In this document: positions 1-41,878 of the stretch, one piece after another
Position numbering within the stretch: the stretch's first letter is position 1
Layout of the letters: every line of letters starts with the position of its first letter
Program-made: the position numbers and the translations under genes
Assembly (NCBI GenBank): GCA_001799395.1
Contig: MGTJ01000088.1
Span: 4,930-46,807 of the forward strand
Source: Desulfobacterales bacterium RIFOXYA12_FULL_46_15
GTDB taxonomy: Bacteria; Desulfobacterota; Desulfobacteria; Desulfobacterales; Desulfobacteraceae
Direction of reading: 5' to 3'
DNA: 41,878 nt
The notes under the pieces: generated by a model
Database searches by the model: none
What the model saw: only the letters and a program-made list of their open reading frames with translations
Told to the model about the DNA's origin: nothing

Positions 1-1021
1 CAAGACCCAGGAACACTGCATCAAAACCGTCCGAGAGGAGACTATCCACGGTAAAATCTTTTCCAAGCCGTGAATTGAGCCTGATTTCAACACCCAGGTT
101 GGTGATGACTTCAATGTCCTTGTCCAGCACTTCCCGGGGCAGACGATGATCCGGAATACCGACCCGGAGCATGCCGCCTGCCTGGGGCAGGGCTTCAAAG
201 ATCACGCTATCCACACCTTTTTTTGCCAGGTGATACCCGGCAGAAAGCCCGGCCGGGCCTGATCCGATAATAGCGACTTTTTTGCCGATTTTCACTGCAC
301 AGTCGATCTTGACTTTCCTGGCATCAAAACTGTCGGCAGCGAGCCGTTTTAAATCCCGGATGGCAACAGGTTCGTCCACATCACATCTTCGGCAGGCATT
401 TTCACATTCATGGGGGCAGACCCTTCCGAGAACTCCGGGCAGGGGAAGCTGTTCCATGATGATTTCAAGGGCCTGTTCATATTTGCCCTGTTTCACCATC
501 TGGACATATCCCTGGACATTGAGTCCGGCAGGACAGGTCAGGCGGCAGGGGGCCTTATCTTTTTTCTCTATGGCAAAGCCTGAGGGCATGGCCTGGGGAT
601 AGAGCTTAAAGGCTGCCTTTCTGTCCCGGAGTTCCTCGTCGAACTGGCTGGGAAGTTCCACCGGGCAGACATTGGCACATTCGCCGCAGGCCGTGCATTT
701 TGTAAGATCAATAAACCTGGGTTTCTGTTTAAGCTTTACTGTAAAATCGCCTTCCTCACCGGACAGTGCTTCAATCTCCGTCATGGTCAGAAGCTTTATG
801 TTCAGATGCCTGCCCGCCTCAACCAGTTTGGGTGAGATGATACACATGGAGCAGTCATTGGTGGGAAAGGTTTTATCGAGTTGAGCCATTGTTCCGCCAA
901 TGGCTGTATTTTTATCTACGAGGTATACATAATATCCGGACCCCGCCAGATCCAGCGAAGCCTGAATACCTGCAATGCCGGCGCCGACAACCATCACCGA
1001 CCCTCTACCTTTTTCGGCCAT
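1..1021 (-). CDS. hdrA: HdrA-like flavoprotein with inserted GltD-like domain (3' part beyond window)
   Basis: Cytoplasmic FAD/iron-sulfur oxidoreductase related to heterodisulfide reductase subunit A; only the first 340 residues lie in the window. Visible in order: an FAD-binding GAGIAG motif (about 13-18), the HdrA signature with CSMC at 57-60, a ferredoxin-type cluster motif CxxCxxCxxxCP at 109-120, then a glutamate-synthase small-subunit-like (GltD) segment with its own cysteines (159, 163, 202, 206, 210, 213) and a second dinucleotide motif GSGPAG at 253-258. The start is set by GGAGGAAATCAA just before the ATG. It is last in a tight minus-strand group after the MetF-like and HdrC-HdrB genes. 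In known Hdr complexes HdrA carries the bifurcating FAD; the GltD-like part suggests NAD(P)H as donor or acceptor, which is inference. No in-frame stop was seen up to the window edge. Confidence 0.88.
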   Translation of the reverse strand, partial: MAEKGRGSVMVVGAGIAGIQASLDLAGSGYYVYLVDKNTAIGGTMAQLDKTFPTNDCSMCIISPKLVEAGRHLNIKLLTMTEIEALSGEEGDFTVKLKQKPRFIDLTKCTACGECANVCPVELPSQFDEELRDRKAAFKLYPQAMPSGFAIEKKDKAPCRLTCPAGLNVQGYVQMVKQGKYEQALEIIMEQLPLPGVLGRVCPHECENACRRCDVDEPVAIRDLKRLAADSFDARKVKIDCAVKIGKKVAIIGSGPAGLSAGYHLAKKGVDSVIFEALPQAGGMLRVGIPDHRLPREVLDKDIEVITNLGVEIRLNSRLGKDFTVDSLLSDGFDAVFLGL

Positions 1022-1037
1022 TTGATTTCCTCCTTAT

Positions 1038-2324
1038 TTATAATCCCACTTCAGCCAGGTCCGGCCCGAGATAGGTTCGTTCAGATTCACCCAAAACCCC
1101 CATGGCCAGGCAGATGATGGTCCACAGATGGACGACATGGTAATTGCCGCCATAGTGATGGCCGATATCTTCAATCTGACCGTGGCAGTTGTGACAGGGT
1201 GCAATGACGTAGTTTGCCCCGGTGGCTTCAATCTGGTTGAATTTGATCCTGCCGAATGCCCTTCTTTCATCCGGGAATCCTGCCTGCAAAGCGCCGCCGC
1301 CGCCGCCGCAGCAATAATTGTTATCACGGCTGGGTACGGTATCAATAAAATTTTCTTCGCCTACAACAGTTTTGATCACAAACCGAAGATCATCCACAAT
1401 TTTATTGGAGCCGCTCTTTCTGGCTATATTGCAGGGGTCCTGGACCGTGAATTTGACCTTTAATTCCTTGTTCCAGTCTGAATTTACTTTAAGCTTTCCT
1501 TCCCTGATCCACTGGGCGTAAAGCTCGATAATGGTGATCAGTTGGAATTTGTGGGGGATATTGAATTTTCGCAATCCTTCCAGGATCGCAAAATAGGAAT
1601 GCCCTCACTCGGTATTGACCACCATGGGACTTTTCAGGTTATTGTCAATATGGTAGGCAAACTCCTCGATGATATATTTCCAGCCTTCATTATCCGCCAT
1701 GAACATGCAGTAATTCTCACCGGCCCACATGACCGAAGGATAGGTCCAGTCTGCCCCCACAGAATGGAGAATTTTCCACAGGGGACCCATTTCTTCAGGT
1801 TCGGTGACAGGCTCCCTTGAATTCTGGTTCAGCACCATAACGGCACCTTCACGGTCCACGGAGACCTCCAGGTCTTCAAACCCGGGATGGCTTTCCCGGA
1901 TTTCTTCAGCCACATCCAGAACCGTGAATTCAAAATCTTCCTTTTTGGCTCCCATGGCGCTGCCGGTCCTGATATGCTGGTCACAGGACCCGAGGATTCC
2001 CTTGGGCCGCTTTTCCCTTGGGATAGCGGCCCGAAGGTTGAATACCAGGGCCGGGATATTGATTTTCATGGGACAGGCTGCCACACACCGCTGGCACATG
2101 CTGCACACCCATTTCCAGTTGCTTTTCAGGATCACATCATCCATGCCGAGATTCAGCATCCGGATCAGCTTTCTCGGATCCATATCCATCAGCTCCGAGG
2201 CTGCGCACCCGCCGGTACAGGTTCCACAGGTCAGGCAAAGATCAAAGTTCGCCGCCGGTACCTTTCCCAGGACCTCGTCTTTAAACTCAATATCAAGTTC
2301 ATCAATCTTAATCGCCTCTGCCAT
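1038..2324 (-). CDS. HdrC-HdrB fusion, probable selenoprotein (UGA-encoded Sec240)
   Basis: Iron-sulfur subunit of an Hdr-type complex, 428 residues if the UGA at 1605-1607 is read as selenocysteine. The N-terminal HdrC half has two [4Fe-4S] motifs (C30-x2-C33-x2-C36-x3-C40 and C74-x2-C77-x2-C80-x3-C84). The C-terminal half has a canonical CCG cluster motif: C298, C338-C339-G, C377-x2-C380. Reading stops at a TGA between TE and GHSY, and the same frame continues with full HdrB homology. The paralogue at 33945-35153 has SECGHGY there, so the UGA replaces a cysteine. A 12-bp hairpin follows the UGA. Neither half alone is a complete protein, and the second half has no plausible own start. It lies 14 bp after the MetF-like gene and 16 bp before hdrA, so the three are probably co-transcribed. 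A degraded gene or a sequencing error is the alternative, but the conserved flanks and the hairpin argue against it. Confidence 0.88.
1567..1607 (-). promoter_or_regulatory. UGA(Sec) codon with SECIS-like hairpin
   Basis: On the minus strand the TGA at 1607-1605 is followed by 11 nt and then a hairpin. The 5' arm TTTTGCGATCCT (1593-1582) pairs over all 12 positions, with two G-U pairs, with the 3' arm AGGATTGCGAAA (1578-1567), leaving a GGA loop (1581-1579). The loop begins with G and lies 23 nt after the UGA. As I recall them, bacterial SECIS rules (UGA-to-loop spacing of about 16-37 nt, G in the first two loop positions) are met, and the 11-nt spacer resembles that of E. coli fdhF. The hairpin lies in coding sequence, as expected for bacterial SelB-dependent recoding. 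Confidence 0.82.
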
Positions 2325-2338
2325 TGTAAAGCTCTCCC

Positions 2339-3217
2339 TTATCTTAATTTGGCTGCGTTCAGATACTGCACCAGGTTATCCACCCCACCGATGGTAATGA
2401 TATGAACCCCCTGGCAGATATCTTTCAGGCTGTTAACAGTATCGGCAAAAAGCTCCATGCTCGCCTTAGCCTTGTTCGGTGCGCTCATCAGCTTCTGGAT
2501 AACCCACTCAGGCACAAGTCCGGATTTAAAATGCCGGTTCAGAAACTTACCCATCCCTGCCGTCCTCAGAATCATGACTTCGGCAATGACAGGGACTTTA
2601 AAAGGCTCCACCTGTTTCATAAACCTTGCAAACTGATCCACATCAAAAATCGGTGTGGTCAGAAAATATCCCGCACCCACATTCATCATATCTTCCATTT
2701 CTTCCATGCCGCGCTTGGGCATGTTTTTTCCCCAGGGGGTTTCCACTCCGGAGCCGAGGACAAAATCGATTTTGCCGTCAAGCTGTTTTCCTTCAATGGT
2801 CACGCCCTGTCTTAAATGATCCATGACCGATGCAAGCTTTCCCGAATCCACATGAAAGAACATGGATTCCTGGAGGGTATCGCCGGCAATGCGGTAATCT
2901 TCGGTAAACACCAGAAGATTTTCAACACCGGTTTCATGGGCAAGGGTCAGATCTTTCTGTAACTGGTAACGGTTTTTATCTCTTGTTGTGGTCTGGTAAA
3001 TGGCATTCAGGTTATTCTGTTTCAGAATACCGCAGGTCTTGATGGTATCGCTGACAACCCCTTCGAACTCAATTTCAGCGACAGAGAGGCCGTCCACACG
3101 GCCTTTGACCTTGTTCAGGCTTTCAGCAACCGCCTCGGGTTCTTCATCCCCCAAGGGAACCTGAACTTCGGATGTCACAACAAATCTCTTTTTTTCCAAA
3201 GATTCCTTTAAATTCAT
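2339..3217 (-). CDS. metF: MetF-like methylene-tetrahydrofolate reductase
   Basis: A 292-residue TIM-barrel protein of the methylene-tetrahydrofolate reductase family, reducing methylene-THF to methyl-THF in C1 metabolism (Wood-Ljungdahl pathway or methionine synthesis). The N-terminal TSEVQVP segment carries a glutamate (E17) in the position of the MetF active-site Glu. The later parts (FVLGSGVETPWG, GAGYFLTTPIFD, PVIAEVMILRTAGMGKFLNRH) fit the family's barrel strands, including the usual 'TQPVFD'-like segment as 'TTPIFD'. The start is fixed by a good GGAGG site. The gene is 14 bp from the Sec-HdrC-HdrB gene and in the same unit as hdrA. This suggests methylene-THF reduction coupled to an Hdr complex, as proposed for acetogens; that coupling is inferred. 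Family assignment is firm, exact electron donor unknown. Confidence 0.85.
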   Translation of the reverse strand: MNLKESLEKKRFVVTSEVQVPLGDEEPEAVAESLNKVKGRVDGLSVAEIEFEGVVSDTIKTCGILKQNNLNAIYQTTTRDKNRYQLQKDLTLAHETGVENLLVFTEDYRIAGDTLQESMFFHVDSGKLASVMDHLRQGVTIEGKQLDGKIDFVLGSGVETPWGKNMPKRGMEEMEDMMNVGAGYFLTTPIFDVDQFARFMKQVEPFKVPVIAEVMILRTAGMGKFLNRHFKSGLVPEWVIQKLMSAPNKAKASMELFADTVNSLKDICQGVHIITIGGVDNLVQYLNAAKLR

Positions 3218-3231
3218 GATCTGCCTCCTTC

Positions 3232-3804
3232 CTATTTTAATCCCAGTAATTTTGCCACTTCATCCTTGAGCTGGGGCAGTGGTAACGGCTTTGAAAAACA
3301 GACATCGGCTCCGTTCTCTTTCATCCGGGCAAATTTTTCATCATCCAGGTATGCTGACAGGACAATGATTTTGGTATGTTTTGATTTTTCACTGGTTTTG
3401 ATTTTTTTACAGACTTCATAGCCTTTGATATCCGGCATCATGATATCCAGGATCAGAAGATCAGGGTTGAAATGATTGACCTGGAGCCCGGCTTCAAACC
3501 CGTCCGAGGCGGAAATCACTTCATAATCAAACTGGTCTTCTTCCAGGGACTGTACAATGGATTCAACAATGATCATGTCATCATCCACAACAAGGATCTT
3601 TTTTCTGGCGCCCTGGTCTTTTTCCTGGGGGATGGGGATTCCCTGGCTTCTCATAAATTCTTCAAGATCGGATTTTTTTATCCTGCGATGTCCGCCAACG
3701 GTTCGATATGCTTTGATGTGTCCGGCCTCAACCCAGTTGATAATGGTTTTAGACGAAACATTGCAATGTTTGCTGGCAGTGAATACAGTCAACGTGTCTT
3801 CCAT
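3232..3804 (-). CDS. Response regulator with N-terminal MerR/excisionase-type HTH
   Basis: A 190-residue cytoplasmic regulator. Residues about 5-55 form a short winged-HTH of the excisionase/MerR type (VSSKTIINWVEAGHIKAYRT, then a GGHRR segment). Residues about 69-188 form a CheY-like receiver with the acidic pocket VVDDD (72-76), phospho-acceptor D120 in LILDIMMP, and a conserved lysine near the end (FSKPLP). The DNA-binding domain comes first, the reverse of most response regulators. Start supported by AAGGAGGTG upstream. It is the first gene of the metF-hdr unit, 14 bp before metF, and no histidine kinase is adjacent. It likely binds the long inverted repeat just upstream and controls itself and the metF-hdr genes; this is inferred from position. 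Confidence 0.82.
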   Translation of the reverse strand: MEDTLTVFTASKHCNVSSKTIINWVEAGHIKAYRTVGGHRRIKKSDLEEFMRSQGIPIPQEKDQGARKKILVVDDDMIIVESIVQSLEEDQFDYEVISASDGFEAGLQVNHFNPDLLILDIMMPDIKGYEVCKKIKTSEKSKHTKIIVLSAYLDDEKFARMKENGADVCFSKPLPLPQLKDEVAKLLGLK

Positions 3805-3840
3805 GGCACCTCCTTGTTTGGTGATGTTGAAATTCAGGTT

Positions 3841-3901
3841 TTATAGTTATTTCATAAGTTTTATCTTGTCAAGCAAAATAATTCTTATGGAATAACTATA
3901 A
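3841..3901. promoter_or_regulatory. Long inverted repeat, candidate operator
   Basis: An 18-bp arm at 3841-3858 (TTATAGTTATTTCATAAG) is repeated inverted at 3884-3901 with one mismatch, separated by 25 bp. A further ACTATAAT copy at 3913-3920 is an 18-bp-spaced direct repeat of the end of the right arm. It sits in the gap between the HTH/receiver regulator and the divergent membrane-protein gene and overlaps the predicted minus-strand promoter, as expected for an operator of the adjacent regulator. The binding protein is inferred from position only. Confidence 0.55.
3844..3872 (-). promoter_or_regulatory. Candidate sigma-70 promoter of the regulator-metF-hdr unit
   Basis: On the minus strand a perfect TTGACA (3872-3867) is followed after 17 bp by TAACTA (3849-3844), about 40 bp before the regulator's ATG at 3804. 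The -10 box matches the consensus only in part. The elements lie inside the long inverted repeat. Confidence 0.45.
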
Positions 3902-4006
3902 TAAATAAAAAAACTATAATCAAGAACTTTTTTTTAATATAAATTAGCCTGTTTCCAAAGCAGGTTCAATCTGATATAGGACAAAAAAAGAATAGGAAAG
4001 CAGGAT

Positions 4007-5083
4007 ATGAATAAAAAAACAATTTTCTCATTACTCGCAGGCATTATTGTTTCCATTGCAGCATTATATTTATCTCTGCACAATGTCCCGTTTGCCGATC
4101 TTTTTTCTTACCTTGCTGTAATCAATTATGGATGGGTCCTCTTGTCCGGGGCGGTTGCCGTACCCTGCTTCGTGTTGAGGGCCTTTCGCTGGCGCATCAT
4201 TCTTGAAAATAAAAAAAAACTTGGCTTCTGGCCTGTATTTCATCCCCTGATGATCGGGTTTATGCTTAACAGTATTCTTCCGGGAAGAATCGGTGAAGCG
4301 GCAAGACCTTATATATTAAGCAAAAAAGAAAATCTTCCGTTTATAACTGCTCTTGCCACAGTTGCGGTAGAAAGATTAATGGACATGGGCTTTTTAATCA
4401 TTCTGTCTGCTGCAGTGTTAACCACACTGGACATAGCGCCGGACCTTACCATCTCTTTCGGGGGATATCAATTGAGCCCGGAGAATCTGTCAAGTGCGGG
4501 AAAAGGATTGCTTCGCCTGTGCCTGGTAGTGATAGGGGGTATTCTCATGGTAATGGTTCCGTTCACCCGGTCCCTGATTCAGAAGCTTATTCTTTTTGCT
4601 CCTGAAATACTCCCTTTTTGTACAAAAGCATTCAAACATCATTTAAAAGAAAAACTCATGCAGCCGGTGGTGAACTGGATCAATCTTTTTTCCGCCGGGT
4701 TTTCCCTTTTGAAAAATCCTGCAAAAATAGCCCAGTGCTTCATCCTCACCATTTTGATCTGGGGAGGGACGGCCCTGACCTATTATGTCATGGCCAAAGG
4801 ATGCCCCGGCGTTGAATTGTCTTATCCAAAATCCATCGCTTTAATGGTGATCATCTGTCTCTTCATTGCCCTGCCTTCAGCTCCAGGCTACTGGGGGTTA
4901 TGGGAAGCCGGCGGCGTCTTCGGGTTATCCTTGTTCGGCGTTCCGGCAAAAATCGCAGCAGGCTATACCCTGACCAATCATTTTATCCAGCTTCTCCCGG
5001 TGATTGTCATCGGCTTGATTTCCGCCATGGTCACCGGCGCTGGTATCTTTCAGATGGCGAAAATCCGTAAGGAGCCCTTATGA
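4007..5083 (+). CDS. UPF0104/lysylphosphatidylglycerol-synthase-TM family membrane protein
   Basis: A 358-residue polytopic inner-membrane protein with about eight or nine hydrophobic segments from residue 8 onward. The conserved family region LRAFRWRIIL (about 58-67) and NSILPGRIGEAARPYIL (about 88-104), followed by AVERLMDMGFL, places it in the UPF0104 family. That family is the membrane half of MprF/AglD-like proteins and is often linked to lipid flipping or lipid-linked glycosylation. The C-terminal part PSAPGYWGLWEAGG is also typical. There is no cytoplasmic synthase domain, so it is not a full MprF. It overlaps the next gene by 4 bp (ATGA), so the two are translationally coupled. Substrate cannot be told from sequence. 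Confidence 0.75.
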   Translation: MNKKTIFSLLAGIIVSIAALYLSLHNVPFADLFSYLAVINYGWVLLSGAVAVPCFVLRAFRWRIILENKKKLGFWPVFHPLMIGFMLNSILPGRIGEAARPYILSKKENLPFITALATVAVERLMDMGFLIILSAAVLTTLDIAPDLTISFGGYQLSPENLSSAGKGLLRLCLVVIGGILMVMVPFTRSLIQKLILFAPEILPFCTKAFKHHLKEKLMQPVVNWINLFSAGFSLLKNPAKIAQCFILTILIWGGTALTYYVMAKGCPGVELSYPKSIALMVIICLFIALPSAPGYWGLWEAGGVFGLSLFGVPAKIAAGYTLTNHFIQLLPVIVIGLISAMVTGAGIFQMAKIRKEPL

Positions 5084-5817
5084 CCCGGAATATTTTTGAC
5101 CAGGTAGCTCCGGATTATGAAAAAATACACAACCAGAGTCTTCCCCCCGGTGTCCGGAGCGAAAGCTTCATCATCCAGCGGGCAGCCTGTGCAACTGAAT
5201 GGATATTATCCAGAATAAGCTATGGGGAATTCTCATATCTTGATTTTGGGTGCGGCAACGGGAGGATGCTGAAATGTCTTCTGGAATCATCCGTGTTAAG
5301 GCCGTTTCTGGACACGGGCCGATTGCACCTGTTCGGGTTTGATACATCTGCGGATTCACTCAATGAAGCCCGGACCCTTCTGAATGATGAATCCGTCATT
5401 CTTGCCGAAAACTGGTGTGAGTTTCCACAAGGGCTTTGCTTTGATCTTGTGGTGAGCTGTCATGTCTTTCACCATATTCCTCCAAAAGAACGGCCAAAAA
5501 CAGCAGCAGCCCTTTACCGGAGAATGAAACCCGGTTCAAGGCTGGTGATCTTTGAACAAAACCCCTTAAATCCGGCCACCCGTCTTCTGGTGAAAGCCTG
5601 CCCTTTTGACAGGGACGCGCGCCTGTTGACGGCAACCGAAACCCGGAACCTGTTTTTAAAAAATTCATTCCGTTTTCTTGACCAGGCCTATATCAATCTT
5701 CTTCCGCCCCAGTGGGTGAAAAATGATTGTCTTGCCGCCATTGAGAAAAAGCTTTTGTCATTTCCCATCGGAGCCCAATATTGGATAATGTTTCAGCGCG
5801 GCAGGCATATCGGATAA
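5080..5817 (+). CDS. Class I SAM-dependent methyltransferase
   Basis: A 245-residue cytoplasmic methyltransferase. Motif I is LDFGCGNGR at about residues 54-62; an acidic post-I region follows (LFGFDTSADSLNEA). Motif IV-like sequence is LVVSCHVFHHIPP, and RMKPGSRLVIFEQNP is the usual strand-5 region. The family includes lipid, ubiquinone and sugar methyltransferases, and the substrate is not evident. Its start overlaps the stop of the membrane-protein gene, which suggests a shared role in a lipid or lipid-linked product. Its last 60 bp overlap tail-to-tail with the YdjC-family gene on the other strand. Confidence 0.78.
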   Translation: MTRNIFDQVAPDYEKIHNQSLPPGVRSESFIIQRAACATEWILSRISYGEFSYLDFGCGNGRMLKCLLESSVLRPFLDTGRLHLFGFDTSADSLNEARTLLNDESVILAENWCEFPQGLCFDLVVSCHVFHHIPPKERPKTAAALYRRMKPGSRLVIFEQNPLNPATRLLVKACPFDRDARLLTATETRNLFLKNSFRFLDQAYINLLPPQWVKNDCLAAIEKKLLSFPIGAQYWIMFQRGRHIG

Positions 5818-6696
5818 ATCGGCAAAACTGCACAACCGGATATTACGGGCAATTAACAGGGATTGGACGGACGGACCGGCAAGGGCGTCCAGTTCTATTT
5901 GGTGGCCATAGTTCCAGCGCCTGATATATGGCTCTTCAGGCGTTAAACCGGGATGGCACATAAGCTCATACACCCTGCCGGGTTTCAGCGCCCTCAGGAT
6001 CCGCTCCAGACTTTCCGGGTTGAGGCGCCCTCCCTCATGAAACCCCAGGAACCGGGGAGATTGACATCCGGGCACCCTTCTTCGATTCAGACGGGCAACC
6101 AGGCAACCGGCACGCAAGGCCATGGAGCCGGTCATGCGGACAAGTCCATGAGAAGTAATGGGCCGGGCAACCAGGCGATCCTCCATGGGGATGCGAACAA
6201 AGGGAATATGATATCGGCGGGCCAGGCCAATTGCCAGCCCGGCGATTCCGGGCAGGGCATGAAGATGCTGGTGGCTGTCCAGATGGGTCACCCGGATGCC
6301 GCAATTGAGGATTCGTTCAATCTGGGCAGACCATTCCGCTTGAATTTCCGGGAGTTGAATCCTTTGATTTAAAAGAAGCTTCAGCAGCATGGAGATATCG
6401 GGAGGGAAATATCCGTCTTTTCCGGCCAGGGAAGTTTTTTGTTTCAAGAGCGGTTTTTCAGCCACAAGGGTTAAATGGACTCCCACATCCAGGGCCGGGA
6501 ATGCACGGCATAAGGCAACGGCATGATCAAAGGCCCTGCCGACCGCCATCAAGGATGTCGTGGTGACGATACCGTTGCAATGGGCCTTGACAATGCCGTT
6601 ATTAATGGCTTTTGATATACCGAAATCATCTGCATTGACGATCAGACGTGCAAAGGGTTTCAGATCTAAGGGAAAGCTATTGCCGGAAGGATTCAT
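5758..6696 (-). CDS. YdjC/ChbG-family carbohydrate deacetylase (HpnK-like)
   Basis: Metal-dependent deacetylase of the YdjC/ChbG/HpnK family, 312 residues from the chosen ATG at 6696. The hallmark metal-ligand motifs are present: NADDFG near the N-terminus, HLDSHQHLH in the middle, and ELMCHPG near the C-terminus. An open frame extends upstream to 6828, but those 44 residues lie inside the preceding glycosyltransferase gene and have no family resemblance, so the internal start is preferred (20-bp overlap with that gene). Relatives deacetylate chito-oligosaccharides or N-acetylglucosaminyl lipids such as hopanoid precursors. The neighbouring GT2 and mannosyltransferase genes favour a glycolipid substrate (inference). 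The 3' end runs 60 bp into the convergent methyltransferase gene. Confidence 0.8.
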   Translation of the reverse strand: MNPSGNSFPLDLKPFARLIVNADDFGISKAINNGIVKAHCNGIVTTTSLMAVGRAFDHAVALCRAFPALDVGVHLTLVAEKPLLKQKTSLAGKDGYFPPDISMLLKLLLNQRIQLPEIQAEWSAQIERILNCGIRVTHLDSHQHLHALPGIAGLAIGLARRYHIPFVRIPMEDRLVARPITSHGLVRMTGSMALRAGCLVARLNRRRVPGCQSPRFLGFHEGGRLNPESLERILRALKPGRVYELMCHPGLTPEEPYIRRWNYGHQIELDALAGPSVQSLLIARNIRLCSFADLSDMPAALKHYPILGSDGK

Positions 6697-7672
6697 GGAA
6701 TGATGAAACCTGCCCGGATGGAAGCGTTTTAGAAAAACCGGCAATGTCACAGATAATGAATCTTGGCCTTTGGCGAACCTCAATGATGATACGGCCCACA
6801 TATTCCCCAAGAATTCCGAGATAAACAAACAGTATGGAAAACAAAAGGGAAATGACCATCAGGGTCGAAGCCCAGCCGGGCACGGTCCCCTGGCCAAAAA
6901 TTTTTCCCCAGAATGCGTAGAAAAGAACACAGACCGAAATCAGGCTCCCCAGAAGGCCGATTAAAATCCCGATCCGCAAGGGCATGACGGAAAAAGAACT
7001 TACCCCTTTCCAGGCAAAGCTGACCATCTTTCTTAAACTATACTGGGAACGGCCATGAATCCTTTTCCCTGAGTCGTATGGAACTATGCAGGAAGGAAAT
7101 CCGATCCATTCGGTCAACCCGCGCAAGAACAACCCCTCTTCTTTAAACCGAAGCAATTCCTGAAGCGCCTGGCGATCCAGCAACCGGAAATCCGCCAGAC
7201 CTGCCTGCAATTTTACGCCGCTCAGATAGGAGAAAAGCCGGTAGAAACTCAGTGAGGTCCATTTCTTAAACCATCCGATCTCACAATGATCTTTGCGCAG
7301 GGTTTTTACCACCTTAAACCCTGAGCGCCATCGTTCCAGGAGGGCCGGTATCATCTCCACCGGGTGCTGCAGATCACAATCCATCATGATCACGGCATCG
7401 CCTTCAGCCATTTCCAATCCGGCCATGAGGGCATATTGATGCCCGAAATTACGGGACAGCCGGACCCCCCGCACCCGCGAATCCCCCTTTGCCAGTGTTG
7501 TGACGGCAAGCCATGAATCATCCCGGCTGCCGTCATCGGCAAAAATCAGTTCAAGGCTGCCGGGTTCGGATTGCATGATTTTAACAATTCGCTGATATAA
7601 AAGAGGAATGTTCTTCTCCTCGTTAAACACCGGGACAACAATGGATATGGTTTGTGATGAAGCGTCTTTCAT
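6677..7672 (-). CDS. GT2 family polyprenyl-phosphate glycosyltransferase (ArnC/GtrB-like)
   Basis: A 331-residue family-2 glycosyltransferase that most likely transfers a sugar from a nucleotide sugar to a polyprenyl phosphate at the inner membrane. The N-terminal GT-A domain shows IVVPVFNEEKN, FADDGSRDDSW and the donor-site MDCDLQHP. Two hydrophobic segments (about 232-255 and 265-290) follow, as in ArnC, GtrB and DPM1-type enzymes, ending with EYVGRIIIEVRQRP, a typical tail motif of the group. It begins 6 bp after the PIG-V-like gene stop and overlaps the deacetylase start, giving a three-gene minus-strand unit. The sugar is unknown. Confidence 0.85.
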   Translation of the reverse strand: MKDASSQTISIVVPVFNEEKNIPLLYQRIVKIMQSEPGSLELIFADDGSRDDSWLAVTTLAKGDSRVRGVRLSRNFGHQYALMAGLEMAEGDAVIMMDCDLQHPVEMIPALLERWRSGFKVVKTLRKDHCEIGWFKKWTSLSFYRLFSYLSGVKLQAGLADFRLLDRQALQELLRFKEEGLFLRGLTEWIGFPSCIVPYDSGKRIHGRSQYSLRKMVSFAWKGVSSFSVMPLRIGILIGLLGSLISVCVLFYAFWGKIFGQGTVPGWASTLMVISLLFSILFVYLGILGEYVGRIIIEVRQRPRFIICDIAGFSKTLPSGQVSSFHESFRQ

Positions 7673-7678
7673 AAAGAA

Positions 7679-8845
7679 TCAACCGACCCAGTAATGGTTC
7701 AGAAAACTGATAATATTCAGCGCCAATAGAAGAACCGAAGTTAACATCCAGGCCCCGCGACCCGTGACCGAGCGGATGGAGGCTGCCATGAGGTAGATCG
7801 GAAAAAGCATCATGGAATACCGGGTAACCGCAAGAAATGTACCGGTGCTCAAGGCAATACCCATTGAAACCAGCATGTAGAGACCATATGAAATCCTCAG
7901 CCGTTTCATCGCCAGGGTTCCGATAACAATGATCAAGGCTGTAAAAAACAGATCATTGGCCATATTAATCCAATAGGGACTGTTACGCATAATGTAATCG
8001 GATGCAGCAAAATCAAAATCCCTGCCCCAATTGTATTGGATTTTAAGATAAAGAAAAAAATCCCCAAAGGCAATCCAGTGATATAAAAAAAATCCAAAAG
8101 CCCCGGACGGCGCCAGGGCCAGCGGCCAGACACGCCTGGTGAATATTGATTTTAAGCCCTGGCTCTGAATAAATTCAACCAGCAGCAAAACACATAAAAA
8201 AACACCGGCAATGCGCGTGGCTGAAGCAAACGCTGCAAAGATGCCTGCAATAAGAAATTTCTGCTCCCGGGCGTAATAGACCATGGAGAGAGACAAAAAA
8301 AGAAACAGTGATTCCGAATAAACCGCATTAAGGATAAAGGCTGTGGGATATACCAATAAAAACATGACCGGCAGCACCGGGTCAATGTCGGGATGAAACC
8401 GTTGTGCCAGCCTAACCATCATGACAGAGGACAGGACCAGGAAAAAACAGCTCACCATCCATCCGGACAAAACCGGGTTGCCGTTGGCCAGAGGGGCTGT
8501 CATCCGGATTAAAAACGGATAAAGCGGAAAAAAGACCACATTGGCAATGCCTTTTTCCCCACGCAGATAATAGCCTTTTTGAGCAATATCAAGATACCAG
8601 TAAGAATCCCAGCGGTTGTGTATGTCCACAATCCCCCAGTTCCGGGCAGGAGGTGTAATACCCGCTCTTGCAATCCATCTGAAGGCATTGTCCGGGCCAA
8701 GATTCAGCCGGTTAAACGCAATGAGGGCAAAACCATTGACGATTATAAGCCATATGACAACCATTCCCACCCCGCGCCGCATAGCCGGGTTGGCTTGAAA
8801 TAATCGTTGAAGCCTGCTGCCCCCGACACCGGAAAAAGTGACCAT
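7679..8845 (-). CDS. PIG-V-like mannosyltransferase, integral membrane
   Basis: A 388-residue polytopic membrane protein resembling the PIG-V/GT-C mannosyltransferase family. After a first hydrophobic segment (about 27-46) there is a periplasmic loop with DIHNRWDSYWYLDIAQKGYY, the family's acidic catalytic-loop signature (RWDSxWYLxIAxxGY). Several further membrane spans follow, with FFPLYPFLIR in the second conserved loop. GT-C enzymes use lipid-linked sugar donors, which fits with the adjacent polyprenyl-phosphate glycosyltransferase supplying the donor (inference). The ATG at 8845 is chosen over a TTG codon earlier; no clear ribosome-binding site is seen, so the start is uncertain. Confidence 0.72.
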   Translation of the reverse strand: MVTFSGVGGSRLQRLFQANPAMRRGVGMVVIWLIIVNGFALIAFNRLNLGPDNAFRWIARAGITPPARNWGIVDIHNRWDSYWYLDIAQKGYYLRGEKGIANVVFFPLYPFLIRMTAPLANGNPVLSGWMVSCFFLVLSSVMMVRLAQRFHPDIDPVLPVMFLLVYPTAFILNAVYSESLFLFLSLSMVYYAREQKFLIAGIFAAFASATRIAGVFLCVLLLVEFIQSQGLKSIFTRRVWPLALAPSGAFGFFLYHWIAFGDFFLYLKIQYNWGRDFDFAASDYIMRNSPYWINMANDLFFTALIIVIGTLAMKRLRISYGLYMLVSMGIALSTGTFLAVTRYSMMLFPIYLMAASIRSVTGRGAWMLTSVLLLALNIISFLNHYWVG

Positions 8846-8969
8846 CAATCGTCTTAATATGCCCCGTGTTAAATATAATGCATTGACTCAATATGCATGT
8901 CAGATACCCTTTAGGCCGGGAAGAGGCCTTTTGTCAAGAATAGGATAATAAAATAATAAAATAACCGGT

Positions 8970-10550
8970 TCAAGGTAAGGAGTATATGCCTTTTGCTCCC
9001 CTGCCAAAAGGGATTTTAAGTTTCTTCATCCTGTGTCTCAATGTCCGCGGATTTATTTGAAGCAGTTCTGCTGCACCTCCTTTTCCATCCACCCTGCCTC
9101 CTGCTATGGTTAATACCCTTTTAATATGCTGCTCCATGACAGAATCCAGGTTCAAGGTGTCTTTACAAGGCAGTTCAGAATCTTTATTTTTTTTAAGGGT
9201 ATGAAAAGCGCCCAAAGGCTTGGAATCTGATCCGGGAAAGACAATCCCTTCAAAGGATATGGGTTTCCCATGGCTTAGTATCAGGGCTCTTTCAACTGTA
9301 TTTTCCAATTCCCGCACGTTTCCCGGCCAATGGTAGCCTAAAAGATTGTCTATCGCTTCAGTGGTCAGCTTCGGGGTGAACCTGAGGTTCATCTGGGTTG
9401 ATTTTTTCTGTAAGAAATGATGGACAAGTGAGGGTATGTCTGATTTGCGTTCGCGAAGGGGCGGGATAAAGATAGGAAATACCTTTAACCGGAAAAACAG
9501 ATCCTGTCTGAACCTGCCCTGGTCCATCATTTTGTCCAGATCTCGGTGTGTGGCGGCAATTACGCGGATATCCAGGCTTATCGGGCCCTTGCCTCCTACA
9601 CGTTCAATCTTTTTTTCCTGAAGAACCCTCAGCAGCCTGACCTGAGCTTCAAGGCTGAGTTCACCGATTTCATCCAGAAAAATGCTTCCCCCCTGGGCAC
9701 GTTCGAATTTTCCCCGTTTCCTTGATATGGCTCCTGTAAATGCTCCCTTTTCATGTCCGAACAATTCACTGTCCATGAGCGATTCAGGAATCGCTCCGCA
9801 ATTAACTTCGATAAACGGCTTGTCCCGCTTAAGGGAAAGGTTGTGAATCGATTTGGCAATCAATTCCTTTCCCACACCTGTCTCTCCCAGCAGCAAAACA
9901 GGACTGTCCATCGGTGCAACATGCTCCACAAGATCCATGACCCCTTTTAATCCGAATTCAGCCCCGATGACCTCTTCCCCCCCGATACGCCTGAGTTCTT
10001 TATGCAGGTATCGGTTGTCGTCTTCCAGCAGATCTTTGTATTCCTGAATTTCCCTGTACCGGGTGCTGTTGCTTACCGCAATCGCAAAGGGATCATTCAA
10101 CTGGCTGATCAAGTCTGTATGTTTTTTGGTAAAGGTCTCGCCTGGAAAACTGAAAAATCCGATGGCACCGAGAAATTGATTCTCGATAACAAGATCCATT
10201 GCAATAACGGAAAGGTCAAGACACCCCATGACCTTGCAAATGGCAAGGCCAACTGGATCCTTGCTGGTATTGGACATGATACGGACACGGATGGACCGCT
10301 GGGTTTCAATCTGCCTTCGGCCTTCAGGAGAAATCTGAATCTTGACAGACATTGCCTTATGCTGCTTCAGGTCGGCATGTGCAATGCCTTCTGTGATCCC
10401 GGTTTCCTGGTCGTAAAGAAACACAGCCAACTGGCTGACCGGAAGAATATCCTGAAAATACCACAGGCACTCCCAAAGGGCTTTTTCAAGTTCAAGACTG
10501 CTGCTGATTTTAAGAATTGCATTTCTGAAAAAAGAATTATTATCAACCAA
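8970..10550 (-). CDS. Sigma-54-dependent activator with GAF domain, regulator of acyl-CoA operon
   Basis: Enhancer-binding activator of about 526 residues. It has an N-terminal GAF-like sensor (about 1-180) and an AAA+ domain with Walker A GETGVGKE, the sigma-54-contact loop GAFTGA and Walker B SIFLDEIGE. A C-terminal Fis-type helix-turn-helix (LLQINPRTLRHRMKKLKI) ends the protein. No receiver is present, so it probably senses a ligand rather than a phosphoryl group. I prefer the TTG at 10550, preceded at 6 bp by GGAG; an ATG at 10601 gives 17 more residues but has no ribosome-binding site and lies within a palindrome. It is divergent from the acyl-CoA operon, whose leader has a sigma-54-like promoter, so it is the likely activator. 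The inducer, perhaps the free acid or its CoA ester, is unknown. Confidence 0.85.
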   Translation of the reverse strand: MVDNNSFFRNAILKISSSLELEKALWECLWYFQDILPVSQLAVFLYDQETGITEGIAHADLKQHKAMSVKIQISPEGRRQIETQRSIRVRIMSNTSKDPVGLAICKVMGCLDLSVIAMDLVIENQFLGAIGFFSFPGETFTKKHTDLISQLNDPFAIAVSNSTRYREIQEYKDLLEDDNRYLHKELRRIGGEEVIGAEFGLKGVMDLVEHVAPMDSPVLLLGETGVGKELIAKSIHNLSLKRDKPFIEVNCGAIPESLMDSELFGHEKGAFTGAISRKRGKFERAQGGSIFLDEIGELSLEAQVRLLRVLQEKKIERVGGKGPISLDIRVIAATHRDLDKMMDQGRFRQDLFFRLKVFPIFIPPLRERKSDIPSLVHHFLQKKSTQMNLRFTPKLTTEAIDNLLGYHWPGNVRELENTVERALILSHGKPISFEGIVFPGSDSKPLGAFHTLKKNKDSELPCKDTLNLDSVMEQHIKRVLTIAGGRVDGKGGAAELLQINPRTLRHRMKKLKIPFGRGAKGIYSLP

Positions 10551-10580
10551 TTCCGGCTCCTGATATGAATCAAATACCAA

Positions 10581-10631
10581 ATATGATAAAACGTCTATCA
10601 TATACGATAATCAATACTGCAAATATGATAT
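10581..10631. promoter_or_regulatory. Palindromic candidate enhancer site for the sigma-54 activator
   Basis: ATATGATA (10581-10588) and TATCATAT (10596-10603) form a perfect inverted repeat with a 7-bp spacer. A further half-site, AAATATGATAT, lies at 10621-10631. The palindrome centre is about 126 bp upstream of the -24 element at 10718, a typical distance for a sigma-54 enhancer, and lies just upstream of the activator's preferred start. Binding by that activator is inferred. Confidence 0.6.
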
Positions 10632-10716
10632 AAAGACAAGTTTCCATTTGCAGCATCCCTCGGTTTTTTATTCAACCTATTGAAATCATAATATGAAATT
10701 TATTATCCGGTTTCCA

Positions 10717-10732
10717 TGGCATGGATTTTGTA
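10717..10732 (+). promoter_or_regulatory. Sigma-54-like (-24/-12) promoter of acyl-CoA operon
   Basis: TGGCATGGATTTTGTA matches the consensus TGGCACG-N4-TTGCW with two deviations, the more serious being GT for GC at -12. It lies about 90 bp before the preferred ATG of the first dehydrogenase (10822) and downstream of the palindromic site. It supports placing the protein start after this point rather than at the earlier ATG at 10693. Confidence 0.5.
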
Positions 10733-10821
10733 CTTCAGTCATTGGTGAAACACTGATGCACAAGATATTAAACCGGAAAAAAAAGACCTCTGTCTTTACC
10801 GGGAAACCTGAAGAGGAAAAT

Positions 10822-11973
10822 ATGAGCTTTAAAATCAGCAAGCCGCAAAAGGAAATTCAAAAAGCTGCCAGGGACTTTGCAAAAGGAGAATTCGACAAGG
10901 ACCTTGCCTTTGATATGGAAAGAGCACAAAAATTTCCTGAAGATGTCAGGAATAAAGCTGCCGGGCTTGGGTTCATAGGCATCCATTATCCTGAAGAATA
11001 TTATGGCGCAGGACTTGGAATTCTTGAAAATGTGTTGCTTGCCGAAGAATTCTGCAAAAAAGATTCTTCCATGGGAATAGGACTGATGCTTTCCGGCTTT
11101 GCTGCTGAATGCATTCTGCGGTTTGGCACCGACAGCTTAAAAGACCGGTTCCTTTCCGGGATTGCAAGTGGTGAAATGCTTTCCGGAGAGGCATTCACTG
11201 AATCTGTTTCTGGATATGACACAGGAGACATAAAAACATGGGCACAAAAAAAAGAGGATGCCTGGATCATCAATGGTCAAAAAACACTTGTGACCAATGG
11301 CGGTAAAGCCGGGGTTTACTGCGTCCTCTGCAGGACAGATCCCGGAAGCATCGGGGCTGACGGGATAAGCATGATCCTTGCGGAGGGAAACAGTGAAGGC
11401 CTTTTATCGGTCAACCCCAGAGACAAGCTCGGCATGAGGATGGTTTCGACATCCGACCTTGTTTTTAATAATGTCAAGGTCCCTTGCAGTAATCTTGTCG
11501 GCAAACAGGGTAAGGGAGTACTCCAGGCATTAGCCTTTTATGATGAAGCCAGGATTCTTTTGTCTGCCATGGCTCTCGGAACAGCCAGGGGCGCATTTTT
11601 ACGGGCGCTTGATTATGTCAGGCAAAGAGAATTGTTCGGGAAAAAACTTGCAGGTTTCCAGGTAACCCGGCACAAACTTGCCGACATGGCGATGGGAATT
11701 AATATAGCTGAGCATCTGGTGTATGAAGTTGCGGCTGATTTTGACAGCGGCCGGAGCGATTCCGGCCGTATCGCCATGGCCGGGCTTTCAGCCTGTCAGG
11801 CTGCCATAGACGTCAGTAGTGAGGCAATCCAGCTTTTGGGCGGCTATGGCTATATGGCTGAATATGAACTTGAACGGTTCTACCGTGATGCAAAGTCCAT
11901 GGGGATTTTTTTAGGCAATACCGGAATGATGAAGGATATCATTGCAAAGAACATCATCGAAAAGATCAAATAA
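10822..11973 (+). CDS. Acyl-CoA dehydrogenase, first of a pair
   Basis: A 383-residue flavoprotein of the acyl-CoA dehydrogenase family, expected to form a 2,3-double bond in a CoA thioester and pass electrons to an electron-transfer flavoprotein. The start at 10822 (GAGG upstream) gives the normal family length; an open frame begins at 10693, but the extra 43 residues resemble nothing in the family and would contain the predicted promoter. Seen are the flavin-binding SGEAFTESVSGYDTGDI region, the FGKKLAGFQVTRHKLADMA helix and QLLGGYGYMAEYELERFYRDAK. In the segment where many members carry the catalytic base as EGT, this protein has FLGNTG, so the usual glutamate is absent. It may pair with the next gene product as a non-catalytic or alternative subunit. 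Confidence 0.85.
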   Translation: MSFKISKPQKEIQKAARDFAKGEFDKDLAFDMERAQKFPEDVRNKAAGLGFIGIHYPEEYYGAGLGILENVLLAEEFCKKDSSMGIGLMLSGFAAECILRFGTDSLKDRFLSGIASGEMLSGEAFTESVSGYDTGDIKTWAQKKEDAWIINGQKTLVTNGGKAGVYCVLCRTDPGSIGADGISMILAEGNSEGLLSVNPRDKLGMRMVSTSDLVFNNVKVPCSNLVGKQGKGVLQALAFYDEARILLSAMALGTARGAFLRALDYVRQRELFGKKLAGFQVTRHKLADMAMGINIAEHLVYEVAADFDSGRSDSGRIAMAGLSACQAAIDVSSEAIQLLGGYGYMAEYELERFYRDAKSMGIFLGNTGMMKDIIAKNIIEKIK

Positions 11974-11995
11974 CAGGCATTAAAAAGGGTTGCTC

Positions 11996-13138
11996 ATGAA
12001 CATATTGAAATACAGTGAAAAACATTCAGCCTTTCGTGAAAAGTTTCGTGCTTTTGTTAAAAAGGAAATACTGCCGAATGCAGAAAAGTGGGAACAGGAT
12101 CATATGGTTCCGAAACAAGCCTGGAAAAAAATGGGGCAGGAAGGCTTCCTGTGCCCTTGTGTTCAACCCGAATATGGCGGACCAGGCCTTGATTTCCTTT
12201 ATACAGTCATCATCATCGAGGAAATGGCAAGGACGCGCCAGACAGGATTGATCTCTTACCTGCACAGCGACATTATTGTTCCTTATATCGAAAGTTTCGG
12301 CTCTGAATGGCAAAAGAAAAAATACCTTCCGGGATGTGTCAGCGGAGATATTATTACTGCTGTCGGCATGACCGAACCGGGTGCCGGCAGCGATCTGGCA
12401 TCTATTTCAACTATCGCGGTTGAAGAAGAGGGCCATGTCATCATCAACGGATCAAAAACTTTCATATCAAACGGAATCAATTGCGATCTCCTGATAATTG
12501 CCGTGAAAGACCCTCTGATCGAAAACCCTCACAAGGCAATTTCCCTTTATCTGGTGGAAGACAAGACACCTGGGTTTAAAAAGGGCGGCAAGCTTGAAAA
12601 AATGGGGATGCACAGCCAGGATACTGCAGAATTGTTTTTTACCAATTGCAGAATCCCTGTGGAAAACCTTCTTGGGGAAAAAGGGGTCGGGTTTGTAATG
12701 CTGATGAAAAAACTCCAGCAAGAGCGCCTGACCTGTTCCATTATGGCATTGAACAAGGCAGAGTATGTTCTTGAGTGGACTATTGAGTATTGTAAAAATA
12801 CCCAGGTGTCGGGCAGACCTCTTTCAAGTTCCCAGTCTGTACAGTTCGCTTTTGCAGAAATGGCCACAGAGGCCAGGATGTCAAGGCTGTTTGTAGAAAA
12901 TCTGATAGCAGATCACATGGAAAAAAAGGATATCGTTATTGAAACCTCCATGGCCAAGTACCAGACTTCGGATATGGCCAACCGGTTTGCAAACAGATGT
13001 CTTGATATTATCGGCAGCTATGCAATGGATGAACAGTGCCCTCTTGTCCGTGAACTGCGCGATTTGAAAGTCATGCCCATCTTTGCCGGCACCAATGAGA
13101 TCATGAAGGGTATTATTGCAAAATCAATGAAATTGTAA
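11996..13138 (+). CDS. Acyl-CoA dehydrogenase, second of a pair
   Basis: A 380-residue acyl-CoA dehydrogenase. Family motifs: YGGPGLDFLYTVIIIEEMA, the flavin/substrate segment GMTEPGAGSDLASI, NGSKTFISNG, and the C-terminal IGSYAMDEQCPLVRELRDLK. The usual EGT glutamate is replaced (FAGTNE). However, QERL in LQQERLTCSIMALNKA falls, by my alignment, where isovaleryl-CoA and long-chain dehydrogenases place their catalytic Glu, so this subunit could be active. The ATG at 11996 is preceded by AAAAGGG; a TTG two codons earlier is less likely. It lies 22 bp after the first dehydrogenase and 17 bp before the HMG-CoA-synthase-like gene. Paired dehydrogenases of this sort form alpha2-beta2 heterotetramers in steroid degradation, a suggestive precedent. 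Confidence 0.86.
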   Translation: MNILKYSEKHSAFREKFRAFVKKEILPNAEKWEQDHMVPKQAWKKMGQEGFLCPCVQPEYGGPGLDFLYTVIIIEEMARTRQTGLISYLHSDIIVPYIESFGSEWQKKKYLPGCVSGDIITAVGMTEPGAGSDLASISTIAVEEEGHVIINGSKTFISNGINCDLLIIAVKDPLIENPHKAISLYLVEDKTPGFKKGGKLEKMGMHSQDTAELFFTNCRIPVENLLGEKGVGFVMLMKKLQQERLTCSIMALNKAEYVLEWTIEYCKNTQVSGRPLSSSQSVQFAFAEMATEARMSRLFVENLIADHMEKKDIVIETSMAKYQTSDMANRFANRCLDIIGSYAMDEQCPLVRELRDLKVMPIFAGTNEIMKGIIAKSMKL

Positions 13139-13155
13139 AGCTAAAGGAGAATGTT

Positions 13156-14613
13156 ATGACCGGAATCTGTTCATATGGCGGTTATGTGCCACGATACAGA
13201 CTCAATCGAAAAGAAATATTCGAACAGGTGGGGTGGGTAAATCAGGCGACAATCGGTTATACCCGAGGTGAAAAAGCAGTATGCAATTTTGATGAAGACA
13301 GCATCACCATGGCCGTGGCAGCAGGAATTGATTCCCTGGCCGGATTTGACAGAACCAGGATCAAAGGGCTTTTTTTTGCATCCACGAGCATGCCTTATAA
13401 GGAACGGCTCAATGCCGGCATTGTTAAGGAAGCCCTTGGGATAAGCGATCAGGTCCGGGCAGCTGATTTTTCCGGCAGCATAAAGGCAGGAACCACGGCT
13501 TTGCTCAGTGCGCTTGGAGATGTTGAATCAAAATACCTTGATAATGTCATGGTGTGTGCATCCGACTGCCGGCTGGGCAAACCTTCATCACCCCAGGAGA
13601 TGATCTGCGGGGACGCAGCCGCTGCATTTGTGGTAGGCAGGGATGATGTCATTGCCGAATTTGAGGGTTCTTTTTCAACAACCTATGATTTTGTGGACCA
13701 CTACCGGGGGGATGCAAGTCTTTATGACAGGCAGTGGGAAGAAAGGTGGGTCAGGGATCTGGGTATTGATCTGATGATATCGGAGACAATAAGCGGCCTT
13801 CTGAAAAAATACAATATCAGGGCCTGCGATTTCACAAAGGTTGTTTATCCCTGCATTTATCCAGGGGTTCGTAAAAAACTGAATTCTGCGCTGGGAATAT
13901 CACCAAAAGCCGACCAGGACAACCTGCAGGCTGAAATTGGTGAAACCGGTGCAGCCCATCCTCTGGTAATGCTGGCATCTGTTCTGGATCAATCAAAGCC
14001 GGGGGACAGAATACTTCTGGCCGGTTTCGGAAGCGGCTGCGATGCCCTTTGTTTTAGAGTAACCGAAAATATAAGGAACTTGAGCCATAGAAAAGGAATT
14101 ACAGGATTCCTCAAGGAAAAGGCCGAACTTGACAATTATACCAAGTACCTGGCCTGGCGGGGTATATTGCCTGTGGACACAGGCATGCGCAGCGAAGAGG
14201 ACGAACCGACCCGGTGGTCTGTATTGTGGCGAAAAAGAAAAGAGATCACAGGGCTTTGGGGAAACAGATGTAAACGATGCGGCACAGCCCAGTACCCGCA
14301 ACAAAGGATATGCGTCAATCCTGAATGCCAGGCTGCAGATGAAATGGAAGATTATCTTTTTTCAGATAAAACAGGGCGTATTGCCAGTTTTACAGGCGAT
14401 ATGCTGGCGCCTTCCTTAAATCCGCCCGCTGTTTACGGCCAGGTGGAATTTGATGGAGGCGGCAAGTATCTGTTTGATTTTACAGACTGCAATCTTGAAA
14501 CCATCAAAACAGGGATGCCGGTTTTCATGAGCTTTCGCAGGAAATACAGGGATGAAAAAAGAAAAATTTCCGGGTACTTCTGGAAAGCCGTACCCCGGAT
14601 TGAGGAGGAATGA
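13156..14613 (+). CDS. HMG-CoA-synthase-like protein fused to DUF35 zinc-ribbon/OB domain
   Basis: A 485-residue two-domain protein. Residues about 1-310 have the thiolase-fold of archaeal/bacterial HMG-CoA synthases (GGYVPRYRLNR start, GDAAAAFVVG, LLAGFGSGCDALCF). Residues about 345-485 are a DUF35 domain with zinc ribbon C372-x2-C375 and C386-x4-C391 plus an OB-fold (GRIASFTGDM). By my alignment the catalytic cysteine (archaeal FACKAG) is isoleucine 109 in SGSIKAG, the usual Glu is threonine 77, and the expected His is not seen (YPCIYPG), so it probably does not perform classic HMG-CoA synthesis. In archaea a DUF35 protein bridges thiolase and HMG-CoA synthase, and in benzylsuccinate degradation BbsA (DUF35) pairs with thiolase BbsB. 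The thiolase gene follows with 3 bp between the genes, supporting a complex here. Confidence 0.82.
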   Translation: MTGICSYGGYVPRYRLNRKEIFEQVGWVNQATIGYTRGEKAVCNFDEDSITMAVAAGIDSLAGFDRTRIKGLFFASTSMPYKERLNAGIVKEALGISDQVRAADFSGSIKAGTTALLSALGDVESKYLDNVMVCASDCRLGKPSSPQEMICGDAAAAFVVGRDDVIAEFEGSFSTTYDFVDHYRGDASLYDRQWEERWVRDLGIDLMISETISGLLKKYNIRACDFTKVVYPCIYPGVRKKLNSALGISPKADQDNLQAEIGETGAAHPLVMLASVLDQSKPGDRILLAGFGSGCDALCFRVTENIRNLSHRKGITGFLKEKAELDNYTKYLAWRGILPVDTGMRSEEDEPTRWSVLWRKRKEITGLWGNRCKRCGTAQYPQQRICVNPECQAADEMEDYLFSDKTGRIASFTGDMLAPSLNPPAVYGQVEFDGGGKYLFDFTDCNLETIKTGMPVFMSFRRKYRDEKRKISGYFWKAVPRIEEE

Positions 14614-14616
14614 AAA

Positions 14617-15822
14617 ATGGCAGATGGTATTAAAGACAAGGTGGCGATCTTAGGCATGGGATGCACAAAATTCGGCGAGCGCTGGGAATCCGGGGTTGAG
14701 GATCTGATGACGGAAGCTTTTCTTGAATGCCTGGCAGATGCCGGTATTGAGAAAAAAGAAATTCAGGCGGCATGGCTTGGGACCTGTTATTCCAGCCTGC
14801 ATGCGGGCAAATCCGGGATACCTCTCGGAACTGCCTTGAAGCTTGGCTATATCCCTGTCAGCAGGGTCGAAAATTTCTGCGGCACGGCAACGGAAGCATT
14901 TAAAGGAGCCTGTTATGCTGTTGCTGCAGGGGTGTATGACATCGTTCTTGCCCTGGGAGTTGAAAAGTTGAAAGATACAGGATACGGGGGTCTGCCCATG
15001 GCCGGCGCATTCGGTTACATTGAATTTCTTCGCGGGGCGAATTCCACAGCTCCAGGGTTGTTTGCCCAGCTTGCAACAGCATATTCTTCAAAACACAGGA
15101 TTGAAATGGACATGATCAAGGATGCCATTTCCCACATTTCCGCCAAGAGCCATGCAAATGGGGCTTTAAATCCAAAAGCCCATTTGCAGAAGGTTGTATC
15201 AGAGGAAATGATCAAAAAAGCTCCGATGATCGCTTACCCCCTAGGATTGTTCGACTGTTGCGGTGTCAGCGACGGAGCGGCGGCAGCTATTGTAACCACG
15301 CCGGAAATCGCCCGAAGCCTTAAGAGAAATCAGGATATTGTCAAGGTCAAATCAATTCAGGCATCTGTCAGTTCAGGAGAAGAAGCATGGTTCAGCAATT
15401 GGGATGGTACAGGTTTTGTCACGACCCGGAAGGCTTCAGCAAGGGCTTATGAAGAAGCAGGGATAACTGATCCGCGGCATGAACTCAATATGATGGAAGT
15501 CCATGACTGTTTCTCCATCACTGAATTTGTCACCATGGAAGACCTTCATATTTCAAAAAAGGGTTGTGCATATGAAGATGTAATGAACGGCTTTTTTGAT
15601 CTTGACGGCAAGATCCCGTGCCAGGTGGATGGCGGACTGAAATGCTTCGGCCATCCTGTCGGGGCGTCCGGCCTCCGCATGATTTATGCCATGTACGAGC
15701 AATTGCTGGACCGGGTTCCTGAAATACGCAAGATCAGGAATGCAAGGCTTGGGCTTACCCATAATCTGGGGGGTTTTCCCCATGCCAATATCTGTGCTTT
15801 GACAATAATCGGAAAAGACTGA
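14617..15822 (+). CDS. Thiolase, SCP2/BbsB-like
   Basis: A 401-residue thiolase of the lipid-transfer-protein/SCP2 subgroup, predicted to cleave a 3-ketoacyl-CoA with CoA. Catalytic residues are visible: nucleophile C88 in ENFCGTATEAF, H296 in VHDCF and H346 in GHPVGASG, ending with HNLGGFP in place of the CxG motif of classical thiolases. The start is supported by GAGGAGG overlapping the previous stop. In this subgroup the enzyme commonly works with a DUF35 partner, here fused to the upstream HMG-CoA-synthase-like protein, so both likely form one complex. It would carry out the last step of the operon's beta-oxidation-like route, or a retro-aldol cleavage as in Ltp2-type homologues. Confidence 0.86.
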   Translation: MADGIKDKVAILGMGCTKFGERWESGVEDLMTEAFLECLADAGIEKKEIQAAWLGTCYSSLHAGKSGIPLGTALKLGYIPVSRVENFCGTATEAFKGACYAVAAGVYDIVLALGVEKLKDTGYGGLPMAGAFGYIEFLRGANSTAPGLFAQLATAYSSKHRIEMDMIKDAISHISAKSHANGALNPKAHLQKVVSEEMIKKAPMIAYPLGLFDCCGVSDGAAAAIVTTPEIARSLKRNQDIVKVKSIQASVSSGEEAWFSNWDGTGFVTTRKASARAYEEAGITDPRHELNMMEVHDCFSITEFVTMEDLHISKKGCAYEDVMNGFFDLDGKIPCQVDGGLKCFGHPVGASGLRMIYAMYEQLLDRVPEIRKIRNARLGLTHNLGGFPHANICALTIIGKD

Positions 15823-15847
15823 TGGATAAAAATCAAAGGAGATAATC

Positions 15848-16678
15848 ATGACAGGAATGCTGAAGAATAAAGTTGCGATCATTACAGGCTCCGGAAGGGG
15901 CATCGGCAGGGAGACCGCCATCATGTTCGCCAATGAAGGAGCAAAGGTCGTGGTCAGTGACATCGATCCTGAGCCTGCCCGAAAAACAGTTGAAGATATC
16001 AGGCAATCAGGGGGGGATGCTGTGTCATATACCGGAGATGTAATGGCGTCCGGTTTTGCCAGCGGGATTGTGGAAAAGGCAGTGGAAACCTTTGGGGGCC
16101 TTCATATTCTTGTCAACAATGCAGGATTTACCTGGGACAACCTGATTCACAAGATGACGGAAGAACAATGGGATAAAATCCTTGACATCCACCTTAAAGC
16201 CCCGTTCAGGATCATTCAGGCGGCAAAACCCTATTTCTGCGATGCTGCAAAAGAGGAAATCAGTAAAAACGGCAGTGCGTTAGCCAGAAAAATCATCAAT
16301 ATTTCTTCTGTGGCAGGCACAGGAGGAAACCTTGGACAGGCGAATTACTCTTCTGCCAAAGCCGGTGTCACAGGGTTGACCAAAACCATGAGTAAAGAAT
16401 GGGCAAGGTATAATGTCCAGTCCAATTGCGTGGCATATGGATTTATTGATACAAGGCTCACTCAGGATAAAGAACAGGGGATCTGCGTTGATACGGGAAG
16501 CCGGAAAGTGGCTGTAGGCATTCCTGCCAAAAATCGGGACCTTTTTACCAAAATGATTCCCATGGGCCGTCCGGGGACAGTGAGGGAGGCGGCAGGCGTG
16601 ATTTTGTTTTTTGCTTCCCCTCTTTCCGATTATGTTTCAGGACAGGTGCTGATCTGCGGCGGCGGGTTTGTCATGTAA
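15848..16678 (+). CDS. Short-chain dehydrogenase/reductase (3-hydroxyacyl-CoA dehydrogenase-like)
   Basis: A 276-residue NAD(P)-dependent SDR. The Rossmann motif is TGSGRGIG (about 13-20), NNAG follows in the fold core, and the catalytic set is Ser in INISSVAG and YSSAK (Tyr-x3-Lys). An acidic residue after the second strand (VVSDID) favours NAD over NADP. The family position, FabG/HSD10-like, and the place between thiolase and hydratase genes suggest oxidation of a 3-hydroxyacyl-CoA to the 3-keto form. Two short insertions compared with FabG (about 125-140 and 195-215) may shape the substrate pocket. Start supported by AAAGGAG. Confidence 0.85.
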   Translation: MTGMLKNKVAIITGSGRGIGRETAIMFANEGAKVVVSDIDPEPARKTVEDIRQSGGDAVSYTGDVMASGFASGIVEKAVETFGGLHILVNNAGFTWDNLIHKMTEEQWDKILDIHLKAPFRIIQAAKPYFCDAAKEEISKNGSALARKIINISSVAGTGGNLGQANYSSAKAGVTGLTKTMSKEWARYNVQSNCVAYGFIDTRLTQDKEQGICVDTGSRKVAVGIPAKNRDLFTKMIPMGRPGTVREAAGVILFFASPLSDYVSGQVLICGGGFVM

Positions 16679-16697
16679 ACGTTCTTTTTTAAAATGC

Positions 16698-16718
16698 CCT
16701 TGTCCGGCAAGGCTTTTT
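16698..16718 (+). terminator. Weak intra-operon hairpin with T-run
   Basis: CCTTG and CAAGG (16698-16702 and 16708-16712) enclose a 5-nt loop and are followed by TTTTT. The stem is short, so it may only attenuate transcription into the hydratase and ligase genes. It lies in a 65-bp gap, longer than most gaps of this operon. Confidence 0.3.
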
Positions 16719-16743
16719 CGTATTTTCCAATCAGGAGAAGAAA

Positions 16744-17583
16744 ATGGCGCTTAACCTCGATGTGATCGGTAAAAAATCCGATACGGTTCCATTCGTTTAT
16801 AACAAGGATCTGGTGATCATCTATGCACTGGGAATCGGTGCCGGTGTGGAAGAACTCGATTTTGTCTATGAAAAAAATCTTAAAGTGTTTCCCACATTTT
16901 CTGTGGTTCCTTTTATACCGATGTTTTTATCCACTATTGTTCCGCAGATCAATTTCAATCTTTTCACCATGCTGCACGGAGAGCATAAGATACTTGTCCA
17001 CAAACCCATTCCGGTATCCGGGACACTGAATACCCAGGCCTTCTATGATTCGGCATATGACAAGGGAGATAAGGGGGCAGTGGTGAATATAACATTTGAA
17101 ACAAGGGACGAACAAGGCGAACTCTTGTTTGAAAACAAGGCTGTTCTTGTGGACCGCAGTGCTGGTAATTTCGGCTGGGATAGAGGGCCAAAGAGCCTGC
17201 CTGTGGTTCCGCCAGAAGGAAAGGAGCCTGATTTTAGCGTGGAATATGCAATCCCGATAAATCAGGCTGCACTCTACAGGCTTAGCGGAGACAAAAATCC
17301 TCTTCATATCGATCCCGGGTTTGCAAAAAAAGGCGGATTTGACCGGCCCATCCTCCAGGGCCTTTGCAGTTTCGGATATGCTGGAAGGGCTATCCTCCAC
17401 AGCATTTGCGGCAGTGATCCTTCCAGGCTGAAATCATTTTCAGCCAGATTCATGAATGTGGTTTTTGCCGGTGACACTCTTATCACTGAAGGATGGAAAG
17501 CCGCCGGGGACAGTTATATTGTGAGAACAATAAATCAGCACGGCAGGATAATACTTGGCAGCGCAATAGCCGAACTTGCATGA
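16744..17583 (+). CDS. MaoC-family (R)-specific enoyl-CoA hydratase
   Basis: A 279-residue double hot-dog protein like the hydratase-2 domain of eukaryotic MFE-2 and bacterial MaoC-type hydratases, expected to add water to an enoyl-CoA giving the (R)-3-hydroxyacyl-CoA. The N-terminal half carries the degenerate hot-dog. The C-terminal half holds the active-site segment YRLSGDKNPLHIDP with Asp and His, then GFDRPILQGLCSFGY. The start is preceded by CAGGAG. The gene sits between the SDR and the ligase; the (R)-specific hydratase plus SDR pair resembles peroxisomal and steroid side-chain routes rather than the usual FadB-type beta-oxidation. Confidence 0.85.
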   Translation: MALNLDVIGKKSDTVPFVYNKDLVIIYALGIGAGVEELDFVYEKNLKVFPTFSVVPFIPMFLSTIVPQINFNLFTMLHGEHKILVHKPIPVSGTLNTQAFYDSAYDKGDKGAVVNITFETRDEQGELLFENKAVLVDRSAGNFGWDRGPKSLPVVPPEGKEPDFSVEYAIPINQAALYRLSGDKNPLHIDPGFAKKGGFDRPILQGLCSFGYAGRAILHSICGSDPSRLKSFSARFMNVVFAGDTLITEGWKAAGDSYIVRTINQHGRIILGSAIAELA

Positions 17584-17653
17584 CACACCGGGATGAAGCA
17601 CTCCGGCTTTGAAAAGCGATACTGTTATTAACTTATATTAAAGGAGAATGACA

Positions 17654-19213
17654 ATGCAGTTAACATCGATTATCAAGAGAGCGGCTCAGGTCAATCCCAG
17701 AGGCCTGGCAACTGTTTACAAAGACCGGAAACAAACCTGGCCCCAGTTGGTTGAAAGGGTAGGCAGACTTGCAGGCGCACTGCAAAAAGCCGGTATGAAG
17801 ACAGGTGATAGAGTCGCCATGCTGGGTATGAACTCGGACCGCTTCATTGAATATTTATTCGGGGTCATGTGGGGAGGCGGCGTTGTCATGCCCATGAACC
17901 TTCGCTGGGCCCCGCCGGAAAGCGCCTATGCCATTGATAATGCAGGAGTAAAGATTCTTATCGTCGATGATGCTTTTGAGGCCATGGTCCCTGCCATCAG
18001 AGAAAGAACAGGAAACATAAAAACAGTCATTTTTGCCGGTGACAGGGAAACGCCCATGGATATGATGAATTATGAAGAGATCCTCGAAGCAGCCGATCCT
18101 GTCCCTGATGCAGGCCGCGGCAATGAAGACCTTGCAGGTATATTTTATACAGGCGGCACAACAGGATTTCCCAAAGGAGCTATGCTTCCGCACCGCGGAA
18201 TTTACAGCAGCAGCCTTTCCTGTGTATGGGGGTTTGACCTGACTGACAGGGCAAGCTATCTTCATGCAGCACCCATGTTTCACATGGCTGATATAGCCAT
18301 GATGATATCGACCTGCCTGGCTGCAGGGACCCATATCATCATTCCCATGTTCAATCCGGAAGCAACGCTGGAAGCTATTGAAGCACACAGGCCGACCCAT
18401 GTCCTTCTGGTTCCGGTAATGATCCGGATGATGCTTGAAAGCCCTGAATTTGACAAAACCGATGTTTCTTCCCTCAAGCGAATCATTTACGGTGCTTCTT
18501 CCATCACTGAATCCCTTCTGGTCAAAGCCATGGAGAAATTTGCAGGCTGCGGGTTTGCACAAGGATTCGGACAGACTGAATTAAGCCCGGTGTGTACAAT
18601 ACTCGATGCAAAGCACCATGTGCTTGAGGGCCCTTATGCCGGCAAGCTGCGTTCAGCAGGGCAGGCCACAAACACCTGTGAAATCAAAATTGTCGATCCG
18701 GCCGGCAATGAACTGCCTGCCGGGAAGGTCGGGGAGATACTTGTCAAAGGCCCCATTACAATGCTTGGTTATTGGAACAATCCTGATCAGACAGCAGCAA
18801 CAATCACAGATGGCTGGGTTCACATGGGAGACGGAGGCTACCTGGACGATGACGGATTTTTGTTCGTTGTTGACCGCCTTAAGGACATGATTGTCAGTGG
18901 CGGTGAAAACGTCTATTCCGCTGAGGTGGAAAATGCCGTGACACAGCATCCGGATGTTGCAGCCTGCGCCGTTATCGGCATCCCGAGCAAGAAATGGGGC
19001 GAAAGCGTTCACGCGATTGTTATTCTCAATAAGGGAGCAAAAGCGACTGAAGATGATATCAAAAAATTCTGCCATACCCTGATCGCCGGATACAAATGCC
19101 CCTGGACAGTTGAGTTCCGCACGGAACCCTTCCCGCTTTCGGCTGCCAACAAGGTATTGAAGACAGAACTGCGCAAGCCTTTCTGGGAAGGGAGGACAAG
19201 AAGAGTGAATTAA
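17654..19213 (+). CDS. Acyl-CoA synthetase (AMP-forming ligase)
   Basis: A 519-residue adenylate-forming enzyme that activates a carboxylic acid with ATP and CoA, probably the entry step of this operon. Motifs: P-loop YTGGTTGFPKGAM, the FGQTELSP region (A5), VHMGDGGYLDDDGFLFVVDRLKDMI (A7-A8) with GGENVYSAEVE, and the C-terminal lysine in SAANKVLKTELRKPF. The second ATG at 17654 is chosen because AAGGAG lies 7 bp upstream, while the ATG at 17648 is only 1 bp from it. The residues lining the acyl pocket do not allow naming the substrate. The gene ends just before a strong terminator. Confidence 0.87.
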   Translation: MQLTSIIKRAAQVNPRGLATVYKDRKQTWPQLVERVGRLAGALQKAGMKTGDRVAMLGMNSDRFIEYLFGVMWGGGVVMPMNLRWAPPESAYAIDNAGVKILIVDDAFEAMVPAIRERTGNIKTVIFAGDRETPMDMMNYEEILEAADPVPDAGRGNEDLAGIFYTGGTTGFPKGAMLPHRGIYSSSLSCVWGFDLTDRASYLHAAPMFHMADIAMMISTCLAAGTHIIIPMFNPEATLEAIEAHRPTHVLLVPVMIRMMLESPEFDKTDVSSLKRIIYGASSITESLLVKAMEKFAGCGFAQGFGQTELSPVCTILDAKHHVLEGPYAGKLRSAGQATNTCEIKIVDPAGNELPAGKVGEILVKGPITMLGYWNNPDQTAATITDGWVHMGDGGYLDDDGFLFVVDRLKDMIVSGGENVYSAEVENAVTQHPDVAACAVIGIPSKKWGESVHAIVILNKGAKATEDDIKKFCHTLIAGYKCPWTVEFRTEPFPLSAANKVLKTELRKPFWEGRTRRVN

Positions 19214-19258
19214 TTTTTTTTATCCCGGCACCTCTTGACAGGGTGCCGGGATAAAAAA
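19214..19258. terminator. Bidirectional intrinsic terminator
   Basis: ATCCCGGCACC (19222-19232) pairs with GGTGCCGGGAT (19242-19252) around a short loop. The stem is flanked by a T-run on the left and an A-run on the right, so it works on both strands. It separates the convergent acyl-CoA operon and PAS-kinase gene. Confidence 0.9.
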
Positions 19259-19262
19259 CAGG

Positions 19263-21089
19263 CTATCTGGCACCTGAAAGCGGCAGCATGACGGTAAACT
19301 TTGTCCATTGTCCTTCTTCAGATTCAACCGTGATGTCACCGTCATGATCTTTGATAAACCCGTAGCACACGGAAAGTCCTAACCCCACCCCCTGAATACT
19401 TTCTGTTTTTGTAGTAAAAAATGAATCAAAAATTTTTTTGATATGCTCGGGTTTAATCCCTGTTCCAGTATCCCGGATGATAATATAGAGCCTGTCACCT
19501 GTGATCCGGGTGGAAATTTCAAGGTTCCCTCCTTCGGGCATGGCATACATGGAATTGGAAAACATATTGATAAACACCTGGCGAAGCTGATCCCTGGAGG
19601 CCAGGATAACCCCCGGATTCTCCGCCAGATCCAGATGGACCTTGATGCTGTTTTCCCGGAATCTTTTTTCATACAGGAGCAGGAGTTCATCAATGACCAC
19701 ATTGATATCCATCTCAACACGCTTGTCCTGATCCGGCCGTGAAAAAGAAAGCATTTTTTTCAGCATGTCCGCCAGCCGTACAATTTCCGATAAAGACATG
19801 TCCAGGAGCCTCCTGCGTTTGTTTTCAGGAGGGATTTCCGTTTTCATCAGCTCAAGAGTATTCATAATACCGAAAAGCGGGTTGTTCAGCTCATGGGCAA
19901 TCTGGGAGGTGAGCCGTCCCATGGCAGCCAGCTTCTCGGACTGGAGCAGGTGCTGTCTTGCCGCACTCAATTCCCTTTCCGTCTGAAGCCGTTCCTTTAG
20001 ATCCACAAACAACCCCACCGATGCCACTTCATTGCCTTTTTCATCATATATCAGGCTTGCCGACAAATTGCCTTCAACCACTTCTCCATTATCTTTTATC
20101 AAATTCAAAGGATAGGAATTCAATTTGCCCTTACCCCCGAATTTTTCATCCCTGAGCATCTCATTCACCTTTTTTGCGACCTTGATGGAGAAAACCTGCT
20201 GGATGGTCATTTTTTCAACGACTTCCAGGGCTTTCAGCCCGAAGACACTCTCTGCGCCCTGGTTCCACAGCCGGATCACACCCTTGGTATCCATTGCCAT
20301 GATGGCATTTGGGGAGCATGAAATAATCCTGTCCAGAAAATCATGGGCTTCTTTTAATTCGTTTTCATGTCTTTTCCTGCGGGTCTGGTCCACAACAATG
20401 CCTTCATATCCCAGGATTTCGCCTTTTAAATCATACCGGACATTGCTGGTGAGGAGGATATGAAGAACATGCCCGTCCCGGCGGCGCCATTTGACTTCAT
20501 AATCCACCACTTTGCCTTTTTTCTCGATTATTTCCGTATATTTCTGCCTGTCGGCAGGACTTAAATACACATCCCTGGCAAGGTCAAGGGAAAGGAATTC
20601 TTCTTTATCCTGGTATCCCAGCATTTTCAACAGTGTTGGGTTGACATCCAGAAACCGGCCTTCCTTGCTGCTGATAAACACCCCGCACCCTACGTGCTTA
20701 AAGAGCCTCTGGTAACTTTCCTTTGAAGATTTAAGTTTTTCCTCCTGAAGGACGGAATGGGTGATGTCCCGGTATATGGTCAGCTTTGACCGGGTTCCGT
20801 CATGGTTCATCACCGGCATCTCAGCCAAAGAAAAAAATTTATTCACAGAATCAATATAGACTTCACTGTGATGGGTTTCCCCTTTTTTAAAGATCTCATC
20901 AAATTTACACCAGTCACAGGGCTGATCCGATCCGACCAGCACCTCATGGCATTTGTTCCCGATCCTGTCCCCAAACAGAACCTTCATGTATTTATTCATA
21001 TATTCAACCCGATAATCATCACTGACGATATAAATACCGTCTTCAAAAGCATCCAGGGCATCCAGTAGTTTCGGGGTGTGGTCTGTCAT
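19263..21089 (-). CDS. Cytoplasmic PAS-domain sensor histidine kinase
   Basis: A 608-residue histidine kinase without evident membrane spans. There are three PAS domains (about 5-115, 125-245 and 255-370), then HisKA with the phospho-acceptor His in SQIAHELNNP, and a HATPase with GTGIKPEH and GVGLGLSVCYGF. The first PAS holds a C47-x10-C58-x2-C61 cluster (KCHEVL then PCDWC), possibly for metal, Fe-S or redox sensing. The start at 21089 follows AAAGGAGG; an earlier ATG at 21158 gives 23 extra residues with a poor site. No response regulator lies next to it; it is convergent with the acyl-CoA operon and divergent from the tyrA gene. Its partner and signal are unknown. Confidence 0.83.
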   Translation of the reverse strand: MTDHTPKLLDALDAFEDGIYIVSDDYRVEYMNKYMKVLFGDRIGNKCHEVLVGSDQPCDWCKFDEIFKKGETHHSEVYIDSVNKFFSLAEMPVMNHDGTRSKLTIYRDITHSVLQEEKLKSSKESYQRLFKHVGCGVFISSKEGRFLDVNPTLLKMLGYQDKEEFLSLDLARDVYLSPADRQKYTEIIEKKGKVVDYEVKWRRRDGHVLHILLTSNVRYDLKGEILGYEGIVVDQTRRKRHENELKEAHDFLDRIISCSPNAIMAMDTKGVIRLWNQGAESVFGLKALEVVEKMTIQQVFSIKVAKKVNEMLRDEKFGGKGKLNSYPLNLIKDNGEVVEGNLSASLIYDEKGNEVASVGLFVDLKERLQTERELSAARQHLLQSEKLAAMGRLTSQIAHELNNPLFGIMNTLELMKTEIPPENKRRRLLDMSLSEIVRLADMLKKMLSFSRPDQDKRVEMDINVVIDELLLLYEKRFRENSIKVHLDLAENPGVILASRDQLRQVFINMFSNSMYAMPEGGNLEISTRITGDRLYIIIRDTGTGIKPEHIKKIFDSFFTTKTESIQGVGLGLSVCYGFIKDHDGDITVESEEGQWTKFTVMLPLSGAR

Positions 21090-21281
21090 GACATCCTCCT
21101 TTATATTCACCATCCATTCATTTTCATGATTAATACGTGGCGTCCCGTTTTTTGTCAAGGCACGGGTCTGCTAACAAATTTTTTTGGGGAACAACAGGTT
21201 TCCAGGTTGCAGACCGGATTTGAAAAGGGTAAAAGGAAACGGATGCGATATATGGTATAAACGGATTCAAAAGAGGAACGT

Positions 21282-22424
21282 ATGGGAGATGACAAGCCTT
21301 CATTTGACAAAGAGGTAATTCCCCTCAGGGGAAAAATTGATGATATTGATTCGCAGATTCTTTCCCTTTTAGCCCGGCGCCAGGCTGAAGTTGAAAAAGT
21401 AGTGCACTTGAAAAAGAAACACCATGTTCCGGTGTATCATCCCGCAAGGGAGGAGGATCTGATTTCAAAACTCAGGACAGAAGCAAAAAAGGCCTGCCTT
21501 GAACCGGATTTTCTCGAAGAACTCTACCGCATCATCCTGAGGCAATCCCGTGTCAAACAGACTGATAAGATGGTACATAAAGGCCTCCGGCCCGGCGCCA
21601 GTATCCTGATTATAGGCGGTTTGGGCCAGATGGGGAATTTTTTTGCCTCTCTTTTTCAAAAATCCGGCTATAAGGTAAAGAGTCTTGCCAGGCATGACTG
21701 GGACCGGGCAGGGGATTTATGCAAAGATATCGATCTGGCCCTTGTGTCCGTCCCCATTGATAAAACCGAAGGTGTAATTGAAAAAATCGCTCCCTTTCTT
21801 TCCCCAAAAACCCTTCTTGCCGATCTCACCAGCATCAAGGAAAAACCTTTGCAAAAAATGCTGGACGCTCACCCGGGTCCGGTGATCGGGCTTCATCCCA
21901 TCTTTGGTCCCACGTCAGGTTCCCTTGACAAACAGATCATAGTTGTCACACCCGGCCGGAATCCGGATCAGTGCCGCTGGCTCATAGATCAGTTTATCCT
22001 GTGGGGAGCCGTCATGGTTGAATCCACTGCAAAAGAACATGATGATATCATGGGAATCGTTCAGGCCCTGCGTCATTTTGCAACCTTCTGTTTCGGACGG
22101 TTCTTATATGAAAAACACCTCCGCCTTGAAAAAACCCTTGAATTTTCAAGTCCTATTTATCGTCTTGAACTTGGAATGGTGGGAAGACTCTTTGCCCAGG
22201 AAAGCTCCCTTTATTCTGAAATAATTTTTGCTACAAAAGAGCGAAGAGATCTTTTAAAAGAATATATTGTTTCCCTCAACACCCATATTGAAATGCTGGA
22301 AAACAATGACAAAACGCTTTTCGTATCAAGTTTCAATGAAATTGCCCGGTGGTTCGGGCCTTTCAGTGAACAGGCCATGCGGGAAAGCACTTATCTGATC
22401 AACAGGCTCATTGAAAGATTTTAA
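21282..22424 (+). CDS. tyrA: Bifunctional chorismate mutase / prephenate dehydrogenase (T-protein)
   Basis: A 380-residue cytoplasmic enzyme of tyrosine biosynthesis. Residues about 12-95 form an AroQ-type chorismate mutase (LRGKIDDIDSQILSLLARR, then EEDLISKL). Residues about 105-375 form prephenate dehydrogenase: the NAD-binding segment ILIIGGLGQMGNFFASLF, substrate-binding GLHPIFGPTSGS and the C-terminal GPFSEQAMRESTYLINRLIERF. Domain order and length match E. coli TyrA (373 aa). Start supported by AGAGGAACGT. It is a lone housekeeping gene between two minus-strand signalling genes, ending 6 bp from the convergent response regulator. Confidence 0.92.
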   Translation: MGDDKPSFDKEVIPLRGKIDDIDSQILSLLARRQAEVEKVVHLKKKHHVPVYHPAREEDLISKLRTEAKKACLEPDFLEELYRIILRQSRVKQTDKMVHKGLRPGASILIIGGLGQMGNFFASLFQKSGYKVKSLARHDWDRAGDLCKDIDLALVSVPIDKTEGVIEKIAPFLSPKTLLADLTSIKEKPLQKMLDAHPGPVIGLHPIFGPTSGSLDKQIIVVTPGRNPDQCRWLIDQFILWGAVMVESTAKEHDDIMGIVQALRHFATFCFGRFLYEKHLRLEKTLEFSSPIYRLELGMVGRLFAQESSLYSEIIFATKERRDLLKEYIVSLNTHIEMLENNDKTLFVSSFNEIARWFGPFSEQAMRESTYLINRLIERF

Positions 22425-22430
22425 ATTGCC

Positions 22431-23777
22431 TTACAGCCTCCCATACTGCTTTAATTTCTTGAGCAGGGTTTTTCTTGTAATCCCGAGTCTTCTTGCTGTT
22501 TCACTCTTATTGCCCCGGGATGACTCAAGAGTGGACAAAATGGCTGTTTCTTCAATACAGGCAAGGCTCACAGAGCCTGATTCATCCGGCAAACGTTTTT
22601 CTTCGGATCTTCTGGCCGGCACAAAGGAAAGGTCATCCATGCCGATATAATCCGATCTTGCAAGAACAACACCCCTTTCCACACAGTTCATCAATTCCCT
22701 GACATTGCCCTCCCAGTCATAACGGATCATGGCATCCATGGCATCAGGTGAAAACCCCTTGATATCGCGCTTGTTCTTTTTTGAAAACATTTCCAGAAAA
22801 TAAAGCGCAAGGGATGGGATATCTTCTTTTCTTCTCCTTAGCGGCGGGATTTCAATGCTTACCACATTGAGGCGATAATAAAGATCATGGCGGAATTTAC
22901 CTTCCTCTGCCGATTTTTTTAAATCCCGGTTGGTGGAGGCAATGACCCGGACATCGGTCTTGATATTCTGGTCACTTCCCACTGGTGTGATTTCTTTTTC
23001 CTGGATCACCCGTAAAAGCTTTGCCTGCATGGCAAGACTCATCTCGCCTATTTCGTCCAAAAGGATGCTGCCCTTGTCGGCCAGAAGAAATTTTCCCTTC
23101 CTGCTTTTATCCGCACCAGTGAATGCCCCTTTTTCATGCCCGAAAAGTTCGGACTCAAGAAGGGTTTCCGTAATAGCGGCACAATTAATCCGGACAAAGG
23201 ACTGGTCCCTTCTGGACGAATTATCATGAATCGCTGCTGATACCAGCTCCTTACCGGTCCCAGACTCTCCTGTGACAAGGACATTGGCATCCGTGGGCGC
23301 CACCATCCGTATGGTATCTAAAAGCGCCTGAACGGCCGGGCTGTTTCCGATAATATCATGGCTGAAGGTTTTTTCCTTGAGCCGGTTTTTCAGATTCCTG
23401 TTCTCGGTTTTCAGATAAAGGCTTTCAAATACCCGTTCAAGGGTCAATTTGAGTTTGTCAAAATCCAGGGGTTTGGTGAGATAATCATAGGCCCCTATTT
23501 TCAATGCATTCACAGCAGTCTGGACCGATGAATAGGCTGTCATGATAATCACTGGAAGGGAGGGGTTATAGGCTTTGATATGCTGTAAGGCTTCCATGCC
23601 GGACATATTGACCATCTTCATATCTGTCAGGACCATATCAAAAGATTTTTCCTTTACCAGGGCAACTGCAGCCATCCCGTCATCTGCCTCGTGTATCTCA
23701 TATCCCCAATCCGTCATCAGGGTTTTCAGCATCCGTGAATGGGCTTTGTCATCATCCACAACCAGTATTTTTTTCAT
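22431..23777 (-). CDS. NtrC-family response regulator (ZraR/AtoC-like)
   Basis: A 448-residue sigma-54-dependent response regulator. The receiver (1-120) has phospho-acceptor D52 in VLTDMKM. The AAA+ domain (about 140-370) has Walker A GESGTGKE, the GAFTGA loop and the Walker B segment SILLDEIGE. The C-terminal Fis-type HTH is SETARRLGITRKTLLKKLKQYG. It lies 14 bp after the kinase gene at 23792-25567, so the two form a two-component pair. Upstream of that pair lies a ZraP-like gene with sigma-54 promoters, so the best model is a ZraSR-like system controlling the divergent ZraP-like gene. The signal could be metal or envelope stress; this is inference from architecture. Confidence 0.88.
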   Translation of the reverse strand: MKKILVVDDDKAHSRMLKTLMTDWGYEIHEADDGMAAVALVKEKSFDMVLTDMKMVNMSGMEALQHIKAYNPSLPVIIMTAYSSVQTAVNALKIGAYDYLTKPLDFDKLKLTLERVFESLYLKTENRNLKNRLKEKTFSHDIIGNSPAVQALLDTIRMVAPTDANVLVTGESGTGKELVSAAIHDNSSRRDQSFVRINCAAITETLLESELFGHEKGAFTGADKSRKGKFLLADKGSILLDEIGEMSLAMQAKLLRVIQEKEITPVGSDQNIKTDVRVIASTNRDLKKSAEEGKFRHDLYYRLNVVSIEIPPLRRRKEDIPSLALYFLEMFSKKNKRDIKGFSPDAMDAMIRYDWEGNVRELMNCVERGVVLARSDYIGMDDLSFVPARRSEEKRLPDESGSVSLACIEETAILSTLESSRGNKSETARRLGITRKTLLKKLKQYGRL

Positions 23778-23791
23778 TTTCCTTTATCCTT

Positions 23792-25567
23792 TCATGCCAC
23801 CGGCAGATTGATGATAAAACAGGCGCCTTTTCCTTTTTGGCTTTCCACACGGATACTTCCCCCAAGGTTTTCAATAATGCGGTGAACGATGGAAAGCCCA
23901 AGACCTGTACCTGTGGGGCGGCTTGTAAAATAGGGATCGAAAATCTGATCCAGTGATTCCTCATCAATGCCGGCCCCGTTATCTTTGACCCGTATTTCAA
24001 TCCAATCCGTTTGCACCATATCCTTTACACCAACGGCCAGTGTCCCTCCTTTTTCAAGGGCTGCAACCGCATTAATGTACAAATTCAGAAGAACCTGGTT
24101 CATCCGGTCGCCATCCGAATAAATCAAGATTTTTTTTGTAGCAATGTCAACCTCGGCCCTGATTTCTTTTTGTTCCAGATCATGATGGACAAGCTTCAGG
24201 GAATGGTCGATCATCTGCCGGATATCCACTTCTTTTTTTTCAACCGTAAGGGGTTTTGCAAACTCAAGCAACTGGGTGATGGACCGGTTGATCCGTTCCA
24301 CTTCTTTGACCATGATAAGAGCTGTTTCCCGGTCATCTTCATTTTTCTCATACCGTTTGCCAAAATAGGTGGCAAACCCCTTGATGGAACTTAACGGATT
24401 TCTGATTTCATGGGCAACCCCTGCGGCCAGCTTGCCGATGGCAGCCAGCCGCCGATTAGTTTCCACCTGTTTTTTCAATTCGCTGATCAGGGTCAGATCC
24501 CTGAAAAGGAATACATAACCTGTAATCCTGCCCTCATAAGCCATGACAGGGGATGCCGTAATATCCAAAAGAACCCGGCGGCCAGTGTCGATTTCCAGGC
24601 TGATGTCCTTGTTCACTTGTTTTTGCGAGGTTTCCATTTCCTTTACAAGATCCGTCATTTCAGGAAAAGGCCGGACAAGAGCGGGGCCCAGGATATCCCT
24701 TGCTGCCCGGTTCACGGATGTAATACGGTTTTCCATGTCCATGGTCACAAGTCCTGACGGCATATTCTGGATCACATGGTCGGAAAATGCCTGAACCTGG
24801 GTCAGGGACGCCCTGGCAGCCCTGTAAGCCTGGAATGCAAAAAGTGCAATCATGCCGGCACACCCCAGGATAAAGAAAAAAACTGCCCGAAGAAGGGTCT
24901 CTCTTAAAAACCGTTCCTTTGCCAGTTTTTCCTTTTTCATGGAAAGCCCTGCAAAAATATAATGTTCAGCCGGTTCAGGGGAAGATCGTCTTTCATCCTC
25001 AAGATAAGGCTCGCTCCAGTCCTGGGGTTCTTGGCCATCCTGAAATTCCGGCGGCAGGGTTTCACGCATCATCGGCATCCCCATCATCCTGCCGTGTCCG
25101 TGCATACCTTGTCCCCGCCGGACAGGCACAAACCTTTTATAAATTTCAAATACCTCTTCCCCGCCTTCTGACGGTTTTACCCTGTAAAAAATCCGGCCCG
25201 GGTCCGGGCTGATATTTTCCGGAAGCGGCATATCTTTCAAATCCAGGCCCACTTTATTCATATTCGAATGGGCAAGAATTTTTCCATCCTTTGAGGTGAT
25301 CATCATATAGACCACCTCGGGCTGTAATGCGGTTTCAAAAATCATGGCCTGGATTCTCTTTGCCCCCCAGCGCATGGTAAACATTCCTGTCCTTGTCCCG
25401 GCCTCAAAGGTCCGGATCAGTGCCGTTCCCTTTTCCAGCAATTGCTGGGTAAAAAACTCCTTTTGTTTTTCCAGCCGCTCCAGGGTCATGAATGTAAAAA
25501 TCGGCAGGAGGATCAATAAAACACCTGCCGGTAAAAGGGGAGAAACAAACGAGGGCTTTTTTTTCAT
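23792..25567 (-). CDS. Membrane sensor histidine kinase, ZraS-like
   Basis: A 591-residue inner-membrane kinase: a membrane span at about 9-29, a periplasmic region of some 195 residues, a second span at about 226-248, a PAS domain (about 255-365), HisKA with H386 in VAHEIRNPLSSIKG and a HATPase with DNGAGIDEE and GTGLGLSIVHR. The periplasmic region holds a Met/His/Gly-rich stretch (151-168, with MHGHGRMMGMPMM) that could bind a metal such as copper, silver or zinc; E. coli ZraS has no such stretch that I recall. A weak SD precedes the ATG. It is followed by the NtrC-type partner and preceded by a candidate sigma-54 promoter shared with the divergent ZraP-like gene. Confidence 0.85.
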   Translation of the reverse strand: MKKKPSFVSPLLPAGVLLILLPIFTFMTLERLEKQKEFFTQQLLEKGTALIRTFEAGTRTGMFTMRWGAKRIQAMIFETALQPEVVYMMITSKDGKILAHSNMNKVGLDLKDMPLPENISPDPGRIFYRVKPSEGGEEVFEIYKRFVPVRRGQGMHGHGRMMGMPMMRETLPPEFQDGQEPQDWSEPYLEDERRSSPEPAEHYIFAGLSMKKEKLAKERFLRETLLRAVFFFILGCAGMIALFAFQAYRAARASLTQVQAFSDHVIQNMPSGLVTMDMENRITSVNRAARDILGPALVRPFPEMTDLVKEMETSQKQVNKDISLEIDTGRRVLLDITASPVMAYEGRITGYVFLFRDLTLISELKKQVETNRRLAAIGKLAAGVAHEIRNPLSSIKGFATYFGKRYEKNEDDRETALIMVKEVERINRSITQLLEFAKPLTVEKKEVDIRQMIDHSLKLVHHDLEQKEIRAEVDIATKKILIYSDGDRMNQVLLNLYINAVAALEKGGTLAVGVKDMVQTDWIEIRVKDNGAGIDEESLDQIFDPYFTSRPTGTGLGLSIVHRIIENLGGSIRVESQKGKGACFIINLPVA

Positions 25568-25626
25568 TTTATTTTTTTTCTCTGTTGATCATATTTTTAT
25601 CCTTATATCCCATAGATACATGCTTA

Positions 25627-25641
25627 GCAAAAACAATACCA
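25627..25641 (-). promoter_or_regulatory. Candidate sigma-54 promoter for the kinase/regulator pair
   Basis: On the minus strand TGGTATTGTTTTTGC has GG and GC exactly 10 bp apart and TTGC at the -12 side, but departs from consensus in the CACG part. It lies about 60 bp before the kinase ATG. Autogenous sigma-54 control would match E. coli zraSR. Confidence 0.45.
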
Positions 25642-25680
25642 TGGCTGAAAACACCATTTTCCGGGTGAAAAGAACCATAC

Positions 25681-25702
25681 TGGAATTCCAATACCGGGTA
25701 TT
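25681..25702. promoter_or_regulatory. Adjacent palindromes, candidate binding sites of the NtrC-type regulator
   Basis: TGGAATTCCA (25681-25690) is a perfect 10-bp palindrome. AATACCGGGTATT (25690-25702) is a perfect palindrome around a central G and shares one base with the first. Both lie between the two divergent sigma-54 promoters, about 130 bp upstream of the one at 25831, as expected for shared enhancer sites. The rest of the 345-bp gap (25568-25912) shows only the two promoters. Confidence 0.4.
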
Positions 25703-25830
25703 TTATCCACACCTGGATACAGCGCCCTGTGTAAAAAATATACAGAACAGCTCTGGTTTAAACAAGTCTTTAATCTGTATTATGAAAAAATATTATCTGA
25801 TTTCAAGCGGTTAATATTTTCTTTCATCCA

Positions 25831-25846
25831 TGGCACGGCCTTTGCT
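25831..25846 (+). promoter_or_regulatory. Sigma-54 promoter of ZraP-like gene
   Basis: TGGCACGGCCTTTGCT matches the consensus TGGCACG-N4-TTGCW at every fixed position. It is placed so that transcription would begin near 25857, about 55 bp before the ATG at 25913. Confidence 0.85.
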
Positions 25847-25912
25847 GATTATGAATTTCAGAAAGTGATCATAACGATCCGCAAACAATAAACATTATAC
25901 TTGGAGGTTATT

Positions 25913-26395
25913 ATGAAAAAATCAATGATTATCATCAGTTCAATCGTATTTCTTTCTCTTTTTACAGGAAGCGTGTTTGCCTTTGGGCCGGGAATGGGCA
26001 TGAGAGGAGGGGGCTGCCAGGGGTTTGGAGGACAAGATGCCTGGAATGATCTTTCAAAAGAACAAAGAGATGAATTCACGTCCCTTCGCCAGAAATTTAT
26101 CGATGAAACCTATGCGCTCAGAACAGCAGAATTTCAAAAACGCCAGGAAATGAGAATGCTTATGGAGACATCCAATCCTGACAGGGCAAAACTCAGCAAA
26201 TTATCAGAAGAAACCATGGATATTGAAAAACAATTAAACGAAAAACAGATTGATTTCATGCTGAATGCTAAGAAAATTTCACCTGAAATCGCTCTTGGCG
26301 CAGGGTTTGGACATGGCCGGGGCAAATCCGGCAACCGGGGCGGAAACCAGGATTGCCCCCGCTTCCAGGATGGCGGACGCCCATACCTGAATTAA
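25913..26395 (+). CDS. ZraP/Spy-like periplasmic protein
   Basis: A 160-residue exported protein. The N-terminal 22 residues form a signal peptide (MKKSMIIISSIVFLSLFTGS, cleavage after VFA). The mature protein begins Gly/Met-rich (FGPGMGMRGGGCQG), continues with a mainly helical LSKEQRDEFTSLRQKFIDETYALR region typical of the Spy/CpxP/ZraP fold, and ends Gly-rich with a His and a Cys (GHGRGKSG, DCPRFQDGG). This family chaperones or binds metals in the periplasm. The start is the ATG after GGAGG; a TTG four codons earlier lies on the SD itself. Consensus sigma-54 promoter upstream, divergent ZraS-like kinase: a likely regulated target of that pair. Metal specificity unknown. Confidence 0.82.
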   Translation: MKKSMIIISSIVFLSLFTGSVFAFGPGMGMRGGGCQGFGGQDAWNDLSKEQRDEFTSLRQKFIDETYALRTAEFQKRQEMRMLMETSNPDRAKLSKLSEETMDIEKQLNEKQIDFMLNAKKISPEIALGAGFGHGRGKSGNRGGNQDCPRFQDGGRPYLN

Positions 26396-26419
26396 ATCCG
26401 GAACGGCCATGTTTACAAA

Positions 26420-26450
26420 AAAACCCGGAAGCTCCCCCTTCCGGGTTTTT
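26420..26450. terminator. Bidirectional intrinsic terminator
   Basis: ACCCGGAAG (26423-26431) pairs with CTTCCGGGT (26438-26446) around a 6-nt loop; a T-run follows on plus and an A-run precedes it, giving a terminator for both strands. It separates the ZraP-like gene and the fumarylacetoacetate-hydrolase-family gene. Confidence 0.9.
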
Positions 26451-26451
26451 T

Positions 26452-27258
26452 CTATTCTTCAGACCCCACCTCGTTTTTCAGCCCGCCGATATGCTCAATC
26501 CTTGTTTCCAGCACATCTCCAGGTTTTAAATAAACAGGCGGTTTTCTTGTGAATCCCACCCCGGACGGAGTGCCTGTCAGGATCAGGGTGCCTGGTAAAA
26601 GCGTGGTGGATTCGGACAGATAAGAAATAATCCGGGCCACGGAAAAAATCATATCGCCGGTATTGCTCTTCTGCATGGTCTCTCCATTCAGAACACATTC
26701 GATATCAAGGGCGTCCGGGTCAGGTATTTCATCCGGGGTCGCAATCCACGGTCCAAAGGGGCAGAAGGTATCAAAGCTTTTCCCCCTTATCCATTGATTT
26801 CCCCCGGCATGCATCTGCCACCGCCTTGCAGACACATCATTGGCACAGGTATAACCAAGGACGTGATCCAGGGCCTCTTCCTCTGAAACATTTTTTGCCG
26901 CTGTTTTAATGATAACCCCCAGTTCAGCCTCATAATCAATTTCCGGGGCCTTTGAGCAGCAGGATGGAATCCTGATCTTATCCAGGTGGGCCGCAGCAGC
27001 ACCCGGGTTTTTCATAAACAGAACCGGATATCTCGGCAGATCAAGCCCTGTCTCCTTTGCATGGAGCCTGTAATTCAAGCCGATACATAATATGGCTCCC
27101 GGAACGACCGGGGTTAAGAATTGATGAACGATTTTTCTGTTCCCGGTAACCGTAAATTCAGAAAAGATATCTCCCTGAATCACGGCAGCAGTTTTTCCGT
27201 CAAAATCACAGCCTGAATAAATCCTGTGGCTGTCACTTTCAAATCTGAGTATTTGCAT
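26452..27258 (-). CDS. Fumarylacetoacetate hydrolase family protein
   Basis: A 268-residue enzyme of the FAH superfamily, which includes fumarylpyruvate hydrolases, 2-hydroxyhepta-2,4-dienedioate isomerases and oxaloacetate tautomerases. Metal-binding acids are visible in IDYEAELGVII and CANDVSAR; the catalytic-loop region GKSFDTFCPFGPWI and the terminal LTGTPSGVGF are typical. The start at 27258 follows AAAGGAAAAG; an upstream ATG at 27330 adds 24 residues outside the family. It stands alone between terminator-bounded units. Which keto-acid it handles cannot be told. Confidence 0.85.
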   Translation of the reverse strand: MQILRFESDSHRIYSGCDFDGKTAAVIQGDIFSEFTVTGNRKIVHQFLTPVVPGAILCIGLNYRLHAKETGLDLPRYPVLFMKNPGAAAAHLDKIRIPSCCSKAPEIDYEAELGVIIKTAAKNVSEEEALDHVLGYTCANDVSARRWQMHAGGNQWIRGKSFDTFCPFGPWIATPDEIPDPDALDIECVLNGETMQKSNTGDMIFSVARIISYLSESTTLLPGTLILTGTPSGVGFTRKPPVYLKPGDVLETRIEHIGGLKNEVGSEE

Positions 27259-27437
27259 GTTTCTTTTCCTTTGGTAAAAAGATATATAATCCTGTGTATA
27301 AAAGATGATTTTTATTTGTCTTAGAACCATTGCCCTGAAAGATCAAGACCCTGTGACCCGTCATATTGAAATGATGATCAAATCCAGTTTAAAAGATCCG
27401 GTTGCACTTTTGATAAGCTTTCTGATCGTTGTTTCAT

Positions 27438-29126
27438 CTATCTTTTCTGGAATTTTTTAAGCAGTTCGCCTGAAAAAGCAATCTGTCCCTTGGAAATAAA
27501 ATCACCCATATATTTTGGATTGGAAAAAATCTCCAGCAGTTTTATGGCAACCGGCTTATTTTTTTCCAACAGGTCACTCATATGGATTGAAAGAGAGCCG
27601 CCGGATGTAGCGATATACTGTTCAAAAAACCGCTGATAAAAAAACCGCTGGGGTTTATAGTTCTGGGCATATCCGGTCAAAAGTTTCAATGTTTCCTGAT
27701 GGAATTCATCAAAGGACAGGGATTCGGTTACAAGGGATTTCAAGCGGATATGACAGGTCTCTGCCAATGCCTTTCGGATATCTTCCATAAGGGATTTTGA
27801 TTCATCCTGAATCGCAATGCAGAGATCTTCTTTCATATGGATAACCAAAGAAAGGTGTTCAAGCGGCATGACTCTGAGCAAAGAGAGATATTTTTTGTGT
27901 ATCTCTTTTTTCGATGGCTCCAGGGCAGATGGTTCAAACTCAAGGTTTTTGACCATCCGGGTAATTTCGGAAAGCCGTGTTTCGATTATCTTAAAATCTT
28001 TAGGACCGGTCGGGAAAAAAAGAACTTCCATCTGTTTGATAAGTTCATTAAAATATAATTTAAAACAATCAAGAATGCAGTCCCTGTATTGTTCTTCTTT
28101 TTGAAGCGATCTGGAAAAGATTGTAATTTCAGGATAATCAAAGAGCATGGCCATTCTGTATCTTAATGAGGAAAAACGTTTTACGGTTTTTGCCTGAGGT
28201 GTTTCAGGATTTATCTCCTCATATTCAAAAAAAAATTTTGCAATATCCATTTTAAGGTTTGCATCCGCCTGCCCCAGGAATCCCTGGACGGATGCCCCGA
28301 TAAGGGCAATAAACCTGTAAACATAACCGAGATAATCGTTTATTCTTTTTAACAGGCCGGCTATGGCCTGATCCAGCTTGTCCATGACTTTTATATAATT
28401 TTTGTGGTCTTTTCCCTGTTGTAAGATTTGATCCCGGGTGTTCAATACTTTTGTAAAAAGAGCGATATCTTTTTTTATTTCCGCCCGGGATTCGGAAACA
28501 ATCCTTGAAAGCACCTCTTTTTCAATCCGGGGAAGTCTGGCGCCGACAAGCCGGCAGACAAGCGCTGCGTTTTCGACATCCCCGAAACTCTGCCGCCAAG
28601 GCCTGGCAAGTTTCAGGGTTTCAATGAGATTTTCAAGGACTTTGCCGACGAGAGTCCGGTAGTCTCTTCCTTCATTGCTCAAGTTTATGATTGTTTTCAA
28701 ATCAGGATCCAGAAGATCGTGGTTGATGGCCCCGCCTGGTAATTTCACCTGGTTGAAATAGGCGATGATGATATTCTTTGTGAGGTATTCAATGGTTATT
28801 TTATTATCCGCTTCTTCTATATCTTTTTCCGGGACCCGCATATCAGACTGGAAGGAATAATCTTCAGCCTCCTTTGTCAGGATATCAAACAAGAGATAAA
28901 GGTTTGAAATATATTGATCTGCATTTAAGGAATCCTCTTTTTCAATGGCAAAAAAGAAAAAAGCAATGATCTCACTTGTCAGGACAATGATTTTTCCCTG
29001 GCCGTCCACCTTGCTTTTTTCCATGGGATTCAGGTCTTTTGAACCCGATTTCATGATACCGGGCACCTTCTTCTGATACAATTTATTCCTGAACCGGATG
29101 ATTTTATCTTCTTCTAAGGTTTTCAT
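27438..29126 (-). CDS. Unrecognised 562-residue protein next to FapA-like gene
   Basis: I do not recognise this protein. It starts MKTLEEDKIIRFRNK (start at 29126; an ATG at 29141 would add 5 residues) and overlaps the 3' end of the FapA-like gene, so it is probably translated with it. It has no signal peptide and no clear membrane span, apart from a short hydrophobic run near residue 55 (IIAFFFFAIE). The rest is mainly charged and alpha-helical. No catalytic motif or metal-binding cluster was seen. A cytoplasmic regulator or scaffold is possible. Codon use looks like its neighbours. The overlap is the only link to function. Confidence 0.7.
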   Translation of the reverse strand: MKTLEEDKIIRFRNKLYQKKVPGIMKSGSKDLNPMEKSKVDGQGKIIVLTSEIIAFFFFAIEKEDSLNADQYISNLYLLFDILTKEAEDYSFQSDMRVPEKDIEEADNKITIEYLTKNIIIAYFNQVKLPGGAINHDLLDPDLKTIINLSNEGRDYRTLVGKVLENLIETLKLARPWRQSFGDVENAALVCRLVGARLPRIEKEVLSRIVSESRAEIKKDIALFTKVLNTRDQILQQGKDHKNYIKVMDKLDQAIAGLLKRINDYLGYVYRFIALIGASVQGFLGQADANLKMDIAKFFFEYEEINPETPQAKTVKRFSSLRYRMAMLFDYPEITIFSRSLQKEEQYRDCILDCFKLYFNELIKQMEVLFFPTGPKDFKIIETRLSEITRMVKNLEFEPSALEPSKKEIHKKYLSLLRVMPLEHLSLVIHMKEDLCIAIQDESKSLMEDIRKALAETCHIRLKSLVTESLSFDEFHQETLKLLTGYAQNYKPQRFFYQRFFEQYIATSGGSLSIHMSDLLEKNKPVAIKLLEIFSNPKYMGDFISKGQIAFSGELLKKFQKR

Positions 29127-31110
29127 TGATCTGAATCTCATAAATATCGCTGAAGGTATTATTGATCTGAAGCCGTATTTCCCTTATCTCTACCCGGCTG
29201 ATGATTTCCATTAATTCCTTTTGAGCATGCGCTCCGTGTATGATGGTCCCGGCGCAGACCCTTCCGTCTGCCACAACAACGGGATTCCCCGGGTTTGCCT
29301 TTACCCAGTCCGTAAAATTAATCTTTTCCTGATTCAGGTCTTCCGTCTGATCTTTACAGTCATCACAGGAACGGTCGATTTCAATAATTTTCATTTCATT
29401 TTTTTCAATTAAATTAAAACAGTCATTTAATTCATTCTCCAGCTTAAAAAATAGCGGCTCTTTCTGCTTAGAATCCATCATTTCCAACTCATTGGCCATC
29501 CGTGTTGTGGATTTCAGCAGTTCTCTATTATCTTGCAGGAGTTTTTCCTTTGTTTTTTCAAGAGCCTGCCTTTTTTCTGCCAGTTCTGCAACCCTTGATT
29601 CAATTTTTTTCAATTCTCTGACAATGAAGAGGTCACAGCCGACTACAATTTTATTCGGCGTTGTCCTTTCCGTTCCTATATTTTTTACAAAAATACCCTG
29701 GTTGAAAGAAATGGCTGAATTAACGATATCCCCGGTCATAATCCGGCAGGAGCCGCTGCTTTCTATCTGTGAATCAACAATCTCCTTTTCAACATATACA
29801 TTTCCAAGGCAATTGATTTTTGAATTATGAATATATTTTGCAGAGACATGGCCCCGGGAGTAAATGACTGCATCATTCACCCCCCCGGTAATGGTCACAT
29901 CTCCCTGGGCATGGATTTCACCCCCATCGGCTTCATTGATTTTTATATCAAATCCGTTTATCCTGAATCCGCTTTTCAACCCGCCCTGGACCTCAATATT
30001 GCCGCTATACTGCAAATGACCGGTCTCATACCCCACGTCCCCTTTTATGACAATCATGTCGATAACACCGATGCTTCCGGACCAGCTCAGTTTCGGGTGC
30101 CCTGATTGTTCAGCCGAGACTTTCATACCGTCTTCAGACAGAATAACCCCTGTTTTGATTTTCAGTGAAATGTCTTTTGAGGGCGTCGCCAAAAGTTCAT
30201 TGCCGTAAATATCTTTCCCGTTTTTTGATTCCGTAAAAGGAAATTTTTCAGCAAGCAGGGTTTTTGCCTCCACTCTGGGTATTTCTCCACGGTTCTTGAA
30301 ATCGATTTTTCCTTCTTCATCCACCTGGCCTGCTTTCAGATGATCCGTATCAAAATAATATTCGATTCTGGCATCGTTCCCGGCGATTTTCGGGGTGCCG
30401 GCAGCAATTTTAAAGCGTTTTTTTTTAAACCCGCTGGATTTGATAAATCCCTCAACGGCTTCTGCACCTTCAATGCCATACCGGATATCCCTGGATAAGA
30501 GAAGGCTGTAGATATCATCGGCAGTCAGGGTGTGGTCAAAATCCTCTGTTTTTCTTAGAAAGGCTGACATCCCATTGTTTTCTACCTCAAGAACCATCCC
30601 GCCCGGAACTGTTTCAGCAATATCTTTGCCCTTTGCTTTTTCTTCAGGCTCAGCCTCCTTTTCAGGGATATGACGCTCCTGGGGCTGGGGGAGATCTTCT
30701 TTTCTGATCATTTCAAGCTTAAGATTTCGTTTGTTCTGCTCCTGTATAACCTGTTGCAGTTGTTCTTTTGTCAGCTTACCGGAGTCATACAGAATCCGGC
30801 CGATAAGTTTGGGCGGCCGGTTTTCGGCAGCTGCCTTTTTCTGATGGTCAAGGGCGGCTTCAAGGGTTTCTTTGCTGATGAGCCCCATCTCCATGGCTAT
30901 AGTGCCGAATTTAATATTTTTTTTTATGATTTTTACGGCATCAATGGTTTGGATAAGCTGTTCCAGGGTTTTTAAAGAAATCAGGTCATGGGTAATAAAA
31001 TAGTCCTTTAACGCTTCTTCAAAATTTTCCGAAGACCTGCATGCATCAACAGCATCCCGGCAGTCTTTTTCTGAAATAAGTTTTTTTTGTAACGCGATTT
31101 TCTCAAGCAT
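29104..31110 (-). CDS. FapA/DUF342-family protein with N-terminal MshEN-like segments
   Basis: A 668-residue cytoplasmic protein. The N-terminal region (about 60-130) has two short helical repeats like the N-terminal domain of type II/IV secretion ATPases (FGTIAMEMGLISKETLEAAL and LIGRILYDSGKLTKEQLQQV), which in MshE bind c-di-GMP. A Lys/Glu-rich linker precedes a FapA/DUF342 domain from about 200: an N-terminal part, then a right-handed beta-helix rich in Gly/Ile/Val (GDVTITGGVNDAVIYSRGHV region) and a coiled-coil (about 500-590, rich in Lys, Glu and Leu), ending in a short polymer-like domain. DUF342 proteins are linked with polymer assembly and cell-envelope or signalling functions, but the role is not settled. 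First gene of a two-gene unit. Confidence 0.75.
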   Translation of the reverse strand: MLEKIALQKKLISEKDCRDAVDACRSSENFEEALKDYFITHDLISLKTLEQLIQTIDAVKIIKKNIKFGTIAMEMGLISKETLEAALDHQKKAAAENRPPKLIGRILYDSGKLTKEQLQQVIQEQNKRNLKLEMIRKEDLPQPQERHIPEKEAEPEEKAKGKDIAETVPGGMVLEVENNGMSAFLRKTEDFDHTLTADDIYSLLLSRDIRYGIEGAEAVEGFIKSSGFKKKRFKIAAGTPKIAGNDARIEYYFDTDHLKAGQVDEEGKIDFKNRGEIPRVEAKTLLAEKFPFTESKNGKDIYGNELLATPSKDISLKIKTGVILSEDGMKVSAEQSGHPKLSWSGSIGVIDMIVIKGDVGYETGHLQYSGNIEVQGGLKSGFRINGFDIKINEADGGEIHAQGDVTITGGVNDAVIYSRGHVSAKYIHNSKINCLGNVYVEKEIVDSQIESSGSCRIMTGDIVNSAISFNQGIFVKNIGTERTTPNKIVVGCDLFIVRELKKIESRVAELAEKRQALEKTKEKLLQDNRELLKSTTRMANELEMMDSKQKEPLFFKLENELNDCFNLIEKNEMKIIEIDRSCDDCKDQTEDLNQEKINFTDWVKANPGNPVVVADGRVCAGTIIHGAHAQKELMEIISRVEIREIRLQINNTFSDIYEIQINENLRRR

Positions 31111-31449
31111 TGTTCTATTTTTCTCTTCTTATGAACATCCGTTACATTCAAGTATTCCAAAAATCCGCAGGAACAGGAAAACAACTTTTACCTTGTAAAA
31201 GCGCAGGACTCATGCGTGATGCATATTTCACAAATAATCCTTTTATCATTTTCAGTCAAGATTTTTTCAGGTCCGGCAGGACCGGGGCTTTCCCTGAAGC
31301 TTAAACTCTTTTTCCCCTGGAATTTTGCTGTGAGTCTCTGAATTCATTTTTTTTTAACTTTTTAATATGATAAGAGTAAAATCTGTCTTAGGATGTGCTT
31401 TATTGATTAATTTTTACTATGCCGGTATTGCTGAATAGTGGAGGAGAAT
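31111..31449. other. Intergenic region between divergent FapA-like and HdrA-MvhD genes
   Basis: About 339 bp with no open frame of note. A weak promoter-like pair for the plus strand (TTCATT at 31343-31348 and TATGAT at 31366-31371, 17 bp apart) lies about 80 bp before the HdrA-MvhD start. No strong inverted repeat, sigma-54 element or RNA fold was seen. Confidence 0.5.
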
Positions 31450-33930
31450 ATGGAAAAAATAATCCCGAATATCCTGATCATCGGGGGAGGCGTTGCCGGA
31501 ATGGCCGCTGCCCAGGCCCTTTCGGACCAGGATGTCGTCATACATGTAGTGGAAAAAGAAACCGCATTGGGTGGCCATGCCGCCCAATGGGCCTGCATGG
31601 CCACCCAAACCTGTGAAAACTGCGGCGCCTGCCTGAGCATTGAAACTGCAAGCCTGGTTCAAAAACAAAAAAATGTAAAACTCCACCTCCATACCATGGT
31701 TGACCACATCGAAAAAAAAGACCAGGGCTATATGGTGGTTCTGGAAAACAATGACTCTTTCATCATTCAAAAAATCATCATGGCTTCAGGATTTTCTCCC
31801 TTTGACCCCCAAAAAACCCCTTCCCTGCATTATGGCACCTGCCCCAATGTCATTACCACGGCTGAGCTGAATACCTTCCTGAAAAATGAATCCATTTCAG
31901 GCCTTCTCAAGGACAGACCTGAACCGAAAATCGCCTTTATTCAGTGTGTGGGATCAAGAAACAGAGACAAAGGAAGGGATTACTGCTCCCAGGTCTGCTG
32001 CAAAATATCCATGCGGCAGGCCCATAAGCTGACCCATCTTTATCCAAAAGCCGATATCACTCTTTTCTATATGGACCTTCAAATCATTGGAAAAGAAATC
32101 AGGACCTTTTACAATGCCCTGTCCAAGAAAATTTCCCTGGTTCAGGGTGTTCCTGCTGAAATCCTTGAAAATCCGGATACGCATCTGCCAACCCTTGTGA
32201 CAGAAGACAAGACAACCCAGTCAAGGGTTGCCCGATCCTTTGATCTCATTGTTCTTTCCGTTGGTCTGCTGCCGTCCAAAACCCTTGAAAAGACATCCGG
32301 GATACTGGACCTGACGCCGAATTCATGGGGTTTTTTCAATACAGACAACGCCGTGGTATCAAAAGATGTCTTTATTGCCGGGTGTGCCGGCGGGCCGAAA
32401 GATATCCTTTCCTCACAACAGGAAGGCAGGATTGCCGCTCAAAAAGCCGTTGAAGCGCTGGGCCTGGATACCCGGGCAAAAATCCCGGTTGCAGTATTCG
32501 GCGATGGCCACGAGGCGGATCAAACAGCCCTGACCCTTGCATTAAAGGGATATCCGGCCTATCTTTTCGGAAACGGAGCCGGTCTTGCAAAAGACGCCCC
32601 GGTGACGGTTTTCAAAGATGCCGGACCGATTTCCATCAGCGGCACTGCCGGTAATTTTTCAATTCATTATAAATCAGACAATCTGAACCGGCATCTCAAA
32701 TGTGCGGCCATTGTCGCTGCTGCCAAGCCCTTGCAATCCATGAACACACCAAAAGGAAAAATTGATAAAATTCTCAGCCTTGATGAATTTTCACACATGA
32801 TTGAAAAAACGCCTGAAAAATGCCCGGAGCGCGGCATCATCCTGATGGATTATTCAGGCCCGGCATATAAATCATCTGCAAGGCTTGCCCTGAGTGCAGG
32901 TCTTAAAGCCAGGGAGGCAGGAAAAGACATTGCTGTTATCATGAATAAAATGCTGGTCCACGGGGCACTGGGACAAAGGCTTTACGATGAGGCCAGAAGG
33001 CTGGGAATTGATTTTTTCCGGTATGAAACGCCTGAAGACCTCACTATTGAAGACTCGGGCCAGGGATTCCGAATAAGGCTGAAAGAGGCAACCCTGCCGT
33101 CTGTTTTCCTGGATCTTTCCTGTGATGCACTGATCCTTCCCCATACGGTTTCACCTGCCAAAGGCTTTGGGGATCTGGCCTGTCTTTTGCGCCAGCCCCT
33201 TGACAAGGAAGGCTTTCTTCAATCTGCCAATACCCGTCACCGTCCCACGCAGAGTCTTCGCAAAGGGATCTTTTTTGCCGGGACCTGCCATGACGAAACC
33301 GACCCGGATGATTTCAATCACGAACTTGATGAAATTTCATCTCTCCTGTCAACTCAGGATTTCAGTTTACCTGCAACCGATCCGGGCGTTGAGATCAACC
33401 AGAAAAAATGTGCCCAGTGTCTTACCTGTATCCGGATCTGCCCGCACAATGCCATTGTCATGAATGAAAAAAGCAGACCAGAGATTGTACCGGATTCATG
33501 TTTTTCATGTCATCTCTGTGTATCCAACTGCCCGGCCTATGCCATTGAATCAAAAACCATGGCCAATGATCAAGTGGCAGGCCTGGTTCAAAAAGGGGCT
33601 GTTACGGTTTTTGCCTGTGAACGGTCTGCGGCCCTGGCAGCAGGAAATCTCTCCTTGCCGGACCATATCCGTTTAATTCCCATCCCCTGTGCATGCCGGA
33701 TCAGCAGTGATATCATCCTTAAAGCGCTTTTAAACGGTGCATCAAAGGTCATTGTCTGCGGCTGCCACCCGGAAAACTGCAAATCCCATAAAGGCAGCAG
33801 GGTCGCTTCCGACAGCGTCCAAAAGGTTTTGTCCGTCCCCGGCGTAAACCAGGCCGGGATAGTCTTTGAACCTGTTGCAGCCAATGAAACTGCAAAATTT
33901 GAACGCATTATTTCCAAAGCAAAAGAATAA
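31450..33930 (+). CDS. HdrA-MvhD fusion, iron-sulfur flavoprotein (QmoB-like layout)
   Basis: An 826-residue electron-transfer protein. HdrA part: FAD-binding GGGVAG at about 10-15 and the cluster segment CMATQTCENCGACLS at about 49-63, CVGSRNRDKGRDYCSQVCC further on, then an NAD(P)H/FAD domain. Two ferredoxin motifs follow (CAQCLTCIRICP, CFSCHLCVSNCP). The C-terminal 130 residues are MvhD-like, with cysteines in VFACERS, IPCACRIS and VCGCHPENCKSHKG. Start at 31450 (GGAGGAG); a GTG four codons before is in the SD. The HdrA-plus-MvhD fusion occurs in QmoB and in uncharacterised Hdr clusters of sulfate reducers. It is followed 14 bp later by an HdrC-HdrB fusion, so the pair should form a minimal Hdr complex; the electron partners are unknown. 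Confidence 0.86.
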   Translation: MEKIIPNILIIGGGVAGMAAAQALSDQDVVIHVVEKETALGGHAAQWACMATQTCENCGACLSIETASLVQKQKNVKLHLHTMVDHIEKKDQGYMVVLENNDSFIIQKIIMASGFSPFDPQKTPSLHYGTCPNVITTAELNTFLKNESISGLLKDRPEPKIAFIQCVGSRNRDKGRDYCSQVCCKISMRQAHKLTHLYPKADITLFYMDLQIIGKEIRTFYNALSKKISLVQGVPAEILENPDTHLPTLVTEDKTTQSRVARSFDLIVLSVGLLPSKTLEKTSGILDLTPNSWGFFNTDNAVVSKDVFIAGCAGGPKDILSSQQEGRIAAQKAVEALGLDTRAKIPVAVFGDGHEADQTALTLALKGYPAYLFGNGAGLAKDAPVTVFKDAGPISISGTAGNFSIHYKSDNLNRHLKCAAIVAAAKPLQSMNTPKGKIDKILSLDEFSHMIEKTPEKCPERGIILMDYSGPAYKSSARLALSAGLKAREAGKDIAVIMNKMLVHGALGQRLYDEARRLGIDFFRYETPEDLTIEDSGQGFRIRLKEATLPSVFLDLSCDALILPHTVSPAKGFGDLACLLRQPLDKEGFLQSANTRHRPTQSLRKGIFFAGTCHDETDPDDFNHELDEISSLLSTQDFSLPATDPGVEINQKKCAQCLTCIRICPHNAIVMNEKSRPEIVPDSCFSCHLCVSNCPAYAIESKTMANDQVAGLVQKGAVTVFACERSAALAAGNLSLPDHIRLIPIPCACRISSDIILKALLNGASKVIVCGCHPENCKSHKGSRVASDSVQKVLSVPGVNQAGIVFEPVAANETAKFERIISKAKE

Positions 33931-33944
33931 AGGATCTATCAATA

Positions 33945-35153
33945 ATGGACAGCACAACCATAAATAAAAATTCAGTTTTATATACGCTTTTGAACCAATA
34001 TCCTCTGGGTGATAATATTTCCGAATGCCTGACCTGTGGTGCCTGTAATTCCAGGTGCACCTGGTTTGACGGGGAAGGCGGGCCATTGCCCCGCCAGATC
34101 ATCCGCATGGCTGCCCTGGGGCTTGATGAAGCCCTTGTCAAAACATCCATGATCTGGGACTGCCTTCTCTGCAACCGGTGCACGGAAGTCTGCCCCATGG
34201 GGATCACCATGGATAAAGTAGTCCGAAAGGCCCGGAGCCTTGCCATTGCCGATGATAAAATCCCGGGTGATATCAAAAAAGGCATTAAAAACCGGCTTGA
34301 GCTGGGCGATGTCAATGGTCTTACAAAAGAAGAATTTGTGGAAACCGTTGAATTTGTCAGCGAAGAATTTATTGATGAAGTGAATGATCCTCTGGCCCAT
34401 ATCCCTTATGATCAAAAAGGCGCAAAGCTTCTTTATCTCCCCAACCCCAGGGAACTGGGCATCAACCTCATGCATTTGACGGCCATGGCAAAACTCTTTT
34501 ATGCATCAAAACAAACCTGGACCCTGTCGTCCCGCCATACCGACGTCACCAACTGGGGATATTTTGTGGGAAAGGATGAGGTTGCAAAACAAATGGCGTT
34601 GATGGTGGTGGAACCTGCCGAGGAGCTTCAGATCGAAACCCTTGTCCTGTCGGAATGCGGCCATGGATACCATGTCTTAAAATACCTCCTTGAAGACCTG
34701 ATCGGCAGAAAACCCGAATTTGAAGTCCTCTCCATGCCGGAACTCCTGGTCCGGTATGCAGAAAAAGGAATTCTCAAATTCGACCCCAGCGTTCACCCTT
34801 ACAAAATCGCCTACCATGATCCCTGCAATATTGCCCGGAAATCAGGCGGATACGATGCACCCAGGCAATTGCTTTCCATGGTCTGTGACGGCGTAGCGGA
34901 ACTGACCCCCAACCGGGAGGACGGTATCTGCTGCGGCGGCGGCGGCGGCGCCCTCCAGGACAGCACTGCCACCAAAAAAAGAATGATAACTGGCAAACCC
35001 AAGGCCGACCAGATGAAAAGAGCAGGCCTGCCCAACCTGGCTACGGCCTGCCTGTCCTGCCACCGGCAACTGGGAGAACTGTCCGCTCATTTTAAACTGG
35101 GCATAAAAGTGGTAACCGTGGCTTCCCTGGCATCGGAATCACTGATCTTATAA
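33945..35153 (+). CDS. HdrC-HdrB fusion, cysteine form
   Basis: A 402-residue iron-sulfur protein, paralogue of the Sec-containing protein at 1038-2324. HdrC part: C28-x2-C31-x2-C34-x3-C38 and C73-x2-C76-x2-C79-x3-C83. HdrB part: C294, C329-C330-G, C369-x2-C372 (CCG motif). C238 in SECGHGY is the position where the other copy carries UGA, so the paralogue confirms which residue is recoded. It probably accepts or passes electrons from the adjacent HdrA-MvhD fusion. The start codon has only a moderate site (AAAGGATC about 10 bp upstream). The small hydrolase gene follows directly. Confidence 0.88.
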   Translation: MDSTTINKNSVLYTLLNQYPLGDNISECLTCGACNSRCTWFDGEGGPLPRQIIRMAALGLDEALVKTSMIWDCLLCNRCTEVCPMGITMDKVVRKARSLAIADDKIPGDIKKGIKNRLELGDVNGLTKEEFVETVEFVSEEFIDEVNDPLAHIPYDQKGAKLLYLPNPRELGINLMHLTAMAKLFYASKQTWTLSSRHTDVTNWGYFVGKDEVAKQMALMVVEPAEELQIETLVLSECGHGYHVLKYLLEDLIGRKPEFEVLSMPELLVRYAEKGILKFDPSVHPYKIAYHDPCNIARKSGGYDAPRQLLSMVCDGVAELTPNREDGICCGGGGGALQDSTATKKRMITGKPKADQMKRAGLPNLATACLSCHRQLGELSAHFKLGIKVVTVASLASESLIL

Positions 35154-35161
35154 TTTTGACT

Positions 35162-35740
35162 ATGCTTTTTCTGGTTTCAGATATTTTCGGCCGGACCCCG
35201 GCCCTGGAAGCTATCGGCAGACAGCTTTCAGAAAATGTTCCCGATATCGGGATTATTGATCCCTATCAGGGTGTCGATCTTCAATTTGAAACCGAAGCCC
35301 ATGCCTATAAGCATTTCATGGACCGGGTGGGATTAAAAAACTACCAGTCCATCCTGACGGATTATTTAACCCCTTCCGCCCCGGACAGGGTCCTGATAGG
35401 GTTCAGTGTCGGAGCTTCCGCCATCTGGGGAATCTCCGGCCGCCCCCCATTCCGGCATATAAAAAAAGCTTTCTGTTTTTACGGATCACAGATCCGCAAT
35501 GAGACCGGGATACATCCCCTGTCTGACATGGAATTTATTTTTCCAAAACAGGAATCCCATTTTGATGTGGATGATCTCATTGGCCGCCTGAGTGCAAAAA
35601 GCCGTGTCACCTGTACAAAAGCCGACGGCCTGCATGGATTCATGAATGAACTGTCCTCTTATTTTGATCCGGTTTGTTATGATAAATATATCAGATACCT
35701 GAAGACATCCCTGAAATTGCAGGAATTGTCTGCTTCATAA
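35162..35740 (+). CDS. Small alpha/beta hydrolase-like protein (dienelactone hydrolase-like)
   Basis: A 192-residue protein with the alpha/beta-hydrolase core. The nucleophile elbow is GFSVGASA (Ser in G-x-S-x-G), and the late DGLHGFMN segment supplies the probable catalytic His; the acid residue is not certain. The N-terminal LVSDIFGRTPAL matches the 'DIFG' start of dienelactone-hydrolase-like proteins. It begins 8 bp after the HdrC-HdrB stop and probably belongs to the same operon; the ATG at 35162 has no visible SD, so translational coupling is likely. What an esterase-like protein does beside an Hdr module is not evident. Confidence 0.65.
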   Translation: MLFLVSDIFGRTPALEAIGRQLSENVPDIGIIDPYQGVDLQFETEAHAYKHFMDRVGLKNYQSILTDYLTPSAPDRVLIGFSVGASAIWGISGRPPFRHIKKAFCFYGSQIRNETGIHPLSDMEFIFPKQESHFDVDDLIGRLSAKSRVTCTKADGLHGFMNELSSYFDPVCYDKYIRYLKTSLKLQELSAS

Positions 35741-35749
35741 AGGATTCCC

Positions 35750-37192
35750 ATGAAACCTGAACCTCTTTTGGCAGAAACAGTGGACTACAGCCGGAAATGG
35801 CACGCCATGGCCGCCGTGGGGACCGGTGTATTCCTGGCCACGGTGGACGGCAGCATTATCAATGTGTCCCTGCCCACACTGGTAAAAGAACTGCATACCG
35901 AATTTGCCGTAGTGCAATGGGTGGTGCTGGCCTATCTTTTGACCATCACCAGCACCATGGCCGGCATCGGGCGGCTGGCCGACATGACCGGGAAAAAAAC
36001 CATATATATGGCCGGATTTATCATCTTTACACTGGGATCGGCCCTTTGCGGATTATCTCCATCAGTGAACTGGCTCATCGGGTTTCGGGTTCTGCAAGCC
36101 ATTGGTGCAGCCATGACCATGGCCCTGGGGGCTGCCATTTTGACGGAAGCCTTTCCTCCGGCTGAAAGGGGCAAGGCCATGGGCATGATCGGTGCCATCG
36201 TTTCCATGGGCATCGTGGCAGGACCAGCCCTGGGCGGGGTGATCTTAAGCCTTCTCTCCTGGCACTGGATTTTCTTTGTCAACCTGCCTGTGGGGATTAT
36301 CGGAACCATTATGGTAAAACGCAACCTGCCTGATTTTAAACCCGGAGGCAGCCAGCGGTTTGATATCCCTGGGGCCCTGACCCTGTTTTCAAGCATCCTC
36401 TGTCTTTTGCTGGGGTTGACTATAGGGCAGCAGCAAGGCTTTTTTCAACCATTGACCGGTCTTTTTACCGGATTGTGGCTGATCCTGATGGTGCTCTTTG
36501 TTTTCATCGAAAATAGAACCGCCCAGCCCATGATTGATCCGAAATTATTCCGTAACCCTGTTCTCGGGGTCAATCTGACCACCGGCTTCATATGTTTTGT
36601 GGGGCTTGGCGGCACCATAATTCTTCTGCCCTTTTATCTGGAAAACATCCTTCACTTCCCCTCCATGAAGGTGGGACTGCTCATGGGCATCGTTCCAGTC
36701 ATGCTGGGAATCACTTCTCCTCTTGCGGGTGTTTTATCAGATCATGCAGGCAGCCGCAGGATAACCATGACCGGGCTTATACTGCTGCTTTTCGGATTTC
36801 TGGCTGCCGCCACACTGGATCAGCATACCACCGTATGGGGATACGCCCTGAGGATCTTCATGATAGGTGCAGGCCTCGGCATCTTTATGTCACCCAACAA
36901 CAGCGCCATCATGGGCACGGCTCCCCGTCACCAGCTCGGCATTGTCTCAAGCATGATGGCCCAGTCCCGCACCCTGGGCCAGACTGTCGGCGTGGCCGTC
37001 ATCGGCGCTGTCTGGGCTGGCCGCACCCTTTATTATGCCGGAACCGGCACCGGCGGCGCCACCCTGGCACCCGCCGGTGCCCAGATCGCCGGCCTGCATG
37101 ATGCTTTTTTTTCCGCTGCCGCGCTGACCGTCATTGCGTTGCTCCTCAGTATCCGGGCCTATATCCGTGAAACCCGCCAGGGCGGGAAATAA
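35750..37192 (+). CDS. MFS efflux transporter, DHA2 (EmrB/QacA) family
   Basis: A 480-residue inner-membrane transporter with about 14 predicted spans. Family signs: the early membrane motif ATVDGSIINVSLPTL (TM1), the motif-A region GRLADMTGKKTIYMAG after TM2, and the motif-C-like proline/glycine-rich MGIVAGPALGGVI in TM5. It would use the proton gradient to export hydrophobic compounds. It begins 9 bp after the hydrolase gene (AAAGGATTCCC upstream), so it ends the operon of HdrA-MvhD, HdrC-HdrB and hydrolase. The substrate is not evident, and it is convergent with the M50 protease gene. Confidence 0.85.
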   Translation: MKPEPLLAETVDYSRKWHAMAAVGTGVFLATVDGSIINVSLPTLVKELHTEFAVVQWVVLAYLLTITSTMAGIGRLADMTGKKTIYMAGFIIFTLGSALCGLSPSVNWLIGFRVLQAIGAAMTMALGAAILTEAFPPAERGKAMGMIGAIVSMGIVAGPALGGVILSLLSWHWIFFVNLPVGIIGTIMVKRNLPDFKPGGSQRFDIPGALTLFSSILCLLLGLTIGQQQGFFQPLTGLFTGLWLILMVLFVFIENRTAQPMIDPKLFRNPVLGVNLTTGFICFVGLGGTIILLPFYLENILHFPSMKVGLLMGIVPVMLGITSPLAGVLSDHAGSRRITMTGLILLLFGFLAAATLDQHTTVWGYALRIFMIGAGLGIFMSPNNSAIMGTAPRHQLGIVSSMMAQSRTLGQTVGVAVIGAVWAGRTLYYAGTGTGGATLAPAGAQIAGLHDAFFSAAALTVIALLLSIRAYIRETRQGGK

Positions 37193-37228
37193 GATAGCCC
37201 GGTTCTTCCCGGGACAGACGGCTGACAA

Positions 37229-37852
37229 TCAAGGCAACATCAGTTTGATAAACGACAGGATCATCCACTGGAAAAAGTTAATCACAGGGTCCAGGACGCC
37301 TAAATAAAGCAGGCCGATGATAATAAAAAATCCATACCGCTCAAGGCGGAAAAGTTGGTTTTGAATGTTTTGGGATGCAAAGCCCATCAAAATTTTCGAT
37401 CCGTCAAGAGGGGGCAGCGGTATCAAATTAAAAGCAGCCAGGACAATGTTGATCTTTGCAAAATAATAAAGAAGCTCTGCAAGCATGCCGGATGGCGAGG
37501 GAGACAGGAGACGGTCCAAAAAAAGAGCAATAAAGGCCAACAGCATATTCGCGATGATTCCTGCGGAAGAGACCAGGATCATCCCTTTTCGCCTGTCACG
37601 CAATTGGTTGAAATTCACCGGAACCGGCTTTGCCCAGCCAAAACCGAAAATAAAGAGCATGAGGGTGCCCACAGGGTCGAGGTGTTTGAGCGGGTTAAGG
37701 CTCAGGCGGCCGAGCAATTTGGCTGTCGGGTCACCCATGCGATAGGCTGCCCAGCCATGTGCCAGCTCATGAAAAATAATAGCATACAAGAGCGGTACGG
37801 CGATGAGGATGAATGCAAGCGGATCATGAAGCAACAGGTTGAGCAAGCCCAT
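37229..37852 (-). CDS. M50-family site-2-type membrane metalloprotease
   Basis: A 207-residue polytopic protein of the M50 (site-2 protease) family, about the usual length of the short RseP-unrelated group (no PDZ domain). Zinc motif HELAH in IIFHELAHGWAAYRMGD, the NPLKHLDPVG segment and the third ligand Asp in LPPLDGSKILMG are all present. It is predicted to cut membrane-embedded substrates such as anti-sigma factors, though the target is unknown. The gene is alone, convergent with the MFS gene and divergent from the TPP-riboswitch operon. Confidence 0.85.
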   Translation of the reverse strand: MGLLNLLLHDPLAFILIAVPLLYAIIFHELAHGWAAYRMGDPTAKLLGRLSLNPLKHLDPVGTLMLFIFGFGWAKPVPVNFNQLRDRRKGMILVSSAGIIANMLLAFIALFLDRLLSPSPSGMLAELLYYFAKINIVLAAFNLIPLPPLDGSKILMGFASQNIQNQLFRLERYGFFIIIGLLYLGVLDPVINFFQWMILSFIKLMLP

Positions 37853-37915
37853 GGAGTGTCTCCTTAAATGAATTTCTATTTTTCATAACAATCAGTTTAC
37901 AAAATTTAGGGGTGA

Positions 37916-37945
37916 TTGACAAATGTTTTAAAACCGTGGTAGGGT
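37916..37945 (+). promoter_or_regulatory. Candidate promoter of the thiamin operon
   Basis: TTGACA at 37916-37921 and TAGGGT at 37940-37945, 18 bp apart, lie just before the TPP riboswitch. The -10 box is a poor match (TAnnnT only). Confidence 0.45.
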
Positions 37946-37969
37946 TTGTTTTACCGGTGCAGGATGCAT

Positions 37970-38068
37970 TGGTGGACTGGGGGAGCCGGTGAGGACCGGC
38001 TGAGAGGAAACGGTTTTGAGTTTCGACCCCTGGAACCTGATCCAGGTCATGCTGGCGAAGGAAAGTCG
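37970..38068 (+). promoter_or_regulatory. TPP riboswitch (THI element)
   Basis: The conserved pyrimidine-sensor segment CTGAGAGG (37999-38006) and the pyrophosphate-sensor run CCTGGAACCTGATCC (38029-38043) with GCTGGCGAAGGA (38051-38062) are present in order, and closing stem GACT (37975-37978) with AGTC (38064-38067) is visible. It precedes the thiamin-precursor transporter and thiM/thiE genes, so thiamin pyrophosphate would switch them off. The expression platform is not resolved; a short hairpin GGAAAG-TCG-CTTTC overlaps the 3' side of the closing stem. Confidence 0.92.
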
Positions 38069-38153
38069 CTTTCTTCCACTTCCCCCTGGTTTCATCTCCG
38101 CCTTTTTAAAATTTGCACGGGTTTGATTAATTTTATAAACAGGCAGCTTTTCC

Positions 38154-38900
38154 ATGCTTCAGGTATGTTCCGTCAAAAAATCCTTTAAAGGCCGGACGGT
38201 TTTTTCAAACCTTGATCTCTTTGTGGAGCAGGGCCGGTTTCATGTGATGATCGGGCCGTCCGGATGCGGCAAGAGCACCCTCTTAGACGGGCTCACCGGC
38301 GTCTTCCCCCTGGATGAGGGAAGCCTTTTGTGGAAAGGGAAATCCCTGGAGGATCTCAGGCATCATGCAGCCTATATGCAGCAAAAAGACCTGCTGCTGC
38401 CCTGGTTTTCCCTTCTGGAAAATGCCCTTTTGCCGGCAAGAACTTCGGGTCAGGATATGAAAACGGCAAAAGAAACGGCCGGCCGGCTTTTTGAACGCCT
38501 GGGCCTGAAAGGATATGAGTCCCATTATGCGCGACAGGTGTCCGGCGGCATGCGCCAGAGATGCGCCCTGGTCCGCACCCTGATGTTCAACCGGGATCTG
38601 ATTCTGCTGGATGAACCCTTATCCGCCCTGGACACCATTACCCGGCAAAGCCTTCAATCCCTTCTCCTGCTGCTCCAGACCGAATTTAAAAAGACCATCC
38701 TCATGATCACCCATGACATTGAAGAAGCCCTGTCCCTGGCAGATGAGATTTATCTGTTGAGTACCCGGCCCATGTCCGTCTCCGGCCGGTATGTCCTTAC
38801 CCTGCCCAAGCCCAGGAGCGACCATGACCCTGCATTGACAGCCATGAAGGCAGACATTCTTAAAAAACTGGAAGGAGACCTGAACCATGAACCGGGTTAA
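38154..38900 (+). CDS. thiZ: ABC transporter ATPase for thiamin precursor (ThiZ)
   Basis: A 248-residue ABC ATPase. Walker A GPSGCGKST (about 34-42), the signature VSGGMRQR, Walker B LILLDEP and the switch His in ITHDIEEA are all present. The sequence resembles the nitrate/taurine/hydroxymethylpyrimidine type ATPases. It directly follows a TPP riboswitch and overlaps the permease gene by 14 bp; with the NMT1-like binding protein downstream it forms the ThiXYZ importer. The substrate is probably formylaminopyrimidine or hydroxymethylpyrimidine, known for ThiXYZ. The start lies 54 bp after a gap without a clear SD. Confidence 0.83.
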   Translation: MLQVCSVKKSFKGRTVFSNLDLFVEQGRFHVMIGPSGCGKSTLLDGLTGVFPLDEGSLLWKGKSLEDLRHHAAYMQQKDLLLPWFSLLENALLPARTSGQDMKTAKETAGRLFERLGLKGYESHYARQVSGGMRQRCALVRTLMFNRDLILLDEPLSALDTITRQSLQSLLLLLQTEFKKTILMITHDIEEALSLADEIYLLSTRPMSVSGRYVLTLPKPRSDHDPALTAMKADILKKLEGDLNHEPG

Positions 38901-39624
38901 TCTTCCGGCAGCCATCCTGGTGGTCCTGATCCTGGGGGTCTGGGAAGCGGCAGTCCGTCTCCTGGACGTGCCCCTGTTTATCCTGCCGCCCCCTTCCTGC
39001 ATTGTTTGGACTGCCTTAATCCGGGCGCCCCTGATTTTCCCCCATGCCCTGGTTACCTTCTCGGAAATCCTTATGGGTGTTGGGCTCGCCGTTATCACCG
39101 CCATCCCCCTGGCCGTTGTCATGTTTGCCCGGCCTGCCCTGGAAAAAGCATTTTCACCATTCCTTGTGGCCTCCCAGGCCATCCCGGTCTTTGCCCTGGC
39201 CCCGCTCCTGGTGGTGTGGCTCGGCTACGGCATGGCATCCAAAGTGTTCATGGCCTGGATCATCATCTTTTTCCCCATCTGTGTGAGCCTCCTGGAAGGG
39301 TTTAAAAGCTGCGACCCTGAGTTCAGGATATTGTTCCGCCTCATGGGCGCTTCTTTTTTTAACACCCTGACCCTGCTCTACTGGCCCTGGGCCCTGCCCC
39401 GGTTTTTTGCCGGGTTAAAAGTGGGCGTGGGTGTGGCCGGTATCGGGGCCGTGATCGGTGAATGGGTGGGGGCACAAAAAGGGCTCGGATTTTTCATGAT
39501 CCAGTCCAATGCAAGACTCCGGGTGGATCTGGTCTTTGCCGCCATCCTCTGGCTCACGGCCATGGGCCTGGCCTTGTGGCGGCTGACCGGGATCTTGGAA
39601 AAAATCATCATCAAATGGAAATAA
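38887..39624 (+). CDS. thiX: ABC transporter permease for thiamin precursor (ThiX)
   Basis: A 245-residue inner-membrane permease with about six spans and the EAA motif region (EGFKSCDPEFRILFRLMGAS). It belongs to the family of SsuC/TauC/ThiX permeases. Overlap with thiZ and 22-bp spacing to thiY indicate one transcript. Likely dimeric, working with ThiZ and ThiY to import a pyrimidine thiamin precursor. Confidence 0.83.
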   Translation: MNRVNLPAAILVVLILGVWEAAVRLLDVPLFILPPPSCIVWTALIRAPLIFPHALVTFSEILMGVGLAVITAIPLAVVMFARPALEKAFSPFLVASQAIPVFALAPLLVVWLGYGMASKVFMAWIIIFFPICVSLLEGFKSCDPEFRILFRLMGASFFNTLTLLYWPWALPRFFAGLKVGVGVAGIGAVIGEWVGAQKGLGFFMIQSNARLRVDLVFAAILWLTAMGLALWRLTGILEKIIIKWK

Positions 39625-39646
39625 CCATAAGAAAGGAAAAAGCATT

Positions 39647-40585
39647 ATGAAAACAAAAATAATGGGTTTGGTTCTCGCCCTTTTTCTCTGGGCAGGCACG
39701 GCCCCGGCAGCTGAAGAAAATTTAACACTCATGTTGGACTGGTTCCCCAATGTGGACCATTTGCCCATTTATGTGGCAAGGGAAAAAGGCTGGTTTTCCG
39801 AAAATCATATCAAGGTGGAGATCATCAGCCCATCTGAAACTTCAGATGCCCTGAAGCTGGCAGCCTCGGGCAATGTAGATCTGGCCGTGTCCTACCAGCC
39901 CCAGACCATTATTGCAGCAGACCAGGGGCTTTCCATCAAAGTCATCGCCCCCCTGGTGGTCCACCCCCTGACCACCCTGCTTTTCCTTGAAGGCAAAGGC
40001 ATAAAAAATCCACAGGATTTGTCCGGCAAAAAAATCGGCTATACCGTGCCCGGACTCATGGATGTGATGCTGGAAGCCTTTGCCGCAGGTAACGGCATCA
40101 AAGACTATACCCCGGTGAATGTGGGATTTACCATCCTGCCTGCCCTGGTTTCAGGCCAGGTGGATGCGGTCATGGGACCGTTCAAGACCTATGAAACCGT
40201 CACCATCGCCCAACAGGGCTATAAGGCCCAATTTTTTGAACTTGAAAAATGGGGCATCCCGGATTATGAAGAATTAATTTTCGTGGCCGGCCCCAATACC
40301 CTGAAAAAAAAATCCAGGGCCGTCAAAGGCTTTGTCATGGCCATCGAAAAGGCCCTGGCCTTTACCGCGGCCCATCCCAAAGAGGCCCTGGCGCTTTATC
40401 TTTCAGCCGTGCCTGAAGCGGATAAAACCATTGAAACCCAGGCCTTTGAACTGACCCGGCCCTATTTTGCCGCTAAAACCGGTCATGACGTTGCCAAATG
40501 GCAGGCTTTTGCCGGCTTTGCCCAAAAACACGGCCTTATTAAAAACAAAGTGGATGCCAAAACCCTAATCCACACATGGAAATAA
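39647..40585 (+). CDS. thiY: Thiamin-precursor binding protein, NMT1/THI5-like (ThiY)
   Basis: A 312-residue periplasmic binding protein. The signal peptide is [20 protein letters not shown], with cleavage probably after AA. The NMT1/THI5-like signature is visible ([23 protein letters not shown] near the N-terminus and a [16 protein letters not shown] segment). Homologues bind N-formyl-4-amino-5-aminomethyl-2-methylpyrimidine. No lipobox cysteine is seen, so it is likely soluble in the periplasm. Its stop codon lies over the SD of thiM. Confidence 0.86.
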
Positions 40586-40596
40586 GGAGAATTTTT

Positions 40597-41394
40597 ATGA
40601 CGATCAATCCCGCAAGCATTTTCAAAGATGTTGAAGCCATCCGGAAAAACGCCCCCCTGGTCCACAACATCACTAATTATGTAGTCATGAACACCACTGC
40701 CAATGCCCTACTGGCCATTGGCGCATCGCCGGTCATGGCTCATGCCCTGCCTGAAGTGGAAGATATGGCGGCCATCGCAGGCGCCCTGGTCATCAATATC
40801 GGAACCCTGAGCGATGCCTGGATCGAATCCATGTTCAAGGCTGCGCAAAAGGCAACTTCCCGAAACATCCCCATTGTCCTGGACCCGGTGGGTGTGGGCG
40901 CCACCCAGTACCGGACCCGGACGGCCAGGGAACTGATCCGGGCCGCGGCCCCGTCCATTATCCGGGGAAACGGTTCGGAAATCATGGCTCTCTGCGAAGA
41001 GGGTCAGACCACCAGGGGCGTGGACAGCACCAGCGGCTCGGACCAGGCCGTTGAGGCAGCCCAAGCCCTGTCACGGGATTTGAATTGTGTGGTCTGCGTC
41101 ACCGGTGCAATAGACTATATTGTATCGCAAAAGGATATGGTTCAGGTCAAAAACGGACATCCCATGATGCCCCGGGTCACCGGTCTTGGCTGCACGGCCA
41201 CAGCGCTTTGCGGCGCCTTTGCCGCTGTCAACCCTGATTACGGCCGGGCCGCCGCCCATGCCATGGCCGTCATGGGCATTGCCGGGGAAATGGCAGCCAA
41301 ACATGCGCCGGGGCCGGGAACCCTTCAGGTCAATTTCATCGACAGCCTTTACCGGTTGTCTGAAACCGATATTACGGAACGTTTTAAAATTTAA
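40597..41394 (+). CDS. thiM: Hydroxyethylthiazole kinase (ThiM)
   Basis: A 265-residue cytoplasmic ribokinase-fold enzyme that phosphorylates 4-methyl-5-(2-hydroxyethyl)thiazole in thiamin salvage. Family motifs: the N-terminal [20 protein letters not shown], the central [15 protein letters not shown], and the C-terminal active-site [14 protein letters not shown] with the catalytic Cys. The start at 40597 follows AGGAG; an open frame continues 7 codons upstream. It lies between thiY and thiE, so precursor import and salvage of both halves of thiamin share one riboswitch. Confidence 0.93.
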
Positions 41395-41402
41395 GGAAGG
41401 TC

Positions 41403-41878
<476 letters not shown>

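Follow-up and report, generated by a model that had tools for sequence, protein, structure and literature searches.

An in-frame UGA very probably encodes selenocysteine in the electron transfer protein HdrCB of a sulfate reducer

INTRODUCTION

Fe-S oxidoreductase-like proteins of the GlpC, or UGH, family combine a CCG domain with two [4Fe-4S] motifs. In the part of one source that was available, a "Fe-S oxidoreductase-like protein, PTHR43551, UGH" figures among predicted selenoproteins, whose functions are described as largely uncharacterized (PMC13188914), and in the accessible text of another the same reference protein (WP_174406253.1) appears as COG0247 (GlpC) (PMC9312934). According to similarly partial texts, a Fe-S oxidoreductase and a heterodisulfide reductase are among the selenocysteine (Sec) proteins of a marine deltaproteobacterium (PMC8318568), and a 2009 study reported Sec in HdrD4, a protein of Desulfobacterium autotrophicum HRM2 that combines HdrC and HdrB domains (PMC2702500).

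The Met complexes are the other described systems closest to the locus studied here. As far as the available portions of the sources go, the MetFV-HdrABC-MvhD complex of Moorella thermoacetica is treated in a review (PMC5861303), Met complexes have been predicted in 8 Proteobacteria genomes (PMC6085437), and metF-HdrABC has been reported in Seep-SRB1g (PMC10553843), a paper in the searched text of which the word "selenocysteine" is absent.

We analyzed a stretch of 41,878 nucleotides (the window; positions 4,930 to 46,807 of the forward strand of contig MGTJ01000088.1) from Desulfobacterales bacterium RIFOXYA12_FULL_46_15, the genome of which (GCA_001799395.1; 250 contigs) is 96.41% complete and 4.76% contaminated. 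The closest named relatives are Desulfobacula metagenome-assembled genomes, with an HdrCB identity of 93%. An earlier reading made from the sequence alone (the sequence-only reading) had noticed in the window an HdrC-HdrB frame with a single in-frame TGA, an observation that we confirm, and had interpreted the codon as Sec. The latter interpretation is supported by the comparisons described below, by which selenium in the protein is predicted.

RESULTS

A single HdrC-HdrB frame is interrupted by one UGA

The hdrCB gene occupies positions 2324 to 1041 of the minus strand as a single frame of 428 codons closed by a TAA at 1040 to 1038, and its sole interruption is a TGA at 1607 to 1605 (codon 240), after which the frame resumes unshifted, as the sequence-only reading had stated. 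With TGA translated as Sec, the residues around the site are NTE-U-GHSY, and the UGH motif is thereby present. The N-terminal part of the protein has two HdrC-like [4Fe-4S] motifs and the C-terminal, HdrB-like part has one complete CCG motif (Pfam Fer4_17 and Fer4_8 over the cut-off; CCG, 41.1 bits against a cut-off of 20.6), which is the layout of the GlpC/UGH family. The five cysteines of the CCG motif are C298, C338, C339, C377, and C380, and Sec240 lies outside this cluster, where it had been placed before. The span initially assigned to the gene, 1567 to 2324, covered its 5' part, but the HdrB CCG domain runs on to 1041. A mechanical list of open reading frames (ORFs) returns hdrCB as two pieces of 239 and 178 aa, the very split that had been foreseen for an automated caller.

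A second Hdr set, without Sec, is present on the plus strand of the window (31438 to 35153), where an HdrA-like protein is followed by a Cys-type HdrCB paralogue (33945 to 35153). This paralogue, 28% identical to HdrCB and used here as a comparison sequence, reads LSECGHGY at the same site, in line with the match of the TE-UGA-GHSY flanks to SECGHGY noted earlier.

hdrCB lies in an operon with metF

Directly upstream of hdrCB on the same strand is metF (3217 to 2339), encoding a methylenetetrahydrofolate reductase of 292 aa (Pfam MTHFR, 65.2 bits; cut-off, 24), and upstream of metF is a conserved gene for a MerR/HTH and response-regulator protein (3804 to 3232, minus strand; Pfam Response_reg and HTH_17). 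On the other side, positions 1021 to 2 of the minus strand encode the N-terminal part of an HdrA-GltD-HdrA fusion of the HdrL type that continues beyond the window; the whole fusion (L086:1523-5950) has 1475 aa, 7 of them unread, and contains no stop and no UGA. Past the left edge of the window lies mvhD (L086:1059-1486, minus strand; PF02662, 167.7 bits), whose CxxU motif contains an in-frame TGA (1438 to 1436). The same operon further encodes, downstream, a MetV-like protein (PF12225, 110.2 bits). The order is regulator, metF, hdrCB-UGA, hdrA-gltD fusion, mvhD-UGA, metV-like, and the MetFV-HdrABC-MvhD gene set (metF, metV, hdrA, hdrB/C, mvhD) is thus found together at the locus. The UGA of mvhD is likewise trailed by a hairpin, with the loop GGC, and MvhD is probably a selenoprotein too, the second in this operon.

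This arrangement recurs among the orthologues. Of the 33 from named genomes (L041 to L073), 32 have metF upstream and 32 have the HdrA fusion downstream, each exception being cut off by a contig end, and mvhD, each time with one TGA, is found in 24, the other nine sequences ending before it. Further loci (L108 to L120) have metF upstream in 12 of 13 cases, L120 beginning near a contig end, and metV occurs in all three orthologue loci that reach far enough (L086, L134, and L135). One locus with 19 matched residues (L085) was left out of these gene-context counts.

A different explanation would have HdrCB as a selenoprotein acting apart from MetF, as a general electron carrier of the HdrD/TmcB kind, and its best argument comes from more distant UGA-bearing relatives. 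The genome studied here has a second UGA-bearing HdrCB, about 60% identical (L087:2299-3597, contig C102), with no metF, metV, HdrA-fusion, or MvhD homologue within 8 kb (L087) or 11 kb (L132), and no homologue of metF, metV, or mvhD turned up in the searched surroundings of a UGA copy in genome G042 (59% identical, reading TE-U-GH). We nevertheless hold this explanation to be improbable: metF stands directly upstream in all the orthologue loci counted above except two, both of them at contig starts, and in a distant UGA clade about 60% identical (L121 to L127) four of the seven loci (L121, L122, L124, and L126) have a metF (25% identical) or metV (44 to 50%) homologue nearby. Within that clade, mvhD-UGA precedes and metV (44 to 45%) follows hdrCB-UGA in L122 and L126, the metF homologue (25%) is the neighbor in L124, and neither metF nor metV was found in the loci searched of L123, L125, and L127.

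In L121 (G072:C32:34001-41251), mvhD-UGA, metV (50%), and metF (25%) all precede hdrCB-UGA. Since this gene order differs, a Sec HdrCB may have become associated with MetF/MetV on more than one occasion.

The UGA alternates only with Cys codons

In the first set of homologues, 74 of 76 rows reach residue 240 and all 74 have TGA there, a conservation that excludes a chance TGA. Enlarged to 114 rows reaching this residue, the set holds 94 TGA, 17 TGC, and 3 TGT codons in the column; it includes 40 loci picked by their stop count, namely, 20 without a stop (L088 to L107; 20 of the 21 such rows among the matches listed, down to about 574 bits) and 20 with one TGA (L108 to L127), and it counts some genomes twice, L011 to L040 and L041 to L085 overlapping partly in genomes. 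Every row therefore has either TGA or a Cys codon, which bears out the proposal of the sequence-only reading that UGA replaces a conserved cysteine. Because the same TGA occurs in many independent assemblies, a sequencing error hiding a TGC or TGT is strongly argued against and was rejected. A frameshift was rejected as well, the alignment of 38 proteins having no gap at or beside the site. In all 38, the 28%-identical paralogue included, Glu239, Cys/Sec240, Gly241, and His242 are invariant.

The same data bear on the possibility that the TGA is a true stop, which would leave two genes, for a 239-aa HdrC-like protein and a 178-aa CCG protein with TTG 1574 as its start codon, or else a decaying pseudogene. 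Such a stop would agree with the two halves returned by the mechanical ORF list and with the use of TGA as terminator by 10 of the 34 long nonoverlapping ORFs of the window, that of hdrCB included. It is contradicted by the restriction of the column to TGA and Cys codons, by the gapless alignment and the invariant residues around the site, and by a predicted model of the protein (with Cys at 240; mean pLDDT, 84.5; pTM, 0.85), in which one fold spans residue 240. We consider a true stop highly improbable.

In a tree of 38 chosen proteins computed with the site removed, Sec and Cys switch at least 4 times, the direction of change not being readable; 11 of its 35 inner branches are weak and the outgroup branch is very long. 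One Cys orthologue, L088, nests inside the MetF-linked clade with a support of 95/95. Its operon (G096:C83) is regulator-metF-hdrCB-hdrA but has TGC for the TGA, which amounts to a natural exchange of Sec and Cys at one locus. Since this orthologue has Cys in the same operon, Sec at position 240 is not indispensable.

The genome has the Sec decoding genes, and a hairpin follows the UGA

The Sec genes that the sequence-only reading had named as a check are all present in the genome above the curated cut-offs: tRNA-Sec (76.1 bits; gathering cut-off, 47), SelB (341.1; 242.25), SelA (608.7; 267.9), and SelD (372.8; 125). The lack of selB or selC, which would have spoken against Sec, is thereby not the case. 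Among 14 control genomes, 5 were over the cut-off for tRNA-Sec, which is accordingly a loose test, 2 for SelB, 1 for SelA, and 2 for SelD. SelA was matched in 111 of the 116 relatives searched, in 110 of them over the cut-off. Of the 47 genomes having, among the matches listed, a UGA orthologue of at least 66% identity, all but one gave a match to SelA (46, of which 45 passed the cut-off); G014, 92% complete and with a UGA orthologue, has no SelA match, and G065, 63% complete, has a partial match only. No tRNA genes were found within the window with ARAGORN.

The selD gene of the genome (G000:C57:11291-12217, minus strand; L129) carries one in-frame TGA, and selenophosphate synthetase is for that reason probably a selenoprotein itself.

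A bacterial SECIS element is a hairpin that follows the UGA shortly, under rules of spacing, and has a G in its apical loop. In the window, a SECIS-like hairpin at 1593 to 1567 of the minus strand begins 11 nt after the UGA and has a 12-bp stem and a GGA loop, the first G of which is 23 nt from the UGA in the folded RNA; folding reproduced every element that had been described for it, and in position and apical-loop G it agrees with the bacterial pattern by both the fold and the comparative tests. Its stability was modest relative to dinucleotide shuffles (z, -1.99; equaled by 7 of 200) and marked relative to synonymous recodings, with codons drawn from the usage pooled over rows (z, -4.5; equaled by 0 of 300). 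The mean z for such recodings was -2.39 for 63 distinct UGA sequences, versus -0.34 for 20 distinct Cys sequences. For the UGA set, 96.0% of the cells of the inner eight pairs were formed, versus 54.4% for the Cys set (the maximum for 500 shuffles of the 3' letters was 90.9%, and slid versions gave 26 to 51%), and all 12 pairs were formed in 87.3% versus 60.0%. The first base of the loop is G in 63/63 UGA sequences. Two-sided changes occur, for example, at two neighboring pairs of the stem, from A-U to G-C (51 and 10 of 62 sequences) and from U-A to C-G (52 and 4). Weak folds among the UGA homologues are those of L127 (z, +0.31), L073 (-0.92), and L123, L124, and L126 (about -0.8 to -0.9). Conservation of the hairpin is seen among the UGA sequences but is absent among the Cys sequences.

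A reading of the TGA as Trp or Cys through a changed code or a suppressor, with which the open frame alone is compatible, is the least credible of the alternatives, given the full Sec decoding set, the hairpin confined to the UGA sequences, the 20 non-TGA rows that all have Cys and never Trp, and the termination of other ORFs of the window by TGA, on which ground a general code change was rejected.

Sec240 appears to map to the remnant of the first CCG site

The best structural match of the predicted model was EtfD of Mycobacterium smegmatis (9ojn; Z, 24.3; 367 residues; rmsd, 2.9), and the HdrB subunits 5odc, 8rvu, and 7bkb gave Z values of 19.7 to 20.7. A profile alignment placed Sec240-Gly-His242-Ser243 onto Cys-Pro-His-Cys of EtfD, in which the matched residues are Cys581, His583, and Cys584 in the numbering of PMC13083937. 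According to the available part of that paper, Cys581 and Cys584 help bind a linear [3Fe-4S] cluster, and His583 completes a noncubane cluster held by Cys637, 672, 673, 709, and 712; these five cysteines correspond to C298, C338, C339, C377, and C380 of HdrCB. The matching repeat of HdrB is Cys78-Asn-Gly-Cys81, with Cys81 as the bridging catalytic cysteine. Direct profile alignment put Cys78/Cys81 on the second repeat (score, -0.9), whereas repeat equivalence would pair them with Sec240/Ser243 and so set Ser243 at the position of the catalytic Cys81.

From the comparison with the EtfD and HdrB repeats, the first CCG cluster site appears to be lost save for Cys/Sec240, and Sec240 appears to be its one remaining thiol. 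His242, two residues away, is likely a ligand of the remaining noncubane cluster. The sequence alignment, read with the residue numbers of PMC13083937, would place Sec240 beside this cluster, and the selenol may act on it or tune it.

Assignment to CoB-CoM heterodisulfide reductase HdrB proper was rejected, HdrCB having one complete five-Cys CCG motif instead of two and scoring far under the curated cut-off of NCBIfam TIGR03288 (33.4 against 345.15 bits), as was assignment to TmcB, HmcF, and DsrK (177.5 of 735, 177.2 of 750, and 114 of 400 bits in NCBIfam). Judged by its motif and domains, HdrCB is a member of the described UGH Fe-S oxidoreductase (GlpC) selenoprotein family.

DISCUSSION

We consider it highly probable that hdrCB encodes a selenoprotein with Sec240; it would serve as the HdrCB subunit of a predicted MetF complex, with the selenol situated at the remaining noncubane cluster. 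SelB and tRNA-Sec would decode UGA codon 240 with the aid of the hairpin just downstream. As the gene order suggests, the product would be the HdrC-HdrB subunit of a MetF-MetV-HdrCB-HdrA/GltD-MvhD complex, related to MetFV-HdrABC-MvhD of M. thermoacetica and hosted by sulfate reducers related to Desulfobacula. Electron exchange would link the flavin of MetF, the HdrCB clusters, the flavins of the HdrA-GltD fusion, NAD(P)H, and ferredoxin, and the net flow would most likely oxidize methyl-tetrahydrofolate as substrates are completely oxidized. Sec240 would take the place of the only Cys left at the first CCG cluster site, and the one noncubane [4Fe-4S] cluster that remains probably has His242 as its final ligand. 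As Sec240 adjoins His242, the selenol would tune, or join in, electron and thiol chemistry at the cluster.

A more far-reaching proposal, conceivable though doubtful, is that of a methylenetetrahydrofolate reductase complex with two selenoproteins, in which the selenol at the lost-cluster site, next to a His ligand, is the redox partner of the noncubane cluster. If true, this would be a catalytic device distinct from both the linear cluster in EtfD and the pair of clusters at the HdrB site.

The sequence-only reading had supposed a Sec HdrB fused to HdrC in a MetF operon to be a lesser known variant. This holds for the MetF link, as no report of a Sec HdrCB in a MetF operon was found in the titles and abstract openings searched, which cover few subscription journals, and the main text of a Desulfotignum phosphitoxidans paper, in the part available, has no occurrence of selenocysteine or MetF; it does not hold for the protein as such, since the UGH family and the HdrC/HdrB-type Sec protein HdrD4 had been described. 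Worth keeping are the MetF-linked clade, the UGA-bearing MvhD that goes with it, and the position assigned to Sec in the structure, which would give a functionally uncharacterized selenoprotein family a concrete Sec location, at the remnant of a first CCG site and beside a noncubane cluster. Ordinary gene calling would cut hdrCB in two. The proposals are testable because an orthologue exists in culture, in Desulfospira joergensenii DSM 10085 (L064) at the least.

Going by the available texts (PMC13188914, PMC9312934, and PMC1794560), the GlpC/UGH family resembles HdrCB in being an Fe-S protein of Deltaproteobacteria with Sec followed by Gly-His and in occurring in operons with a Sec HdrA and FrhD (MvhD). 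Its operon, however, is glpC-hdrA-frhD-frhG-frhA, with a hydrogenase, whereas at our locus hdrCB is accompanied by genes for MetF and MetV and no UGA interrupts the HdrA-GltD fusion. HdrD4, as presented in the accessible part of PMC2702500, is likewise soluble, has HdrC and HdrB domains, and is reported to contain Sec. If G042 is strain HRM2 and its UGA copy is HdrD4, as we infer, the latter differs from HdrCB in being 59% identical and not located beside metF.

HdrB of HdrABC shares with HdrCB the fold (Z of about 20) and the C-terminal CCG motif, but in HdrCB the first CCG motif is lost except for Cys/Sec. EtfD, the best structural match, has His583 aligned with His242; unlike HdrCB, it has its first CCG site occupied by a linear [3Fe-4S] cluster and possesses a membrane part in addition. 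The MetFV-HdrABC-MvhD complex, finally, has in common with our operon, known from its genes, MetF and MetV together with the HdrA, HdrB, and HdrC functions and MvhD; in our operon, by contrast, a single protein combines HdrC with HdrB, a GltD-type NAD(P)H domain is joined to HdrA, and a UGA occurs in both hdrCB and mvhD.
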